Assembly (NCBI RefSeq): GCF_000420725.1
Contig: NZ_ATVM01000008.1
Span: forward strand, 1-64,000
Length of the DNA: 64,000 nt
Direction: 5' to 3'
Source: Marinococcus halotolerans DSM 16375
GTDB taxonomy: Bacteria > Bacillota > Bacilli > Bacillales > Marinococcaceae
The notes under the pieces were generated by a model that was not told the DNA's origin, ran no database searches, and was given only the letters and a program-made list of their open reading frames with translations. The translations under genes were made by a program, and so were the position numbers. This document shows positions 1-64,000 of this stretch, one piece after another (position 1 is the first letter of the stretch; every line of letters begins with the position of its first letter).

Positions 1-320
1 GCTCGACGAGCACCCCACGTTACTTACCTTTTATGATTTCCCGTCCGCCATCTGGCGGAGCCTGTATTCCACCAATCTCATCGAATCGTTCAACAAGCAG
101 CTGAAAAAATACGTTAAACGCAAAGAACAGTTTCCGAATGAAGCATCCATCGAACGGTTTTTGGTCAGCCGGTTCGACGCGTACAATCAAAAGTTTTCCA
201 CCCGCTGCCACCTGGGCTTCGCCCAGGCCCAACATCAATTGGAAGAGATGTTTCAACGGCAGGGTTAACTTCAAGGCTGGAAGAGGACAGCCGTTTACAC
301 AAAATTATTGACGGTCCCCG
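1..320 (+). mobile_element. Right end of an IS256-family insertion sequence (cut by window edge)
   Basis: The window opens inside a transposase reading frame that ends at 268. It is followed by a short tail with the string TTTACACAAAATTATTGACGG near 293-313. This resembles the terminal inverted repeat of IS256-type elements, which carry a TTTTACACAATTAT core. The left half lies outside the window, so the exact outer boundary and any target duplication cannot be fixed. Confidence 0.65.
2..268 (+). CDS. IS256-family (Mutator-type) transposase, C-terminal fragment
   Basis: The frame is open from the first base and ends with TAA at 266-268, giving 88 codons of the C-terminus. The string IWRSLYSTNLIESFNK is the conserved IS256/MuDR C-terminal block. 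The Glu in STNLIESFN corresponds to the last acidic residue of the DDE catalytic triad. A basic, helical tail typical of the family follows. The start is outside the window, so it cannot be said whether the element is intact. The shadow frame on the opposite strand is not a gene. Confidence 0.85.
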   Translation, partial: LDEHPTLLTFYDFPSAIWRSLYSTNLIESFNKQLKKYVKRKEQFPNEASIERFLVSRFDAYNQKFSTRCHLGFAQAQHQLEEMFQRQG

Positions 321-385
321 TTTTTTGTTTACTTTTAATTATTTTATTAGGTCCATATTCAGTAGATTCTACACACATGATTCAA

Positions 386-1129
386 TTACTTCCCATACCA
401 GTTCAACGCATTTGAATATAAAATTTTATCAGCCGCTTGGGCGTCAAATAAATTTTGAATCAGTTGAACATCTTCGTACTGGAAAGGTCTCGGGGCTCTT
501 GTCGATGGCAGGTCAGTGCCGAACATCAGAGCCTCTGGATTCGTGTTATAAATAGATGTTAAAGCATTTGCAACATTTAGTCCCACGCGTCCAAAGCCGG
601 TGGCTTTCACTCTGAGGCCTTTATCCACTAGCTTCAGTAGATGAGGCAGCCCTTCCTCCGACAACCCCAAATGATCGATGGATACAGCAGGTAAATTTTC
701 AATAATGAAGGCCATTTCCGGCAGCCCTCTGGCATCCATATAAAACTCGCTGTGCCACCCAGCTGTCTCATACACTCTCCGGGCCAGGTAATCGAGCCTG
801 GGAATGTCTTCGGGCCCGCCCCGCCGGATGTTGAACCGCAGCGCCCTCACGCCTCGTTCATGCAGCTGTAAAACCTCTTCATCACTGACACTCGACGGCA
901 GCTGAGTTACTCCGCAGAACGAGGGCCCCAGTTGTTGAAGGACTTTTATTAAATAACCCTGGTCAAACCCCTGGAACGAACCTGATACCACTGCACCGCC
1001 CTGGAGGTCGTACTTGGCTGTATCCTTCTGATAATCTTCTGCAAGGTATTCCGGGGGCGTGTAGTCCTGGTTTTCGGTAATGGGAAAGTTAAAATCAATA
1101 ATGTGGAAGTGTGCATCAAATATTCTCAT
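386..1129 (-). CDS. Amidohydrolase-family TIM-barrel metal hydrolase
   Basis: This 247-aa protein begins MRIFDAHFHI. The HxH metal-binding motif (about His7 and His9) directly follows the first beta strand, as in Amidohydro_2 enzymes. Further ligand candidates are the His in VSIDHLGLS and the Asp in FGTDLPSTR near the C-terminus, where the family has its last catalytic Asp. The longer frame has an upstream Met, but MRIF is preceded by AAAGAGGGA at good spacing and is preferred. The substrate is unknown; relatives hydrolyse lactones or decarboxylate aromatic acids. It is a single gene between an IS end and a divergent regulator, so context gives no pathway. Confidence 0.75.
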   Translation of the reverse strand: MRIFDAHFHIIDFNFPITENQDYTPPEYLAEDYQKDTAKYDLQGGAVVSGSFQGFDQGYLIKVLQQLGPSFCGVTQLPSSVSDEEVLQLHERGVRALRFNIRRGGPEDIPRLDYLARRVYETAGWHSEFYMDARGLPEMAFIIENLPAVSIDHLGLSEEGLPHLLKLVDKGLRVKATGFGRVGLNVANALTSIYNTNPEALMFGTDLPSTRAPRPFQYEDVQLIQNLFDAQAADKILYSNALNWYGK

Positions 1130-1243
1130 ATATATCCCTCTTTCCGTCATTATAAGCATACCCTGATAAAGCTTGTTTAATTAAAACTCCCTCCAAATCT
1201 GCTCCCCTTCTAATCTCACACAGCTATAAATATAAATACGTAT

Positions 1244-1280
1244 GTAATATATTTTTGACATTATGTTAAAAATATATTAC
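1244..1280 (+). promoter_or_regulatory. Promoter overlapped by a 13-bp perfect inverted repeat (likely Xre operator)
   Basis: GTAATATATTTTT (1244-1256) is repeated in inverted form as AAAAATATATTAC (1268-1280) across an 11-nt spacer. TTGACA lies at 1255-1260 and a weaker TACCAT at 1278-1283, 17 bp downstream. The palindrome therefore covers both promoter boxes of the downstream Xre/membrane-protein pair. Autorepression by the Xre protein is an inference. Confidence 0.6.
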
Positions 1281-1306
1281 CATAAACCTAAGGAGGTCAT
1301 AGATGA

Positions 1307-1531
1307 ATGAATGAACTCGGTGAACTATCTAATCAGCTGTCGGTATTCCGGGCTAAAAAAGGCTATTCCCAGGCCGAGGTTGCAAAGAGAATCGGTGTGA
1401 GCCGCCAGACTATTATTTCCTTAGAAAAAAACAAATACAGCCCCTCGCTCAAATTAGCATTTGAACTGGCATACCTGTTCGATACTGGCATTGAAGATAT
1501 TTTTCAATACAATTTGAAAGGAGAGGATTAG
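1307..1531 (+). CDS. Small Xre-family helix-turn-helix regulator
   Basis: This 74-aa protein is nearly all Cro/CI-type HTH. Helices 2-3 are in SQAEVAKRIGVSRQTIISLEK (about residues 21-41), followed by the NKYSPSLKLAFELA segment of the compact YozG-like family. The start was chosen because an ATG at 1303 runs into a stop after three codons, while the ATG at 1307 is open and follows AAGGAGGT. The next gene begins 1 bp after the stop, so the two are surely cotranscribed. Such pairs usually combine a repressor with a small membrane protein. A perfect palindrome over the promoter suggests autoregulation. Confidence 0.85.
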   Translation: MNELGELSNQLSVFRAKKGYSQAEVAKRIGVSRQTIISLEKNKYSPSLKLAFELAYLFDTGIEDIFQYNLKGED

Positions 1532-1532
1532 C

Positions 1533-1823
1533 ATGGAATGGTTTTTCTACCCGTATTTAGTCGTCGTCATTTTCTCTATCCTCGTCTGGCTTCGTTTTCA
1601 ACACGGCGAAGAGGGCAAGGATGAACGCGGGCGTGAAATTATCAACCGCTCGTATTCGATTATTTTTCCCATGTTTCTCGCTGGCTGGGTGGTGGTCAGA
1701 TTAATCGAGGACTTCGTGGTTCCGCTGGACGGAGATGCGTGGAGGGACGCCATGTGGTATTTGATTACCGGAATTATGATTCTTCACTCCGTGCTTATCT
1801 TTATCTTCAGGAAAATTTATTAA
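1533..1823 (+). CDS. Small membrane protein paired with Xre regulator
   Basis: This 96-aa protein has three hydrophobic segments (about residues 4-20, 44-61 and 75-93). A charged cytoplasmic-looking loop, RFQHGEEGKDERGREIINRS, lies after the first. The layout resembles small DUF2178/DUF3796-like membrane proteins that are commonly encoded behind a compact Xre regulator. No enzymatic motif is visible. It follows the regulator by 1 bp and has GGAGAGG within the end of that gene as its ribosome site. It may be a stress or envelope protein whose synthesis is linked to the regulator; this is not shown by sequence. Confidence 0.7.
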   Translation: MEWFFYPYLVVVIFSILVWLRFQHGEEGKDERGREIINRSYSIIFPMFLAGWVVVRLIEDFVVPLDGDAWRDAMWYLITGIMILHSVLIFIFRKIY

Positions 1824-2044
1824 TAATTAACAGATCAACTGACGAAAAGAAAATTTTATCAATAATCTTAATTTTCAAATTTCACAAAAATCCTGTATTA
1901 AAATGTAGCTCTTCTATTTATCCCCCTCCCTCACAATATTTTCTGCCACATCACCTAAAAACAGTGATGTGGCCTTCGTTCAGAAACATGCTCCCACTCA
2001 CTAAAAAATTTTAATACATGTATCACTATATAAAAGTTTAAAAT

Positions 2045-2257
2045 TCACTTCCAAATGGTTAAATATTTTTTCTTGTACGCGGGATTATCTATGCGTGCAA
2101 TTAAATTAAAAGCTGTGTTTCTAATTTGCTCATCTTTTATGTAATCATACAAATGCTTCTTTTATTTCGGTATCCGTATTTTTCTCTCCTTCCAATTTTA
2201 TTTCTCCAGTATCATTTTCCAACTAAAATTTTCGTTATTTCTCAGGCATTTCAACAT
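2045..2257 (-). pseudogene. Possible decayed small gene, two frameshifts
   Basis: On the minus strand, protein-like sequence continues across three frames. A start near 2257 reads MLKCLRNNENFSW, then a second frame reads LENDTGEIKLEGEKN and TDTEIKEAF, and a third reads YDYIKDEQIRNTAFNLIARI followed by DNPAYKKKYLTIWK and a stop at 2045. The composition (acidic middle, basic end) looks more coding than the AT-rich surroundings. The family is not recognised, and chance cannot be excluded for a segment this short. Confidence 0.3.
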
Positions 2258-2368
2258 AATCCTTAATTATATTTTATCATTTCACGGAAATTGTCTTTCG
2301 GCTTCCCCGCAAATAATTAAAAATAATGACATATGAACGCTTCGGATGATATTCTAAATTATAATAAA

Positions 2369-2380
2369 CGTTCTATCTAA
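2369..2380 (+). promoter_or_regulatory. TetR operator half-site candidate (copy 1)
   Basis: CGTTCTATCTAA lies just before the TetR ribosome site and recurs exactly at 2975-2986 before the MFS gene. CGTTCTATCT half-sites are common in operators of TetR-type repressors. A shared site would let the regulator control both itself and the transporter. Confidence 0.5.
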
Positions 2381-2394
2381 TAAAGGAGCATCCA

Positions 2395-2940
2395 ATGGCT
2401 ATTTCTGCGAAAAAAAAGGCACTTTTAACAGTATCGGAAAGACTTTTTTATGAACACGGCTTTCGCGGCGTCGGCTTGAAGCAAATTATTCAGGAGGCGG
2501 ACGTTGCAACGATGACACTGTATAATCATTTTTCGTCCAAGGAGCATTTAGTTGAAGAAGTGTTGAAGCAGCGGGAAGAAAGATACTGGTCTTATCTGGA
2601 CAATTTCGTGCGTGACGAGAATGATCACCCCTTTATCACTGTCGTCAAAGCACACGGAACCTGGCTGAAGGAAGAATCCTATAAGGGGGACATGTTTCTG
2701 CGGGCCATTGAAGACTACGCCGGCACAGATAACAGCATTGAAAGTATTGCACGTTCACATAAAGAAAAATTACTGCAATATTTACAGCAGTCAGCGGTTC
2801 GTCTTGGTGAAGAAAATCACAATGATTTCGCCCATTACTTTACCCTGCTGCTCGAAGGCACAACATCGATGACAACGCTCATAGGCGCTGAACAGGCGAC
2901 CGAATATTCACTAGCTATGGCAAAAAAAATAGTTACCTAA
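2395..2940 (+). CDS. TetR-family transcriptional repressor
   Basis: This 181-aa protein has the TetR N-terminal HTH: FYEHGFRGVGLKQIIQEADV (about residues 18-37) and then MTLYNHFSSKEHLVEEVL, the usual recognition helix and turn. The C-terminal ligand domain is unassigned. The start ATG follows TAAAGGAG at normal spacing. The next gene is an MFS transporter 63 bp downstream, the classic regulator/efflux pair. The same 12-bp element lies before both genes, which supports control of both by this protein. The inducer is unknown. Confidence 0.9.
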   Translation: MAISAKKKALLTVSERLFYEHGFRGVGLKQIIQEADVATMTLYNHFSSKEHLVEEVLKQREERYWSYLDNFVRDENDHPFITVVKAHGTWLKEESYKGDMFLRAIEDYAGTDNSIESIARSHKEKLLQYLQQSAVRLGEENHNDFAHYFTLLLEGTTSMTTLIGAEQATEYSLAMAKKIVT

Positions 2941-2974
2941 CTGCCTTATTTTTTTATCACTTTATTATAAAGGT

Positions 2975-2986
2975 CGTTCTATCTAA
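2975..2986 (+). promoter_or_regulatory. TetR operator half-site candidate (copy 2)
   Basis: This is a second exact copy of CGTTCTATCTAA, in the 63-bp gap between tetR and the MFS gene. Both copies are preceded by an AT-rich TTATAATAAA or TTATTATAAA stretch that could be a -10 region. This suggests a separate promoter for the transporter. Confidence 0.5.
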
Positions 2987-3003
2987 AAGGAGGTTTATGG
3001 AAA

Positions 3004-4176
3004 TTGCGCTTTTCTGCACTAGTCGCCCCGGGAATTATTATGATTGCTGTCGCTTACGGCCTGGCCCGGTTCAGCTATGGACTGCTTCTGCCAGGTATTA
3101 GTGAAGACCTGGACATGAGCCCCTCTACTTCCGGCTTCATTTCGTCACTATTTTATTTTTCCTATTGCTTTGCCATTGTCGCTGCCACGGTATTTACTAC
3201 GGAAAAAGGGCCACGGGGGATGGTCCTCGCTGCCGGCGCTTCTGCCTTTCTCGGCCTGGTGATGATGAGTGTGAGCCCAAACGTTTGGTTTCTTGGCGCT
3301 GGCGTTTTGCTTGCCGGAGCCAGCACAGGATTTGTTTCGCCTCCATACGGAGCTGCAATTTCTCTCTGGCTTAAGGAAAAGCAGCAGGGCAAAGCTAACA
3401 CGTGGATTAATTCCGGTACAAGTATGGGCCTTGCGCTTTCAGGAGCGGGAGCTCTCTTCCTCGCCTCCGAATGGCGGCTGACATATATGATCTATGCGGG
3501 TATTGCTCTGATAGCATTTATATGGAATGCGATAATGATTCCTTCCCTCGGCCCAAAGCCAAAAGTAATGTTCGAGCGGGGAAAGTTCTCTTTTCGAGGC
3601 GTTGAAGGAGCAACCCCTTTAGTCGTCTGTTCCACCATTTTAGGAATTTCCACTGCTGCTTTCTGGACATTTTCTGTCGATTTTTTATCCTCCACCAATC
3701 AGTATAGCGGCAGCGAAACCTCCCTTTTTTGGATTATTATCGGAGCTTCAGGGGTGCTGGGCGGGTTTTCCGGTGCTTTAATCGAAAAACTGGGTCTCCC
3801 CTTTGCTTACAAATGGGCGAGTCTGGTTATCGGTGCCGCCTCCTTACTGCTTACCCTGTTTCCTGAACAACGGGCGCTGGTTTACCTGTCAGCTGCATGC
3901 TTTGGCTCCTCCTACATTTTTATTACCGGCGTCTTAATGGTCTGGGGGATCCGGGTATTTATCAACAACGCTTCTCTTGGGATCGGCACTCCTTTTTTGC
4001 TCCTTGCACTCGGTCAGGTGCTTGGCTCTTTCTTTGCTGGTGCGTTAATCGGAGCATTTAATTATTCCTGGGCCTTCGCTGTCTACGGAGCCGTCGGAGT
4101 GTTTGCGATGGCTCTTGGGCCGAGAAAAATTAAAAAGAACCCGCGAAGGGCATACTTATCATGGATAAAGATATAA
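3004..4176 (+). CDS. MFS transporter (YbfB/YjiJ-like), TTG start
   Basis: This 390-aa protein has about 12 hydrophobic segments and the N-terminal signature GLARFSYGLLLPGI. That signature is typical of the YbfB/YjiJ (MFS_4) group of major facilitator transporters, where the conserved Arg lies in TM1. The frame opens at TTG (3004), 10 nt after AAGGAGG. The nearby ATG at 2997 is in another frame and only 3 nt from the Shine-Dalgarno, so TTG is the likely initiator. It lies directly behind a TetR regulator and is probably repressed by it. The substrate cannot be predicted; drug or metabolite efflux is usual for such pairs. Confidence 0.85.
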   Translation: MRFSALVAPGIIMIAVAYGLARFSYGLLLPGISEDLDMSPSTSGFISSLFYFSYCFAIVAATVFTTEKGPRGMVLAAGASAFLGLVMMSVSPNVWFLGAGVLLAGASTGFVSPPYGAAISLWLKEKQQGKANTWINSGTSMGLALSGAGALFLASEWRLTYMIYAGIALIAFIWNAIMIPSLGPKPKVMFERGKFSFRGVEGATPLVVCSTILGISTAAFWTFSVDFLSSTNQYSGSETSLFWIIIGASGVLGGFSGALIEKLGLPFAYKWASLVIGAASLLLTLFPEQRALVYLSAACFGSSYIFITGVLMVWGIRVFINNASLGIGTPFLLLALGQVLGSFFAGALIGAFNYSWAFAVYGAVGVFAMALGPRKIKKNPRRAYLSWIKI

Positions 4177-4306
4177 CCAAAAGTTATACCTTCAAAACAA
4201 CTTCCTTAAATTTATCGATGATCGATAACTTTTTATGCTTATACGTAATTCGATAAAACTATGAGTGGGAATGATTATAAAGATGCTGCTGAGGCGTTCA
4301 CTAATA

Positions 4307-4347
4307 AAATAAGACAAGACTGGAATTGGTTCAGTCTTGTCTTATTT
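4307..4347. terminator. Bidirectional hairpin terminator candidate
   Basis: This is a 16-bp perfect inverted repeat (AAATAAGACAAGACTG and its complement) with a 9-nt loop, between the plus-strand MFS gene and the minus-strand 92-aa gene. The T tract is short (TTATTT) on both sides. Confidence 0.65.
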
Positions 4348-4390
4348 CGATGATTATCCTATTTTCAGTATTTCTCTTTGTACTTCTTTG

Positions 4391-4669
4391 TTAAATATGC
4401 TCTTTAATCTTTTGGATGACCTGGTTGGTAGCGTCTTCTCCGTCCTCAGCCCGAATGGGATCTACTTCAATGTAATTGCTCCGGTTGGTCAACTCTTCAG
4501 CCCAACCAATAAAAAGATCTTCTTCATCGTCCTTGTCCACGATGGAAATCTCCCAGTGCACGCTCTTGTCCTGCCGTTTTAATTCAAAGTAATACTTTGC
4601 AATCGGCATTAATTCTGCTTCGGCCTGCCCGTCAAACTGCTCTTCTAAACTTTTCGGCTGATTAGCCAT
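4391..4669 (-). CDS. Conserved-type acidic hypothetical protein
   Basis: This 92-aa protein has no recognised motif, no signal peptide and no membrane segment. It is strongly acidic, with Asp/Glu clusters such as DKDDEEDLF and RAEDGED, as expected of cytoplasmic proteins in a salt-adapted host. The start is supported by AGGAGGAG 8 nt before the ATG. It is monocistronic and convergent with the MFS gene across a shared hairpin. It reads as a small globular alpha/beta protein; function is unknown. Confidence 0.65.
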   Translation of the reverse strand: MANQPKSLEEQFDGQAEAELMPIAKYYFELKRQDKSVHWEISIVDKDDEEDLFIGWAEELTNRSNYIEVDPIRAEDGEDATNQVIQKIKEHI

Positions 4670-4865
4670 TAAATTACTCCTCCTGTTTAAACACTCGCGT
4701 GCAAAAAGATTTGAAGCAGCAGAAACATAACTGCTTCTCTTCGTTTATTTCCGTTTCGGTTCTTCATTAATCATTGGATGTGAGAGTTTTCACGGTAATA
4801 AAGCTGATCTAAATAAACAAGCAATTCTTCTTTATTATCCGGTCGTTAAATTATAATTATCATTT

Positions 4866-5738
4866 CTACAGCTGATATGCTTTTTGCTGCTGAATCAAAA
4901 ATAATCCGACCCCGAGGAGCACGATAAACCCACCAATAATCTGCAGGGCGACAACTTCTTCTCCCAGAATAAAAAATGCCAGGATCGTAGCCCCAACCGG
5001 TTCTCCTAAAATCGTCATGGAAATGGTGGACGTGTTAATAAAGTTCAACAGGTGATTGTAAATAACATGGGCAATCGTCGGAAGAATCGCAAGCAGCATA
5101 AATATCTGCCATTCTTCAGCCCCGTATCCCCGCACCGTTACACCCGAGACTGCATTAAAAACATGTAGCGATATTCCTGCCACAAAAAACACAATAAAGC
5201 TGTACAGCCAGTGCGATACCCGCTTCACGACACGCTGGCCGATTAATAAATAGACGACCACCGCTATCGCACTTAAAAAGGAAAGCAGGTTGCCGGTTAA
5301 TGCAGAGCTGCTGCTGCGTCCAAGGTCACCCAGACCAATAATGACTACCCCGACAATCGAAAGGCTGATCGTAATCAGCTGCGGCACGCTGACACGTTCT
5401 TTATAAATTAGAAATCCCCCAGCCAGAGCCACTACTGGCTGAAGGGCCAGAATAATGGTGGAGCTTGCCACCGTGGTCAGCTTTAATGAACCAAACCAGA
5501 GCGCAAAATGCATGCCAAGGAAAACACCTGAAAAGACGAAAAGCACCCACTCCTCTTTTTTGATGTTTTTGAAATCGTGCCTCTTTAACCAGACAAACGG
5601 AAGCAGAAACAAACTGGCAATATACATGCGGTACATGCTGAGAATTGTAGCCGGGGCTTCAGACCATTTTACAAATATCGCTGCAAAAGAAATTGCGATA
5701 ATAGATACTACCAATAAAAATGCAGTTGATTTATTCAT
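4866..5738 (-). CDS. EamA-family DMT-superfamily exporter
   Basis: This 290-aa protein has about ten hydrophobic helices arranged as two EamA repeats. The first repeat contains FVKWSEAPATILSMYRM, matching the F-x-K-x-(S/A)-x-x-(S/P)-x(6)-R pattern of YdcZ/RhaT-type metabolite exporters. The second repeat contains LGEPVGATILAFFILGE, the usual glycine- and proline-rich EamA core. Members export amino acids, nucleosides or other small molecules; the substrate is not predictable here. It is a single gene with a GGAGAGAAG ribosome site. Confidence 0.85.
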   Translation of the reverse strand: MNKSTAFLLVVSIIAISFAAIFVKWSEAPATILSMYRMYIASLFLLPFVWLKRHDFKNIKKEEWVLFVFSGVFLGMHFALWFGSLKLTTVASSTIILALQPVVALAGGFLIYKERVSVPQLITISLSIVGVVIIGLGDLGRSSSSALTGNLLSFLSAIAVVVYLLIGQRVVKRVSHWLYSFIVFFVAGISLHVFNAVSGVTVRGYGAEEWQIFMLLAILPTIAHVIYNHLLNFINTSTISMTILGEPVGATILAFFILGEEVVALQIIGGFIVLLGVGLFLIQQQKAYQL

Positions 5739-5962
5739 CCTTTCTTCTCTCCATCCTTTATTATCATCTCTTTTTGTTTTGATATAAAGAATCTTATCAA
5801 ACCAGTGTTTAAAATTCCGGTATATAATTTCCTATTTTCAGCTACTTTTTTCCGGTGCTTAAATACCTACAAATGCTCCATGAAATATTTACAAAATTCC
5901 AATTTTTGTTTATCCTTATGAAAAGCACTAGGCTGCCCATGACTATCCAAGGAGACTTTGCT

Positions 5963-6285
5963 ATGAAGAAATTATTATCCGGTTTGATAACGCTGATAGC
6001 CATCCTCTCCATCAACTGGCTCACATCTTTCCTTTTTTCTGTGGCCTTTATTGAACTTTCGTTTCTAATCGAACTGGCCGCAGTGATTTTGATTGGCTGG
6101 TTCACGTCATCCGGCGGCTTCTCCTCGGATGCCGTTCGCATGCAGACTCAGGGGAAACTGGTATTCGAATGGAAGCAGAAGCCCGCAGCGGGCTCCGATC
6201 TTCGATGCCCTTCTTCGCAGCGCTTATGTATACCATTCTCACTTTAATAATAACAATCTATTATTACCGGGAGTACTTTTTCTAA
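5963..6285 (+). pseudogene. Small membrane protein broken by a -1-type frameshift
   Basis: Initiation at 5963 (AAGGAGA upstream) gives MKKLLSGLITLIAILSINWL and a second hydrophobic segment ending in ILIGWFTSSGGFSSDAVRMQ. This frame then drifts into low-quality sequence and stops at 6247. The -1 frame from about 6150 reads SGETGIRMEAEARSG and then a third membrane helix, MPFFAALMYTILTLIITIYY, ending at 6285. The combined product is a coherent three-helix protein of ~107 aa, like DUF3899-type Bacillus membrane proteins. The switch point is near the GGGGAAA run at 6152-6158. It could be a true pseudogene or a sequencing error. Confidence 0.6.
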
Positions 6286-6323
6286 ATACATGATCTCCTG
6301 ATTACTTTCACCGCCCATCAAAA

Positions 6324-6362
6324 AAAGCCTCTTTTCAGCTGTTTAAACTGAAAAGAGGCTTT
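6324..6362. terminator. Bidirectional rho-independent terminator
   Basis: AAAGCCTCTTTTCAG pairs with CTGAAAAGAGGCTTT around a 9-nt loop, with A and T tracts on the two sides. It serves the minus-strand mqo gene and probably the plus-strand broken membrane gene. Confidence 0.85.
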
Positions 6363-6382
6363 AAAAATAATTAACATCGCCG

Positions 6383-7885
6383 TTACGTCATTTGCGGCTG
6401 TTTTTGATTTTTTAATCCAAGCACCTGCTCGGTAGACTTGTGAATTTCCTCAATCATCTCCGGATTTTCTGACAGGTTAATACCGTATGAAGGGATCATT
6501 TCTTTTATTTTTGGCTCCCAATCATCAAGATGCTGCGGGAAGCATTTTTCAATGATTTCAAGCATTACAGAGACTGCAGTAGATGCACCCGGAGATGCAC
6601 CAAGGAGCGCAGCTATAGAGCCGTCCTCCGCGCTGATCACTTCTGTGCCAAACTGCAGAATGCCTTTTCCTTCCTCGGTGTCCTTAATAACCTGTACCCG
6701 CTGCCCTGCTACAAGCGGCTCCCAGTCCTCGGTTTTAGCGCTTGGAACAAATTCCCTAAGCTCTTCCATCCGCTGTTCCTTTGACTGCATTACCTGCGAG
6801 ATCAGGTATTTTGTTAATGGAATGTTTTTAGCTCCCGCTGCCATCATCGTAATCAGGTTATCCGGTTTGACGGAATTCAATAGATCCATCAATGATCCCG
6901 TTTTCAAAAACTTTGGAGAGAAGCCGGCGAACGGGCCAAACAAAAGTGTCTCCTGGTTATTAATGTACCTGGTATCCAGATGCGGCACAGACATTGGCGG
7001 TGCGCCGACGGGCGCTTTGCCGTACACTTTGCCGAAATGCCCGTTAACGACATCCGGATTCTGGCAGACCATAAACTGGCCGCTTACCGGAAAACCACCG
7101 ATGCCCTTCCCTTCTGGAATACCGGATTTTTGCAGCAGGTGCAGGCTTCCGCCGCCTCCGCCAATAAAAACAAAATCCGCCTCGTGCAGCTCAAGCGTCT
7201 CTTTTTGATGATTGCGCACCTTCACTTCCCAGGCGCCGTCTTCGTTACGCGTAATATCATCCACATCATGGTTATATTTCATCTCTACATTATTCTTTTC
7301 GAGATGACTAAACAGTTGACTCGTTAACGAGCCAAAATTCACATCTGTTCCGTCTGCAATTTTAGAAGCAGCTATCGGTTCTTCGATCTGACGGTCCTTC
7401 ATCATTAACGGCATCCACTTTTCAAGTACTTCCGGATCCTCCGAAAATTCCATTCCTGAAAATAACGGATGCGCAGACATTTTTTCGTAACGCGTCCGGA
7501 GAAACGAGACGTTGTGATCACCGCGCACATAGCTGATATGCGGCAGAGGCATAATAAAGCCGTGTGGATTATGGATCAAGTCACTTTTGACCAGATAGGA
7601 CCAAAACTGTTTGGATACCTGAAATTTTTCATTGATGCTGATGGCCTTACTAATATCTACAGACCCGTCCGGCTGCTCATTCGTATAATTTAATTCGCAT
7701 AGAGCCGCATGTCCGGTTCCTGCATTGTTCCATTCATTCGAGCTTTCTTCACCCGGTTTTTCCAGCTTTTCAAACACTTTAATATTCCAGTCCGGAGACA
7801 GCTCTTTTAGCAGTGCACCTAATGTTGCACTCATAATACCGGCCCCGATTAAAATGATGTCTTTTTCACCCTGTTGTTTATTCAT
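6383..7885 (-). CDS. mqo: Malate:quinone oxidoreductase
   Basis: This FAD-dependent membrane-associated enzyme oxidises L-malate to oxaloacetate and passes electrons to quinone. The 500-aa length matches the family. The N-terminus has the FAD fold [14 protein letters not shown], then the Mqo-specific strings [16 protein letters not shown] and [19 protein letters not shown], and the C-terminal [16 protein letters not shown]. The ATG at 7885 (MNKQQGEKD) is chosen over the longer frame, since GGAGTAGGAAAG precedes it and the family starts just before the FAD motif. It is monocistronic with a strong terminator. Confidence 0.95.
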
Positions 7886-8112
7886 TTCTTTCCTACTCCC
7901 TACATAATAGAAAAAGACGTCTCCTTTTGGCGGAAATCTTCCGGCCATATTTTGTTCACGTCAGGGAGGCATCTTTTCCAATAATTTTACACCAAATATA
8001 GATTATCATTATTAGACGAAGATTAAAATCATTATTATTAATATAATAACCGTTTATGAGCGCAGAAAAACAATTAAAACAATACAAAAAAAGCTATAAC
8101 CTTTTTTGAGCC

Positions 8113-8151
8113 TAAAAAAACCGAAGCCGGAGAATAAACCCCAGCTTCGGT
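8113..8151 (-). terminator. Rho-independent terminator
   Basis: On the minus strand ACCGAAGC pairs with GCTTCGGT and is followed by seven T. It is placed directly after the 3D-domain gene. Confidence 0.85.
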
Positions 8152-8166
8152 CTGCTATTATGATAA

Positions 8167-8838
8167 TTAGTCTACTACTGTTACTTCAACGTCCTGACGA
8201 CCAAACGCGAATGCGTCGGATTTCGTTGGTACGTGGATGTCAATGCGGTCGTCATTGATCGCTCCGCCGATGTCTGCTGCTTCATACGTGCCCATGCCTT
8301 CGATTTTTACTGTGGAGCCGAGCGGGATGACGTCCGGGTCTACGGCGATGACGTTGGCGTCACGGTCGTTGTTCAGGTTGACGCCTGTTGCAGTGATGCC
8401 GCTGCAGCCGGCACATTCAGCTGTATATGCGGTAGCTTCCATCGTCATAGTGTCGCCGCCGCCAGTGCTTTCAGAGGACTCGGACGTCGACGCTCCTGCT
8501 ACTTCTTCGCTGGACTCACTGGAGGAATCAGAAGAGCCGCCAAGAGCTGCCTGTGTTTGTGGGCCGGCAACGCCGAAGTAGTCACCTGCTGGGGAAGAAA
8601 TATCGTTAGCTTCCTGGAAGTCTTTTACAGCACTGAGCGTTCTAGGACCGAATGTAGAACCAGTATAGCCGTGGAAGTATCCTTTTTCTTTCAGCGTATC
8701 CTGAAGCTCTGCAACAGAAGAGTTTACGTCGCCGTAAGTCATAGAACCATGATCACCGATCGAAGCGTCTGCTGCCTGTGGTGCTCCGAATACTACTCCT
8801 GCTGTAATTGCTGTACCGAACAATGTTTTTTTCATCAT
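8167..8838 (-). CDS. Secreted peptidoglycan-binding and 3D-domain protein (YocH-like)
   Basis: The start at 8838 (GGGGGA upstream) gives MMKKTLFGTAITAGVVFGAP and a cleavage region near AADAS, a typical signal peptide. About residues 30-95 form a peptidoglycan-binding type 1 repeat (VAELQDTLKEKGYF, FGPRTLSAVKDFQ). A Ser/Glu-rich linker then leads to a C-terminal 3D domain (about 135-223), with TAYTAECAGCSG and the three-Asp pattern in VDPDVIPLG, AADIGGAI and DDRIDIHV. This domain is a double-psi barrel found in lytic transglycosylase-like cell-wall enzymes such as B. subtilis YocH. A role in wall turnover outside the membrane is likely. The linker and domain are unusually acidic, fitting a saline milieu. 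Confidence 0.9.
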   Translation of the reverse strand: MMKKTLFGTAITAGVVFGAPQAADASIGDHGSMTYGDVNSSVAELQDTLKEKGYFHGYTGSTFGPRTLSAVKDFQEANDISSPAGDYFGVAGPQTQAALGGSSDSSSESSEEVAGASTSESSESTGGGDTMTMEATAYTAECAGCSGITATGVNLNNDRDANVIAVDPDVIPLGSTVKIEGMGTYEAADIGGAINDDRIDIHVPTKSDAFAFGRQDVEVTVVD

Positions 8839-9299
8839 GTGAATCGTCCCCCATAAAATATAATTAATTTGTTTATTCGCCCTAATGACGAAAGCCATTG
8901 AAAAGTTTGCCTATATGTTTACTTGCCTTTACGTCGTCACTGCATTGCTTATCATATTGTTTTACTGCTGCTGTTTTTTTGTGCCGTCTCTCAAACACAA
9001 CGCTACCGATTATGCCTTGAAAAAGCCCAAATGGCAATAACATTAATTTAGTTGTAATCTAACCTTAATAGTTTTTCATATTATGTAAAATTAGAGGGGC
9101 TTTCCGCACATATTCTACGTAAAACTGCCGTATTTGTACTCATCACCTGGGGAACTATATTTAAAATATTACGCCACTATTACAAAAAGACCGTTTTTAC
9201 GTAACATTATTTGAAATAAATGAAGGAAATGCTTTTGAAATTTGCTGATACGGGGTAAATCCACTAATTTTTACGATTTTCTACGGCCTGCCAATAACT
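8839..9299. other. Non-coding interval upstream of the 3D-domain gene
   Basis: Over 450 bp without a coding frame. It is AT-rich and must hold the promoter and leader of the secreted 3D-domain protein. I looked for a ydaO-type c-di-AMP riboswitch and for WalR direct repeats and found no convincing match to either. Confidence 0.5.
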
Positions 9300-9341
9300 A
9301 AAAAAGCCCATGCAGCTCTTCTTTTGAGAAGGCTGCATGGG
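9300..9341 (-). terminator. Rho-independent terminator of the GvpO-like operon
   Basis: On the minus strand CCCATGCAGC pairs with GCTGCATGGG, followed by CTTTTTT. Confidence 0.85.
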
Positions 9342-9372
9342 AACGTGCACCGTTGAATCTTTATAGTAAGGT

Positions 9373-10026
9373 TTATTTCACCTGCTTATATGAAGTAACC
9401 TCCAGGTCTTCGTCTACGGTGGCTTCGTACGTTTCTACTTTTGTTTTTCTGCCATCGTTGTTCAGCACATCAATCTTTACGTGCCATACACCGTCTTTTT
9501 CTTCTGTAGAAGTGATACGTTTTGGTTCATCAGCTACGTAGTTTTCGAAAAATGCATTGACGCTGTCCATTACTTCGGTAAGCCGTGGGCCATTCTGTTT
9601 GGATTTTTTCTTTTTAGAAGGCGCTGGCTTTCCTTTGGAGGCTGAGCCCGACGCGTTTCCAGCATTTTTTAACTGCGGCCTGGCTTCATTTTTAGAAACC
9701 ATTCTTGCTTTTTTAGGCGCCTGTTTTTCATTTTTATTCTCTGAAGACGAGCCTGACATGCCGGGAATCTTTGCTTTCGATTTTTCTGCGGTCTGCTTTA
9801 CGCTGTTTTTGGCTTCCCCAGCTTTTTTCAGCGGTTTATTCAAAAAGGAAGAGGCCCTCCCTTCATTTTCTTCCTCCGAAGCTTCGGTTTTTTCCTTCGG
9901 CTCTTCGGACGATTCCTCCCCGCTGTCGTTCTTTTTTATTCCCTTCGTAATCATCGGAATGGCTCCTCCGATCAAGCTTCCGGCTGCCATCAGCCCATAG
10001 GTAACCTTATCTTTTTTATCAGTCAT
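9373..10026 (-). CDS. Protein with GvpO-like C-terminal domain and charged linker
   Basis: This 217-aa protein starts with a Gly-rich hydrophobic stretch (YGLMAAGSLIGGAIPMI, about residues 10-26) like YtxH-type anchors. A long low-complexity Lys/Glu/Ser linker follows (about 30-145). The C-terminal ~70 residues contain RLTEVMDSVNAFFENY, DGVWHVKIDVL and YEATVDEDLEVTSYKQV. The W-x-V-x-(V/I)-(E/D) strand and the Y-E-x-x-x-D-x-x-x-x-x-x-S-Y ending follow the pattern of gas vesicle protein GvpO, but no other gvp gene is in the window. The neighbour upstream (51 bp gap) is probably cotranscribed. The GvpO assignment is by motif pattern only. Confidence 0.55.
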   Translation of the reverse strand: MTDKKDKVTYGLMAAGSLIGGAIPMITKGIKKNDSGEESSEEPKEKTEASEEENEGRASSFLNKPLKKAGEAKNSVKQTAEKSKAKIPGMSGSSSENKNEKQAPKKARMVSKNEARPQLKNAGNASGSASKGKPAPSKKKKSKQNGPRLTEVMDSVNAFFENYVADEPKRITSTEEKDGVWHVKIDVLNNDGRKTKVETYEATVDEDLEVTSYKQVK

Positions 10027-10077
10027 TATGTTTTCCCCTTTCTTTAATGCCCGAATCTAAATGACCCTGCTAAATCT

Positions 10078-10875
10078 CTATCTGTCGGCACGGGCTTTGA
10101 TAGACGAAGCTTTTTTTATGCTTTTGCTGTTTTTCGCGGAGTCGGCTTTAATTTCTTTCATTAAAGTCTCCCAGGAATTTTCCATAAAATCATTTTTTAC
10201 CTGCTGTTTGAGTTCTTCTTTGACTTCTGTATACATGTCATTTTTCCATTCTACAGCCAGTGTATGTGTAACTTCATGGACAAGCCTCTCATGTGCAGCT
10301 TTCGATAGAAAAGAAGAGGACGCTGGAGCCGATTTTTCTTTGCTGCCGGTCTCTGCTTCACTTTCCGGCACTGTATTTTCAGACAGGGATTCGTTATTAT
10401 TCTCAGCAGATGTTTCGTCACTCCCGTGATCCGCCTCGTTAACCTGCTTCATAATTTCCTGAATCATGCCTTCTTTGTCCTCTTTCGTTATTTGCAGTCC
10501 ACTATTTGTCGCCAGTTTTTTAACCGCCGGCTTTTCCATGGAATAAAGGTTAATTTCTTCTTCATTCCCATCTTTATTCGTAATAATGACCCCGGCGTAA
10601 TTCTCTTCATTTTTTTGACTGGCGGAAGTATTTTCTGCCTTTTCTGTTTCCTCATTATGAATCGTCAGTTTAGACCCGGCCGTTTGATTCATAATTTCAT
10701 CAATCATATCCTGTTTTCTGGTTGATTTAATTTTTAAGCCGCTGTCTTTTGCCAATGCTTTAATAGCTTTATTACTCAAAACCCGAAGATTTACCTTTTC
10801 TTCCATTCCCCCATTATCGACGATGACTACTGCCGATTCCTGGAACTTATCGGAAGTTGATTCTCGTACAGCCAT
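10078..10875 (-). CDS. Acidic protein with two tandem helix-extended-helix-like repeats
   Basis: This 265-aa protein has two similar N-terminal modules of about 50 residues. One (residues ~15-65) contains EEKVNLRVLSNKAIKALAKD and DMIDEIMNQ. The other (~93-143) contains EEEINLYSMEKPAVKKLATN and EGMIQEIMKQ. Each pairs a beta-hairpin with a helix-turn-helix ending in a conserved I-x-E-I-M, like SAP/HeH or LEM-type folds. A Ser/Glu linker and a helical, charged C-terminus (about 185-265) follow. There is no signal peptide. It precedes the GvpO-like gene in one operon that ends in a strong terminator. The function is not known; I do not recognise the whole protein. Confidence 0.6.
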   Translation of the reverse strand: MAVRESTSDKFQESAVVIVDNGGMEEKVNLRVLSNKAIKALAKDSGLKIKSTRKQDMIDEIMNQTAGSKLTIHNEETEKAENTSASQKNEENYAGVIITNKDGNEEEINLYSMEKPAVKKLATNSGLQITKEDKEGMIQEIMKQVNEADHGSDETSAENNNESLSENTVPESEAETGSKEKSAPASSSFLSKAAHERLVHEVTHTLAVEWKNDMYTEVKEELKQQVKNDFMENSWETLMKEIKADSAKNSKSIKKASSIKARADR

Positions 10876-11150
10876 CGGTTATCCCTCATTTCCCACCCGT
10901 TCCCGGAAATTTTTAAAAAATTTCTAGCACAGATTAATAATTGCCAAAAATTTCTTCCTGTGTTTAACAGCCTTTACCTTATATACCCCGAAATCAAACT
11001 TAATAAGTACAAAACTTCCTTTCACTCCTATTTTTCAATAGCCGCCGATAAATAAAACAGCCGCCTTTCTCCTGAGGAGAACAAGACAGCTATCACTAAA
11101 AAAGGCTTTTAACTGTTAAAAAAAGTGATGACTGACGTTAATGCGGGCAT
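10876..11150. other. Non-coding interval
   Basis: Promoter region of the 265-aa gene and spacer to the next terminator. A GGGTAT reads on the minus strand near 10983-10988 (TATATACCCC on plus) and could be a SigB-type -10, but no good -35 stands at the right distance. Nothing else is supported. Confidence 0.4.
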
Positions 11151-11188
11151 AAAAAATAACCCTTCAAGAGTTAAGCAATCTCGAAGGG
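11151..11188 (-). terminator. Terminator candidate of the winged-helix pair
   Basis: On the minus strand CCCTTCGAGA pairs with an imperfect partner ending GAAGGG, followed by TTATTTTTT. It lies 74 bp after the 107-aa gene. Confidence 0.6.
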
Positions 11189-11261
11189 ATTGTTACAGTA
11201 TTTATGATTTTAAGAGCAGCATTTACAAATGCCCCTGTAACCAGACAAAAACTTAGCTGTG

Positions 11262-11585
11262 TCACTTTCGTTTTGACCCGGCTTCTGTTTTATTCAGTTT
11301 AAAGTACAGCCGCTTTTTTTCTTCCCATGTCTGAAGATATCCCCAAAAGCGTAAATCGTTTACAATATTTTCTACATCCTCTTTCGTGACAAAATGATTG
11401 CACGTTGAGGCAAGAAAATCGAGCGACCGGGCGATCCACCTTTGTTCCGGATGGTTCTCATGGGCCTGAACCAGCTGGTAGAGCACAGTAGCGTGATCAA
11501 CACTCGTCTGTTGGATAAAACTACTGCTGATATGCAATGTATCCTGCTCCTTTATGACTACATCATATACGCTTTTACGAGGCAT
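11262..11585 (-). CDS. Small hypothetical protein, second of a translationally linked pair
   Basis: This 107-aa protein starts MPRKSVYDVVIK at 11585, where GAGGAGGAAGTAT gives a near-perfect ribosome site. A longer frame starting at 11606 overlaps the upstream stop as TAATG but has a weak site. The C-terminal half (VTKEDVENIVNDLRFWGYL, then KKRLYFKL) reads like a winged-helix strand-helix unit. The first gene of the pair is a clearer winged helix. Such small DNA-binding pairs occur in Bacillus phages and mobile elements. No exact family is recognised. Confidence 0.6.
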   Translation of the reverse strand: MPRKSVYDVVIKEQDTLHISSSFIQQTSVDHATVLYQLVQAHENHPEQRWIARSLDFLASTCNHFVTKEDVENIVNDLRFWGYLQTWEEKKRLYFKLNKTEAGSKRK

Positions 11586-11605
11586 ATACTTCCTCCTCGT
11601 TTTCA

Positions 11606-11911
11606 TTATATGGCTAAACGATAGTAATTAAGATTCTCACCATACAGCTTTTGTTTCTCTACAAGTCCTAATCGTTGTAATTTTCTAACTTTTTTCCGCG
11701 TATAACGCTCTGACATCTCTGTCTGCGCTGCAAGTTCAGCCTCCAGGCAGTGAAACCATCCATCCTCCAGAAATCCAAAATAAGCAGTCTGATCTTTAAA
11801 TTCGTTTACAAGCGCACTGTATATTACCGCTTCCCCGTATCCAACCTCTCTTATAATTGCTGGATTAACGCCCTCGTATATTGTTTGTTGATACTCTCTA
11901 TTTTCCAGCAA
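11606..11911 (-). CDS. Small winged-helix DNA-binding protein
   Basis: This 101-aa protein contains GYGEAVIYSALVNEF, LAAQTEMSERYTRKKVRKLQ and a short wing ending RLGLVEKQKLYGENLNYYRL. This is a typical winged-helix layout seen in phage replication-organiser (DnaD-N-like) and plasmid-type proteins. Its stop overlaps a possible start of the next gene. It may be a relic of a mobile element or a small regulator; partner genes that would decide this are absent. Confidence 0.6.
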   Translation of the reverse strand: MLENREYQQTIYEGVNPAIIREVGYGEAVIYSALVNEFKDQTAYFGFLEDGWFHCLEAELAAQTEMSERYTRKKVRKLQRLGLVEKQKLYGENLNYYRLAI

Positions 11912-12227
11912 GAGCTACCCCTCCACTACTATCAGATTACCTGGCGAGTCTGCTTTTTACGATTTTATCGGTTCTTTTTTCCCATCCTATCGTATAAAAA
12001 AGCTTTTGAAAACCATTACATTACAAAAATATTACAAGAAAACTGCTTTTATTTGCCACTAATTGCAGGCTTAAAGTGTAACCTATCAACTCAGACAAAG
12101 ACCTGGAGCATAGCCGGCATTAAAAGCCATATTCCTCTATCAATACTTTTATTTTTACTTTTCACCGGGAATATAAGGCTTAGATTGCATTGAATAAATT
12201 AACCGCCCAGAAAGAAGGTCAATTACT
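11912..12227. other. Non-coding interval between divergent genes
   Basis: AT-rich spacer between the divergently read winged-helix pair and the 111-aa gene. It should hold both promoters. I see no palindrome or structured RNA that stands out. Confidence 0.5.
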
Positions 12228-12563
12228 ATGGAAGAAACAAAATACCGGGCAGTGATGCTTCAGAAGGACGGCACGTTAGTGGAACGGCACTACACCCGGG
12301 GACAACTGTTTGGTAATGGAAAAAGCGTGAACCTTCGGGACAGCCACTGTCATGTGCTCCCGGACGTATGGGCTGTAGGTTTTTATGAACTGCCGGAAGA
12401 AATTGAAGAGGTTTGGGCTGAAACAAAAGACTCCTCTTTTCCTCTTCCAGCTATCTTTTTCAGCTACAACCCTCATACTCAGGCTATGGCTAATATGAGT
12501 GACAAATTGATCGAACAAACGAAATCCGAAATCCGGCAGGCTGAGATCAGTAAAAGCAATTAG
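12228..12563 (+). CDS. Hypothetical protein
   Basis: This 111-aa cytoplasmic-looking protein has no recognised motif. Features are a Tyr/Arg-rich start (YRAVMLQKDGTLVERHY), an HCHV string near residue 40, an aromatic middle (DVWAVGFYELPEEIEEVW) and a charged helical end. A moderate ribosome site (AGAAGG) precedes the ATG, and a strong terminator follows 6 bp after the stop. The well-bounded transcription unit supports a real gene, but no function can be given. Confidence 0.55.
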   Translation: MEETKYRAVMLQKDGTLVERHYTRGQLFGNGKSVNLRDSHCHVLPDVWAVGFYELPEEIEEVWAETKDSSFPLPAIFFSYNPHTQAMANMSDKLIEQTKSEIRQAEISKSN

Positions 12564-12568
12564 CCACA

Positions 12569-12613
12569 AAAAAAGCAATGCCGTTCCATTAAGCTGGAAA
12601 GGCATTGCTTTTT
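12569..12613. terminator. Bidirectional rho-independent terminator
   Basis: AAAAAGCAATGCC pairs with GGCATTGCTTTTT. It ends the 111-aa gene on plus and the LacI gene on minus. Confidence 0.85.
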
Positions 12614-12635
12614 ATTGTACCCAGGCTTTGGTGCT

Positions 12636-13664
12636 TCATTGAACAGGCTCCTGCAGAGTCATTTTGTTTTCGGCTGTAGTCTGCCGTACTTTTATTTCCG
12701 GAGTCAAAATAATCGTTCTGCTTGATTGTTTTTTTCCTTTAATCTGGTCTACAAGCGTCTGGGTAACAATTTCTCCCATTTCCACAATTGGCTGGGAGAT
12801 CGTAGTCAGTGGCGGATGGCTTAAAACAGCAATGAACGTATCATCAAATCCTACTACAGAAAAGGTTTCCGGCACGCTTTTTCCGATTCCTCTCGCCCCC
12901 TGGATGCTTCCTATCGCCAGAAAATCTGTAAGAGCAAATGCCGCACTGACATTAATGTCTTTTCGCAGCGCTTCCATTACAGCCTGTTCTGCCTGCTGGG
13001 TAGTCATCAGCTCTTCGATAATTTTAACATTCTTTTTAGGGATTCCCGCCTCTTCAAATTTTGCATAAAATCCTCTCAAACGGTTCTGTTCGCTTGAATT
13101 ATCTAAATCGCCAACCAGCAGCAGTACTTTTTGGTGCTTTAAACCAAGCAGATGCTGGGCAGCCAGGTAGCCTCCCCGAAAATCATCCACCAGTACAGTG
13201 CTGACAGCAAGGGTCGGAATGTCACGGGAGACCAGCACTACAGGGATGTCTTGGTTCATAAATTCCTTTAGGGCTTCCATATTATGCATACCGGTGCCAA
13301 GAACCACTCCATCCACCTTTTTTTGGTTAAGCCACCACAAATACTGGACTTCCTTTTCCGGATCGTTATCTGTGTTGCATATAACTACGCTGTATCCATT
13401 TGCGTGTCCGGTGTCTTCTACACTTCTTGCAAGCTCCGCGAAAAAAGGGTTTGCAATGTCAGGGATCACCAGCCCGATGGTATGCGTGTGCTTGCCTGTG
13501 AGCGCGGAGGCTACCATGCTCGGATGATACCCTACTTCTTCTATAATCTTTAGTATTCGTTTTTTTGTTTTCTGTCCGACGTCGGCTTTGTCATTGATGA
13601 CTTTTGACACTGTAGCAATCGAAACTCCTGCCCGTTCTGCCACATCGTAGATGGTTGGTTTCAT
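12636..13664 (-). CDS. LacI/GalR-family repressor of the sugar cluster
   Basis: This 342-aa protein has the canonical LacI head TIYDVAERAGVSIATVSKVI (residues 3-22), the hinge segment and a periplasmic-binding-like core (TIGLVIPDIANPFFAELA). The last gene before it in the same direction is a sugar porter. The start at 13664 follows GAGGAG at ideal spacing; upstream in-frame Met codons would add an unneeded basic tail. It likely represses the adjacent dehydrogenase/isomerase genes. Two AAGCGCTT palindromes (18671-18694 and about 19743-19758) fit the operator shape of LacI proteins, although CcpA, also a LacI relative, reads similar sites. Confidence 0.9.
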   Translation of the reverse strand: MKPTIYDVAERAGVSIATVSKVINDKADVGQKTKKRILKIIEEVGYHPSMVASALTGKHTHTIGLVIPDIANPFFAELARSVEDTGHANGYSVVICNTDNDPEKEVQYLWWLNQKKVDGVVLGTGMHNMEALKEFMNQDIPVVLVSRDIPTLAVSTVLVDDFRGGYLAAQHLLGLKHQKVLLLVGDLDNSSEQNRLRGFYAKFEEAGIPKKNVKIIEELMTTQQAEQAVMEALRKDINVSAAFALTDFLAIGSIQGARGIGKSVPETFSVVGFDDTFIAVLSHPPLTTISQPIVEMGEIVTQTLVDQIKGKKQSSRTIILTPEIKVRQTTAENKMTLQEPVQ

Positions 13665-13821
13665 TTTTCTCCTCTTTCTTTTCCTTATTGACTTCCCTCT
13701 TTCCTTCATCATTTATACTTATTGACGGTTAATTATAAACAAATAAATGCGGTATATTCAATTACCTGCGTTTTATTCACGACCTGCCTCCAAGCTTTTT
13801 CCGGCAGTGTTTTTCAGTTGC

Positions 13822-13848
13822 GAAAAGCCGGAGATTATCCGGCTTTTC
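13822..13848. terminator. Hairpin terminator after the sugar porter
   Basis: GAAAAGCCGGA pairs with TCCGGCTTTTC around a 5-nt loop, giving a perfect 11-bp stem with a short T run. It separates the porter from the LacI gene. Confidence 0.7.
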
Positions 13849-13909
13849 AAACTTACGCTTTTAATTTAAAGACAGCATGTTTTTAAAAATACTTGGCATC
13901 TTCGCTGCA

Positions 13910-15349
13910 TCAAGAAGACTTGGCCTGTTTATCTGCTTTATCCTGATCGCTTTTAGATTTTTTATCAAACCAGATCTGCTCGATTTCTTCGAGCGATTTA
14001 TTTTTTGTTTCAGGCACGAATTTCCATATAAAGAAAAAGGCGAATGTGCTGACAGCACCGTAAATCATAAACGAACCGACACCAAAGGCTGCATTTAGCG
14101 GCGGAAAGGTAGCTGAAGCTGTCAGGTTAGCACCCCAGAGGAGTGTCACAGCTAAAGACATAGCCTGTCCTCTGATTTTGTTTGGAAATATTTCTGAAAG
14201 CATTACCCAGGTAACAGCGCCCCAGGTCATTTGGAAAAACGCCACAAATCCTAGAATGAATATGAGTGTCGCCACGCCGTAGATGCCTGTAAAAAACAGG
14301 GTCGCTACAGTAAACAAACAAATCGCACATCCTGCAGACCCCAGCAGAAGCAGGAATTTCCTTCCGCTTCTGTCAATCAGGCGAATAGCAATTAAGGAAA
14401 CAACGACGCCGATAGCCCCTACTAATATAGTTTGCAGCATCGAAGCAGACTGTCCAGCACCGAGGCTTTCAAAAATACGCGGAGCATAATAAAGAATAAT
14501 ATTGATCCCGATAAACTGCTGCAAAACGGCAATGGTAAAGCCTACAACCAGAACTAGTTTTCCGTAGTAAAACAGATTAACCTTCTGGGTTTTGGTGTTG
14601 AGTGACTCTTGGATGCTTGAAAGTGTACGGCTTGCGGCCTCCTTGGATCCCTGTAATTTTTCCAGGACGTTATATGCCTGGGTATCTGCATTTTTAAGAG
14701 CCAGGTACCTTGGCGTTTCCGGTATAAATAGTAACAGGAAGAAAAACAGCGCTGCCGGCACGAGCTCTGAGGCGAACATCAGTCTCCAGCCAGTGTCATC
14801 AACCCATGCACTTGACTGTCCCCGCACGATCCACCAGTTGACGATGTAAACTACAGTCTGCCCGAAAACGACGGCCATGTTGTAGAGTACCACAAGCTTT
14901 CCCCGAATGTGCTGAGGACTCATTTCACTGATGTATACCGGCGCGATCGCCGAGGCAAGGCCTACACCAATACCACCGAGAATACGGTACAGGTTAAATG
15001 TAATTAACAAAGATAATGTCGGTTCGCCCCGGGTGAAAAAGAACAGCTCCGGATAAGCAGAACCCAGGGCTGACAAAGCAAATAAAGTCGCGGCAATAAT
15101 CAGAGTGTTCCGCCGGCCGATACTGTTCGCTATTATGCCTGATATCAAAGCCCCGATTATACAACCGGCAAGAGCACTTGAGACGGTCAAGCCGTGGACC
15201 AGCGACCCCAGCCCTAAGCTGTCCACCAGATACAGCTGCACTGATTGTTCCGCTCCGGCAATAACTGCTGTATCGTACCCAAAAAGCAGTCCCCCCAATG
15301 AAGCGACAAGCGCTACTGAAACAATATAAAATCTTTGGCTGTTTTTCAT
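13910..15349 (-). CDS. MFS sugar porter (XylE/IolT type)
   Basis: This 479-aa, 12-helix protein has all sugar-porter signatures: FGYDTAVIAGAE after TM1, GRRNTLI in the loop after TM2, PVYISEMSPQHIRGKLV (the PESPR/RGxxv block), FIPETPRYL before the central loop, GINIILYYAPRIF in TM7 and FVPETKNKSLEEIE at the end. It is a proton symporter for a sugar or polyol. Position downstream of the IolI-like isomerase and dehydrogenases suggests import of their substrate. Its only good Shine-Dalgarno (AGGAGG, 15384-15389) lies 34 nt from the ATG, with a 7-bp hairpin between; see findings. Confidence 0.9.
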   Translation of the reverse strand: MKNSQRFYIVSVALVASLGGLLFGYDTAVIAGAEQSVQLYLVDSLGLGSLVHGLTVSSALAGCIIGALISGIIANSIGRRNTLIIAATLFALSALGSAYPELFFFTRGEPTLSLLITFNLYRILGGIGVGLASAIAPVYISEMSPQHIRGKLVVLYNMAVVFGQTVVYIVNWWIVRGQSSAWVDDTGWRLMFASELVPAALFFFLLLFIPETPRYLALKNADTQAYNVLEKLQGSKEAASRTLSSIQESLNTKTQKVNLFYYGKLVLVVGFTIAVLQQFIGINIILYYAPRIFESLGAGQSASMLQTILVGAIGVVVSLIAIRLIDRSGRKFLLLLGSAGCAICLFTVATLFFTGIYGVATLIFILGFVAFFQMTWGAVTWVMLSEIFPNKIRGQAMSLAVTLLWGANLTASATFPPLNAAFGVGSFMIYGAVSTFAFFFIWKFVPETKNKSLEEIEQIWFDKKSKSDQDKADKQAKSS

Positions 15350-15512
15350 TTGAATGTAAGAAGGGAAAGGCGCTCCCTTCCTTCCTCCTTTCTTTCCTTA
15401 AAGGAAATAGGCTCCCTATGAGTCTCCGTTTTCGTAGTTTCGAGAAAGAAGTTTATTCACTGTCAGCTTTTTACTGACTGATGAAAAGTCATTTGTAAGA
15501 ATTATCTGACCT

Positions 15513-16340
15513 TTACGCAAACATTTTATCCAATGCCTCTTTGACATACCGGTAAGACTGCTCTCCTAAGTCGTATTTCTCCATTTCCCAGTAGTCGGGC
15601 CGGAAGAGCTCCAGACCGACCATACGTATTTGTCCCGTTTTTTGCACTCTTTCTCCGATTTCCTTTAAAGGAATGACTCCAAGCCCCGGAAAGATACGGT
15701 CTTTATCTTCTAGCTCTTCTATTCGTGCGTGTTCTGCATCATTAATATGGAACACAAATATTTTTTCTGAAGGCGTGTCATCGATAGCGTCCAGAAACGA
15801 GCCGCCGGTGTAAAAGTGAAAAACGTCTAAAACGAGACCGACATTTTCACGGTTAACCTCATCCATAATCTTTCTCGCAGCTTCAAGGGTTTTCACCGAA
15901 AAATCCTGGATGCCTATAAATTCGAGTGCAATGTTCACCTGATATTTTTCTGCAATGTCGCTCATTTCCTGAAGCATCTGCACGCTGTCTTTGACGATCT
16001 TTTCATCTGACACGTCCGGCGGCCTCGGGCTCGGCACAGCAATAACATAGGAGGAACCAGCTGCATGGGCGATTTGGCACCATTTTTCTGTATCTTTTAA
16101 TACCTGCTCCCGCTCCTCTCCCTGCTTCAGGTTGAAGAATTCGATGGCGTTGATGGCATCTGCCTTGACGGAACTCCGCTCGAACAGCTTAGTCAGATCT
16201 TCGAGCGTATGCTTCTTCAAAAAGGCTTCAAGCTTATACGTCCTAAGCTCCACTACATCATAGCCTGCATGCTCGGCTACGAGAATATCTTCTTCTAATG
16301 TGCATTGATCCGTTGTAGAGCCGTTTAATCCATACAGCAT
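15513..16340 (-). CDS. iolI: Sugar isomerase/epimerase, IolI-like TIM barrel
   Basis: This 275-aa protein matches the length and layout of 2-keto-myo-inositol isomerase (IolI, 278 aa) and the wider xylose-isomerase-like TIM-barrel family. The four metal ligands are visible in order: Glu in NIALEFIG, Asp in VLDVFHFY, His in VFHINDAE and Glu in GLELFRPDYW. It follows a dehydrogenase by 20 bp and precedes the sugar porter. It would interconvert keto-inositols or keto-sugars made by the adjacent dehydrogenases. Close relatives of this fold act in 3-keto-glycoside and anhydro-sugar pathways, so the inositol label is tentative. Confidence 0.75.
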   Translation of the reverse strand: MLYGLNGSTTDQCTLEEDILVAEHAGYDVVELRTYKLEAFLKKHTLEDLTKLFERSSVKADAINAIEFFNLKQGEEREQVLKDTEKWCQIAHAAGSSYVIAVPSPRPPDVSDEKIVKDSVQMLQEMSDIAEKYQVNIALEFIGIQDFSVKTLEAARKIMDEVNRENVGLVLDVFHFYTGGSFLDAIDDTPSEKIFVFHINDAEHARIEELEDKDRIFPGLGVIPLKEIGERVQKTGQIRMVGLELFRPDYWEMEKYDLGEQSYRYVKEALDKMFA

Positions 16341-16360
16341 TGTTTTCCCCCTTTTACCTT

Positions 16361-17401
16361 TTACAGTACATATACCTTATCCTGGTACAGCTCCTGCATA
16401 TTGATCCGCTCCCCGTTATTCATATAGGAACGGGTGGCTGCGAGCGCTACCTGCATGTTGATTTTCGAATCCACTGATGTCACCCGCGGGCTTTCTTCGC
16501 CTTTAACACATTTGATAAATTGTTCAAGCTCCTGCACATACGCTTCACGAAACCTCATCTGGAAATTCGGCACAATTTCATGATTGCTCCCTGTGCTGCT
16601 TTGAACCGTGACGTCGCTGTTACGCAGGGAACCGACAAAAATGGCTCCTTCTGTTCCAATTATTTCGGCCCGGATGTCATGACCGTACGGGGAGTTCCGG
16701 CTTGCTTCCACATCGCCCGCCCCGCCGTTTTCAAACTCCAGGTACGTAATGGCCTGGTCGACATCGTTGTATTCTTCCATGAATGGATTCATCAAAATCC
16801 GTCCGTGTCCGGAAACCGAGGAGATTTCCGAGCTCATTAAATACCGTGCGATATCATAATCGTGAATCGAGCAGTCCAGAAAGATACCGCCGCTGTTTTT
16901 AATAAAGGAGGCCGGCGGAGAACCGCTGTCGCGGGTGAAGCCTTTAAAATAAATCGGTTTGCCGATTTCACCGGCATCGATACGCTGTTTGGCATCAAAG
17001 TATCCCGGGTCGTAACGGCGCATAAAGCCAACCTGGCAGATGACGTCCGCTTTTTTTACCGCTTCAATGACTTCATCTGCTTCTTCTATCGTGGACGTGA
17101 GCGGTTTTTCCACAAATATCTGCTTGCCGTGCGCTGCTGCCTGCTTGATCATATCTGCATGCGTGCTCGTCGGGGTAACGATGACTACTGCATCAATGTC
17201 CGGGTTCTCGAACACTTCCTCCGGATCCGCGGTCCACGCCGGCACCCCAAGCTGATCGGCAGCCCTTTCTGCATGCTCGACGATGGGGTCGCAAATCAGC
17301 GTGAGCTCTGCACCCTTTACTTTATTCATCATGTTGCTTGCGTGAAACATCCCCAGTCTTCCAAGACCTAACACTGCTACTCGTATATCCTGCTGTGCCA
17401 T
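16361..17401 (-). CDS. iolG: Inositol 2-dehydrogenase-like oxidoreductase (Gfo/Idh/MocA)
   Basis: This 346-aa protein has the NAD-binding start VAVLGLGRLGMFHASNM (about residues 8-24), the catalytic FVEKPLTSTIEEAD block with the essential Lys, RRYDPGYF, and GGIFLDCSIHDYDIARYL with the Asp/His catalytic pair. These fit IolG and IolX-type inositol dehydrogenases. The ATG at 17401 is preceded by AAAGGAGGAC; an earlier Met lies within the upstream gene's ribosome region and is rejected. It is 13 bp after the upstream dehydrogenase, so the two are cotranscribed. The substrate may be myo- or scyllo-inositol or another cyclic polyol. Confidence 0.75.
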   Translation of the reverse strand: MAQQDIRVAVLGLGRLGMFHASNMMNKVKGAELTLICDPIVEHAERAADQLGVPAWTADPEEVFENPDIDAVVIVTPTSTHADMIKQAAAHGKQIFVEKPLTSTIEEADEVIEAVKKADVICQVGFMRRYDPGYFDAKQRIDAGEIGKPIYFKGFTRDSGSPPASFIKNSGGIFLDCSIHDYDIARYLMSSEISSVSGHGRILMNPFMEEYNDVDQAITYLEFENGGAGDVEASRNSPYGHDIRAEIIGTEGAIFVGSLRNSDVTVQSSTGSNHEIVPNFQMRFREAYVQELEQFIKCVKGEESPRVTSVDSKINMQVALAATRSYMNNGERINMQELYQDKVYVL

Positions 17402-17414
17402 GACACGTCCTCCT

Positions 17415-18611
17415 TTAGTTAATTTCAACACTTTCTGGTTTATAAATGTCAGAAACGGCTGTCCACCCGCGTTTGTTTACGGAACGCTCGACGGCCTCCA
17501 GGATTGCCTGATTCCTCACCCCGTCTTCAAAGTTCGGTGCTGCACTCGTTTGATCCCCAATATTGTCCATCAGAGAAGCAATCAAATTGACGAAGGTGTG
17601 CTCGTATCCGAGGATATGGGCTGCCGGCCAATAATTCCCGGCAAAAGGGTGCTCTGCTTCCGTACAGTTGATGGTTTTGAATCCCTGGATCCCGGCTTCG
17701 TCTTCTTCAAAGTAAACTTCTAAATTGTTCATGTTTTCCATATCCCAGCGGACGGATCCTTTTTCTCCATTGATCTCAAAACGGTTGCCCGCACGGTTGC
17801 CACGGCTGAACCGGGAGGCTTCAAATGTGCCCATCGCCCCGTTTTCGAAGGTGGCAAGAAAAGCGGAGGCGTCATCTACCGTCACTTCGCCCCACTCGCC
17901 TTCACGAATCTCTGTCTGGAGATTGTGCACGGTATCACCAAGTGGCCGCTCTTTAACAAAGGTCTTCATCATCCCCGCTACTTCGTCAAACTCACCAACC
18001 AGAAATCTGGCGAGATCAATGATATGGGCGCCCAGATCGCCAAGCGTGCCCGATCCTGAAATATTTTTCTGCATGCGCCAGGTAAGCGGATAATTCGGAT
18101 CCATCAGCCAATCCTGCAGAAACGTGGCCCGGATGTGATAAATACGCCCCAGTTTTCCACTGTCAATCAGCTGTTTGGCAAACTGTACTGCCGGGGCAAA
18201 CCGGTAATTGTGGCAGAGCATATGAGTAACATTGTTTTTCTTCACAGCATCACGCATCCGGACTGCTTCCTCCACCGATAATGCCAGTGGCTTTTCGCAC
18301 AGCACGTGCTTACCGGCTTCTGCTGCTGCAATCGCAATCTCACTGTGGGTATCATTGGGGGTTACTATATCAACTAAATCAATATCGCTGCGGTTAATAA
18401 GGGAACGCCAGTCTGTGGCATGACGAGCCCAGCCCATCTTTTCAGCGGCCGGCCCAACCCGCGAAGAGTCCCTTCCGACGATCGTATCGAGTCTGGGCGT
18501 TACCGGACTGTCAAAATAAAAGGGAACGTCGCGGTACGCATGGCTGTGGGCTCTTCCCATCATTTTATAGCCCACCATTCCAACATTAATCGTTTTCTTT
18601 TCTTCACCCAC
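17415..18611 (-). CDS. Gfo/Idh/MocA dehydrogenase resembling levoglucosan dehydrogenase
   Basis: This 398-aa protein begins VGMVGYKMMGRAHSHAYRDV, the N-terminal NAD motif of Gfo/Idh/MocA enzymes in a variant with an added Ala-His. It has HVLCEKPLALSVEEAV (catalytic Lys), FLQDWLMDPNYPLTWRMQK and GTLGDLGAHIIDLARFLVG (Asp/His). From memory, the QDW-x-x-D-P-N-x-P-L-(S/T)-W-R block and the ~390-aa length closely follow levoglucosan dehydrogenase LgdA, an enzyme that makes 3-keto-levoglucosan. This was not aligned. A perfect 24-bp palindrome lies 60 bp upstream of the start. It is the first gene after that operator and leads the dehydrogenase/isomerase/porter series. Confidence 0.75.
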   Translation of the reverse strand: MGEEKKTINVGMVGYKMMGRAHSHAYRDVPFYFDSPVTPRLDTIVGRDSSRVGPAAEKMGWARHATDWRSLINRSDIDLVDIVTPNDTHSEIAIAAAEAGKHVLCEKPLALSVEEAVRMRDAVKKNNVTHMLCHNYRFAPAVQFAKQLIDSGKLGRIYHIRATFLQDWLMDPNYPLTWRMQKNISGSGTLGDLGAHIIDLARFLVGEFDEVAGMMKTFVKERPLGDTVHNLQTEIREGEWGEVTVDDASAFLATFENGAMGTFEASRFSRGNRAGNRFEINGEKGSVRWDMENMNNLEVYFEEDEAGIQGFKTINCTEAEHPFAGNYWPAAHILGYEHTFVNLIASLMDNIGDQTSAAPNFEDGVRNQAILEAVERSVNKRGWTAVSDIYKPESVEIN

Positions 18612-18670
18612 TGTTTCTCCACCTCCATGTATTCTCTCTTTTCGGGGATTGTTTGTGCTTATCTTTTAGC

Positions 18671-18694
18671 ATTTACTTAAGCGCTTAAGTAAAT
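18671..18694. promoter_or_regulatory. Perfect 24-bp operator palindrome
   Basis: ATTTACTTAAGC and its exact complement meet at 18682/18683, centred on GCGC. LacI-family operators have this even symmetry with a central CG. It lies between the third dehydrogenase and the LgdA-like gene, so it could give internal control of the operon. A cre site for CcpA is the alternative reading. Confidence 0.75.
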
Positions 18695-18705
18695 TGCTAA
18701 AAATT

Positions 18706-19722
18706 TTATGTTTCCTTTAATGCTTTTACGCGGCTTGCAAAATCTATTTCTTCGCCTGTTCTTGCGCTTTCATAAATAGCATTTATGAGCATTGTTAACT
18801 GATAAGCATCATCTACATCCACCGGCGGGTCCGTGTTATTAATCAGCGCGTCGATGAATAGTCTGTCTTCTTCGATATAGCCGCCCTTTTCATAAAATGG
18901 GACCTGCGTGTAATCCTCAGCTATCATCTGCTGCTCCAGTCCGGGTGACAAACGAACTGTTTCAAGCTCTGCTGTTGTGGCTGTAGAATATTTCCCGTAA
19001 ATTTCGATCGTTTCAAACGGGAAGCTCCAGCCGGAATGAGCGGAGGAAATAAGCGTAGCAATACCGCCATTTTCAAATGTTACCAGCACTGCGAAATCAT
19101 CAAATTCATTATCAGAAATGTTTTGTCTGGCTTCACACCGTATGGTTTTCACCGGGCCGAAAAAGTAAGGAAGCAGATCGATTTGATGAATGGTCGTTTC
19201 ATACAGGAATCCACCTGTTTTATTCGAGTCTGCTGTCCATGCAGGCTTCAGAAGTTCTCCGCGGTTGAGCTTGAACTGGCCGAGATGGGGGTTGAGTGCT
19301 CCTTCCTCAATCCATTCCTTTACTTTTTTGTGCGTATTTGCGTACCGGCGGTTCATGCCTAAATTATAAACACCTTGTGATCCTTTAGCTGCTGTCCGGA
19401 TCCCTTCAGCACCCTCCTCGGTTACAGCCATCGGTTTTTCACTGAATACATTCAGGTCTGCTTCCAGGCATTTAACAACAGGCTCTACATGCGTGGTATT
19501 CGGCGTGGTAACGTATACAGTATCAACACCTAAGGCAATCAGTTCCTCCAGAGTTTCCACAGCCTGCACATTTCCTTCCAGGGATTCCGCTAATTTTCTG
19601 GCATTATCCAACACAATGTCAGCAACTCCTGTAATCTCCACCCGCTCATCTTCCTGCAGAATAGAGCCATGTACAGAAGCAATGAAACCTGAGCCCAAAA
19701 AACCCACTTTGACCTTTTGCAT
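18706..19722 (-). CDS. Gfo/Idh/MocA-family oxidoreductase
   Basis: This 338-aa protein has the NAD motif VGFLGSGFIASVHGSIL (about residues 5-21), NVFSEKPMAVTEEGAE with the catalytic Lys, NRRYANTHKKVKEW and GGFLYETTIHQIDLLPYFFG with the His. It is the third paralogue in the cluster and the promoter-proximal gene. A promoter (TTTACA, 17 bp, TACAAT) and an AAGCGCTT operator lie just upstream. Its partner step is unknown. In keto-sugar pathways one dehydrogenase oxidises the sugar and another reduces the product, so this could be the reducing enzyme. Confidence 0.75.
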   Translation of the reverse strand: MQKVKVGFLGSGFIASVHGSILQEDERVEITGVADIVLDNARKLAESLEGNVQAVETLEELIALGVDTVYVTTPNTTHVEPVVKCLEADLNVFSEKPMAVTEEGAEGIRTAAKGSQGVYNLGMNRRYANTHKKVKEWIEEGALNPHLGQFKLNRGELLKPAWTADSNKTGGFLYETTIHQIDLLPYFFGPVKTIRCEARQNISDNEFDDFAVLVTFENGGIATLISSAHSGWSFPFETIEIYGKYSTATTAELETVRLSPGLEQQMIAEDYTQVPFYEKGGYIEEDRLFIDALINNTDPPVDVDDAYQLTMLINAIYESARTGEEIDFASRVKALKET

Positions 19723-19742
19723 ATGTTAACCTCCCAAAAATA

Positions 19743-19758
19743 GAGTAAGCGCTTTCGT
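19743..19758. promoter_or_regulatory. Second AAGCGCTT operator (LacI or cre site)
   Basis: GAGTAAGCGCTTTCGT is an imperfect palindrome centred at 19750/19751 with the same AAGCGCTT core as the 18671 site. It lies downstream of the -10 box of the first gene, a position where a bound repressor would block elongation or initiation. It also fits a CcpA cre consensus at most positions. Confidence 0.65.
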
Positions 19759-19769
19759 AATATAAACTT

Positions 19770-19798
19770 ATTGTAATTAATTCAATTCTTTATGTAAA
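19770..19798 (-). promoter_or_regulatory. SigA-type promoter of the dehydrogenase cluster
   Basis: On the minus strand TTTACA (19793-19798) and TACAAT (19770-19775) are exactly 17 bp apart. Transcription would start about 15-20 bp before the AAGCGCTT operator. Confidence 0.65.
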
Positions 19799-20274
19799 CC
19801 CTTTCAAGTAAATTTTATTCCTTCAATTGTTTCGGCGTGTATTTTTTCTTGTACTTTAGACCGTAAATAATAAATTTGTTGATACTGAAATTCTTCAGTA
19901 TATGCTTATTTACTGAAAAATTTCTGTACATGATTCTAGACGTTAATGTGAGTTTAGTTGAAAGGTTTACGCTAACCCTTACTCTTCCAAACTTTTCACT
20001 TGTTTTTAAGTTCTTTTGTTCAGGCTTTCTTCTTCCGTAAATATGTATAAATGATGCTCTTTTTTACTACTATAAAAACAAAACTTTAGGCATGAGTAAA
20101 AAATCATCAATCGGGAAAATACGATTAATAACAGAAAAAATATTTATATAAAAATGATAGTTTTAAAAAATGGGCATGCAGATGTTTCCCCACTTGGATT
20201 ATAAAATTATTAATGCTTTCATATGAGTTTTTTATCACCGAAATGCTGCAGGTCCGGACAAAGGAGCAGCATTC
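19799..20274. other. AT-rich non-coding interval with a hairpin
   Basis: About 475 bp without a convincing gene, between divergent units. A 14-bp stem with one mismatch (19887-19900 with 19911-19924, loop of 10) has no T tract after it. The region should contain the promoter for the 155-aa gene downstream. A short minus-strand frame here is AT-driven and has no ribosome site. Confidence 0.5.
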
Positions 20275-20742
20275 ATGAAATACGAAATGAAGCATGCTGT
20301 ATATGAAGAGATGTTGAGTTATCTTGAACAAAAAGAACCTTCAAGCGTAGAAGGATTTGTCCAGCGGGCAGCAGAGGATTTTGAAATGGCACTGTTGCTT
20401 CCCTTTTATATGTATTATTACCATCCGCACGAATGGCAGAACTATTCCTTATTTACTGACGACCCTTTACCGAAAACGCTGAACTATGCCGCCTATATTG
20501 CGCTCGACGCCCCTGCACTTAACGCAGACCCAAGGCTTAAGCGTTTCTTTTATGGCACCTACTGTATTACTTCCTCACCGCCGGACGGGCGTACGATGCT
20601 TTCCCTCGAAGAATGGACAATGCATTTGTTTCGGAAATACTGGCAGCTCCATCAGAAAACCTCATTTTTCAGCAACCATGTAGAAATCCTGGACAGCAAG
20701 ACCTTCCGATGGATTCTAAAGACTACTCAACGACAACAGTAA
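20275..20742 (+). CDS. Hypothetical protein rich in aromatic residues
   Basis: This 155-aa protein has no recognised family. It is helical at the start (VYEEMLSYLEQ), has an aromatic cluster MALLLPFYMYYYHPHEWQNY (about residues 41-60) and ends in a basic helix (FRWILKTTQRQQ). A good ribosome site (AAAGGAGC) precedes the ATG. The next small gene lies 100 bp downstream and is followed by a strong terminator, so both may share one transcript. Function unknown. Confidence 0.6.
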   Translation: MKYEMKHAVYEEMLSYLEQKEPSSVEGFVQRAAEDFEMALLLPFYMYYYHPHEWQNYSLFTDDPLPKTLNYAAYIALDAPALNADPRLKRFFYGTYCITSSPPDGRTMLSLEEWTMHLFRKYWQLHQKTSFFSNHVEILDSKTFRWILKTTQRQQ

Positions 20743-20842
20743 TCCAATTGGCTTGGATAATAGAAAAATAGCTGTTTTTCAAGCCATTTCTGCTTAATAG
20801 TGAGGGATGGCTTTCTGGCTTTATCTAAGGAGGGATCACTCT

Positions 20843-21094
20843 ATGACCCCGCTGATTATCGGCTATGCCATCCAGGGCACAGAAATTGTTATAGGAACAC
20901 CTGAAAGTTTATCCTGGTTTACAGATGAACCCTGTGTGGCGCTGCATGAGGATATCGAAGTATTGTTCCGTGCTTTGCATCCATTTGCTGTCCAAGGAGT
21001 AACCATTCGTTTTCTTCCTGACGTTCAATCGTTAAAAACCGCCTGGGAGGTTTATGATATCAACGTTTCAACATGCCGTTCCGCCTATCAATAA
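20843..21094 (+). CDS. Small hypothetical protein
   Basis: This 83-aa acidic protein begins MTPLIIGYAIQGTEIVIG. The ATG at 20843 is chosen because AAGGAGGGAT lies 8 nt upstream; the longer frame starts before that site. The sequence alternates beta-like hydrophobic stretches with acidic loops and has no metal, signal or membrane motif. A terminator follows 22 bp after the stop. Function unknown. Confidence 0.6.
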   Translation: MTPLIIGYAIQGTEIVIGTPESLSWFTDEPCVALHEDIEVLFRALHPFAVQGVTIRFLPDVQSLKTAWEVYDINVSTCRSAYQ

Positions 21095-21116
21095 TAATGT
21101 TTAAAGATGCGTATGA

Positions 21117-21152
21117 ACAAAACAGACTCTCTTGGATTAGAGTCTGTTTTTT
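21117..21152 (+). terminator. Rho-independent terminator
   Basis: AAAACAGACTCT pairs with AGAGTCTGTTTT, followed by a T run. Confidence 0.85.
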
Positions 21153-21348
21153 AATGAACAGAAGCGAATACTTCTCTCCTGCCTTCTCCCTCTCTTCGCT
21201 GGAATTTCCTTTCTGCTCCGATCTCATCCCCGCCTTTACAAAATCTTAACAATTCCTTTATTTACACTACGGGTTCTCATGCTTTAAAACTGTAGAGGGT
21301 ATTGCAGTAACCTGTTTTAGATAGACATCAAGGGGAGGAATCATTGTT

Positions 21349-22992
21349 TTGGATATTCAATCGCTTTTGTTTACGTTTCTCGGTGGGTTGGGCATCTTTT
21401 TATTCGGTATTAAATTCATGGGAGACGGGCTCCAGAAGATTGCCGGTGATGGTCTGCGCAACCTTTTGGATAAGTTTACAAGTAATCCGTTTCTGGGCGT
21501 CCTTACTGGAATGGTTGTCACGATTCTCATTCAGTCGAGTTCAAGCACTACTGTCTTAACCGTCGGGCTGGTCAGTGCAGGGTTTATGACCCTTCGCCAG
21601 GCCATCGGCGTTATCATGGGCGCAAATATAGGAACCACTGTTACTGCTTTCATTATCGGTATCGACCTCGAAGCCTATGCTCTCCCGATTCTATTTCTTG
21701 GAACGGTACTGATCTTTTTCTTTAAAAACAAAAAAACCAACAATATCGGCCAGACCTTTTTCGGCTTCGGAGCCCTGTTTTATGGCTTAACGCTGATGGG
21801 CGAAGGCGTCGCACCTTTAGAGAATCTTCCGGCCTTTAACGATTTAACAATCAGCATGAGTGCTAACCCGCTTCTTGGCGTCCTCGTCGGGGTGTTATTT
21901 ACAGTAGGCCTACAGAGCTCATCGGCAACAATCGGGCTGCTTCAGGAATTATTCAGCCAGGGGGCCATTCCCCTTGATGCCGCACTGCCAATTTTATTTG
22001 GTGACAATATCGGCACGACAATTACGGCTGTGATTGCTGCCATTGGTGCCTCTGTCGCAGCCAAACGGGCAGCGATGATCCACGTAATCTTTAACGTCCT
22101 GGGGGCGGCAATTGTTTTGATACTGCTTGTTCCTTACACCGCATTTATCAGTTATCTGCAGGATACCCTGCAGCTTAATCCGCCAATGACGATTGCGTTC
22201 GCGCACGGAATTTTCAACGTCACCAACATGCTGATTCAGCTGCCTTTTGTCGGCGTGCTTGCCTATATCGTAACCAGGCTGATTCCGAGTCGCGAAGAAG
22301 AAATTGACTACCAGACAAAACACCTTGACCCATTGTTTATACAGCAGTCTCCTTCCATCGCCCTCGATCAGGCAAAACTGGAAACCCTGCGGATGGCAGC
22401 ATACGCAAAAAAGGGACTGAAACAAAGCGAAACGTATTTAGAAACCAAAAACAAAAAAAATGCGGAAAACATTGTCCGCTATGAAGAAGCCGTAAATAAC
22501 CTCGACAAAAATATTACTAATTATTTAACCGGCATTTCTTCAAGATCTCTTTCATCCGAAAGCTCACGACAGCATTCAGTTCTGATGGACACCACAAGAG
22601 ATATTGAACGTGTGAGCGATCATGTAGAAAACCTGATGGAGCTTGTTGATTATCAGGTGTCCAACAAAGTAACGCTTTCTCCGGAAGCATACAAGGATTT
22701 AAATCAGATGTATGAGTTAACGACGAGCACATTTTCTCAGTCAATTGAAGCACTCGAGCAGGATAATCATGATATTGCTGAACGGGTGCTGACGCAGGAG
22801 GAAGAGATCGACCGACTTGAGCGGCAGCTGCGCAAAAAGCATATTCTGCGCCTTAATGAAGGCCAGTGCTCCGGTTCTGCAGGTATCGTATTTGTTGACA
22901 TATTGAGCAACTTAGAGCGTATTGGAGACCACGCGGTAAATATTGCGGAAACCGTTCTTAATGAGGATCACAAAACGACACAGAGCAATTGA
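21349..22992 (+). CDS. Na/Pi cotransporter family protein with PhoU-like domain
   Basis: This 547-aa protein has an N-terminal membrane half with two Na_Pi_cotrans repeats, each showing the QSSS signature (ILIQSSSSTTVLTVG near residue 60; VGLQSSSATIGLLQ near 190) and a GDNIGTT/GANIGTT motif. The C-terminal ~200 residues are helical and PhoU-like (RDIERVSDHVENLMEL, LERIGDHAVNIAE). It imports phosphate, or perhaps another anion, with sodium. A sodium-driven system suits a saline or alkaline host. The start is a TTG at 21349, 8 nt after GGGGAGGAA. A terminator follows immediately. Confidence 0.9.
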   Translation: MDIQSLLFTFLGGLGIFLFGIKFMGDGLQKIAGDGLRNLLDKFTSNPFLGVLTGMVVTILIQSSSSTTVLTVGLVSAGFMTLRQAIGVIMGANIGTTVTAFIIGIDLEAYALPILFLGTVLIFFFKNKKTNNIGQTFFGFGALFYGLTLMGEGVAPLENLPAFNDLTISMSANPLLGVLVGVLFTVGLQSSSATIGLLQELFSQGAIPLDAALPILFGDNIGTTITAVIAAIGASVAAKRAAMIHVIFNVLGAAIVLILLVPYTAFISYLQDTLQLNPPMTIAFAHGIFNVTNMLIQLPFVGVLAYIVTRLIPSREEEIDYQTKHLDPLFIQQSPSIALDQAKLETLRMAAYAKKGLKQSETYLETKNKKNAENIVRYEEAVNNLDKNITNYLTGISSRSLSSESSRQHSVLMDTTRDIERVSDHVENLMELVDYQVSNKVTLSPEAYKDLNQMYELTTSTFSQSIEALEQDNHDIAERVLTQEEEIDRLERQLRKKHILRLNEGQCSGSAGIVFVDILSNLERIGDHAVNIAETVLNEDHKTTQSN

Positions 22993-22999
22993 TTAACAG

Positions 23000-23032
23000 G
23001 CAGCGCCCCTACACCTTGGGCGCTGCTTTTTT
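23000..23032 (+). terminator. Rho-independent terminator
   Basis: GCAGCGCCC pairs with GGGCGCTGC, followed by TTTTTT. Confidence 0.9.
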
Positions 23033-23215
23033 ATCCATAAAATGATCTCAACAGTGCCCTGTCTCTGCTTTTCATAAACTTGAGCCTCGTGTATTCTCAT
23101 GCTTATTTACCATTTTTAAACATATGAACCATTTATCATCTATATACCTATTGTAAAAGCTATAAAAATCCAACATACTGAATTTAGTGATAACTATTAG
23201 AAAGAGGGGCTTGAA

Positions 23216-23377
23216 ATGAAAAAGAAAAATAGTACAGACTGTCCAAAAGTATTGGCCGAGCTGGATGAAAAACAAGCGCGTCTCGATAAGTATCGGAAAG
23301 AAATACGGGAAGGAAACAACAAAGATGTGAAAGACCTTGAAGATTTAAACAAACCTCTTGAAAACAAACAGAGTTGA
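23216..23377 (+). CDS. Small charged protein (53 aa)
   Basis: Reads MKKKNSTDCPKVLAELDEKQ then ARLDKYRKEIREGNNKDVKD and LEDLNKPLENKQS. It is almost all helix-forming charged residues, with Cys9 the only Cys. AGAGGGG lies 7 nt before the ATG and a clean hairpin terminator follows downstream. Length and composition resemble small cytoplasmic coiled-coil proteins. No family is recognised. Confidence 0.55.
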   Translation: MKKKNSTDCPKVLAELDEKQARLDKYRKEIREGNNKDVKDLEDLNKPLENKQS

Positions 23378-23449
23378 ACTAAATTTTATATACCACTCTG
23401 ACTCAGCGTCTTAGAATATAGAAGCATGTAATTGATACAGCTTTTCATT

Positions 23450-23492
23450 AAAAGAGCAGGTCTGCTTTTTCTGGGCAGAACCTGCTCTTTTT
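23450..23492 (+). terminator. Rho-independent terminator
   Basis: AAAAGAGCAGGTCTGC pairs (one bulge) with GGCAGAACCTGCTCTTTT, followed by a T run. Confidence 0.85.
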
Positions 23493-23612
23493 GGTAATAT
23501 TATTTTTATATGCTCCGCCTGTATGTGCACTGTTTTCCCGCAGTTGTTTTTTATTAGAGCCGCTCTACAGCAGTAATATATACCTTTCCCTTCGAAAGGA
23601 GCGATCAAAGCT

Positions 23613-23705
23613 ATGTGGCGTTTTATCAAATTGTATTTCGGTCTCGCAGTCGGGCTGGCAGTATTTTTTGCTCTTGTGCTGTTAGCTGCCGGCGCCTACG
23701 GATAA
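23613..23705 (+). CDS. 30-aa single-pass membrane microprotein
   Basis: Reads MWRFIKLYFGLAVGLAVFFA then LVLLAAGAYG. A short basic N-terminus (Arg3, Lys6) is followed by an uninterrupted hydrophobic helix, so the protein should insert with its N-terminus inside. GAAAGGAGC precedes the ATG, and a strong terminator lies 27 bp after the stop, so the unit is well framed. Function unknown; such proteins often modulate a larger membrane complex. Confidence 0.55.
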   Translation: MWRFIKLYFGLAVGLAVFFALVLLAAGAYG

Positions 23706-23731
23706 ACCTTCCCACTCTAGAGGGAATAAGG

Positions 23732-23776
23732 AAAGCCTTTTAGAAATCTCCCCAGGAGCTCTAAAAGGCTTTTTTC
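23732..23776. terminator. Bidirectional rho-independent terminator
   Basis: AAAGCCTTTTAGA pairs with TCTAAAAGGCTTT, followed by a T run on plus. It serves the microprotein and the convergent YceI gene. Confidence 0.85.
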
Positions 23777-23797
23777 AAATGATCATTTACGTAAGCT

Positions 23798-24334
23798 TTA
23801 GTCCTGCTTATGCAGTTCCATCTCAATATTAATTCTCACATCTTCGCCAACCAGTACTCCACCTGTTTCGAGCGTAGCGTTCCATGTTAAACCAAATTCC
23901 TTGCGGTTGATGGTAGTCTGGCCGCTGAAGCCGGCTACCGTGTTTCCACTCATTGGATCTTTACTTTGTCCCTCATACGTGACATCAACGGTAACTTCCT
24001 TTGTTATACCTTTAATCGTAAGATCTCCGGTCACGTCGTATTCACTTTCACCCGTTTTTTTAATCTCTTTGCCTACAAACGTCATGTTGGGATAGTTTTC
24101 AGCATCAAAGAAGTCCGCAGACCGTAAATGACCGTCACGGTTTTCGTCACTCGTATTAATACTCGCTACATCGATCACTACTTCGATTTCTGCATCTGTT
24201 AAGTCTTCTACGTCCACCTTTAACGTAGCGTCAAATTGATCAAACGTGCCTTTTGCTCTTGAGATCATCATGTGCTTTACCGAAAATCCAATTTCACTGT
24301 GTACAGGGTCAACGGACCAGACTGTTTTTGCCAT
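23798..24334 (-). CDS. yceI: YceI-family lipid-binding lipocalin-like protein
   Basis: This 178-aa protein shows the YceI pattern: WSVDPVHSEIGFSVKHMMIS at the start, then VDVASINTSDENRDGHLRSADFFD, the TGDLTIKGITKEVTV strand and GLTWNATLETGGVLVG near the end. YceI proteins are beta-barrel carriers that bind long polyisoprenoid-type lipids. No signal peptide is visible, so this member is probably cytoplasmic. It is monocistronic. A link to the quinone or carotenoid pathways of the host is possible but not shown. Confidence 0.93.
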   Translation of the reverse strand: MAKTVWSVDPVHSEIGFSVKHMMISRAKGTFDQFDATLKVDVEDLTDAEIEVVIDVASINTSDENRDGHLRSADFFDAENYPNMTFVGKEIKKTGESEYDVTGDLTIKGITKEVTVDVTYEGQSKDPMSGNTVAGFSGQTTINRKEFGLTWNATLETGGVLVGEDVRINIEMELHKQD

Positions 24335-24611
24335 AAGTAACTCCTCCTAAAAATTCGCTCATCTGAATCAATGAAACTACAACTAGTATAAAGGTATCAA
24401 GTCTTTAAATCTACTTTTCTGTCTTGAAAATAACAAAAATTCCGTCATTTTTAAATAATCTCTTTCAAACTATAAGGCAGTTTTTGTTCTTTATTATGAT
24501 TTTGTTTTACAATAGCTGTGAAGTCAGTGATATATTTCTTCTCAGTGGTGGTGTCTCTCCGCGATTTTTTGTCTGAAACACCATATAACAATATCGAAAG
24601 GAGATTTTACG

Positions 24612-24977
24612 TTGAAATTCCCTGTATCAGCATTTTTTCTTGCCTTAATGGTTTTTCTTTCCGGGTGCGGCGGTGATGAAGGTAACGGCTCTGAAAGCAC
24701 CAGTGAAAATGCGGAGGCTCAAACAATGGATGTCACCGCAACTGACTTTGAATTCGACCAGAAAGAGTATACAGTTAATGCCGGGGAGCCTGTAAACGTC
24801 AGCTTAACGAGCCAGGAAGGCGGACACGGCCTTGCTATCGATGGCTTTGATGTCGACATTCAGGGGGAAGGAGAAGCAACGTTCACCCCGGAGGAGCCCG
24901 GGGAGTATAACATCTACTGCAATGTGCCATGCGGTGAAGGGCACGCAGACATGACCGCTACCCTAATTGTTCAATAA
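24612..24977 (+). CDS. CuA-motif cupredoxin lipoprotein
   Basis: This 121-aa product has a signal peptide with lipobox LSGC (Cys19), a Ser/Glu/Asn linker and a cupredoxin fold of about 80 residues. The C-terminal CNVPCGEGHADM is C-x3-C-x3-H-x2-M, the binuclear CuA ligand set of cytochrome oxidase subunit II; the distal His is probably in GGHGLAI. It is a free-standing domain anchored to the outer face of the membrane. It could shuttle electrons or deliver copper to an oxidase. The start is TTG, 5 nt after AAAGGAGATTT. No oxidase gene is in the window. Confidence 0.85.
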   Translation: MKFPVSAFFLALMVFLSGCGGDEGNGSESTSENAEAQTMDVTATDFEFDQKEYTVNAGEPVNVSLTSQEGGHGLAIDGFDVDIQGEGEATFTPEEPGEYNIYCNVPCGEGHADMTATLIVQ

Positions 24978-25015
24978 AGCCGGAGCTTTTCAGCTTTTTT
25001 ATTTTTCCTTTGGAT

Positions 25016-25052
25016 CAAAAAGCCGCCGCGCCTAAATACAGGCACGGCGGCT
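25016..25052 (-). terminator. Rho-independent terminator
   Basis: On minus AGCCGCCGTGCCT pairs with AGGCGCGGCGGCT, followed by TTTTT. It ends the aldo/keto reductase gene. Confidence 0.85.
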
Positions 25053-25068
25053 AAAATTTTAATCTTGA

Positions 25069-26055
25069 TTATTCTTTAATTGGAAGCGGTGCTTCGGGGG
25101 AAACCAGTTTTTCATTACGCAGCTCCTGCCAGAAGGCTGCAGGAATATCGGCGTTTAATGCTTCGAGGTTGTCCTGAATACGCTGCGGACGACTCGCTCC
25201 CGGTATGACAGCTGCCACTGCGGGATGAGCGGCTGAAAATTGCAGGGATGCTGCAATCAGACTCACATTATGACGATCGGCAATGGATTTCATCTGCTCA
25301 ACGCGGGAAGCAATTTCCGGCGGGATATCCGAGTATTCGTACGTCGAGCCGCCGGCGAGTACACCTGAGCCAAACGGTGCACCGACAATAATGCTCACAT
25401 CCTGAGTCTCCGCTGCCGGCATTAAGCGCTGCAGAGCATGTTCATGGTTCAGCAGCGTGTAACGGGTTGCCTGCAGGCTGATATCCGGGTTGGAATTTTC
25501 AAGATCGAGAGCCAGCTCTATCGGCTCCGTCCGGTTCACTCCAATGCCCCAGGATTGAATGACGCCCTCATCCCGGAGTTTCGTCAGTTCACGGAAGGCA
25601 CCTGTTCTTGCCTCTTCAAACTTGGCGAGCCATTCGTCTCCCTTAAAATCCGGAGAGATGTCATGCACATTCACAAAGTCGATCCGGTCCATCTGCAGGC
25701 GCTCCAGGCTCTGCTCGATCGACCGGCGCGTGCCTTCTGCAGTATAATCCTCAATCACTTTATTTTTACGGCCGTGGGCAAACAATCCCTCTTTTTCTTC
25801 CGTTTCTTCGGAAATATAACGGCCAACTTTCGTACTTAATACAAAATCGTCGCGATTATGCCTGGCGAGCGCTTTCCCCAGCCGCTGTTCTGCAAGACCT
25901 GCTCCGTAGAAAGGAGCGGTATCAAAATAACGAATGCCGTATTCCCACGCTGTTTCAATTGTTTTATGAGCTTCCTCTTCGGATATATCACGGTACATAT
26001 TTCCAAGTGGCGCGGTACCGAAGCCAAGCTTACCTTCCTGCTTCAAATTAATCAT
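25069..26055 (-). CDS. Aldo/keto reductase (aldose dehydrogenase-like)
   Basis: This 328-aa TIM-barrel NAD(P) enzyme shows the AKR signature: LGFGTAPLGNMYRD, YFDTAPFYGAGLAEQRLGKAL (catalytic Asp and Tyr), LSTKVGRY (Lys), VNVHDISPD (His) and the cofactor-binding AAVIPGASRPQRIQDNL at the end. The DTAPFYG pattern with a large insert after STKVGR follows the L-fucose / D-threo-aldose dehydrogenase subgroup. It likely oxidises a free sugar or related aldehyde. It is monocistronic. Confidence 0.88.
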   Translation of the reverse strand: MINLKQEGKLGFGTAPLGNMYRDISEEEAHKTIETAWEYGIRYFDTAPFYGAGLAEQRLGKALARHNRDDFVLSTKVGRYISEETEEKEGLFAHGRKNKVIEDYTAEGTRRSIEQSLERLQMDRIDFVNVHDISPDFKGDEWLAKFEEARTGAFRELTKLRDEGVIQSWGIGVNRTEPIELALDLENSNPDISLQATRYTLLNHEHALQRLMPAAETQDVSIIVGAPFGSGVLAGGSTYEYSDIPPEIASRVEQMKSIADRHNVSLIAASLQFSAAHPAVAAVIPGASRPQRIQDNLEALNADIPAAFWQELRNEKLVSPEAPLPIKE

Positions 26056-26320
26056 AATCGCTTTCCTCCTTTATAAAATTATCCCTATTTTTACATATAA
26101 TTGGCTAGTCTAATACATCTCATCGATAAAGAATCCAGGTTCTTGCCAATGATCACTTTATTTTAGTTACCTTTCACAGCAAGATTTAAACATCAGTGTC
26201 CAAATAGACGTTATCTGCCTCCCGCTGCTCCTCTTTCAGGCGAAACTTCTTATTTAACACTTGAATGCATCGTTCTTTAGCCGATATTATTATTAAAACG
26301 ATATCATTTGGAGGTCACCT

Positions 26321-27373
26321 ATGAAGAACGGTTGCGACGTTTGCATGCCCGCCCACCAGGGCTATACTTTCATTTTTGAAAACGACCAGTCTCCTTCCCT
26401 GCTCAAGCCTTATTTCAATGAATACGGGGAAAATCAATGGCAGGAAATAAATCACCAGACGATATGGATGGAGGAGCCCATTGCTTTTGATTTACTGGAT
26501 TACCTGGAAATTCATTACAACCCAGAAGAGATTTTTATTTTTCGGGCGAAAAAGGACGCCCCTTTAGAAGACGAAGCTAACAGACAGCCGCTCCATGCCC
26601 TCCATGCTTATAAAGAAGCAGACTGGATCGATGACATTATTGACCGGGAGCAGATTCACTCGCATTACCAGCCTATCGTCCGGCCTGAGAACGGAAGCTA
26701 TACTATTGTTGGGCACGAGCTGCTTTCCCGCGGAAAAGCAGCAGATGGAAGTACCATCGCCCCATTCTTCCTGCTCGAGGCGGCACGCATCCGCCACCGG
26801 CTGTTTGCGCTTGACCGCGCCTGCCGGATGGCTTCTGTCAGAAATGCAGCCGTCATTAAAGATAAACTCATTTTTATCAATTTTATCCCAACCGCTATTT
26901 ACGTACCTGAACACTGTTTATCGACGACCATTCGTCTGATCAATGAAATGAATATCCCGCCGGAAAACGTAGTTTTTGAAGTTGTAGAAAGCGATGAAGT
27001 CCAGGATATTGATCATTTAAAAGGTATTCTAAACTATTACCGGGAGCACGGTTTTAAATATGCTTTAGACGACGTAGGCACCGGGGCTAATGATCTCAAA
27101 AAGCTGTCCTATCTTGAGCCGGATATTGTGAAACTGGCCAGGGAATATTCTGACGGCGTAAGCCGCGACCCCAAAAAACAAAAAGTCGCGGCATCGCTGC
27201 TGCAGGTAGCTGCCCACACCGGATCCCAGCCGCTTGCTGAAGGAGTTGAACGTAAAGAAGATGCCGACTACTTAGCCAATATAGGCTACGAGCTGTTTCA
27301 AGGATATTATTTCGCCAGGCCGCAGGAGGAGCCTCTCGCTTCTCTCCCCCACACCGTTAACACCACTCATTGA
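26321..27373 (+). CDS. EAL-domain c-di-GMP phosphodiesterase-like protein
   Basis: This 350-aa protein has ~100 N-terminal residues without a known fold (with CDVCMPAH near the start), followed by an EAL domain from about residue 110. EAL landmarks: GHELLSRG for the EAL-Glu, FINFIPTA with the Asn, VFEVVESD with Glu, ALDDVGTG with the Asp pair, DIVKLARE with the Lys, LAEGVE with Glu, and QGYYFARP with Gln. Nearly all catalytic positions are kept; the Asp of the usual K-x-D is Ala. It probably degrades or binds c-di-GMP. There is no GGDEF partner in the window, but a PilZ protein lies 1.3 kb downstream. Confidence 0.88.
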   Translation: MKNGCDVCMPAHQGYTFIFENDQSPSLLKPYFNEYGENQWQEINHQTIWMEEPIAFDLLDYLEIHYNPEEIFIFRAKKDAPLEDEANRQPLHALHAYKEADWIDDIIDREQIHSHYQPIVRPENGSYTIVGHELLSRGKAADGSTIAPFFLLEAARIRHRLFALDRACRMASVRNAAVIKDKLIFINFIPTAIYVPEHCLSTTIRLINEMNIPPENVVFEVVESDEVQDIDHLKGILNYYREHGFKYALDDVGTGANDLKKLSYLEPDIVKLAREYSDGVSRDPKKQKVAASLLQVAAHTGSQPLAEGVERKEDADYLANIGYELFQGYYFARPQEEPLASLPHTVNTTH

Positions 27374-27380
27374 TTTTCAA

Positions 27381-27407
27381 AGCATGTGCCAAGCACGTGC
27401 TTTTTTC
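27381..27407 (+). terminator. Rho-independent terminator
   Basis: AGCATGTGC pairs with GCACGTGCT around a 3-nt loop, followed by TTTTT. Confidence 0.8.
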
Positions 27408-27547
27408 TGTTTATATGAATGGCAGGCCTTTAGATGCAGAAAAAGCTGACACATCTCTATCTCAGTTTTACATCTTTAGACTGAGGGAAAAACAATAAAA
27501 GAATCATTTTATAAAATAAACCTTCACATGGAAGGAGTGCTTTTCTC

Positions 27548-28318
27548 ATGAAAAGACTAGAAGGGTATACGTCGATAATAACTGGGGGAGCGGGAGGCAT
27601 CGGCAAAGCTGCTGCTAAGAAATTCCTTCAGGAAGGCGCCAACGTGATGCTCGTTGATATGAATCAGGAGGCATTGGACAGTGTTAAAGCTGAACTCGAT
27701 GAGTACGGTCCTGTAGAAACAACGATGGCCGACGTTACCAATGAAGAAGATGTTAAAAATTACGTGGATCAGACTGTGCAGCAGTTTGGCACGGTAGATG
27801 TGTTTTTTAACAACGCAGGTATCGAAGGCAAAGTAGCTCCTATTCCGGAACAGACGGCAGAGGATTTTATGAAGGTGATGAACGTCAACGTATTAGGAAG
27901 CTTTCTCGGCTTAAAATATGTAATGCCCGTCATGGCGAAGCAAAACAGCGGCAGCATTATTAACACTTCCTCTGTTGCCGGTTTAATGGGTACGCCGGGC
28001 GTTAGTCCATATACTACCTCTAAACACGGGGTGGTCGGCCTGACCAAAACGGCGGCGCTCGAAGTGGCAGATTCCAATGTACGCGTAAACTCTATTCACC
28101 CATCACCGGTAAATACACGAATGATGCGTTCACTTGAAAAAGGGTTTAACCCGGATGATGCTGAATCCGCGCGTACCGAGCAGGAGCAGGCGATCCCAAT
28201 GAACCGCTACGGAGAATCTGAAGACATTGCAAATCTCGCTTTATTCCTTGCTTCGGATGAATCAAGCTTTATTAGTGGTTCTCAGTATCGTATTGATGGC
28301 GGTATGGCGGCCCAGTAA
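27548..28318 (+). CDS. Short-chain dehydrogenase/reductase (SDR)
   Basis: This 256-aa classical SDR has the NAD(P) motif TGGAGGIGKAA (about residues 12-22), NNAGIEG, the Ser of INTSSVAG, YTTSKHG (catalytic Tyr and Lys) and HPSPVNTRM. The Asp in LVDMNQE after the second strand suggests NAD(H) preference. Substrate unknown; similar enzymes act on sugars, alcohols or 3-oxoacyl groups. It is monocistronic with a good AAGGAG site and its own terminator. Confidence 0.9.
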   Translation: MKRLEGYTSIITGGAGGIGKAAAKKFLQEGANVMLVDMNQEALDSVKAELDEYGPVETTMADVTNEEDVKNYVDQTVQQFGTVDVFFNNAGIEGKVAPIPEQTAEDFMKVMNVNVLGSFLGLKYVMPVMAKQNSGSIINTSSVAGLMGTPGVSPYTTSKHGVVGLTKTAALEVADSNVRVNSIHPSPVNTRMMRSLEKGFNPDDAESARTEQEQAIPMNRYGESEDIANLALFLASDESSFISGSQYRIDGGMAAQ

Positions 28319-28338
28319 AAAACGAGCTCCCCTGGACA

Positions 28339-28375
28339 ACAGACCCTCCGGCACTGAAGCTGGAGGGTCTGTTTA
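28339..28375 (+). terminator. Rho-independent terminator
   Basis: ACAGACCCTCC pairs with GGAGGGTCTGT with a short U-rich tail. Confidence 0.8.
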
Positions 28376-28421
28376 TATTAAAATACCATCTTGATATTTC
28401 TCTCTCACAAGGGGGCTTAGG

Positions 28422-28640
28422 TTACACATCGATAAAGCGGCTGCCCTTTTCTGTAACTACCGGGTCCACATATTCGACTTTTTCTTCGTCGTCTGTTATT
28501 TTTTCTGCTTCGAGCATCGCTTCTTCGATCAAATAATCAAAATGAGCCTCTTCATTGGCGTCATCCGGGGTAATAGTCCCCTCTTCGTTAGCAGCAATAC
28601 GGGCGATGAGCAGCAGCTCTTTTAATAGATCGTTATCCAT
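28422..28640 (-). CDS. Small very acidic hypothetical protein
   Basis: This 72-aa product starts MDNDLLKELLLIARIAANEE. The ATG at 28640 is preceded by AAGAGGAGGG, whereas the longer frame's extra residues come from the spacer. About a third of the residues are Asp or Glu. A leucine-rich first helix is followed by an acidic tail. It lies 58 bp after the PilZ gene on the same strand and may be cotranscribed. Function unknown. Confidence 0.6.
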   Translation of the reverse strand: MDNDLLKELLLIARIAANEEGTITPDDANEEAHFDYLIEEAMLEAEKITDDEEKVEYVDPVVTEKGSRFIDV

Positions 28641-28698
28641 ACAGACCCTCCTCTTATATATACATGTTGGATGAACAAAGATTTTCAGTGCCGTCGTC

Positions 28699-29073
28699 TC
28701 AATGCTTGCGCGCTTTTTGTTCAAGGTTTAATTGATGGACCGTGCGCACCAGGTCATTTTTTTGATCGTTGACTTCATCCGGGAAAAAGACGCCGTACAT
28801 GCAGCCGTCGCTTTGTTTTTCCTTTCTTTTTATATGGCCGTGAAGAATAAAGTTTTTATGAAGCGAACGAAAGGAAAAAGTCAAAAGCACCCGGTCTGTG
28901 ACCGGCAGATTCAAACGGGAAAAGAACCGCATGCCTCCGCCGGAAAGATCACAGATACTCACGTCTGCTGCTGCGCTGTTTACGATAGTGTTGTCCATCC
29001 GATAAATGAAAAAGGTTCCGTGCAGCGGTTGGTCTTCAAAATAGTAGCGTAGGTTTTTTCTTGAATCCGGCAT
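28699..29073 (-). CDS. PilZ-domain c-di-GMP receptor
   Basis: This 124-aa single-domain protein has the two PilZ motifs in order: RKNLR (RxxxR, about residues 5-9) and DLSGGGMRF (D/N-x-S-x-x-G, about 42-50), on a compact beta-barrel. It would bind c-di-GMP and transmit the signal to a partner. An EAL protein lies ~1.3 kb upstream on the other strand. The target is unknown; in Bacillaceae such proteins can affect motility or exopolysaccharide. Confidence 0.85.
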   Translation of the reverse strand: MPDSRKNLRYYFEDQPLHGTFFIYRMDNTIVNSAAADVSICDLSGGGMRFFSRLNLPVTDRVLLTFSFRSLHKNFILHGHIKRKEKQSDGCMYGVFFPDEVNDQKNDLVRTVHQLNLEQKARKH

Positions 29074-29256
29074 ACCTTTCTCCTTTTATTTTCCGTGAAA
29101 TAAATGCTTTATCCATAGTATATAGTCTCTGCCTATAGATTTCAAAACCGTTTACACAGCAGGGACCCGGGTCTTTTATTACTTTTAAGCTTTATTCTGA
29201 TATTCAGCGAATAAAGATTGACTTTATCTGTGCTTCGGAATATGATTAACATAGAA

Positions 29257-29352
29257 TAAAAGGGGAGTAGCTTTCCTGCATCTGCATCGTCATGACGGGC
29301 CTTCACGCCCCGGTGCTGATGGTAGTTATCCGACTATAAGCGAGACCTTTTC
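29257..29352 (+). ncRNA. yybP-ykoY manganese riboswitch aptamer
   Basis: The leader of the TerC gene contains AAAAGGGGAGTAGC near its 5' side, a GC-rich central stem (GGGCC...GCCCC), GGTGCTGATGG and CGAGACCTTTT at its 3' side. These are hallmark strings of the yybP-ykoY class, which binds Mn2+. P1 is AAAAGG (29258-29263) with CCTTTT (29346-29351). The aptamer lies upstream of a TerC/YkoY-type exporter, the usual partner. Confidence 0.88.
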
Positions 29353-29391
29353 TTCTCCGCAACAATTTCGGGGAGGAAAAGGTTATTTTAT

Positions 29392-29429
29392 GCCTTTTCC
29401 TTCGAATCATTCAGGGAAAAGGCTTTTTT
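29392..29429 (+). terminator. Riboswitch-controlled intrinsic terminator
   Basis: GCCTTTTCC (29392-29400) pairs with GGAAAAGGC (29415-29423) followed by TTTTTT. An upstream GGAAAAGG (29375-29382) can pair with CCTTTTCC (29393-29400) instead, so the hairpin can be switched by the aptamer. Confidence 0.85.
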
Positions 29430-29458
29430 CGTGCTTTTCCTCAAAGGAGAGAAAAGAA

Positions 29459-30238
29459 ATGGATGCAGGTTTATTGATGGAATACGGCTGGGTTCTGGTT
29501 ATACTAGTCCTGCTTGAGGGTGTGTTAGCAGCTGATAATGCGATGGTGTTGGCGGTAATGGTTAAGGACCTGCCTGAAAAACAGAGAAAAAAAGCTTTGT
29601 TTTATGGTTTGTTTGGCGCTTTTCTTTTCCGCTTTGGATCGCTGTTTATCATCAGTTTTCTGGCTGGTGTGTGGCAGGTGCAGGCTATCGGGGCGGCCTA
29701 TCTTCTCTACATCGCCATTAATCACATTATTAGGCATATGGTCCGCCACCGCCAGCAGCATGCAGTTGCCGCTGCACAGGAAACTAAATCACCCGGCTTT
29801 TGGAAAACTGTTTTGAAGGTAGAGCTTGCAGATATCGCGTTTGCTGTCGACTCAATTCTTGCGGGTGTTGCTCTTGCCATTACTCTTCCGGCCTCCGGGC
29901 TTCCGGCCGTTGGCGGGCTTGATGGCGGTATTTTCGCGGTCATTTTATTCGGCGGATTAATTGGTGTTGTTATTATGCGTTTTGCCGCCGGTAAATTTGT
30001 TACTCTGCTGGAAAAGCGTCCAGGACTTGAGATTACCGCCTTCGTTATCGTTGGCTGGGTCGGTGTGAAACTCGCAGTCTATTCTTTGAGTCACCCGACT
30101 CTGCACATTATTCCCGAAGCATTTTCCCATTCACCGCTGTGGAAAGCCTCCTTCTATATTGTCCTCGTTGTGATTGCGGTCAGCGGCTGGTTTTTATCCA
30201 GTCCGAAAGCAGCAGAGGAAACCGCCAAAGAACGTTAA
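29459..30238 (+). CDS. TerC-family membrane protein, probable Mn exporter
   Basis: This 259-aa protein starts MDAGLLMEYGWVLVILVLLE and has about seven hydrophobic helices. The TerC acidic motifs are present: LEGVLAADNAMVLAVMV in TM1-2 and VELADIAFAVDSILAGVAL in the centre, with the conserved Asp residues that bind metal. The ATG at 29459 is chosen because AAAGGAGAGA precedes it; the longer frame would start inside the terminator. TerC/YkoY proteins export Mn2+ and supply it to secreted enzymes. The Mn riboswitch upstream supports this role. Confidence 0.92.
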   Translation: MDAGLLMEYGWVLVILVLLEGVLAADNAMVLAVMVKDLPEKQRKKALFYGLFGAFLFRFGSLFIISFLAGVWQVQAIGAAYLLYIAINHIIRHMVRHRQQHAVAAAQETKSPGFWKTVLKVELADIAFAVDSILAGVALAITLPASGLPAVGGLDGGIFAVILFGGLIGVVIMRFAAGKFVTLLEKRPGLEITAFVIVGWVGVKLAVYSLSHPTLHIIPEAFSHSPLWKASFYIVLVVIAVSGWFLSSPKAAEETAKER

Positions 30239-30274
30239 TTACTAACACAGAACCAGCTTTGCATATAAAACCTG

Positions 30275-30312
30275 GCGCCTTTAAGCTTTCGTCTGCTTGA
30301 AGGTGCTTTTTT
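30275..30312 (+). terminator. Rho-independent terminator
   Basis: GCGCCTTTAAGC pairs (two wobbles) with GCTTGAAGGTGC, followed by TTTTTT. It ends the TerC transcript. Confidence 0.85.
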
Positions 30313-30416
30313 ACAGTGTTTTCAAGCTTGGAAGTTTATTTCTACAGATTGAAGGTAAAAAAGAATTAGGATAGAAACTTAATTTTACGGCTGACGAAAG
30401 CCGAAGGAGTCTGCTT

Positions 30417-31202
30417 ATGCCATATTTCACTTCAAAAAATACCTCTCTTTATTATGAACAGCGGGGGCAGGGCCCCGTGTTATTATTTATTTCCCCGCCC
30501 GGGCTCGGCTGTGCGGCCTTTGAACAGCAGCATCCGCTTGAAGATCAGTTTCAGGTTGTTACCTTCGACCCCCGGGGTAACGGCAGAAGCGAATGCGGAG
30601 ACACTGCCGACGGCACTATCCGACAGTGGACGGAGGATATGTATGCCCTGGTCTCTCATCTCGGGGCCCGGCAGGTCATTCTTTGCGGCTATTCCTTTGG
30701 CGGCCTGCCCGCCCAGGAATTTGCTTACAGGTATCCCGAAAAGACGAAAGCACTCGTATTAATCAGCAGCTTTCCAAAAGTACGAACGTTTCTGTTGGCC
30801 GGGAAATTCCGCCTTGGCATTTGGAGCACGTACGAAAACCTGCTCGGCACACTCGGTAAAGGTCTCGCCTTTTCTCATACCAAAAAGCAGGACCAGCAGG
30901 CACGCATCGAAACAAATATTGAAAACAGCGACCCCGGCGTGATGGAGCAGATGTATTTGAACGGCAGGTATTATGACAGCAGCGGTCTTCTCCCTTATAT
31001 CACCTGCCCAGTGCTTACGATATTTGGCAGCAACGATGTGTTTGTAAAAAAACATCAGCACGACTTTAAATCGTATCTTCCCGGTATGCATAATGTTCAT
31101 ATTCAGGGTAAAGTTCACCAGCTGCCTACCAGAGCCGCCGACGAAGTGAACGCTATTATCAGAAATTTTGTTAACCACAACGTCTATACAAACATTCTGT
31201 AG
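30417..31202 (+). CDS. Alpha/beta hydrolase
   Basis: This 261-aa single-domain hydrolase has VVTFDPRGNGRS, the nucleophile elbow CGYSFGG (Ser about 95), the acid in FGSNDVF and the base His in GKVHQLP. The oxyanion-hole HG motif is replaced by SPPGLG, a common variant. Substrate unknown; esterase, lactonase or proline-iminopeptidase-like activity are options. AAGGAG precedes the ATG. It is monocistronic and lies after the TerC gene but beyond its terminator. Confidence 0.85.
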   Translation: MPYFTSKNTSLYYEQRGQGPVLLFISPPGLGCAAFEQQHPLEDQFQVVTFDPRGNGRSECGDTADGTIRQWTEDMYALVSHLGARQVILCGYSFGGLPAQEFAYRYPEKTKALVLISSFPKVRTFLLAGKFRLGIWSTYENLLGTLGKGLAFSHTKKQDQQARIETNIENSDPGVMEQMYLNGRYYDSSGLLPYITCPVLTIFGSNDVFVKKHQHDFKSYLPGMHNVHIQGKVHQLPTRAADEVNAIIRNFVNHNVYTNIL

Positions 31203-31205
31203 GAT

Positions 31206-31231
31206 GTTTAGTGAAGAAGCATAAAGGATAT
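31206..31231 (+). promoter_or_regulatory. SigB-type promoter candidate
   Basis: GTTTAG (31206-31211) and GGATAT (31226-31231) are 14 bp apart, close to the SigB consensus GTTTAA/GGGTAT. The downstream gene is a YtxH-like protein, a class that is SigB-dependent in B. subtilis. The leader would be ~150 nt. Confidence 0.4.
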
Positions 31232-31390
31232 ATGTTTATAGTTCATTCTTACTTTGCATAATAGGCACGGCGGTAATGGTTGGATACTAAGCTAACTCAT
31301 GAGCCAGCAAAAGAAAGCTTTTTCTTTGCTGACTTTTTTAATTTTTCGAACCGTTACTTCCATATTTTAAAACAAAAAGGAGTAGATATA

Positions 31391-31984
31391 ATGAGTAACA
31401 CATCAACCAAAAAGACACTGCCAATTATTGCACTTTCAGCCGCTGCTATCGGAGGGGGCGTATACTGGTATACGAAAAGCTCCGGAAGTACCAGCAGCAG
31501 CGGGAGTGGCAGTAGTGAAGGCATTAAGGATAAAGTAAATAAAGCGAACCAGGAAGTCGACACGGATGAACTGAAAAGCCGCTTCCAGCGCACAGTAGAG
31601 CTTGCCAAGCAGGCAACGACCCAGCTGCAGGAGATCTACAACGATTACGGTAAAGACATTATTGAGCAGATCCAGCAGGTGAAAAAAGATTCCGAAGGCG
31701 TAGTGTCCACAGCTAAAGAAGCCGGTGATGAGCTGAAGGATGTAGCTGACACAGCTAAAGAAGCTGAACAGGAGCTTGAAGGAGTGAAGGATCAGGCAAA
31801 ACAGGGAGCTGAACAGGTTTCTTCCTCTGATAATTCCAGCGCCTCTTCCTCTGAAAGCAGTGCCAACCAAAATATCCAGGAGTCCCCGGAAGAAGAAATA
31901 AAAAGAAAAGATGATCAGGCAGATATTGAACCACAGGAAGAAGGAAAAAATCAGCTGGATCCAAACAATAAAGGCAATAACTAA
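31391..31984 (+). CDS. YtxH-like membrane-anchored helical protein
   Basis: This 197-aa product starts MSNTSTKKTLPIIALSAAAI. A membrane anchor (about residues 10-25, ending GGGVYWY) is followed by a Ser/Gly linker and long amphipathic helices with an A-K-E-A heptad style (VSTAKEAGDELKDVADTAKE). A disordered acidic C-terminus ends the protein. The ATG at 31391 has AAAGGAG upstream and is preferred over the longer frame. YtxH proteins are general-stress proteins. The function is unclear. Confidence 0.65.
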   Translation: MSNTSTKKTLPIIALSAAAIGGGVYWYTKSSGSTSSSGSGSSEGIKDKVNKANQEVDTDELKSRFQRTVELAKQATTQLQEIYNDYGKDIIEQIQQVKKDSEGVVSTAKEAGDELKDVADTAKEAEQELEGVKDQAKQGAEQVSSSDNSSASSSESSANQNIQESPEEEIKRKDDQADIEPQEEGKNQLDPNNKGNN

Positions 31985-32027
31985 GCTTGGCTCCACGGAT
32001 TAAGCAATAGTACTTCTAAAACGAACT

Positions 32028-32055
32028 AAACCACCGGGCGCAGGCCCGGTGGTTT
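32028..32055. terminator. Bidirectional hairpin terminator
   Basis: AAACCACCGGGC pairs perfectly with GCCCGGTGGTTT around a 4-nt loop, between convergent genes. Confidence 0.75.
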
Positions 32056-32069
32056 AACTTATGCCCAAC

Positions 32070-32627
32070 TCATAGATCAGTCCTTTCCGCATACTTTCCC
32101 TCATCTACGTGCGTGACCCCAAATGGCTCTTGTCCGTGGCCGTTGTAATACACATCCAGATCATGAAATATACGGTGAATGGTCTCTGCCGTTTGTTCTT
32201 CTTCGGTATCAGTTTGCTCTTTCTGCTGAAAGCGTTCATTCCACGCGGCAGCATTACGAAGATCTCTGGCTAAATCAGGGTTATCTGTCTGCGCGGCCAG
32301 TGACTTTAGCTTTTCTATTTTTTCTTCAGGTTTTTGAATGTTTTCTGCCTCCACCATTTTTTCACCCCCGTAGCCCGTCAGATCATTCCAACGGTCATGA
32401 CGTGCTGCGATGTAATTTTTCATTTCCCCTTCCCGCTGCACTTTCTTTTCTGCTTCTGTCAGCTGATGCTCCTCGTCCGCCTCTTCTTCTGAATCGTTTT
32501 CACTTTCCTGCTCTGCTCCCGCTGTCTGCTTTTCCATTTCTTTAAGCCACGGATAACCTACATAAATGCTGAGCACTGCGATGAAAATGATGGCACCGGC
32601 TATCAGCAGCCTGGTCCTTCTTTTCAT
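32070..32627 (-). CDS. Membrane-anchored acidic extracytoplasmic protein
   Basis: This 185-aa protein begins MKRRTRLLIAGAIIFIAVLS, a signal anchor with no clear cleavage site. A Glu-rich linker (about residues 35-60) and a mixed helical domain follow, with RHDRWNDLTGYGG and a C-terminal VYYNGHGQEPFGVTHVDEG. The latter resembles a small surface motif, but no family is recognised. It is the only gene of its unit. A 13-bp inverted repeat lies in its leader. Confidence 0.65.
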   Translation of the reverse strand: MKRRTRLLIAGAIIFIAVLSIYVGYPWLKEMEKQTAGAEQESENDSEEEADEEHQLTEAEKKVQREGEMKNYIAARHDRWNDLTGYGGEKMVEAENIQKPEEKIEKLKSLAAQTDNPDLARDLRNAAAWNERFQQKEQTDTEEEQTAETIHRIFHDLDVYYNGHGQEPFGVTHVDEGKYAERTDL

Positions 32628-32658
32628 GAAATTCCCCCTGCTGCCTCTGTATATAAGC

Positions 32659-32702
32659 AGACTAAAACCGCCGGCTATAATTACGTCCCGCGGTTTTAGT
32701 CT
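32659..32702. repeat. 13-bp perfect inverted repeat in a gene leader
   Basis: AGACTAAAACCGC (32659-32671) and its exact complement (32690-32702) flank 18 nt, starting 31 bp upstream of the 185-aa gene. No T tract follows on either strand, so it is more likely an operator or leader structure than a terminator. Confidence 0.6.
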
Positions 32703-32764
32703 TATGTATTCATGTCTATATTAACATACATAAAATACCAATTTAAGAATTTATTTTCTATACA

Positions 32765-32791
32765 CGAAAAAACAGGCAGAGGTTCTGCCTG
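32765..32791 (-). terminator. Rho-independent terminator of the carotenoid operon
   Basis: On minus CAGGCAGA pairs with TCTGCCTG around a 3-nt loop, followed by TTTTTT. Confidence 0.85.
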
Positions 32792-32835
32792 AATGATTTT
32801 TTTAATTGGACTTCTCCCAGCCCTGCTGGATATTT

Positions 32836-33678
32836 TTAGGAGGACAGCCTTTTTAAAATACTCCATTTGTCCCGTTTGGACACGTAGGCCCGCTCCTTAA
32901 ACACCTGGTAATTATTTTTTCGTACCGATTCTAAAATTGCCTGATACATGTAAGCAGCGCCTTTGACAGGATACCTCGCATCCTTCGGGTACTGTTCAAT
33001 AGATTCAAGTGCCTCTGTATACAGTTCCTCTGCGCGCGCGGCAGTTTCTTCCCACGCCCGGACAAATGACGGATCAAGGCGGTGCTCATAAAGATCCCTC
33101 GTGGTATAACCATGCTTTTCAAGTATTTCAACTGGAAAATAAATACGCCCGCGCTCCAGGTCTTCACCTACATCCCGAAGAATATTTGTCAGCTGCATCG
33201 CTTTTCCCAGGGCAATCGCTCCTGGTTTCAGGTGTTCAAAACGCTCCGGGGAAAGGATAGGCAGAAGCATCAGACCTACAGTTCCTGCTACATAATAGGA
33301 ATACCCTTCAACTTCTTCCAGTGCGTAATAAAAAATTTTTTCCAGATCCATATACTGCCCCTGGATCATGTCCAAAAAGGGCTCGACTTCCATATCGAAA
33401 CGTTCGAAAGTATCTCTTAGTGCAATCCATTGCAGGGACGGCTGATAAAATGGATCGCGAAGAAATTGATGAAACATTGTTTCAAATTCCTTTAATTCCT
33501 GCTCCGGGTTTTCTCCTTCATCCACAATATCATCGACCGTCCGGCAAAAAGCATAGACAGCCCAGACGCCCCGCCTTTTTTCAAGCGGCAGAATATCAAA
33601 TGCCTTCGAAAAAGTTTTGCTGTGCATTGTAATAATACGATGACATTCTTCGTATGCTTCTTCTAACGTTGATTTCAT
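32836..33678 (-). CDS. crtM: Dehydrosqualene/phytoene synthase
   Basis: This ~280-aa prenyl-coupling enzyme has both Asp-rich motifs, CRTVDDIVDE (about residues 45-55) and NILRDVGEDLERGRIYFP (about 160-177), plus the flap GQYMDL and YYVAGTVG. It condenses two farnesyl (or geranylgeranyl) diphosphates. With two CrtN-like enzymes upstream, a C30 diapophytoene synthase (CrtM) is the likely identity. The ispA gene in the window supplies substrate. The start is set at the fourth residue of the longer frame, where GAGAGGGG is at proper distance. Confidence 0.88.
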   Translation of the reverse strand: MKSTLEEAYEECHRIITMHSKTFSKAFDILPLEKRRGVWAVYAFCRTVDDIVDEGENPEQELKEFETMFHQFLRDPFYQPSLQWIALRDTFERFDMEVEPFLDMIQGQYMDLEKIFYYALEEVEGYSYYVAGTVGLMLLPILSPERFEHLKPGAIALGKAMQLTNILRDVGEDLERGRIYFPVEILEKHGYTTRDLYEHRLDPSFVRAWEETAARAEELYTEALESIEQYPKDARYPVKGAAYMYQAILESVRKNNYQVFKERAYVSKRDKWSILKRLSS

Positions 33679-33743
33679 ACTTCTCATCCCCTCTCCCGCT
33701 TTTCAGAAGCCAAGCGATGGCTGGTCCCCTGCCGGGTTGTATA

Positions 33744-35192
33744 TCAGAACATATCCTGCTTTCTCCCTGTCCCGAGATGCTCTGCTAACAGTCTTGCTCC
33801 CTGCATGACAATTGGGACACCGCCGCCGGGGTGCGTAGAAGCACCTACCGCGTATACGTTGCTGTAAGAAAACGGCTTAAGCTGCGGCCGGAATGCACCT
33901 GACTGGGCAAAGCTCGGAGCTATGCCAAAGCTGCCTCCTTCGTACAGCCCGTATCTGCCGGCTTCCTGAGGCGTCCGGACCTGCATCCACTGAATCGAAG
34001 AACGCAGGTGCGGGAACCCTTTGTTCTCGACCGTTTCTAAAATAGACTGGATAAACTCTTCCTGCGCCTCCCAGTCGACGTTATCTCCTGATGGCACGGG
34101 AACGAGCAGATACAGTACACTCTTACCTTCCGGGGCGAGGGCAGAGTCTATTAAAGACGGGTGGAATGCATAAATACTCGGCTCTTCTGGCAATTCCTTT
34201 GTGTCAAAAACCTGCTTCATTTGATGGTCAAAATTGCTGCCCATAAAAAACTGGTGTATAGATGCCTTTGTATATATTTTGTCTAATCCTAAGTAAATTA
34301 GCAAGCATCCTGATGAAGAAGTGTATTTTTTTTGTGATTTATTTTCCACCAGCTGCTCTGCCGCCGGAAGCTCGCAGTTGCAGATCAGCCGTTCTGCCGG
34401 CTCTACCCGCTTATCCGTTTTCAAGGCAGTAAATGTTTCTCCCTTTGTCTGGATGCTTAATGCTGTTTCTTCGAAGCGAAATATTACTCCGCGACGATCC
34501 AGCTCTTCTTTAATTTTTTCAATCAGCATTGCATAGCCTCCGTGGATATACCAAATGCCGTGATACTGTTCGCTGAAGGAGACCAGGGAGTAAATACCGG
34601 GAGTAGTGGCAGGGTTTCCGCCAATGTAGAGCGTCTGCAGGGAATACGCGTCCCGGAGCCGGGGGTCTGTAAAGTAATCAGCCACCTGGGTTCTAACCGA
34701 CTGATAAGCTTTCATCTGCCACAGGGAACGAATATTGGCTGCCGTGAAAAATTCCCGTTTACGCATAAATGAACGTGATAAAAAATCCCTTTCCCCCTGG
34801 AAGAAATTTTTCTTCATATCGCGCATGAATCTTTCAAAATTATCTTCTTCCCCCGGGAAAGCCCGGGCCATTTCTTCTTTCTGTTTTTCAGGGTCACTCC
34901 ATTTATAAAATTCCGTGCCGTCGGCGAAAACCATACGGTATAATGGATCGATCCGCTCCATTTCAAGCACTTCCGGGTTCATGCCCGCTTCAGCTAATAT
35001 CGCTTTAATTGTTTCGGGCAGCAGAACGATTGTCGGCCCCTCATCGACTTTAAATCCATCCTGCTCTACCCATTTAATCCTTCCGCCTGCTTCTTTATCC
35101 TTTTCCACTATCGTTACTTCTTCACCCGCCTGTGTCCTGTAAAGAGCTGTCACCAGTCCGCCGATCCCGCTTCCAACGATAATATTTTTCAT
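33744..35192 (-). CDS. Carotenoid desaturase/oxygenase, CrtP (CrtNb)-like
   Basis: This 482-aa FAD enzyme of the CrtI/CrtN family has IIVGSGIGGLVTALYRT at the start, KWVEQDGFKVDEGPTIVLLP, GIWYIHGGYAMLIEKI in the middle and the C-terminal ASTHPGGGVPIVMQGARL. The pattern of the middle block, and SGCLLIYLGL followed by HQFF, fits diaponeurosporene oxygenase CrtP better than the desaturase CrtN. Its start overlaps the stop of the upstream crt gene by 4 bp (ATGA), so the two are translationally coupled. It precedes crtM by ~65 bp. Confidence 0.8.
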   Translation of the reverse strand: MKNIIVGSGIGGLVTALYRTQAGEEVTIVEKDKEAGGRIKWVEQDGFKVDEGPTIVLLPETIKAILAEAGMNPEVLEMERIDPLYRMVFADGTEFYKWSDPEKQKEEMARAFPGEEDNFERFMRDMKKNFFQGERDFLSRSFMRKREFFTAANIRSLWQMKAYQSVRTQVADYFTDPRLRDAYSLQTLYIGGNPATTPGIYSLVSFSEQYHGIWYIHGGYAMLIEKIKEELDRRGVIFRFEETALSIQTKGETFTALKTDKRVEPAERLICNCELPAAEQLVENKSQKKYTSSSGCLLIYLGLDKIYTKASIHQFFMGSNFDHQMKQVFDTKELPEEPSIYAFHPSLIDSALAPEGKSVLYLLVPVPSGDNVDWEAQEEFIQSILETVENKGFPHLRSSIQWMQVRTPQEAGRYGLYEGGSFGIAPSFAQSGAFRPQLKPFSYSNVYAVGASTHPGGGVPIVMQGARLLAEHLGTGRKQDMF

Positions 35193-36685
35193 TGCGCACG
35201 CTCCCTGGCATATTTGGCCGTCAGTGCCTGGGCAGTAATCCGGCCGGATACAATAATCGTCGGCAGACCGCTGCCCGGATGCGTACCTCCGCCCACCAGC
35301 CAGCAGTTTCTGACATCTTCGAACTTATTATGCGGCCGGAAATACATCATTTGATTTAAGCGGTGGGATAAATTGAACACAGCTCCTTCGTACACGTTAC
35401 TGTCGATCTGCCAGTCTGTGGGTGTATAAATTTTTTCCACTTCAATATGATCCCGGAGCCCTTTAAACGGCGACCGGCTTTCCACCTGGTCAAGCACCAG
35501 GTCCCGAAAGCTGTCCTTGTTGGCCTCCCAGTCGATGCCGCTCTGGTTGTTTGGCACCGGGGCAAGCATATAAATTGGTGATTTCCCTGCAGGCGCGAGC
35601 GAGTCATCGGTAACAGCCGGATTATGAATATAGATCGACGGATCGTCTGATACAATCTTTTCATGAATCATTTCTTCCACATTTTTTTTATAATCATTGG
35701 AAAAAACGATAGAATGGTGGACCGCTTCGGGGTAAGTAGCGTCAACGCCGGCATAAAGCATAAACGCCGAGCAGGAATAGTCTTTATCAGCCACTTTTTC
35801 TTTTTTCCATTTCTTCAGCGGTTCATCGAACAATTCGGTAGCTGCGTAGGCGAAATCAGCATTCACCACCACTTCATCTGCTCCAAACACTTCCCCGTTT
35901 TCAAGCTCCACTCCCACGGCCTGCTGTTTTTTCGTGCGGATTCTTTTTACTGGCGTATTCAGGTAAAGATGTCCGCCGTCTTCTTCAAATGCTTTAGCCA
36001 TTGCTTTTGGTATTTGGTTCAATCCCCCGGTAGGGTGCACAATCCCGTATTCATGCTCCATGTAGGAAAGGATGCTGAAAGCCCCCGGGCAGTCCCACGG
36101 GGACATTCCTAAATATTTGGACTGAAAGGTAAAAGAAAGCTTCAGCCGCTCATCGGAAAAATACTGGCTCAGCACGTCGTACACCGACTTGCCGAGCGCC
36201 AGGTGGGGAAGGGCTTTAAGCGTCCGGGGCTTCATATAGTCCAGGAGCGACCCGTGCTCATACTCAAGTACCGGCAGCAGCGCATCCCACCGCTTGCCCA
36301 GATCATGCATAAAGCGGTCATATCCCTTTTCATCGCCTGGAAACGAAGCAGCAATCCTTCGTTTCATTTCCTGCTTATCGGAAGTCGGCCGGAAGCTTGA
36401 ATCTTCGAAAAATAACTCATACATCGGATCCAGATAGTTCCACGAAATATAGTGGGCCAGGTCCTTCCCGGTTGCTGAAAAAATCTCCTCAACGATATGA
36501 GGCATGCTTAAAAATGTCGGGCCTTTATCAAAGCGGTAACCGTCTACGTCTACATGGGAGGTGCGTCCGCCTACTTTATCGTCTTTTTCGAACACACTTA
36601 CCTGAAACCCCTGACTTTGCAGCAGCATGGCAGCGGTAAGTCCTCCGGGGCCCGCCCCAATAACCGCAATTCTTGTCTCTCTCAC
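35189..36685 (-). CDS. crtN: 4,4'-Diapophytoene desaturase, CrtN-like
   Basis: This 498-aa FAD enzyme has VIGAGPGGLTAAMLLQSQGF, GGRTSHVDVDGYRFDKGPT, the KDYSCSAFMLYAGVD strand (also found in S. aureus CrtN), DPSIYIHNPAVTDDSLAP and the C-terminal GGGTHPGSGLPTII. It inserts double bonds into diapophytoene to give yellow-orange C30 carotenoids. It is the first gene of a three-gene operon with the CrtP-like gene and crtM. Pigmentation and membrane protection against light and oxidation are the expected roles. Confidence 0.82.
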   Translation of the reverse strand: MRETRIAVIGAGPGGLTAAMLLQSQGFQVSVFEKDDKVGGRTSHVDVDGYRFDKGPTFLSMPHIVEEIFSATGKDLAHYISWNYLDPMYELFFEDSSFRPTSDKQEMKRRIAASFPGDEKGYDRFMHDLGKRWDALLPVLEYEHGSLLDYMKPRTLKALPHLALGKSVYDVLSQYFSDERLKLSFTFQSKYLGMSPWDCPGAFSILSYMEHEYGIVHPTGGLNQIPKAMAKAFEEDGGHLYLNTPVKRIRTKKQQAVGVELENGEVFGADEVVVNADFAYAATELFDEPLKKWKKEKVADKDYSCSAFMLYAGVDATYPEAVHHSIVFSNDYKKNVEEMIHEKIVSDDPSIYIHNPAVTDDSLAPAGKSPIYMLAPVPNNQSGIDWEANKDSFRDLVLDQVESRSPFKGLRDHIEVEKIYTPTDWQIDSNVYEGAVFNLSHRLNQMMYFRPHNKFEDVRNCWLVGGGTHPGSGLPTIIVSGRITAQALTAKYARERAQ

Positions 36686-36798
36686 TCCAAAAAGCCCCTC
36701 TCTGTCAAAACCTTATGTTCATGTCCAAAGTTTTATTCCCGTTTTTTTGCATTCTCAACCTGCCCAAACCCCCGGGAAAATAGACATTATAAAAGCAT

Positions 36799-36828
36799 AA
36801 AAAAAAGACCTTTCCAAAAGAAAGGCCC
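36799..36828 (-). terminator. Rho-independent terminator
   Basis: On minus GGCCTTTC pairs with GAAAGGTC, followed by TTTTTT. It lies just after the kinase stop and upstream of the crt operon. Confidence 0.75.
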
Positions 36829-36831
36829 CGT

Positions 36832-37686
36832 TCAGCTGCTTCTGCTGTATAATGCAAGCACCCGGTCCACCTGCGCCCCGTACATTTCTCCGAACACATT
36901 TAAATGGACAAGCAAATAGTATAATTGATAAAGAGGCATCCGTTCTTCAAATTCAGCTTCCACCGGCTGGATGGTTTCGTACGCTTCGTACGTCCGTTCC
37001 GAAAAGCCTCCAAACAGCCGGGTAAAGGCCAGGTCAAATTCGTAGTCTCCGTACCAGCAGGCAGGATCGATCAAATACGGACGTCCATGTTCTCCTGTGA
37101 GCCAATTGCCAGCCCAAAGGTCTCCGTGCAGTTTAACCGGCTGCCGGTCGTCAGGTATCCATTCTCCGAGATGGTCCAGAATATAGCGCAGGCGGCGGGA
37201 CCGTTCCTCGGTCAATTTACCGAGGGATCTGGCGATTTCCATCTGCGGGCGCAGGCGGTGATCCCTTACAAAACGCACCCAGCTCGTTTCCCAGGAATTT
37301 TCCTGTGGCAGTTCTCCGATGAAGTTGTCTTCCTCAAGACCGAAATAATGCCCGGAGGACTGGTGGAGATTGGCCAGATCGATCCCAAGCCACTCATCAG
37401 TACGGCTGTCCCCGCTCCCCTGAATAATATCCATAATAATAAATTTCTTCGACCAGTGCAGTACGTCAGGCACATGCACCGCTTCCGATTCACGCAGGAA
37501 TTCGAGTCCGCGTTTTTCCTGACGGAAAAAATCATATGGTGCCTCTTCATGCCATTTCAGGAAATAGGAGCGCCGGTTTGTATCCACCTGGTAGGCAGAG
37601 CTGATGCTTCCTCCGGAGAGACTTGCTATATTGGTTACTTCTGCCTGTGGATCCACGTACCGTATCGCTTTTTGAATATGCTCCAT
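36832..37686 (-). CDS. Fructosamine/ribulosamine 3-kinase family protein
   Basis: This 284-aa protein has the FN3K-type kinase fold: GGSISSAYQVDTNRRSYFLKW (glycine loop and Lys), the Glu-containing FFRQEKRGLEFL, the catalytic KLHGDLWAGNWL (HGDxxxxN) and the metal-binding LIDPACWYGDYEFDLA. It phosphorylates ketosamines on glycated proteins or free amines, so that the sugar falls off. Its start shares one base with the stop of the LMW phosphatase gene (TAATG), which implies translational coupling. Confidence 0.88.
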   Translation of the reverse strand: MEHIQKAIRYVDPQAEVTNIASLSGGSISSAYQVDTNRRSYFLKWHEEAPYDFFRQEKRGLEFLRESEAVHVPDVLHWSKKFIIMDIIQGSGDSRTDEWLGIDLANLHQSSGHYFGLEEDNFIGELPQENSWETSWVRFVRDHRLRPQMEIARSLGKLTEERSRRLRYILDHLGEWIPDDRQPVKLHGDLWAGNWLTGEHGRPYLIDPACWYGDYEFDLAFTRLFGGFSERTYEAYETIQPVEAEFEERMPLYQLYYLLVHLNVFGEMYGAQVDRVLALYSRSS

Positions 37687-38153
37687 TATACATTCTCCTG
37701 CTCTCTAATCCATTGTAGTAAATGAAAGGTACTCGTATTAACCAGTTCAAACACGTGACCGAAATTATTATCGAAATAAGGATCAGGCACGTCTTCACTC
37801 CGGCGCTCAGGGTGAAAGTCCAGCAGTTTCCATACTCTTCCGTCTTTAGTGGAAACGTGAAAATCCTGAAGCATCTCAAGGTTCTGCTCATCCATAGCTA
37901 CAATATAATCGGCTTCTTCTCCGGCATCCACCACCCGGGCCGTTCCCGGACCGGCAGAAACACCGTGCTGTTCGAGTACACCGATCGTTCCTTCGTGCGG
38001 GGATGAGCCTGCATGCCAATCACCGAGACCGGCTGAATCCACGCTGATTTTATTTTCCACTCCCGCTTCCTGCAGATGCTTTTGAAAAAGCGCTTCTGCC
38101 ATTGGCGAACGGCAAATGTTTCCTAAACAGATGAATAACACCTTTACACTCAT
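37686..38153 (-). CDS. Low-molecular-weight protein tyrosine phosphatase family
   Basis: This 155-aa protein has the P-loop ICLGNICRSPMAEALF (C-x5-R, about residues 9-17) and the general-acid loop VPDPYFDNN near residue 125. The family dephosphorylates arginine or tyrosine in proteins, or small sugar phosphates. It is directly upstream of, and coupled to, a fructosamine-kinase homologue. Removal of phosphate from reactive sugar phosphates, or from released products, is a plausible joint role. YaaR lies 12 bp upstream. Confidence 0.9.
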   Translation of the reverse strand: MSVKVLFICLGNICRSPMAEALFQKHLQEAGVENKISVDSAGLGDWHAGSSPHEGTIGVLEQHGVSAGPGTARVVDAGEEADYIVAMDEQNLEMLQDFHVSTKDGRVWKLLDFHPERRSEDVPDPYFDNNFGHVFELVNTSTFHLLQWIREQENV

Positions 38154-38165
38154 AGATTCTCTCCT

Positions 38166-38603
38166 TTACCCGTAGAGATGTATAATCATGCCTTTTATTT
38201 CCCCGGTCATATCGAGAAGGGAAAGGGGCTCCTGTTCCTGCTGCAGCATCTGGTCTGTCATTTCCACTAATTTTTTATCGATCTTTTCAATCAGCTGGTG
38301 GGTTTTGAGCCGGCCGTCGCTGCCAAATGACCTTTCTTCATACAGATTCAAACCGTGGTCCTTCAGTTCTGTAATAATTTCTCTTACAAGACGTTTATAC
38401 TCTTTTAACTCCGGAATGGTCTGATGCTCCATCAAACGTCTGCCCTGCTGGTCGAGTTGTTCGATCATGATGCCCATCTGCCGGTTGAACGTTTTGGCCT
38501 GCTCCGTCTGCATCATTTCCGAAAACGGGTTCTTTTCGGCTTTTCTCTCCTTTACGTTAGGGAGCGGTGATTTAATATTTCCCTGAAGCCGCTGAATATC
38601 CAC
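38166..38603 (-). CDS. yaaR: YaaR-family protein (DUF327)
   Basis: This 145-aa protein has the length and core of B. subtilis YaaR: FSEMMQTEQAKTFNRQMG, LDQQGRRLMEHQTIPELKEY, then YKRLVREIITEL and FGSDGRLKTHQLIEKIDKKL. It is all helical and cytoplasmic. In B. subtilis it sits near dnaX; here it lies between the tripeptidase and the LMW phosphatase, 12-17 bp from each, so the four genes form one unit. The molecular function of the family is unknown. Confidence 0.88.
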   Translation of the reverse strand: MDIQRLQGNIKSPLPNVKERKAEKNPFSEMMQTEQAKTFNRQMGIMIEQLDQQGRRLMEHQTIPELKEYKRLVREIITELKDHGLNLYEERSFGSDGRLKTHQLIEKIDKKLVEMTDQMLQQEQEPLSLLDMTGEIKGMIIHLYG

Positions 38604-38620
38604 GCGTATATTTTCCTCCT

Positions 38621-39748
38621 TTACGCATTGTCTGCCGGCCCGGTTACAATAGCCGCCATAAACGCTGGTACTTTTACAAATTCCTTAATGAGCAGCCGTT
38701 CTTCTGTTGTGTGGATATTTTCATAGCCGACGCCCAGATTGATGGTAGGAATACCGTAGCCGGAAATTACATTGGCGTCGCTTCCGCCTCCGCTCTGTAC
38801 AGTTTTCGGCTCCACGTCAAGCCGGTGGGCAGCCTGAACAGCACGCTGCACTACATTGTCTGATTCGGCCAGCACGTAACCTTCATACATTGGCTGTATG
38901 TCAATGGATGCCTCGGCCCCCATTTCTTCAGCTGCCTCCTCGAAAGCTTCCCGCATCGCAGCTACCTGCCTGCTCAGCTTATCCGGTTTAAAGGAGCGTG
39001 CTTCAGCAGAAATCACGACTTCATCACATACGACATTCGTCTGGGTCCCTCCGGCAAAGCTTCCGATATTGGCTGTTGTTTCTTCATCAATTCGCCCCAG
39101 CGGCATTTTGGTTACCGCTTTAGAGGCAACGCTGATGGCTGAAATACCTTTTTCCGGCTCCACCCCTGCGTGCGCTTTTTTACCGTAAATAGTCGCATGC
39201 ATTTTCGTTTGATACGGTGCTGAAGTAACGAGCGTGCCTACTGGTCCGTCACTATCAAGCGCATAGCCCATATCGGCATGCACCAGCCCGGTATCAAGAT
39301 GCTTTGCGCCCACGAGTCCGGACTCCTCCCCTACTGTAATGATAAACTGAATGTCTCCGTAGGGTTCATCTTCTTCCTGAAGCACTTTTACCATTTCAAG
39401 CATCGCCGCAATTCCTGCTTTATCGTCAGCACCAAGAATTGTTTCTCCCTTCGAAACGATATATTCATCCTGCACCTCAGGCTCAATGCCTTTTCCGGGT
39501 TCAACGGTATCCATGTGGGAGGTAAAATAAATCACCGGCTTTGCGCTGTCTGTGCCTTTCAGTGTACAGACCAGGTTCCCCGCCCCGTGGCCGGTCAGAG
39601 CTTTGGCGTTATCTTCTTTTGTTTCAAGCCCGAGTTCCTGGAATTTCCGTTTGATTATATCTGCAATTTTCGCTTCATGCTTCGTTTCCGAATCTATCTG
39701 CACAAGTTCAATAAATTCCTGTATTAAACGTTCCTGATTTGCCATCAC
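38621..39748 (-). CDS. yqjE: M20-family tripeptidase-like enzyme (YqjE/PepT)
   Basis: This 375-aa metallopeptidase has VIYFTSHMDTVEPGKG with the first zinc His and Asp, ILGADDKAGIAAMLE with the bridging Asp, ITVGEESGLVGAKHL with the catalytic Glu pair, and NLGVGYENIHTTEERL with the last His. YqjE is the tripeptidase-like protein of the Bacillus yqj region, which matches the neighbours (yqjA-type exporter, brxB). Translation may begin at GTG (39748) or ATG (39745); AAAGGAG is at ideal distance from the GTG. Confidence 0.9.
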   Translation of the reverse strand: MMANQERLIQEFIELVQIDSETKHEAKIADIIKRKFQELGLETKEDNAKALTGHGAGNLVCTLKGTDSAKPVIYFTSHMDTVEPGKGIEPEVQDEYIVSKGETILGADDKAGIAAMLEMVKVLQEEDEPYGDIQFIITVGEESGLVGAKHLDTGLVHADMGYALDSDGPVGTLVTSAPYQTKMHATIYGKKAHAGVEPEKGISAISVASKAVTKMPLGRIDEETTANIGSFAGGTQTNVVCDEVVISAEARSFKPDKLSRQVAAMREAFEEAAEEMGAEASIDIQPMYEGYVLAESDNVVQRAVQAAHRLDVEPKTVQSGGGSDANVISGYGIPTINLGVGYENIHTTEERLLIKEFVKVPAFMAAIVTGPADNA

Positions 39749-39847
39749 TATTATAACTCCTTTGCGGGTTGCTTAGGTTTATTATATATTTTTTCGCCTG
39801 CTGTGTTATAATTTGAGCATTAGTTTCTATTGAAAGCGGGGGTTAGA

Positions 39848-39928
39848 ATGCAGAAAGTCATTATTTACATTATGATCTTTGCGCTTGTCGGCAGCAGCCT
39901 GTTAATGGGCGGAGCGGTGATGTTTTAA
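39848..39928 (+). CDS. prli42: Stressosome-associated microprotein Prli42
   Basis: Reads MQKVIIYIMIFALVGSSLLM then GGAVMF (26 aa). The K-x-(I/V)-(I/V)-Y-(L/I)-M-x-F-A-(M/L)-V-x-S-(T/S)-L-L-x-G pattern is that of Prli42, the small membrane protein that tethers the stressosome in Listeria and is conserved in Bacillaceae. AGCGGGGGTTAG lies before the ATG and a strong terminator follows. Its position next to yqjE, on the opposite strand, fits Bacillus gene order. It would be missed by a length cutoff. Confidence 0.75.
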   Translation: MQKVIIYIMIFALVGSSLLMGGAVMF

Positions 39929-39957
39929 ATAAACGCCAATGCTTGTATGTATCGGAT

Positions 39958-39999
39958 AAAGCAGAACTTACGGGTTTTCATACCCGCTCGTTCTGCTTT
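39958..39999. terminator. Rho-independent terminator of prli42
   Basis: AAAGCAGAAC pairs with GTTCTGCTTT, with an inner GCGGGT/ACCCGC-like stem, followed by a T run. It ends at the convergent exporter's stop codon and may serve both genes. Confidence 0.85.
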
Positions 40000-41016
40000 T
40001 TATTTATTTCTGCGTGCCATTTGTCTGTTTAATCGTTTGCCCGATATTGTATGGGTACGCTTCGGATCGGGCTTAAACATTTTTTTAATGAGCAGGTATT
40101 CTTCAATTTCATACAAAATATAAAACAGAGATGAACGTATTTCGAATTCATGTCTTGTTTTTGGCAGCTCCATCTGCTGGATTTCATGCTTCATTTCGTC
40201 AAGACGGTATAAAAAATAGCCGGCGGTATTGCCCGGGGAGACGGCGTCGCTTAGTTCATCCATATAATCAGCCATTTTATGGCCCTGGGGCACTGACTGA
40301 TCAATCGAAGAGATAAACGGCAGGATGCTTTCGAGTACCGAAAACTGCTTTTCTCTCATGCGGAAGTAGTGGTAAAAGTAGTCATCATCCCGGAGGAAAT
40401 GGTTGTCTATATCCCTTAGGGCTTTTCCTTTAGCCTCATCAATGATCTTGGCTGCCTCCGAAAATTCTGCCCCGTCCCAGATGTTATCGCCAAAACGAAG
40501 GTAGTTTGCATACTCCTCCCAGATTTTGCGAAAAGCGTCTTCAAGGCTTAACTGATCCTGAGCCAGGCTTTTTTCGCTGCTCGGCATATAAAGATTCATA
40601 ATTAAAGCTACCCCAATGCCAATAAAAATAATCGCGAGCTCGTTTATCCAGATGCCCGCGCTCACCTGTTCTTCTGTATAAAGGTGAAGAACGATAACGC
40701 TGCTTGTGACGATACCCCGCGCAGCGTTCGCTGCTACACTGAGGGGAATGCTGAGCAGAAAAAGTGCAGCGATGGCCACCGGATTATAGCCTATCAGTTC
40801 AAAGAATACACTCGCGACCCCGAGCCCAATCACACAGGAAACGAGTCGTTCGATGCTGACAGTCAGGGATCCCCTTTTGGTCGTGGTAATACAAAGAATG
40901 GTAATGACGCCTGCTGATATGTAGTAATCGAGCTGCAGCAGCTGGGCAATGTATACGGATATAGCTGTGCCTACTGCTGTTTTCAGCGTCCGATATCCAA
41001 TTCGGAATCTCCCCAT
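40000..41016 (-). CDS. yqjA: Aromatic acid exporter family protein (YqjA-like, DUF939)
   Basis: This 338-aa protein has an N-terminal membrane half of about six helices (residues ~1-145; GRFRIGYRTLKTAVGTAI, AGVITILCITTTKRGS) and a helical cytoplasmic C-terminal domain (LEDAFRKIWEEYANYLRFGD, FEIRSSLFYILYEIEEY). This is the ArAE_1/DUF939 architecture, as in B. subtilis YqjA. Family members are linked with aromatic acid efflux, but the substrate of this group is unproven. It is monocistronic. Confidence 0.85.
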   Translation of the reverse strand: MGRFRIGYRTLKTAVGTAISVYIAQLLQLDYYISAGVITILCITTTKRGSLTVSIERLVSCVIGLGVASVFFELIGYNPVAIAALFLLSIPLSVAANAARGIVTSSVIVLHLYTEEQVSAGIWINELAIIFIGIGVALIMNLYMPSSEKSLAQDQLSLEDAFRKIWEEYANYLRFGDNIWDGAEFSEAAKIIDEAKGKALRDIDNHFLRDDDYFYHYFRMREKQFSVLESILPFISSIDQSVPQGHKMADYMDELSDAVSPGNTAGYFLYRLDEMKHEIQQMELPKTRHEFEIRSSLFYILYEIEEYLLIKKMFKPDPKRTHTISGKRLNRQMARRNK

Positions 41017-41140
41017 CTAAAAAACCTCTCTGTTTGTTCATTCGTACTTATATTATATCGTAAACACCGGCAGAGGGAAACTGACTGGAGCTTTTCGGCC
41101 CTGTTCCCTCTGCTGTGATGGTTTCAGCCCAAAAGCCAAA

Positions 41141-41170
41141 TAAAAAAGCAAAGGAATAGCTCCTTTGCTT
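41141..41170 (-). terminator. Terminator of tRNA-Arg
   Basis: On minus AAGCAAAGGA pairs with TCCTTTGCTT, followed by TTTTATTT, 15 bp after the encoded CCA. Confidence 0.88.
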
Positions 41171-41184
41171 ACACATTTATTCAT

Positions 41185-41259
41185 TGGTGCGCCTACCAGG
41201 ACTCGAACCTGGAATGCGAGAACCGGAATCTCGAGTGATATCCCTTTCACCATAGGCGC
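41185..41259 (-). tRNA. tRNA-Arg (anticodon CCG)
   Basis: The complete cloverleaf on the minus strand has a 7-bp acceptor GCGCCTA/TAGGCGC, a D-stem GTGA/TCAC, an anticodon stem CGAGA/TCTCG with loop TTCCGGT (anticodon CCG, reading CGG), a 4-nt variable loop, a T-stem CCAGG/CCTGG with loop TTCGAGT, discriminator A and encoded CCA. Body length is 72 nt plus CCA. It is transcribed alone with its own terminator. Confidence 0.95.
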
Positions 41260-41332
41260 TTTTGTCATATGTTTTAACAAGACAATGAATACTATACCAA
41301 TGAACGAATATGAAAGTCAACCCATTTTTTAA

Positions 41333-41695
41333 TTACGCTTCCTCGGAAGACCCTTCGAGCATTTTTTCAAACTGATCATTGATATCATCTTCACTGTATC
41401 CTGCTTCCTTCAGGCGTTTGGTGAAATGCTGGGAATACACTCTGGAACGTTCCTGCATCTTTCCGAACTTCTTGGACTCCTGCTTTTTTTTCGTCCGCTT
41501 CTCCCGGTCTTCTGCGTTGGACATGATGCTTTCGGTAATAAACAAGGCTTTCCACACCTGCTCCTCTTCGTAGCCGGAGGCGTTTGCATCAAGTTCATCG
41601 ATGACGTTTTGGTAGTAATCGCGGAACTCGTCGTACGAAATTTCTTCGTCCATGTTTAAGTATTCCTTTATTTTTTCATAGTGCGTCTGAATCAT
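41333..41695 (-). CDS. Hypothetical helical charged protein
   Basis: This 120-aa protein is rich in Glu and Lys. It is helical in three parts: an acidic N-terminal helix pair (IKEYLNMDEEISYDEFRDYY), a strongly basic centre (REKRTKKKQESKKFGKM) and an acidic C-terminus. GGCGGAG precedes the ATG. It is a conserved-type small Bacillus protein by appearance, but I do not recognise the family. It is probably monocistronic; it lies upstream of tRNA-Arg on the same strand and the two are separated by 73 bp. Confidence 0.6.
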   Translation of the reverse strand: MIQTHYEKIKEYLNMDEEISYDEFRDYYQNVIDELDANASGYEEEQVWKALFITESIMSNAEDREKRTKKKQESKKFGKMQERSRVYSQHFTKRLKEAGYSEDDINDQFEKMLEGSSEEA

Positions 41696-41864
41696 TTGTC
41701 TCCGCCCTTTTCATTTATGTATTCCGAAACAGTATACCATGAATATAAAGCTGAGCGTCAAGGCACTCCCCTGTCTTTTCTTAATTTTGTAATTGACGTT
41801 TAAATCAAAAGCGGTGGGGGGAACAAACCTTAATAGATCTTACACGAAGAAAGAGGGATAGCAT

Positions 41865-42101
41865 ATGGCAGAAGTAACATTTAAAGCTAATGTAGGAGAA
41901 CCACAGACGACGATCGCTTCCAACGGTAAAACACTTTGGTACAGCGTGACAAAGGAAGAGGGTCCTTCAACAAAAAGTAACGACTTCCGGGTTGGGTTTG
42001 AAACTTCCCAGGAATTTGAGCCGAAAACGAGCGAAATTGTATTTCCGGATGTTGACACCACTGTAGAGCAGGACGGCAATATTTATCATTTGGAAAAATA
42101 A
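41865..42101 (+). CDS. Small hypothetical protein
   Basis: This 78-aa protein begins MAEVTFKANVGEPQTTIASN and is predicted all-beta from its alternating pattern (TLWYSVTKEEG, EIVFPDVDTTVEQDGNIYHL). There is no signal peptide. AAGAGGGAT lies 6 nt before the ATG and a terminator follows 7 bp after the stop. It could be a small beta-barrel or envelope-stress protein. Function unknown. Confidence 0.6.
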   Translation: MAEVTFKANVGEPQTTIASNGKTLWYSVTKEEGPSTKSNDFRVGFETSQEFEPKTSEIVFPDVDTTVEQDGNIYHLEK

Positions 42102-42108
42102 ATCCAAT

Positions 42109-42139
42109 GGGTTCCTCCTTCAGGGAGGAACTCTTTTTT
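42109..42139 (+). terminator. Rho-independent terminator
   Basis: GTTCCTCC pairs with GGGAGGAAC and is followed by CTTTTTTT. Confidence 0.85.
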
Positions 42140-42143
42140 TAAC

Positions 42144-42172
42144 AAAAAAAGCGCCCCGGAGGGCACTTTTTA
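42144..42172 (-). terminator. Rho-independent terminator of brxB
   Basis: On minus AAAAGTGCCC pairs with GGGCGCTTTT around TCCG, followed by TTT. It overlaps the stop codon. Confidence 0.75.
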
Positions 42173-42598
42173 TTTTGTGCAGTATTGATCGAAAGCTTCT
42201 TCGAGTTTTTGAACAACCTGAATCGGCTCATGGCCTTCAATTTCATGACGTTCAACCATGCGTACCAGTTCTCCGTCCTTTAAAAGACCAAACGATGGAG
42301 ACGATGGTGGAAATCCTGTGAAGTAAGAACGGGCCTGCTCAGTCGCTTCTTTATCCTGACCTGCGAATACGGTCACAAGACGGTCCGGCTTTGTATCATA
42401 ATTCGTCATGTACGCTGCCGCCGGACGGGCAATGCCTCCAGCACAGCCACATACAGAGTTTACCATAACAAGCGTTGTGCCTTCCTTGTTCAATACTTCA
42501 TCGACTTCTTCCGGGGTACGAAGAGACTGGTAGCCGGCTTCTTCGATTTCATCTCGGGAAGCTTGTACTATATCATTGACGTAAAAATCAAAATTCAT
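42170..42598 (-). CDS. brxB: Bacilliredoxin BrxB (YqiW/YphP family)
   Basis: This 142-aa protein has the bacilliredoxin active site [15 protein letters not shown] (CGC, about residues 51-53) in a thioredoxin-like fold, with [16 protein letters not shown], where the family has its cis-Pro region, and the C-terminal [16 protein letters not shown]. BrxA/B remove bacillithiol from proteins after oxidative stress. The yqi/yqj context favours BrxB. It implies that the organism makes bacillithiol, fitting a Bacillaceae host. Confidence 0.92.
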
Positions 42599-42678
42599 TA
42601 AAATCCTTCCTTTCCTTCACCGAATACCTATATTGTAGCGGATAAGAACAGGGAATCACAAGTAAGAAGCTTGAAAAG

Positions 42679-43668
42679 TTATTCGTTCAAGGCTTTTTCA
42701 AGGTTATCGACATTCTGATTCATCAATGATACGTAGTCCTCGCCATTGGCAATCTCTTCTTCGCTGGCTGATTCGAGGTTATTTAGCGTATATACCTCTG
42801 CGCCGATTTCTTCCTGGAGAACATTTGTCGTGTCAGACGGGATGTTTTCCTCCACCATAATGGCGTTCAGGTCATTTTGTTCTGCTGTATCGATAATATC
42901 ATTGATTTCCTGCGTGGAAGGTTCGTTTTGGGCATTCACGCCGTTAACGGCAATTTCCTCCAGCCCATATCGTTCTTCCCAGTATCCATAGGCTGCATGA
43001 GAAACGATAAATTGATTTTTACTGCTTTCATCTGCAAGGGTCTCGAACCGCTCATCCAGTTCATCGAGCTCCCCTGCCAGTTCTTCATAATTATTTTCGT
43101 AATCCTGCTCATTATCCGGATCCGCCTCAATCAGCTCGTCTCTAATCACTCCGGCTGCTTCCTTCGCCTGAACCGGGTCGATCCACACGTGAGGATCCGT
43201 TCCGCCGTGGTCGTGCTCTTCCTCGCTGTGGCCTTCTTCATCATGCTCAGCATGTTCTTCCTCAGATTCTCCTTCTTCATGCTCATGGGCTTCTTCTTGC
43301 CCTCCCGCAGCTTCTGCCACCCTGGCAATCTGCACGTCCTGATTGCCAATCGTGCTTTCCACTTCGTCAGCAAACCCTTCCATTCCGTTTCCGGTCATCA
43401 CAAACATATCGCCCTCCGCAATGTTTGTTAGTGTCTGCGGCGTTGGGTCATATGTATGCGCATCCGACCCGGCCGGTACGACGTTTTCTACATTTACATG
43501 ATCGCCGCCGATCTGTTTAGTAAAGTCCTCCCAGGCAAAAAGCGTGGTATACACTTCAAGCTTTTCCTCACTTTCGCTTCCCTGTTCTTCCTGGTTATCA
43601 TCCGAACCGCAGGCGCTTAAAGAAACGAATGCTGCTCCGGCTGCCCCTAACATAAATAGTTTTTTCAT
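42679..43668 (-). CDS. znuA: Zinc ABC transporter substrate-binding lipoprotein (ZnuA/AdcA)
   Basis: This 329-aa lipoprotein has the signal LGAAGAAFVSLSACGSD with lipobox LSAC. The metal-binding fold has His ligands in AGSDAHTYDPTPQ, DPHVWIDPV and VSHAAYGYW, and the acidic EENIPSD site near the end. Between the first two His lies a long His/Glu loop (about residues 125-158), typical of zinc rather than manganese binders. It hands Zn2+ to a membrane permease that is not in this window. A clear Zur box lies in its promoter. ATG at 43668 has better spacing from AAAGAGGTG than the Met one codon earlier. Confidence 0.92.
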   Translation of the reverse strand: MKKLFMLGAAGAAFVSLSACGSDDNQEEQGSESEEKLEVYTTLFAWEDFTKQIGGDHVNVENVVPAGSDAHTYDPTPQTLTNIAEGDMFVMTGNGMEGFADEVESTIGNQDVQIARVAEAAGGQEEAHEHEEGESEEEHAEHDEEGHSEEEHDHGGTDPHVWIDPVQAKEAAGVIRDELIEADPDNEQDYENNYEELAGELDELDERFETLADESSKNQFIVSHAAYGYWEERYGLEEIAVNGVNAQNEPSTQEINDIIDTAEQNDLNAIMVEENIPSDTTNVLQEEIGAEVYTLNNLESASEEEIANGEDYVSLMNQNVDNLEKALNE

Positions 43669-43682
43669 CATTGCACCTCTTT

Positions 43683-43699
43683 ATCGTAATGATTACGTT
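43683..43699. promoter_or_regulatory. Zur box
   Basis: ATCGTAATGATTACGTT contains the palindrome CGTAAT-G-ATTACG, which matches the Bacillus Zur consensus TCGTAATNATTACGA at nearly every position. It lies 14 bp before the zinc-binding protein's start. Zinc-loaded Zur would repress the gene. Confidence 0.85.
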
Positions 43700-43766
43700 T
43701 TGTATGTACATTGATTTTAGCGCAAGGGGATCCATTTGTAAATAAGAATGATTCTTTTTTATACCT

Positions 43767-43799
43767 AAAAAAAGAGAGCTTCCTGGGGAAGCTTCTCTT
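43767..43799 (-). terminator. Rho-independent terminator of the bkd operon
   Basis: On minus AGAGAAGCTTCC pairs with GGAAGCTCTCT around a short loop, followed by TTTTTT. It overlaps the stop of bkdB. Confidence 0.85.
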
Positions 43800-45045
43800 A
43801 AATGTTTTCCGTTCCTTTATAATTTTCAAGCCGCTGCTTTAGGTCAGCTAAAAACCGTCCGCACAGCAGGCCGTCTAAAATACGGTGATCGAGAGACAGA
43901 CACAGGTTAACCATATAGCGTATTGCTATCATATCCCCCTGCATGACTACCGGTCGTTTCACGATCGATTCCACAGAAAGAATGGCCGCCTGCGGATGAT
44001 TAATAATCGGCATGGACTGCACCGAGCCGAATGAACCGGTGTTATTCACCGTGAACGTTCCGCTTCTCATTTCTTCTGCCTTAATGGTGCCCTGGCGGAC
44101 TTTAGTCGCAAGAGACTGCATATCCCGGGCGAGACCGCGAATGTTTTTTTCGTCTGCCCGCTTGATGACCGGCACGTATAAAGCTTCCTCACTGGCTACA
44201 GCCATCGACAGGTTCACTTCCTTGCGCTGAATAATCCGGTCGCCGTCCCAGGTGGAATTAAGACTCGGAAACAGCTGCAGGGATTCGGAAACAGCTTTCA
44301 TGAAAAATGGCAGGTACGTAAGCGAAAAGCCTTCTTTTTGTTTAAACTCGTCTTTTACGCTGTTCCTGTACGCCACCAGATCCGTCACGTCCACTTCAAT
44401 CATCGTCCAGGCATGAGGGATTTCCTGCTTACTTTTCACCATATTGTCTGCAATTGCTTTTCTTGCCCCGGTTACCGGAATAATGGTGTCGCCTTCACGC
44501 TCCTCCTGATTTTCAGAAGGCTTTGTTGAATAGATTGGAAACGGCGAAGGTGCAGCTTCCTCCTGCTTGGTTTTTTCTGCGCCTTCCCGGATCGCTTTTT
44601 CAACATCTTTTTTCGTGATACGCCCCTGTCTGCCGGATCCTTCGATATCGTCAAGATTCAGGCCGTTTTCCTGGGCGAGCCGCCATACAACCGGCGAATA
44701 CCTTTTTTTCATCGACTTATCTTCTTCCCCATCTGTTTGTGCCGGGGCCGTTTGCTCCGTTTCTGCCGAAGGCTTTTCAGCCTTTTTTGTCTCGGCCGGC
44801 TCTGCTTCTTCTGTTTCCATATAGCAGATGAGCGTACCCACAGCCACTGTTTCGTTTTCTTCAGCAACGAGCTCGCTGATTTCGCCTGTATACGAGCTGG
44901 GAATTTCTGCACTCACTTTATCTGACAGCACTTCTGCGATCGGGTCATATTTTTTTACTTTATCGCCCGGTTTTACAAGCCACTGGGACAGCGTGCCTTC
45001 GGTGACACTTTCCCCTAGCTGCGGCATTGTTACTTCTTTGCGCAT
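43798..45045 (-). CDS. bkdB: Branched-chain alpha-keto acid dehydrogenase E2
   Basis: This 415-aa acyltransferase has an N-terminal lipoyl domain (EVLSDKVSAEIPS, Lys43 lipoylated), a Glu/Ala/Pro linker, an E1/E3-binding domain (SPVVWRLAQENGLNLDDIEG followed by GRITKKDVEKAI, about residues 115-155) and a catalytic core ending LSLDHRILDGLLCGRFL with the active His. It is the core of the complex that makes isobutyryl-, isovaleryl- and 2-methylbutyryl-CoA. These prime branched-chain fatty acids. It is the last gene of the bcd-lpdV-bkdAA-bkdAB-bkdB series. Confidence 0.95.
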   Translation of the reverse strand: MRKEVTMPQLGESVTEGTLSQWLVKPGDKVKKYDPIAEVLSDKVSAEIPSSYTGEISELVAEENETVAVGTLICYMETEEAEPAETKKAEKPSAETEQTAPAQTDGEEDKSMKKRYSPVVWRLAQENGLNLDDIEGSGRQGRITKKDVEKAIREGAEKTKQEEAAPSPFPIYSTKPSENQEEREGDTIIPVTGARKAIADNMVKSKQEIPHAWTMIEVDVTDLVAYRNSVKDEFKQKEGFSLTYLPFFMKAVSESLQLFPSLNSTWDGDRIIQRKEVNLSMAVASEEALYVPVIKRADEKNIRGLARDMQSLATKVRQGTIKAEEMRSGTFTVNNTGSFGSVQSMPIINHPQAAILSVESIVKRPVVMQGDMIAIRYMVNLCLSLDHRILDGLLCGRFLADLKQRLENYKGTENI

Positions 45046-45058
45046 CCTTGATACCCTC

Positions 45059-46042
45059 CTAAAATTCCGCCAAATCTCGTATCGCTTTCGTGATTTTATC
45101 CGTATTCATTAAAAATTCTTTTTCGAGTGTCGGAGCGTAAGGCATGGCCGGCACATCGGGAGCTGCCAGTCTCCGGACCGGGGCATCGAGGTCAAACAAA
45201 TTGTGTTCGGAAATGATAGCCGACACTTCACTCATGATGCTTCCTTCGAGGTTATCCTCGGTGACAAGCAGCACCTTTCCTGTTTTCGCTGCGGCTTCTT
45301 TGACTGCTTTCTGGTCGACTGGATAGACGGTTCTCAGATCCATCAAATGCACATCAATGCCTTCCGCGGCAAGTGTATCGGCGGCCTGGTTGGCCAGATG
45401 CACACACAGCCCGTATGTAATTACGGTGACATCCGTGCCTTCCCGTTTGACTGCCGCTTTCCCGATCGGCACAGTGTAGTCCTCTTCCGGTACTTCGTCT
45501 TTGAGCATCCGGTACGCACGCTTATGCTCAAAAAATAACACCGGGTCGTTATCCCGGATCGAAGCCTTCAGCAGTCCTTTCGCATCATAGGGCGTGGACG
45601 GAATAACTACTTTCAGTCCCGGCGTGTTTGCAAACAGCGCCTCCACCGACTGCGAATGATACAGAGCACCGTGTACCCCGCCCCCAAACGGCGCCCGGAT
45701 CGTAATTGGGCAGTACCAGTCATTGTTGGAGCGGTAACGGATTTTCGCTGCTTCTGACACGATCTGGTTCACTGCAGGCATAATAAAGTCCGCAAACTGC
45801 ATTTCCGCTACCGGGCGGAGGCCGTACATCGCAGCTCCTATGCCTACCCCGGCGATCGCTGATTCAGACAGCGGTGTGTCAATGACGCGTTCGTCGCCGT
45901 ATGTGCTGTGCAGTTCTTCGGTCGCACGGAACACCCCGCCCTTCAGGCCGACATCCTCGCCCAGAACGAATACATTTTCATCACGCGCCATTTCTTCTTT
46001 CATCGCTGTATTGATTGCCTGAATATAAGACATGACTGCCAT
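45059..46042 (-). CDS. bkdAB: Branched-chain keto acid dehydrogenase E1 beta
   Basis: This 327-aa product starts MAVMSYIQAINTAMKEEMAR. The start at 46042 lies 1 bp after the E1-alpha stop, with GAAGAAGGG upstream, and is preferred over the longer frame. Conserved E1-beta blocks are VFVLGEDVGLKGGVFRATE, DTPLSESAIAGVGIGAAMYG, VVIPSTPYDAKGLL and VLLVTEDNLEGS. It forms the alpha2-beta2 thiamin-diphosphate E1 with the upstream gene. Confidence 0.95.
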   Translation of the reverse strand: MAVMSYIQAINTAMKEEMARDENVFVLGEDVGLKGGVFRATEELHSTYGDERVIDTPLSESAIAGVGIGAAMYGLRPVAEMQFADFIMPAVNQIVSEAAKIRYRSNNDWYCPITIRAPFGGGVHGALYHSQSVEALFANTPGLKVVIPSTPYDAKGLLKASIRDNDPVLFFEHKRAYRMLKDEVPEEDYTVPIGKAAVKREGTDVTVITYGLCVHLANQAADTLAAEGIDVHLMDLRTVYPVDQKAVKEAAAKTGKVLLVTEDNLEGSIMSEVSAIISEHNLFDLDAPVRRLAAPDVPAMPYAPTLEKEFLMNTDKITKAIRDLAEF

Positions 46043-46043
46043 A

Positions 46044-47051
46044 TTAGTTCCCTTCTTCCTCGTAAACATACTGTCCAAGTGTTTCTACAGCCGGGTATTC
46101 CGCTGCTTCAGCGGCATCCGTTGCGGCATCCACTTCCTCGCGGATCCGCTGCTCCATCGCCTGTTCCTTTTCTTCGGTAAGTATCCCTTCACTTCTCAGG
46201 TAATCCGCAAAAGCCACGACGGCGTCCGTCTGCTTTTCTTCATCCATTTCTTCGACGCTCCGGTACAGTTTATCGTTATCATCGCTTGAATGCGGTGTAA
46301 GTCTTGCCACCAGTGCTTCAACAAGACTTGGGCCTTTGCCTTCCCGTGCCCGGTCCACCGCTTCTTTCACAGCCTGATACACCTCAAACGGCCGTGTGCC
46401 CTCCACGGTGACCCCCGGCATACCGTATCCCTTTGCGCGGTCAGCAACATGCTCGCAGGCGAGCTGTTTGCTTAGAGGTACGCTAATAGCGTATTTGTTG
46501 TTTTCACAGAAAAACACGACTGGAAGATCGTGGACGCCGGCAAAGTTCATGCCTTCATGAAAGTCTCCCTGGTTGGAGGAACCCTCACCAAACGTAACCA
46601 TCGTAACAAAATCCTTATTTTTCATTTTAGCTGCAAGTCCAAACCCGGCCGCATGGGGAATCTGCGTGGTAACCGGAGAGGACTGGGTCACGATGCGGTT
46701 TTTTCGCTGGCCGAAATGGCCCGGCATCTGTCTGGATTCAGAGTTTGGATCCCCCTGCTTGGCAAACGCCGCAAGCATTAAATCCTTCGCGGTCATTCCA
46801 AATGCCATTACAAGACCAAAATCACGGTAATACGGCAGCAGGTAGTCCTTATCGCGGTCAAGCGCCATAGCTGCAGCTGCCTGCGCAGCTTCCTGGCCCT
46901 GGCAGGAGACAACAAACGAAATTTTGCCGGCACGGTTCAACAGCCACATCCGTTCATCAAGACGCCTCGCCTGCAGCATAATCTCATACATTGTGAGCGC
47001 TTCTTCGTCGCTCAAGCCTACTTCCCGGTGAGTACTGTATTCTTGAATCAT
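46044..47051 (-). CDS. bkdAA: Branched-chain keto acid dehydrogenase E1 alpha
   Basis: This 335-aa subunit carries the thiamin-diphosphate motif: GEGSSNQGDFHEGMNFA through VVFFCENNKYAIS (G-D/E-G-x(~26)-N-N, about residues 155-185). It also has YLLPYYRDFGLVM and the phosphorylation-loop region LTPHSSDDNDKLYR. It catalyses decarboxylation of branched-chain keto acids. It is 20 bp after lpdV and coupled to E1 beta. Confidence 0.95.
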   Translation of the reverse strand: MIQEYSTHREVGLSDEEALTMYEIMLQARRLDERMWLLNRAGKISFVVSCQGQEAAQAAAAMALDRDKDYLLPYYRDFGLVMAFGMTAKDLMLAAFAKQGDPNSESRQMPGHFGQRKNRIVTQSSPVTTQIPHAAGFGLAAKMKNKDFVTMVTFGEGSSNQGDFHEGMNFAGVHDLPVVFFCENNKYAISVPLSKQLACEHVADRAKGYGMPGVTVEGTRPFEVYQAVKEAVDRAREGKGPSLVEALVARLTPHSSDDNDKLYRSVEEMDEEKQTDAVVAFADYLRSEGILTEEKEQAMEQRIREEVDAATDAAEAAEYPAVETLGQYVYEEEGN

Positions 47052-47071
47052 ATTCGTTCCTCCTCGTTATT

Positions 47072-48487
47072 TCACCCGTGGTGAATAGCTTTTCCGTCTA
47101 CTGCCAGGGCACCTTCAGCATAAATTTCCGCCAGTGTTGGATGCGCGTGCACGGCTCCCTGTATTTCAAGATGCGAGGCATTCATATAGACAGCAAGTGC
47201 TCCTTCGTTAATCAATTCGGTCGCTTTTTTTCCGACAATGTGAACGCCGAGCACGTCTTCAGTGTCTTTATCCACAATCATTTTCATAAACCCTTCCGGA
47301 TCGTTTTCCACCAGGGCCTTGCCTATCGCCTGAAAAGGCACGGTGCTTGTTTTGATATCCAGGCCGGCGTCAGTGGCCTCATGCTCTGTCCAGCCTACCG
47401 AAGCCATTTCCGGATCCGAGTAGACGCAGGAAGGAACGTTTTTATAGTCGAGAGGCTCCGGGTGACTGCCAAGCATATGCTCTACAGCAATGATGCCTTC
47501 ACGTGAAGCCACGTGAGCCAGCTGCATACCGCCGATGACGTCGCCGATAGCGTACAGATGAGATTCCTTCGTCTGGTACATGCCCGATGTCTGGATAAAG
47601 CTGTTCTCTACTTCGACTTCCGTGTTGTGAAGCCCCAGGTCACCTGTATTGCCGGTTCTTCCTACAGCGACGAGCATTTTTTCAGCCGCCAGTGCCTCTT
47701 CGGACGTTGTACGGACCGTTATTTCCCCGTTTTTCGTAAGTGAAGAAGGGTCGAGCTGTGTATTTGTAAAAATACGGACGCCTTTTCGTTTCAGGCGTTT
47801 TTCCGCTTCTTTCGATACGGCGTGGTCCATCATCGGGAGCAGACGGTCGCCGAGCTCCACCATTTGTACCTCGACGCCGAAATCCTGAAGCATTGAAGCC
47901 CATTCCACACCGATGACTCCTCCGCCGACAATTACAATCGACGAAGGTAGCTGTTCTGCTTCAAGCAGTTCTTCGGAGGATAAAATATATTCACCGTCAA
48001 TATCGAATCCCGGCACAGTCGCCGGACGGGAACCGGTGGCGAGCATTATCTGTTTGGGCTGCAGCATAATATTTTCCCCTTCGGTGTCTGTTTCCACAGA
48101 AATGGTGCTTGCCGTTGGTGAAAAAATGGAAGCCCCGAGGATGCGCCCATGCCCGTAATATACATCCACCTGATGCCTTGCGAGCAGCTGCTGAACCCCT
48201 TTATGTAATTGTTGGACCGTCTGGTTCTTTTTTTCCCGGACCTTTCCGAACTGCAGGCTTACATTATCTGCTTCAACACCGTAGGCCGCACTTTCCTTCA
48301 CCATTTTATATACCTCTGCACTTTTTAAATACGATTTGCTTGGAATGCATCCACGGTGCAGGCAGGTGCCGCCGATGTCACGTGCTTCTACGACAGCCGT
48401 CGATAGTCCTCTTTTCGCTGCATGCACAGCGGCCACATATCCGCCGGTACCAGCTCCTAATATGACCAGGTCATATTCTTTAGCCAT
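47072..48487 (-). CDS. lpdV: Dihydrolipoamide dehydrogenase (E3) of the bkd complex
   Basis: This 471-aa flavoprotein has FAD-binding DLVILGAGTGGYVAAVHAA, the redox disulphide GGTCLHRGCIPSK (C-x4-C, about residues 41-46), the NAD fold IVIVGGGVIGVEWASML and the C-terminal HAHPTLAEIYAEGAL with the active His/Glu pair. It reoxidises the lipoyl group of BkdB. Position between bcd and bkdAA marks it as the LpdV paralogue. Confidence 0.95.
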   Translation of the reverse strand: MAKEYDLVILGAGTGGYVAAVHAAKRGLSTAVVEARDIGGTCLHRGCIPSKSYLKSAEVYKMVKESAAYGVEADNVSLQFGKVREKKNQTVQQLHKGVQQLLARHQVDVYYGHGRILGASIFSPTASTISVETDTEGENIMLQPKQIMLATGSRPATVPGFDIDGEYILSSEELLEAEQLPSSIVIVGGGVIGVEWASMLQDFGVEVQMVELGDRLLPMMDHAVSKEAEKRLKRKGVRIFTNTQLDPSSLTKNGEITVRTTSEEALAAEKMLVAVGRTGNTGDLGLHNTEVEVENSFIQTSGMYQTKESHLYAIGDVIGGMQLAHVASREGIIAVEHMLGSHPEPLDYKNVPSCVYSDPEMASVGWTEHEATDAGLDIKTSTVPFQAIGKALVENDPEGFMKMIVDKDTEDVLGVHIVGKKATELINEGALAVYMNASHLEIQGAVHAHPTLAEIYAEGALAVDGKAIHHG

Positions 48488-48657
48488 AAAAATTCCTCCT
48501 GCGGGCTTTCACCCGGGATTTTATTTATTCATCTCTACTTTATTTTAATGGAATTTTCCGTTACATCATAGCACGAAAATAGATCTGGTGAAGAGAAGTT
48601 TTAATATTTGGAGATTATTATAGCATATCCCTTCGCTCGTCGACCTCGGTGCTAAAA

Positions 48658-48683
48658 TAAAAAAGCAGCGCTCAGGCTGCTTT
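48658..48683 (-). terminator. Rho-independent terminator after bcd
   Basis: On minus AAAGCAGC pairs with GCTGCTTT, followed by TTTATTTT. It overlaps the bcd stop codon. Some read-through into lpdV is likely if the genes form one operon. Confidence 0.75.
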
Positions 48684-49782
48684 ACCGGTTCGTTAAAATA
48701 TGCCGTGAGTGGGGCAGAAACTGTTTTCTTGAACGCTTGATGGATTCAATGCGCTCTTCGGCCAGCCGATTTGCAGCCTGGAACGATGGGATACCGTCGC
48801 GTCTCGCAATTTCAAATACACGGACAATATTATCGTAAATACCGTCGACTTTCTTCAGGGCCCGCTCGCGGTCGTACCCGTACAGCTCGTCGGCGATGTT
48901 AATGACGCCGCCTGCATTGATAATGTAATCCGGTGCGTAAACAATGCCCCGCTCCTCTAAACGGATGCCGTCTTCTTCCGTCTGCAGCTGATTGTTCGCT
49001 GCTCCGGCTACGACTTTTGCCGGCAGACGGGCAATGGTTTGTTCGTTCAATCCGCCTCCAAGCGCACAAGGACTGAAAATGTCACACGGTACATCATAAA
49101 TTTCCTCTGGGGCCGCCGTTTTTGCTCCGTAGGCCTGAACGGCACGCTCCACCGAAGCTTCCCGAATATCCGTTACAATTAATGAGGCTCCTTCTTCATG
49201 AAGAAATCTGCACATTTCAAATGAAACATGGCCCACGCCCTGAACCGCAATTGTTCTGCCGGCAAGGTCATCGGTACCGAAGGCTTCCTTTGCCGCTGCT
49301 TTCATGCCCTGATACACGCCCCGGGCGGTGACTGGTGAAGGATTCCCGCTCGATCCGGAAGCAGCAGACAGTGAAATACCAGTTACAAAATTAGTTTCTT
49401 CATGGATAATATCCATATCATGCTCTGTCGTGCCAACATCTTCTGCCGTAATATAGCGCCCGGCAAGACCCTCAATGTAACGACCGAAAGCACGAAACAT
49501 TTCTTCATTCTTATCTGTACGCGCGTCTCCCATAATCACAGCTTTTCCCCCGCCAAGATTCAGGCCGGCTGCTGCATTTTTATAGGTCATCCCTTTGGCG
49601 AGGCGCAGCACATCCTCAAACGCTGCTTCTTCGTTTTCATACGTCCACATTCTTGTACCACCCAGAGCCGGTCCGAGTGTTGTATCGTGTATAGCAATAA
49701 TTGCTTTTAACCCTGAGTTCCGGTCCTGACAGACCACTACCTGCTCATAATCGTGCAGCTCCATACGTTCAAACAATTCCAT
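48682..49782 (-). CDS. bcd: Leucine (branched-chain amino acid) dehydrogenase
   Basis: This 366-aa NAD enzyme has the substrate-binding segment [12 protein letters not shown], then [20 protein letters not shown] with the catalytic Lys, the Asp of [13 protein letters not shown], and the NAD fold [19 protein letters not shown]. It deaminates Leu, Ile and Val to the keto acids used by the bkd complex encoded just downstream. Unlike in B. subtilis, ptb precedes it nowhere in the window and buk does not follow it. A hairpin separates it from lpdV. Confidence 0.95.
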
Positions 49783-49813
49783 TTTTCGTTCTCCTTTTTA
49801 TATAAACTCATAT

Positions 49814-50584
49814 TTATATCTGCTCTGTGCGCAGCCGATCGGCTACTACCGCGATAAATTCACTGTTTGAAGGCTTATAGGGCAAGGACCCGTCCTGGCT
49901 CCAGCCGAACAGATCGGAAATCGCCTGCGTATGCCCGCGGTCCCATGCTACAACTATGGCATGCCTTAACGCCCGTTCGACCCGGCTTGGCGTCGTCTGA
50001 AATTTCCGGGCAATTTCAGGGTACAGCTGCTTGGTGACTGCGTTAATCATCTGCATGTCCTCTACTACGAGTTTCACTGCTTCCTGCATATATACATAGC
50101 CTTTAATATGCGAAGGGATGCCGACATATTGAATAATGTCTTTAATAAGCTCTTCCAACGACTGACGGCCAGCAGCTTTTTTTGGCTCATCTTCAGTCAG
50201 CACCTGGGAATTTAGGCTTTCTCTGTGCACGTCCCGGATATTTGCCATTAGCGCTTCCATATCAAATGGCTTTAAAACGTAGTAGGCAGCTCCAAGCTCC
50301 ACCGCTTTTTTCGTTACATCCTCCTGGCCGAATGCAGTTAACATAATAACTTTCGTGTTAACAGTATGTTTATTTTTCAGTGCCGTTAATACAGAAAGAC
50401 CGTCCCGGTGCGGCATAATAATATCAAGGAGTAAGACTTCCGGCTGTTCCTGTGCCACCACCTCGAGCGCTTCTTCCCCGTTATGGGCCGTACCTGCTAT
50501 TTTCATGTCCTCCTGTTCTTCTATATGTTCGATTAGTACTTCGACGAGTTCCTTGTTATCGTCGGCCACCACAACCCGTATCAT
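49814..50584 (-). CDS. spo0A: Spo0A response regulator
   Basis: This 256-aa regulator has an intact receiver domain (VVVADDNKELVE with the acidic pair, LLLDIIMPHRDGL with the phospho-Asp, VLKPFDM with the Lys) and the Spo0A-specific C-terminal effector domain (VGIPSHIKGYVYMQEAVKLV, the recognition helix TPSRVERALRHAIVVAWDRG, and SNSEFIAVVADRLR). It is slightly shorter than B. subtilis Spo0A because of the linker. It would bind 0A boxes after phosphorelay activation. In sporeformers spoIVB sits between recN and spo0A; here the gap is only 106 bp, so spoIVB is missing from this locus. Confidence 0.96.
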   Translation of the reverse strand: MIRVVVADDNKELVEVLIEHIEEQEDMKIAGTAHNGEEALEVVAQEQPEVLLLDIIMPHRDGLSVLTALKNKHTVNTKVIMLTAFGQEDVTKKAVELGAAYYVLKPFDMEALMANIRDVHRESLNSQVLTEDEPKKAAGRQSLEELIKDIIQYVGIPSHIKGYVYMQEAVKLVVEDMQMINAVTKQLYPEIARKFQTTPSRVERALRHAIVVAWDRGHTQAISDLFGWSQDGSLPYKPSNSEFIAVVADRLRTEQI

Positions 50585-50637
50585 TTCTTTCCACTCCTTT
50601 TCCCTCTCGATATTATTTTACCATAGCGTGTCGCATA

Positions 50638-50668
50638 GAAAAAGACAACTTCGGCAGTTGTCTTTTTC
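50638..50668. terminator. Bidirectional rho-independent terminator
   Basis: GAAAAAGACAACT pairs with AGTTGTCTTTTTC around TCGGC. It occupies the recN-spo0A gap where spoIVB normally lies. Confidence 0.88.
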
Positions 50669-50690
50669 GGGTGGACATATTCTATTGGGG

Positions 50691-52415
50691 CTATACATTG
50701 CTTTTTGCTTTCTCGGCCATTTCTAACAGTTCAGTCGCATTTTCTCTTGTCAGGGCCGTCACTTCAACTCCGGAAATCATCCGGGCGATTTCATCGATCT
50801 TATAGTCCGCCGTTAACGGTGTGACAATTGTCTGGACTCTTTCTTCTTTTTCTTCTTTTTGAATATACAAATGACTGTCTGCCATCGCAGCGACCTGAGG
50901 CAGATGGGTGATGCAAAGCACCTGGGAGCCTCTGGACACCAGATGGATTTTTTCCGCAATTGCCTGGGCCACCCGGCCGCTTACCCCTGTATCAACCTCG
51001 TCAAAAATCAGGGAAGTAACGTGCTGGAAGCCGGAAAGAATCGTTTTCAATGCCAGCATGATTCTGGAAATTTCGCCGCCGGAAGCTACTTTTGTGAGCG
51101 GCTTTAATGGCTCTCCGGCATTGGCTGAAATAAGAAACTCGATCTTGTCCGCTCCCTTTTCATTGAATACCCACGTCTCCCCCTCAGGTGTCTGATAGGT
51201 TTTCCCACGGCTGAGAGGTGAGATCTGCACTTCCATTGTCGCCTTCTCCATGTACAGCGCCTGAAGCTCCCGCTGTACACTTCCGGCAAGCGAGTGGCCG
51301 GCCTGCCGGCGCAAATCAGTTAATGTTTTAGCCTCGGCAATCAGCTCTTGTGCTGCCTGGGAAAGCGCCTGCTCATATTCGGCGATTCGCTCTTCTTTAT
51401 TGGCAAGTGAATCGATTTCCTCTTCAATTTTGGAGGCGTATACTAAAATTTCTTCTACGGAATCGCCGTATTTTCTTTTCAATTTATTCAACTCATCGAG
51501 CCGGTTCTCCACTTCGTTTAACCTCTCCGGATCAAACGCCATGGAATCAGCTTTATCCCGGAGCGTAAACGTTGCCTCCTCCATCATGTAATAAGCTGAA
51601 CTGATTGACTCCGAAAGCTCTCCGAGATCAGTATCGATTTCGGCGGCTTCCTCTGTGCTTGATACGGCCATGCCTGCCCAGTCAAGGGCCTTCCCTTCGC
51701 CGTACAGGTGATCATAGGCCCCGCGGATGGCCTCAAACAGCTTTTCGCTATTAGCAAGGATGTGGCGTTCCTTTTCCAGATCTTCGTCTTCTCCCGGCTG
51801 CAGGCCGGCGGCTTCTATTTCCTGAAGCTGGTATTGAATAAAATCCAGCCGGTTTGCCGTTTCCTGATCGCTTTCCTTCAGCTGCTTTAATTTCGACTGC
51901 AGCTGTCCAAAACGGTGGTAGCGCTTTTGATAGTCTTCGAGGGCTTCTTCAAGCTCCGTTTTCCCGAACCGGTCGAGCATCTGTTGATGACGCTCAGCAT
52001 GCATCAGGTCCTGATGCTCGTGCTGGCCGTGGATATCTACGAGGCTGTGGCCCGTTTCCCTCAGTACAGCAAGCGTTACTAATTTGCCGTTGATGCGGCA
52101 GATGCTTTTACCCTGATGCGTAATATCCCGGCGCAGAACAACCATATCGTCTTCAATATCAATACCTGCGTCCTCTAATTTTTCAACTGCGGGGTGGTTA
52201 TCCTCCAGGCGGAACAGCCCTTCCATTTCCGCCCGTTTTTCTCCGTGGCGTACATATTCAGCCGATCCCCTTCCACCGATAAGCAGGCCGATCGCATCAA
52301 TGATGATGGATTTCCCGGCGCCCGTTTCACCGCTTAATACTGTTAATCCATTTTCAAATGAAACGGTTAACTCTTCGATAATGGCAAAATTCTTGATGGA
52401 AATTTCTTCAAGCAT
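50691..52415 (-). CDS. recN: DNA repair protein RecN
   Basis: This 574-aa SMC-like ATPase has Walker A LSGETGAGKSIIIDAIG (about residues 29-36), a long coiled-coil middle, the ABC signature KVASGGEISRIMLALK and Walker B SLIFDEVDTGVSG near the C-terminus. It acts at double-strand breaks early in recombination. It follows argR by 25 bp, as in other Bacilli. Confidence 0.97.
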   Translation of the reverse strand: MLEEISIKNFAIIEELTVSFENGLTVLSGETGAGKSIIIDAIGLLIGGRGSAEYVRHGEKRAEMEGLFRLEDNHPAVEKLEDAGIDIEDDMVVLRRDITHQGKSICRINGKLVTLAVLRETGHSLVDIHGQHEHQDLMHAERHQQMLDRFGKTELEEALEDYQKRYHRFGQLQSKLKQLKESDQETANRLDFIQYQLQEIEAAGLQPGEDEDLEKERHILANSEKLFEAIRGAYDHLYGEGKALDWAGMAVSSTEEAAEIDTDLGELSESISSAYYMMEEATFTLRDKADSMAFDPERLNEVENRLDELNKLKRKYGDSVEEILVYASKIEEEIDSLANKEERIAEYEQALSQAAQELIAEAKTLTDLRRQAGHSLAGSVQRELQALYMEKATMEVQISPLSRGKTYQTPEGETWVFNEKGADKIEFLISANAGEPLKPLTKVASGGEISRIMLALKTILSGFQHVTSLIFDEVDTGVSGRVAQAIAEKIHLVSRGSQVLCITHLPQVAAMADSHLYIQKEEKEERVQTIVTPLTADYKIDEIARMISGVEVTALTRENATELLEMAEKAKSNV

Positions 52416-52440
52416 TTCTGTACCCCATTTCCAATTAGCA

Positions 52441-52890
52441 TTAAAGCATTTCTAAAAATCGGTTTACAATCTCCGGCGAATGTTCCTTCTGCTTACAGAT
52501 AATGAGAATTGTGTCATCCCCGCAAATGGTGCCCATAATATTTTCCCAGTCCAGATTATCAATCAGGGCCCCTACAGCATTGGCGTTGCCCGGCAGTGTT
52601 TTCATGACAATTAAATTCTCCGAATGATCAATGCCGACAAAGCTGTCCACGAGTGCCCGTTTTAATTTCTGCATAGGATTGAAGCGTTGATCGGCAGGCA
52701 GGCTGTATTTGTATCTACCGTCGATCATCGGCACCTTTACAAGGTGAAGCTCTTTAATATCCCGCGACACCGTCGCCTGGGTCACGTTGTAGCCATCTCC
52801 CCGGAGTCTTGCTACTAAATCATCCTGCGTTTCTATGTCTGAATTTGAAATTAATTCCCTTATTTTTATGTGCCTCTGTCCCTTATTCAT
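52441..52890 (-). CDS. argR: Arginine repressor ArgR/AhrC
   Basis: This 149-aa protein has an N-terminal winged helix ([20 protein letters not shown], then [20 protein letters not shown]) and the C-terminal hexamerisation/arginine-binding domain with [15 protein letters not shown] and [13 protein letters not shown]. It senses arginine and controls its synthesis and breakdown. Position between tlyA and recN is the conserved Bacillus order. Confidence 0.97.
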
Positions 52891-53007
52891 CCCGAAACCT
52901 CCCGTGCAAAACTACTTTCATCATAACTATTTCATTATAATTATACAAGTTTATGAGTAAATAGCATGCCATGATTTAGAAATTCTTTTAAAATCATAGT
53001 TCAAATA

Positions 53008-53034
53008 AAAAACGCCGACAGGTATCGGCGTTTA
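53008..53034 (-). terminator. Rho-independent terminator of the tlyA end
   Basis: On minus AAACGCCGA pairs with TCGGCGTTT, followed by TTTATTT. It overlaps the tlyA stop codon. Confidence 0.8.
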
Positions 53035-53859
53035 CGAAGGTTCCAATTTTTTCTTGAATGACTCGTGTGCTTCCCGGACGACAGCCTCTATTCGCTCTTC
53101 CCCGGGCCGAGACGATTTATCGCTTAATACCGAGCCATAGAGCAGGTATTCAATATTGCCGTCTCCCCCGGTAATCGGGGAAAAATCGAGCGCTTCCGGT
53201 GCTAAACCAAAGCCTTCGGCGGACTGGATTGTTTTTGTCAGTACTTCCCTGTGCACCGATGGGTCCCTGACGATACCTTTTCTGCCCACCTTTTCCCGTC
53301 CCGCTTCAAACTGTGGCTTGATAAGTACGCAAAAGCCGGCGCCTTCGTCCAGCACCTGCGGCATCACAGGGAAAAGCTTGTCCAGGGAAATAAAGGATAC
53401 ATCAGCGATCAAAAGCCCAGGTACTCCCCGAGTCAGACGACTTTTATCGAGGTACCTGAAGTTCACTCTTTCCATCACTTCTACTCTGGGATCCTGGCGC
53501 AGCTTCCAGGCGAGCTGATTGTAGCCAACATCCAAAGCATATACCATAGAAGCTCCGTTCTGCAGCGCACAATCAGTGAAGCCTCCGGTCGAAGCCCCAA
53601 CATCAAGCACCACGGCGTCCTGCAGCTTCAGCTGAAACGATTGAATGGCTTTTTCCAGTTTTAATCCGCCCCGGCTGACGTAGGGCATCTGTTTGCCTTT
53701 CAGACGCAAAGCTGCCTCATCACTGATTTTTGTCCCGGGTTTGTCCACCACTTCATCATCTGCCAGTACGAGGCCTGCCATAATTGCCCGTTTAGCTTTT
53801 TCCCGGGAATCAAACAGGCCCTTCTGCACTACCAGTGTATCAATTCGTTCTTTATTCAT
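53032..53859 (-). CDS. tlyA: TlyA-family rRNA 2'-O-methyltransferase
   Basis: This 275-aa protein has an N-terminal S4 RNA-binding domain ([29 protein letters not shown]) and a Rossmann FtsJ-like methyltransferase ([45 protein letters not shown]). It modifies ribosomal RNA and is the YqxC protein of Bacillus. The start overlaps the dxs stop by 4 bp (ATGA), so the genes are coupled. Confidence 0.95.
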
Positions 53860-55754
53860 CCGCGGATGTTTGTTCTTTCTTTACTGGTCATCGCCGTCAC
53901 TTTTTCCACTACTTTCTCTGGAGTGAGACCCAGTTCTTCATACAGCTCCGGTACGCTTCCGTGCTCGACATAGTAGTCAGCAATGCCCATCCGGCGGACT
54001 GGAAGCGAGTCATGCTCATGGTCGGCCATATACTCAAGCACTGCGCTTCCAAAGCTTCCCTTTAGTGCTGCTTCTTCCACTGTCAGTACCGGTTTGCCTT
54101 CTTCAGCTAATTCTTCGAGCATTGCTTCGTCAAGAGGCTTGGCTGAACGGGCGTTAACGATACGGACACTGGTTCCCTGTCCGCTTAACTCGGCAGCTGC
54201 CTCCTCTACGATCGGAAGCATTGTTCCAAACGAGAGGATCGTACAGTCTGTGCCTTCCCGGACGATTTCCCATTTGCCGTAAGGAATCATTTGAAACTCT
54301 TCGTCCATCTCTACTCCCAATCCGTTACCACGCGGATAGCGGACGGCTGTCGGGCCGTCGTCGTTATGGAAGGCTGAATACAGCATGTGCTGCAGTTCAT
54401 TTTCATCCTTTGGCATCAGTATTTTCATATTTGGCAGGTGCCGCAGGTATGCAATATCAAACACACCCTGGTGCGTCTCCCCGTCAGCACCGACAAGGCC
54501 TGCACGGTCGATCCCAAAGAGCACATTCAGATTCTGACGGCAGACATCATGCACAAGCTGATCGTAGCCCCGCTGCAAAAACGTGGAGTACACCCCAAAT
54601 ACCGGCTTCATTCCCTGCGTCGCAAGCGCGCCGGACATTGTTGTAGCGTGCTGTTCGGCGATACCTACGTCAAACATGCGATCCGGGAATTTATCTGCAA
54701 ACGCGTCGAGCTTCGTACCGCCGGCCATAGCAGCAGTCACAGCCACAAGGCGGGAATCCATCTCTGCTATTTTTTGCAGGGTATTGCTGAATACGGCACT
54801 GTAGGCAGGCGCAGCTGCCGGTTTTTTGATCACTTCACCGGATTCAATCTTATATGGCCCCAGTCCGTGCCAGGTTCCTTTTGCATCGTTTTCCGCCGGC
54901 GTGTAGCCTTTGCCTTTTTTGGACAGTACATGCACAATCACCGGTCCATTAGTATCTCTGGCATATTTAATATTAGCATGGAGGTCATCGAGATCATGAC
55001 CATCTACTGGACCAAGATACGTAAACCCAAGCTCCTCAAAAAACATACCGGACAGAACCATCTGCTTCATGCTGTCTTTCATCCGGTCGGCATAGGAAGC
55101 AAGCTTCGAGCCAAAGGCAGGGATTCTGCGCAGCATATGATCTACGTCTTCTTTCGTCCTGCGGTAAGTACCCGCTGTGCGAATGCGGCCGAGCATACTG
55201 TGAAGGGCCCCTACATTCGGAGAAATCGACATCTCATTGTCATTTAAAATAATGGTAACGTCCGTCTGCTCATGACCGATATGGTTAAGTGCTTCGAGAG
55301 CCATGCCGCCGGTAAGAGCACCGTCGCCAATGATAGCCGCCACTTTGGCATCCTCGCCCTTCAGCTGATTTGCAAGCGCCATTCCTTCTGCTGCAGACAG
55401 CGACGTTGAGCTGTGGCCGGTTTCCCATACGTCGTGTTCACTTTCTGAGCGTTTAGGGAAGCCGCAAAGCCCCTGGTACTGGCGCAGCGAATCAAAGCGA
55501 TCCGCACGCCCGGTTAAGATTTTATGCACGTATGACTGGTGCCCGACGTCCCAGATGAGTTTATCTTTGGGCGTGTTGTACAGCTGATGCAGGGTGAGCG
55601 TTAATTCCACTACTCCGAGATTGGGACCGAGATGGCCTCCGGTAACGGATAATTTTTCAATCAGAAAAGCCCGTATATCTTCACCTAGTGCTTTTAGCTC
55701 TTTATCGTTGTACTGCTTCATGAATCCAGGGTCTTGGATAGTTTCCAGGTTCAT
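53856..55754 (-). CDS. dxs: 1-deoxy-D-xylulose-5-phosphate synthase
   Basis: This 632-aa thiamin enzyme has the N-terminal [20 protein letters not shown], the cofactor motif [29 protein letters not shown] and the transketolase-C region [18 protein letters not shown]. It is the first step of the non-mevalonate isoprenoid pathway. With ispA nearby and the crt operon 18 kb away, it feeds quinone, bactoprenol and carotenoid synthesis. OapA is 10 bp upstream and OLE RNA beyond it, which places the RNA inside an isoprenoid gene set. Confidence 0.97.
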
Positions 55755-55764
55755 TTAAATCCCC

Positions 55765-56376
55765 CTACCTGCTATGTTTTTCTGTTGATGATTTCCATCT
55801 TCTTTTCTTTGGAATCAGCTTAATTTTTAACTTATTTTCAATAAAATACAAGATTCTTCCTACCTGAAAAACAATATTGTTCGCATAAGTAATCGCAAAT
55901 GTTTTCCCAAGTGCTTTTCCGCTGACTGTGAGCGCTGCCACAACAGCTGTGAATATAGTGCTCAGAATCAGCTGGCCGTTAGAGCTGTTATTTGTACCAA
56001 TCGTCATACCAAGCTGTACGACAACGGCCGAGCTGGCCGTCCCGCTTACAACCCCGCTGATGTCACCGATTACATCGGCACAGAAGTTTGCCACCCGGTC
56101 GGCGTTGCGTTGAATAAATACACTGTGGGACGCACCGGGAACTTTTTTAGCAGCCATTGCATTGAATGGTCTCGGCTTTGCCGCTGTAGCAGCTACGCCG
56201 ATCACGTCAAAGATTACACCGGTAAATACGATGATCAGCACGACGACCATGCCAATCGCCCAGCCAACTCCAGAAAGCACTGCTGTCGAGACTACTGAAA
56301 AGATTGCTGCAAGTATCAGGGTGACAAACCCAATTAACGTACTCCACCGGAGCGATTTTCTCCATAAACTATTCAT
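55765..56376 (-). CDS. oapA: OLE-associated membrane protein OapA (DUF21-like)
   Basis: This 203-aa protein has four hydrophobic segments: two near the N-terminus (about residues 15-62, IGFVTLILAAIFSVVS and VLIIVFTGVIFDVIGVAA) and two in 88-160, including SSAVVVQLGMTIG and FTAVVAALTVSGKALGKTFA. A basic C-terminus follows (KLKIKLIPKKRRWKSS). KALGKTFAITYAN resembles the CNNM/DUF21 core. OapA binds OLE RNA at the membrane, and its gene normally lies just downstream of the RNA, exactly as here. It is 10 bp before dxs. Confidence 0.9.
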   Translation of the reverse strand: MNSLWRKSLRWSTLIGFVTLILAAIFSVVSTAVLSGVGWAIGMVVVLIIVFTGVIFDVIGVAATAAKPRPFNAMAAKKVPGASHSVFIQRNADRVANFCADVIGDISGVVSGTASSAVVVQLGMTIGTNNSSNGQLILSTIFTAVVAALTVSGKALGKTFAITYANNIVFQVGRILYFIENKLKIKLIPKKRRWKSSTEKHSR

Positions 56377-56521
56377 GCTCGCTTATCACCAAATTCTTTG
56401 TTTTTATCATAACGTACATCTTATTCTTTTAATATCATTTTATGCTCTGGCCTGATTGTTTATACCCTAAATAACATACATTCAAGCTTTTTTCCTTTCT
56501 TTGCCGCTAAACACTCACGTA

Positions 56522-56547
56522 AAAGAAAAAAGCGCCTGCCAGCGCTT
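56522..56547 (-). terminator. Hairpin terminator after OLE RNA
   Basis: On minus AAGCGC pairs with GCGCTT around a 6-nt loop, followed by TTTTCTTTT, 18 nt beyond the RNA's closing stem. It would end most transcripts before oapA. Confidence 0.75.
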
Positions 56548-56565
56548 CTTCAACTACTTATGTAT

Positions 56566-57184
56566 AAAGTTGAATGGTCGCCCGGAGCGTAAACCTTGTG
56601 GCTTAGGTCCAGTAGGATTTCCCACCAGGCAGCCAATTCGTCGCCGAATCGGTGGTTTCCCTTTAATGCCTGATGAACGCCGTCACCGGCAGTTCGACTG
56701 AATTACCACTTAGACCACACTGCAATCCACTCCGGACGTGCGTCAAACAGCCTAGGAGTTTTCCCCGGCAGTTCCGTGCCACTTTCTTATCCTCTTTTGC
56801 AGAACAGGTTTCAGTTGTTGGGTCCCATACCAGTTGGCCGACCGGTATGATACCAATTGAACAACTTCCCCACTGTTCCACTCAAGGCAGGCTACGCTGT
56901 TGAAAGGCCTTCCCTTGGCCTTTGCAACAGGTCTTACCGCAGCATGCATCCGGGACGGTATCCGTCTTCCAGGATGACCCGGATGCATCACCGCAGCCTC
57001 CACGGCGAAAGGGTTCGCGCCCACATGCCATTGTGGATCGCCCTTACGCCTTAACTCCCAGCACCGACCCAGGGCTGGGCGCCGCAAGCCGACGCCAGGA
57101 ACTTCATCGATGTGCCCTTCAGCGGATTTTTAGGCCCGCCTTCGAAAATGGAGAACCGACTAGGATACTGCACCATTCAACTTT
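56566..57184 (-). ncRNA. ole: OLE RNA (ornate, large, extremophilic RNA)
   Basis: This is a 619-nt GC-richer segment with no convincing gene between ispA and oapA. Its ends form a perfect 13-bp closing stem (AAAGTTGAATGGT at 56566-56578 against ACCATTCAACTTT at 57172-57184). Inside are further perfect stems, such as TGCATCCGGG (56945-56954) with CCCGGATGCA (56978-56987), and CTGTTG-AAAGGCC with GGCCTTTGCAACAG around 56898-56928 (one bulge). Length, location between ispA and a DUF21 protein, and dense structure match OLE RNA. Several long frames on both strands lack ribosome sites and are by-products of the conserved RNA. Confidence 0.93.
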
Positions 57185-57236
57185 TCAAAATTATTTTAGC
57201 ATGGTTTGCCTGTTCTGAAAACTAATTCGTTCTGTT

Positions 57237-58124
57237 TTAGTGGTTACGCTGTCCAATATATTGGAGAAACGCTGTTAAAAGGGATGTTTCTACCGTCATG
57301 CGATCCAACACCATTTCCGCCTGCGCAATATGATGGGAAAGTTTCTCTTTTGCCCCTTCGAGCGTCAGCAGTTTTGGGTATGTGCTTTTTTCTTTCGTTT
57401 CATCGCTTCCGGAGGACTTCCCCATTTCCTCGAGAGATCCTTCGACATCCAGAATGTCATCCTTGATTTGAAAAACGAGACCGAGTTCCCGGCCAAACGC
57501 GCGCCAATTTTTCACCTCTTCGTCTGCGGCCTCTGCTATTAATGAACCGGAGACCACGGCAAAGGTCAAAAGATCACCTGTTTTATGATGATGAATGTAT
57601 TCGAGCTCCTCCAGGGTAAGGGACTGCTTCTCCCCTTCAAGGTCAGCCATCTGACCGCCGACCATGCCTTCGCTTCCGGAAGCCACAGCCAGCTCCTGCA
57701 CCAGCTGCAGTCTGGCGCCGGCAGATGCCGGCCGGCCCGCTTCCGCTATCCAGGAAAAGGCTGTCGTCTGCAGGGCGTCCCCCGCTAAGATGGCAGCGGC
57801 CTCTCCGAATTTTTTATGGTTCGTCGGCTGGCCCCGGCGCCAGTCGTCATCGTCCATCGACGGCAGATCATCGTGCACGAGCGAATACGTATGAATCAGC
57901 TCCACTGCTGAAGCGGCCGGAAGATCTTCTTCTTCCACTGGGCGGTAGCATTGAAGCACAGCCAGTGAAAGCAGCGGCCGCACGCGTTTTCCTCCTGCCT
58001 CGAGAGAATACAGCATCGCATCTTTCAGCGTCTCCGGCGTTTTTAACGCACGTACCCGGTCAGTCAAAGCGCGGTCGACAGAAGGGCGGTATGTATCGAA
58101 AAAACGTTGGAGGTCCTCACTCAT
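57237..58124 (-). CDS. ispA: Farnesyl (geranyl) diphosphate synthase
   Basis: This 295-aa prenyl transferase has GGKRVRPLL, the first Asp-rich motif [16 protein letters not shown] (about residues 84-98), KTGDLL and the second motif [12 protein letters not shown]. Length and motifs fit the YqiD/IspA type that makes farnesyl diphosphate. Its start overlaps the xseB stop (ATGA). It supplies C15 units to CrtM, quinone and undecaprenyl pathways. Confidence 0.96.
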
Positions 58125-58354
58125 TCGCCCGGTTCCTCGCTGTCAAGCGGCGTTACCTCTCCGTTCTCATCCACAATTTCGTCCATTTGTTTCTCAACCT
58201 TCTGCAGCTTTTCGTGGCACGTGTTGGAAAGTGTCATGCCCTCCTGATACATCGTGATCGCTTTTTCTAAAGGTACTTCGCCTTCCTCAAGCCGTTCTAC
58301 GATCTGTTCAAGCTTCTCCATCGCCTGTTCAAATGATTGTTCTTGTTCTGCCAA
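58121..58354 (-). CDS. xseB: Exodeoxyribonuclease VII small subunit
   Basis: This 77-aa protein has the XseB pattern [20 protein letters not shown] (about residues 7-26), then [16 protein letters not shown] and a charged helical tail. It forms a complex with XseA that digests single-stranded DNA. It overlaps ispA and lies 2 bp after xseA. Confidence 0.96.
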
Positions 58355-58356
58355 GA

Positions 58357-59742
58357 TTACCGCTCCTTTTCTGGACGGGAAAGTGCCTCAAAGCCATCCT
58401 CCCCCTTTTCTTTAACTTCACATCGCAGGTATCCATCCGTCATATACATTCGCACGCTGCTTCCTTCGCCTGCCTGGGCAATCGAAGACAGCACCTTGTC
58501 ATTTTCGTCGTAAGCAACATTGTACCCGCGCTGTAAAATGGCCAGCGGGTTCAGTAGTTCAAGCGCCTGCAGCGACTTTGTAAAAGTAGCTTTTTTCCGC
58601 TCCACCTGCTGGTTCATCGCTTTTTGCAGCCGTGCCCGTTTCTCGTGCATCCTCTGGCGTTCAAGTTCGATTAAGCGCTCGGGGTGCTGGCGCATCAGCC
58701 GCTTTTCTGTTTCTTCAAGCTTCTGCCTGCTTGTTTTCACTGTCTGCAGCGCCTGCTTTTCGAGCCGTTCCATCATCCGGTCAAGATCCTGTTCTTTTTG
58801 CTCAAACAGGCGGGCCGGGTATTTAAATGCATACGAACGACGGAGCTTGGCAAGCCGGGTGCGCTGCTCCTGAACTTTATAATGCATCTGCCGGTGCAGC
58901 CGGTTCTGCAGCTGGCGGATTTTTTCTTCGAGTTCGCTGATCATCGGGACAGCTATTTCGGCAGCCGCTGTCGGGGTCGCAGCCCGTACATCTGCCGTAA
59001 AGTCGGCAATCGTAACATCTGTTTCGTGTCCAACAGCGGAAATAACCGGCACGCTTACGTTCCGGATGGCCCGTGCGACCACTTCTTCATTAAACGCCCA
59101 CAGGTCTTCGATAGAGCCGCCTCCGCGCCCAACGATGACTACATCTGCGCTGTTCATTTTTTCAACTCTCTCAAGCGCCCGGGTGATTGATCCCGGGGCC
59201 TGCTCCCCCTGCACCAGCACCGGGAAGAGCGTGATTTTCACCGGCGGGAAGCGCCGCTTCAGCGTAGAGACGATGTCCCGTATGGCTGCACCGGTCGGCG
59301 ACGTAATGACGACAATGTGTCTTGGGATGGGAGGGAGGGCGCGCTTGCGCTCCGCTGCGAACAGCCCCTCTGTCTCCAGCTGTTTTTTCAGCTGTTCAAA
59401 GCGTACGTACAGCTGTCCGATACCATCCGGCTCCATCGCGTTCACATACATCTGGTACTGTCCGAAAGGCTCATACACAGAAACGCTGCCTGTGACGAGC
59501 ACCTTCATGCCATTTTCCGGCATAAAGGAAAGATTTTTGTTTTTGCCGGCAAACATTACTGCCGATATTCTCGCCTGCTCGTCCTTCAGCGTGAAATACA
59601 TATGGCCCCTGCTGTGCTTTTTAAAGTTCGAGATTTCTCCGCGGAGCCATACCTTCTGCAGCCCCGGGTTCTGTTCGATAGAGCGCTTGATGGCCCCTGT
59701 CAGCTGGGAAACGGAGAGCCATTTATCCGCAGGTGACTGCAT
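58357..59742 (-). CDS. xseA: Exodeoxyribonuclease VII large subunit
   Basis: This 461-aa nuclease has an N-terminal OB-type domain ([20 protein letters not shown]) and the catalytic core [40 protein letters not shown] and [20 protein letters not shown] long coiled-coil follows. It is 5 bp after folD. Confidence 0.97.
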
Positions 59743-59747
59743 GACGA

Positions 59748-60608
59748 CTACGCCTCCTGCCGGTGAAAACGTTTAGCGGACTGCAGCGTGTTGTAAAGAA
59801 GCATCGTAATCGTCATCGGACCGACGCCTCCCGGCACCGGCGTAAGGTACGAGGCTTTCTCGCTCACTTCGTCGAAATCAACGTCTCCGCATAGCTTGCC
59901 GTCATCCTTGCGATTCATCCCGACGTCTATCACGACGGCTCCCGGCTTAATATCTTTTCCTTTTACGAACTCCTGCTTTCCGATCGCCGCAATCAAAATA
60001 TCCGCCGACTGCATATACGACTCCAGGTCCTTTGTGCGCGAATGGCAGTGGGTAACCGTAGCGTTTTGATTTAAAAGCAGCTGGCCCATCGGTTTACCGA
60101 CAATGTTGCTTCTTCCAAGGACAACGGCATGCTTGCCTTCAATTGAAACCCCGACGTATTCAAGCATTTTAATAATGCCGTACGGCGTACACGGGAGAAA
60201 TGCTTCCTGACCGGTCATCATCCGGCCAATGTTAATAGGGTGGAAGCCGTCCACATCTTTATCCGGCGAAATAGTTTCAATTACTTTTTTATCTGAAATG
60301 TGATCCGGCAGCGGCAGCTGCACAAGAATCCCGTGAATATCTTCATTGTGATTATAGTCTTTTACAATCTGCAGAAGTTCTTCTTCAGTAACGGATTCCG
60401 GCAGTTCTTTTAATTCTGAATGGATGCCGACTTCTTTAGACGCCTTCTGCTTTCCTTTGACATACGACCTCGAAGCCGGATTATCTCCTACTAAAACTAC
60501 GGCAAGCCCCGGTATTTGCTCTCCATTATTCCAGGAGGCGACCTCCTGCTTGATTTCTTCACGCAAAGAAGCTGCTACTTCTTTGCCGCTGATCAGCTCG
60601 GCACTCAT
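59748..60608 (-). CDS. folD: Methylene-THF dehydrogenase/cyclohydrolase FolD
   Basis: This 286-aa bifunctional enzyme has [17 protein letters not shown] with the catalytic Lys, [27 protein letters not shown] and the C-terminal [13 protein letters not shown]. It interconverts one-carbon folates with NADP. It overlaps nusB by 4 bp (ATGA). Confidence 0.97.
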
Positions 60609-61018
60609 TCGCTTTCTCTCCCTTCACGTTCACAGTCACTTAAAATATTCGACAATACGCCGTTGACAAATTTCCCTGCCTCTACACCACCGAATGCTTT
60701 GGCCAGTTCAATAGCTTCATTGACGCTGACGTGCAGCGGAATATCAGGCACATATAACATCTCATGGACGCATTCTCTTAAAATAGCCCGGTCCACGTTC
60801 CCAACCCGTTCAAGAGTCCAGTGTTCAAGCTGATCTACGAGCCGTTCATCAATTTCTACAAGGTGTTCCCATACACCATGCACCGCAGAAATCAGAAATT
60901 CATCTGCTTCTTCATCTTCGAGCATGGAATTCTTTATTGCCTGGTCCGCATCAACATCTGTAATATCCATCTGGTACAGTGCCTGCACGGACCGAAGCCT
61001 GGCTAAACGTCGATTCAT
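60605..61018 (-). CDS. nusB: Transcription antitermination protein NusB
   Basis: This 137-aa protein starts [30 protein letters not shown] supports this start over the longer frame. It has the NusB helical fold with [33 protein letters not shown] and [10 protein letters not shown]. It joins the rRNA antitermination complex. It lies ~100 bp after asp23 and is coupled to folD. Confidence 0.96.
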
Positions 61019-61116
61019 TTCGTGTTCTCCTTTTCTCCTATGTACCCGGAGCCGTATTCGTAAATGAAAGAAGGACGGCTCCCCCCGAAAAGCGGTTGCG
61101 GGACAGCCCTCCCTGG

Positions 61117-61521
61117 TCATTTTTCCTGTTCCTGTAACGGCTGCTCTTCTTCAGGGAACTGCAGGCCGATAATGTGTACGTTCACCGCATCGATGTGAAT
61201 ATCAGTCATCCCCCGTACGGTCTGCTGAATGTTTTCCTGGACCTGCTTAGCCGTGACGGGCACAGAGCTTCCGTAGTGAATCAGCATGCTGATCGTCACC
61301 ACTGCACCGCGTTCAGTCAGATCTACCTTCACGCCTTTGCCATATGATTTCCGGCCGAAACGCTCTGCTACATCATCGGCGATGCTGCCCTGCAGTTCGT
61401 ATACCCCTTCGACTTCGAGCGCGGCAATGCTCGCCACTACTTCAATCACGTCCCGGGCGATCTCAATATTTCCCAGGCTTTCTTTTTCTTCACCTATCGT
61501 AAGCAGCGTGTATTCGCTCAC
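61117..61521 (-). CDS. yqhY: Asp23/Gls24-family protein (YqhY)
   Basis: This 134-aa protein has the family core IEIARDVIEVVASIAALEVE, GVYELQG, GKGVKVDLTERGAVVTISML and the C-terminal VHIIGLQF. YqhY usually lies directly after accC and is tied to fatty-acid synthesis. Here accBC are not upstream; a 127-aa gene is 30 bp before it instead. Confidence 0.93.
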   Translation of the reverse strand: MSEYTLLTIGEEKESLGNIEIARDVIEVVASIAALEVEGVYELQGSIADDVAERFGRKSYGKGVKVDLTERGAVVTISMLIHYGSSVPVTAKQVQENIQQTVRGMTDIHIDAVNVHIIGLQFPEEEQPLQEQEK

Positions 61522-61551
61522 AGCGCTCCCCGCTTTCTATGCAGCATGATT

Positions 61552-61935
61552 TTATTCTTCCTGCTCCGCCTCTGCTTCTGCTCTTTCTTTTTCTTCCGCT
61601 TCTCTCTGCTTTTGTACGTACTCATATTTATACTGGCGGAAGACAGGATATTCGGAAAGATTATCAGGAATTTTTCCTTTTTCAAGCAGAATCAATTTGA
61701 CAATATCCTTGTTCCGGGCCATATGATACTTTTCTCCGTACTCGTTTTCTTCAGCAAATTGTTTAATGCTCTGGTAATCCTCTTCCTGAATGGATACCGT
61801 ATATTCATGGCCGGGTTCTCCGTACTGGTGCTCAAACCCGATTTCAAATTCCACGATCTGTATCTGGTCGCTTTTCATGTTGCGGGTCTGTTCAAGTACC
61901 GCTTTTGCGCCTTCCGTTAAATCATTCCATTCCAT
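61552..61935 (-). CDS. Unknown acidic protein at the spoIIIA/accBC position
   Basis: This 127-aa protein starts MEWNDLTEGAKAVLEQTRNM. It contains VEFEIGFEHQYGEPGHEYTV, then ARNKDIVKLILLEKGKIPDN, and ends in a Lys/Glu/Ala helix (REAEEKERAEAEAEQEE). It is cytoplasmic and acidic, with no recognised motif. AGAGAGGCTAT precedes the ATG. It lies between efp and asp23, where spoIIIAA-AH and accBC stand in sporeforming Bacilli, and 30 bp before asp23. Whether it is related to any of them is not apparent. Confidence 0.6.
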   Translation of the reverse strand: MEWNDLTEGAKAVLEQTRNMKSDQIQIVEFEIGFEHQYGEPGHEYTVSIQEEDYQSIKQFAEENEYGEKYHMARNKDIVKLILLEKGKIPDNLSEYPVFRQYKYEYVQKQREAEEKERAEAEAEQEE

Positions 61936-62038
61936 ATAATAGCCTCTCTTTCCGTATTACCGCTCAAAATTCCATTCCATTATATCACGGTGTTTCTGCA
62001 ATTTCACCGGTCCAGAGCCGCCTGCGTGTATTGTTCAA

Positions 62039-62070
62039 GAAAAAACGGCCTCCCCAATGGCAGGCCGTTT
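62039..62070 (-). terminator. Rho-independent terminator of efp
   Basis: On minus AAACGGCCT pairs with AGGCCGTTT, followed by TTTC. Confidence 0.88.
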
Positions 62071-62074
62071 GTTT

Positions 62075-62632
62075 TTAGGCACGGGAAGCGTATGCGCCGG
62101 TTCTTGTATCGATAACGATCCGCTCGCCTTCTTCAATGAAAATAGGGACCTGCAGACGGTAGCCGGTCTCCACCACTGCCGGCTTCGATCCTCCGGACTG
62201 GGTGTTTCCTTTAATGCTCGGGTCAGTTTCTTTAACTTCGAGCTCTACCATGTTAGGCACTTCTACACCAAGTGTCTCTGTACCATAGCTGGTAATGGAT
62301 ACTTCCATGTTTTCTTTCAGAAAGTTTAATTCATATTTCAGCTGCTCACTTGTCAGCTCCATTTGATCAAACGTTTCCATGTCCATAAACGTATGCACGT
62401 CACCGCTCGCATACAAATACTGCATTTTCCGGCGTTCGATATGGGCGTTATTTACTTTTTCACCAGCGCGGAAAGTTTTTTCCTGGATGTTGCCCGTACG
62501 AAGACTGCGAAGCTTAGAGCGGACAAATGCTGCCCCTTTTCCAGGCTTTACGTGCTGGAATTCGACAACTGTCCAAATATCGCCGTCTGTTTCAATGGTG
62601 AGTCCTGTTTTAAAATCATTAACTGAAACCAT
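62075..62632 (-). CDS. efp: Elongation factor P
   Basis: This 185-aa protein starts [20 protein letters not shown] and has the KOW-like first domain with [19 protein letters not shown] (the conserved loop holds Lys32). Two OB domains and the C-terminal signature [20 protein letters not shown] follow. It helps the ribosome through polyproline. The ATG at 62632 follows GTGGAGGAA; the longer frame is rejected. Confidence 0.97.
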
Positions 62633-62706
62633 AAACGTTCCTCCACTCTTCAATTGATCGATTATTACTATATCACAGCTGTCCGGTTTTTTATATGCAC
62701 TCCCGG

Positions 62707-63777
62707 TTAATTGCCGACAATCGTGAGCTCTTTTGCAGAATAGCTGAGCTTCCGGCTGCCGGTTTCGGTAATTAGAACGTCGTCTTCTATCCGAACGCCG
62801 CCGAGCTCCGGCACATAAATCCCCGGTTCAATGGTAATGACCATGCCCGGTTCAAGCTTTACATCGCTTTTCGGAGAAATCCCTGGCTGTTCATGCACTT
62901 CCATGCCAAGACCATGGCCGAGGCTGTGGCCAAAGCGCTCGCCGAACCCTTCTTTATTAATGTGCTCCCGCGCGATCGCATCTGCTTCTTTTCCGGTCAT
63001 CCCGGGACCAACCTGCTCCACGGCTTTCATCTGGGCTTCATATACGGTCTGATATATTTTTTTCAGGTCATCAATTGGTTCGCCGACAGCGAGAGTTCTT
63101 GTAATGTCGGAGCAGTAACCGTCCACATAAGCTCCGAAATCAAGCGTCACCAGTTCCCCGTCTTCTATCACTTTGTCGGAAGCGATACCGTGAGGAAGAG
63201 CACCTCTCCATCCCGAAGCAACGATAATATCAAACGACGACCCCGCTGCTCCGTTTTTTCTCATATAAAATTCCAGTTCGTTGCTTACATCGAGTTCAGT
63301 CATGTTCGGGGCAATGATCGATTTAATGTGTTCAAACGCGTCTTCAGCAATATTGACCGCTGTCTGCAGCTTTTCTACTTCTTCTTTTGATTTGTATACC
63401 CGAAGCTTCTCCACGATTCCTGATACCGGTGAAAGGGAGCCGCTCAATTTTTCTCTCATATCTTCAAACTGGGCATAGGTTACATGCTGCTTTTCAAACC
63501 CGATGGAGCGTACTTCTTCGCTTTGGGCAATTTCTTCAACCATATCCCATACTGAACCCTTCTGCTCGATCACATCGAAATCAAGTGCTTCATCGTTAGC
63601 CTGCTCCACATAACGAAAATCGGTAATCAGCCGGGCCGATTTTTTTGTGATAATCAGCGTGCCGGCCGAACCGGTAAAACCGCTCACATACCGGCGGTTG
63701 TAGGGGCTTTGTATAACGAGCGCGTCAAGCTTTTTATGTTCAAGGTCTTCCCGGATACTTGCTGTGATCTCATGCAT
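62707..63777 (-). CDS. yqhT: Xaa-Pro aminopeptidase-like M24 peptidase (YqhT)
   Basis: This 356-aa enzyme has a creatinase-like N-terminal domain ([19 protein letters not shown]) and the M24 catalytic domain, with ligands in [20 protein letters not shown] (two Asp), [14 protein letters not shown] (His), ITIEPGIY (Glu) and [10 protein letters not shown] (Glu). It removes residues before proline. The ATG at 63777 follows AAAGAGGTG; a GTG 9 nt earlier is part of that site. It precedes efp as in B. subtilis. Confidence 0.95.
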
Positions 63778-64000
63778 TAACGACACCTCTTTTTGGATTA
63801 ACTTTGCTTCTTTATTTATCGTAACACAACGCGCGGTAGGGAAACAGACACCAGCAGCGGGGAAGGTCTCTTTTATATATCATGTGTATTTTCGTTGGAA
63901 TATGGGAATGATATTAATACCGTGAGAGAATGTTTAAAAGTAGCACATTTCAAATCTTTATTGTAAAATTTAAGTACTATTTCTATTAACACTCTATAAT

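Follow-up and report, generated by a model that had tools for sequence, protein, structure and literature searches.

The OLE locus between ispA and dxs in the window analysed here (a stretch of 64,000 nucleotides from Marinococcus halotolerans DSM 16375) raises the question of how the 3' end of this large RNA is formed and how its transcription is separated from that of its partner gene oapA. For OLE 3'-end formation, a 2024 paper offers no more than a speculation on RNase PH (PMC11332333), and the ~630 nt OLE RNA of Halalkalibacterium halodurans was described as 'presumably posttranscriptionally processed' (PMC9723947). We favour, with a probability of roughly 0.65, a model in which OLE has its own promoter and yields a short transcript through early termination, followed by trimming beside the closing stem. 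The whole comparison covered about 150 relatives. It included 61 genomes spanning genus to order, 42 of which carry OLE (five Marinococcus and 37 others), and a class-level hold-out of 66 genomes, which was fetched after the motif UACAUA had been found at order level. The relatives in all counts given below are related to one another and hence are not independent samples.

The window was searched with cmscan, and the Rfam OLE family (RF01071) was matched at 56558-57192 (-) with 508.2 bits (E 6e-147). The alignment covers model positions 1-616 of 616, that is the full length, at about ten times the gathering score of 50 bits, and besides OLE and one tRNA no Rfam families were detected across the 64 kb. 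The structured body from P1 to P1', delimited by the RF01071 match and by the P1 arms read from the sequence, occupies 56566-57184 (-), where an earlier note on this DNA had described a 619-nt segment with a perfect 13-bp closing stem. This stem is present, with AAAGUUGAAUGGU (57184-57172) pairing with ACCAUUCAACUUU (56578-56566). The note had seen no convincing gene in the segment; ORFs of 60-111 aa do overlap it on both strands, but the segment is accounted for by the covariance match. The RNA is the full-length form and not variant 1 or 2 as defined in PMC11332333, as the alignment has no large deletions and P7-P9 are intact. In the RF01071 alignment the P9 loop harbors a palindromic GGCC (...GGUCGGCCAACUGG...), an element that serves dimer formation (PMC12286853). 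A search of the genome to which the window belongs found this single OLE copy. That OLE is rare, as had been stated, does not agree with the 2,822 Bacillota assemblies that carry it (PMC11332333).

OLE and OapA were both found in 42/61 related genomes and were both absent from the other 19. One apparent case of OapA without OLE, at locus L082, was ruled out, as OLE lies elsewhere in that genome; there, oapA (L082) and ole (L276) are ~0.9 Mb apart. The full-length covariance match, OapA directly downstream and the co-occurrence of both in relatives bear out the earlier reading as an intact OLE locus. It adds one more member to a known kind, an ordinary full-length OLE beside its partner.

The neighbours of the locus are FPP synthase, dxs, argR, recN and spo0A. 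The flanking genes named in the earlier note were both identified, ispA (farnesyl diphosphate synthase) upstream at 57237-58124 (-) (NF045485, 392 bits) and dxs downstream at 53856-55754 (-) (TIGR00204, 890 bits). argR/ahrC lies at 52441-52890 (-) (NF003281, 268.8 bits), and for H. halodurans binding of its product to OLE RNA has been reported (PMC10898510). The oapA gene (55765-56376 (-)) begins 181 nt downstream of the RF01071 match and encodes a 203-aa membrane protein, with 48-99% identity to OapA of the 41 other OLE genomes; the closest proteins (98-99%) are those of M. luteus, M. halophilus and an uncultured Marinococcus. This protein had been called DUF21-like. The membrane ORF directly downstream and a fold resemblance stood, as the top four PDB hits for its AlphaFold model (mean pLDDT 78) are all the archaeal CNNM protein MtCorB (prob 1.00, E 0.006-0.07), but the Pfam CNNM family (PF01595) scored only 10.1 and 11.2 bits, below its cut-off of 28.4. 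In contrast to the CNNM/CorB magnesium transporters of the MpfA family, which the model resembles, OapA with its 203 aa is too short to include CBS and CorC domains. One separate CNNM-CBS-CorC protein of the MpfA kind is encoded in the Marinococcus genome, together with a 102-aa OapB homologue (matching solved 7k9b, 'OLE-associated protein B', E 7e-28) and an OapC/YbxF homologue (3v7e, E 4e-22). OapB, OapC and the CNNM-CBS-CorC protein are all expected in OLE hosts (PMC11332333).

Upstream of OLE, a consensus scan detected a candidate ole promoter at 57193-57221 (-), TTTTCA-N17-TAAAAT with a TG one base before the -10 (TGCTAAAAT), which predicts a transcription start near 57186. The scan returned three sites vs 2.1 in shuffled sequences, so the call is weak alone, and both the ole promoter and the oapA promoter described below rest on short consensus matches. 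In most relatives, inspection by eye showed a TGNTATAAT-like -10 about equally far upstream of OLE.

Downstream of OLE, the earlier note had pointed to a hairpin with a T tract before oapA. A hairpin was detected at 56551-56526 with the tail CTTTTACG, and it ranked at the top of the terminator-like sites in the 2 kb scanned. The predicted OLE intrinsic terminator (terminator scan, 56516-56551 (-)) has an 11-pair stem, a 4-nt loop and a U-rich tail. It is present in 5/5 Marinococcus, where the loop varies and one stem pair changes from G-U to G-C, and this conservation strengthens the idea that most of the RNA ends there. The ole-oapA spacer measures 204-212 nt in Marinococcus vs 50-138 nt in the 37 other order-level OLE genomes, and no convincing terminator was found in the spacer of these 37 except in G051 and G013. 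At seven loci (L270-L276, in G197, G208, G229, G240, G095, G073 and G081) ole is followed by dxs with no oapA between them. Each of these seven class-level genomes has a terminator-like hairpin shortly after OLE; in many class-level genomes the terminator scan, which was a simple one, found no clear terminator. The termination signals are well supported by sequence, and the hairpins would act in termination. As in known intrinsic terminators and attenuators, a hairpin with a U tract lies between a 5' product and a downstream gene.

The scan of the spacer had suggested that the relatives lack a terminator. This was overturned when the scan was extended into oapA, as 35/37 non-Marinococcus order-level OLE genomes carry a predicted intrinsic terminator inside the oapA ORF, ~45 nt past the start codon, with the sequence GCCGTTATCAC-NNTN-GTGTTAGCGGC followed by a T run. 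Its energy is -12 to -16 kcal/mol vs a mean of about -3 after synonymous-codon shuffling. The element covers oapA codons about 15-26 in loci L109-L119 and L002-L030 (e.g. L112, L115), and the codons of stem and U tract (GCC GTT ATC ... GTG TTA GCG GCT ATT TTT TCA) are nearly invariant. Codon homozygosity for these codons was 0.78-1.0 vs 0.18-0.63 expected, whereas the two loop codons (Thr and mostly Leu) showed 0.27 and 0.21 vs expected 0.28 and 0.23, and thus vary synonymously as freely as the rest of oapA. This freezing of codons is read directly from the alignments. All 26 named non-Marinococcus Bacillales loci tested have the in-ORF terminator; L082, which stems from a MAG with unlinked oapA, lacks it. 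None was found in the clostridial loci tested, and the element is limited to part of the Bacillales.

In Marinococcus the corresponding site (56296-56331 (-), GGGTTTGTCACCCTGATACTTGCAGCAATCTTTTCA) is degenerate and scored 0. Marinococcus (5/5) and G051 lack the in-ORF element and both carry a spacer terminator; G054 has only a weak terminator candidate. Unlike in known terminators and attenuators, the hairpin of the relatives overlaps codons of the downstream protein and is held by frozen synonymous sites, and no leader peptide or ligand is evident for it. It could act within the translated oapA because the RNA polymerase of B. subtilis outruns the ribosomes (PMC13323073). Upstream of the hairpin, synonymous conservation was also observed at oapA alignment columns 10 (Ile ATA, 24/27) and 13 (Ser AGY, 33/33), possibly a partner strand or a translation signal.

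We also considered another role for the in-oapA hairpin: instead of ending transcription, it might serve as an operator in the DNA or, as RNA, be bound by a protein, e.g. for autoregulation by OapA. The inverted repeat of the element is nearly perfect and its centre is free, as would be expected of an operator, and its RNA stem contains one U-U mismatch and one G-U pair. Against this stand the trailing codons ATT TTT TCA, which are also frozen (27/27, 37/37 and 27/31) and superfluous for an operator. Moreover, loci that lack the element have another hairpin with a U tract, and oapA of another family contains a distinct hairpin with a U tract behind it. We therefore regard an operator or protein-binding hairpin as unlikely. 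In that family, f44 (L176, L180, L183, L190, L201, L222), the hairpin and U tract lie at oapA nt 68-95 and include an apparent compensatory change, U-A in L180 vs C-G in L183. The f44 hairpin suggests that independent in-ORF terminators exist.

A terminator in front of oapA raises the question of how oapA itself is expressed in Marinococcus. Between the OLE terminator and oapA a sigma-B-like promoter, GCTTGA-N14-GGGTAT, was detected at 56462-56487 (-). The pattern was matched in 4/5 Marinococcus and the fifth has GCGTAA-N14-GGGTAT. Compared with the B. subtilis sigma-B consensus GTTTAA-N14-GGGTAT (PMC9847131), the -10 is exact, the spacing is 14 and four of six -35 positions agree. By chance, the spacer would contain a site of this kind with a probability of ~0.5-1%. 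SigB is encoded in the Marinococcus genome (410.6 bits vs a cut-off of 315), its gene adjoining those for RsbW and an RsbV-like protein, and a SigB-type promoter was reported at ectA in M. halophilus (PMC2562377). Further sigma-B-like promoters were observed at L164 (G000:C13:46940-46965), L157 and L162, preceding the genes for a universal stress protein and for two short-chain dehydrogenases.

The earlier note had proposed that oapA and dxs may depend on read-through. Indeed, both genes might lack a promoter of their own and be expressed only by read-through of the OLE terminator, the sigma-B-like site being fortuitous: two positions of its -35 element deviate from GTTTAA, 0.8% of Markov sequences generated for this spacer contain such a site, and in H. 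halodurans ole lies within a large operon (PMC9723947). However, GGGTAT and the 14-nt spacing are constant in 5/5 Marinococcus species while the bases between them vary, a SigB operon is present in the genome, and the same pattern occurs upstream of the universal stress protein and both short-chain dehydrogenases. Expression by read-through only thus appears doubtful, and the conserved promoter weakens the proposed dependence. Since a sigma-B-like promoter follows the terminator, oapA is probably not reliant on read-through alone, and sigma-B would drive its transcription.

The second signal at the OLE 3' end is a hexamer. UACAUA, an EndoA-type recognition sequence (U/ACAUA), was read at 56559-56564 (-), one nt 3' of P1. 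It is found just 3' of the closing stem in 40/42 order-level OLE genomes and is the most frequent spacer hexamer, occurring in 36 of the 38 distinct order-level genomes where 2.9 were expected from Markov sequences; the next-best hexamer (20/38) is itself part of OLE. Among the class-level hold-outs, 47/66 have UACAUA no more than 100 nt from the anchor, vs 1.7 expected. Its positions peak sharply 0-75 nt past the anchor and are near zero elsewhere from -700 to +400, and 88/102 UACAU sites within the 100-nt interval have an A next. At the clostridial OLE loci UACAUA is absent. The motif itself is solid.

Two other explanations of the hexamer were tried and rejected. As a sigma-A -10 of oapA it fails, the following bases lacking consensus and the hexamer persisting where oapA is elsewhere. 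A role confined to the oapA leader fails as well: of the seven loci with ole next to dxs, four retain the hexamer between stem and terminator without oapA there, and therefore it belongs to OLE and not to oapA; in G051 and G054 it is located after the spacer hairpin. UACAUA is not avoided inside OLE (4 seen vs 4.9 expected). An alternative fold of the OLE 3' end is possible: at 56541-56580 (-), AGUUGAA recurs downstream of P1 and could base-pair with the 3' arm of P1, which would leave UACAUA within a loop of 12 nt.

In B. subtilis, EndoA (MazF) cleaves in vivo only U/ACAUA and not every UACAU (PMC11780869, 2025). The Marinococcus genome encodes a close EndoA homologue (4me7, E 2e-57), with a small ORF just upstream of its gene where the antitoxin gene is expected. 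Homologues were found in 65/66 near-complete genomes checked, including those without UACAUA, and the presence of EndoA was ruled out as a predictor of the hexamer as the enzyme is almost universal. The distance from the predicted ole start to the U/A cut is 623 nt, which comes near the ~630 nt published for the H. halodurans RNA (PMC9723947). The OLE site shares the identical hexamer with the EndoA/MazF (NdoA) sites of B. subtilis; in contrast to those, which are spread over the transcriptome, the single site of OLE is fixed beside the stem of a stable RNA in many genera. Trimming would take place at UACAUA, with EndoA/MazF as the hypothetical nuclease.

Whether the hexamer serves EndoA was weighed against a role unrelated to it, as a conserved part of the OLE 3' tail that is the site of another nuclease or of an RNA-binding protein. 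Such a role is a serious contender, at somewhat short of even odds: in wild-type B. subtilis no cleavage by EndoA was observed (PMC11780869), and some genomes have EndoA but not UACAUA. On the other side, the hexamer is identical to the revised EndoA site including the sixth base, and EndoA homologues are nearly universal in OLE hosts. We put at clearly less than even odds the reading that in Bacillales OLE the in-oapA terminator stops transcription and EndoA/MazF then cuts at U/ACAUA beside the closing stem. Another nuclease may do the routine trimming because EndoA cleavage is unseen in the wild type while OLE is abundant under standard growth.

Under our preferred model, transcription of the Marinococcus OLE RNA would begin at a dedicated promoter a short way upstream of the closing stem and halt at the intrinsic terminator within about 50 nt past this stem, and the short 3' tail would be trimmed at the conserved UACAUA beside the stem, giving a mature RNA of ~620-630 nt. 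Most oapA transcription would start at a separate stress promoter, probably dependent on sigma-B, with read-through from ole adding some more, and the RNA would join OapA, OapB and OapC in the known stress particle at the membrane. Most of the other OLE-bearing Bacillales examined have the terminator in the first oapA codons, which would allow one promoter to yield a large excess of OLE over oapA mRNA, whereas in Marinococcus the terminator appears to have shifted in front of oapA and to have separated the two genes.

Compared with the OLE system of H. halodurans (RF01071 with OapA, OapB and OapC), the locus shares the full-length match including P7/P8 and the P9 GGCC loop, a candidate upstream promoter of its own, oapA and dxs downstream, argR and spo0A nearby, and homologues of OapB and OapC in the genome. 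It differs in having a terminator and a sigma-B-like promoter between ole and oapA and in having lost the in-ORF terminator of the relatives. Neither the in-oapA terminator nor UACAUA is mentioned in the OLE literature searched, and older OLE papers could still mention them. The mode of 3'-end formation looks new, and the in-oapA stop signal and UACAUA are two conserved, apparently undescribed signals that may set the OLE end.

With these two signals, the origin of the OLE 3' end can be tested directly. A terminator encoded in synonymous codons of oapA could also set the ratio of OLE RNA to OapA. Marinococcus, in which ole and oapA appear uncoupled and the 3'-end signals rearranged, offers a natural experiment. 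If EndoA does cut at UACAUA, this would link a large stress RNA to a toxin-antitoxin endonuclease, and the maturation of a major stress RNA, or its switch under stress, would lie with a toxin-antitoxin enzyme.
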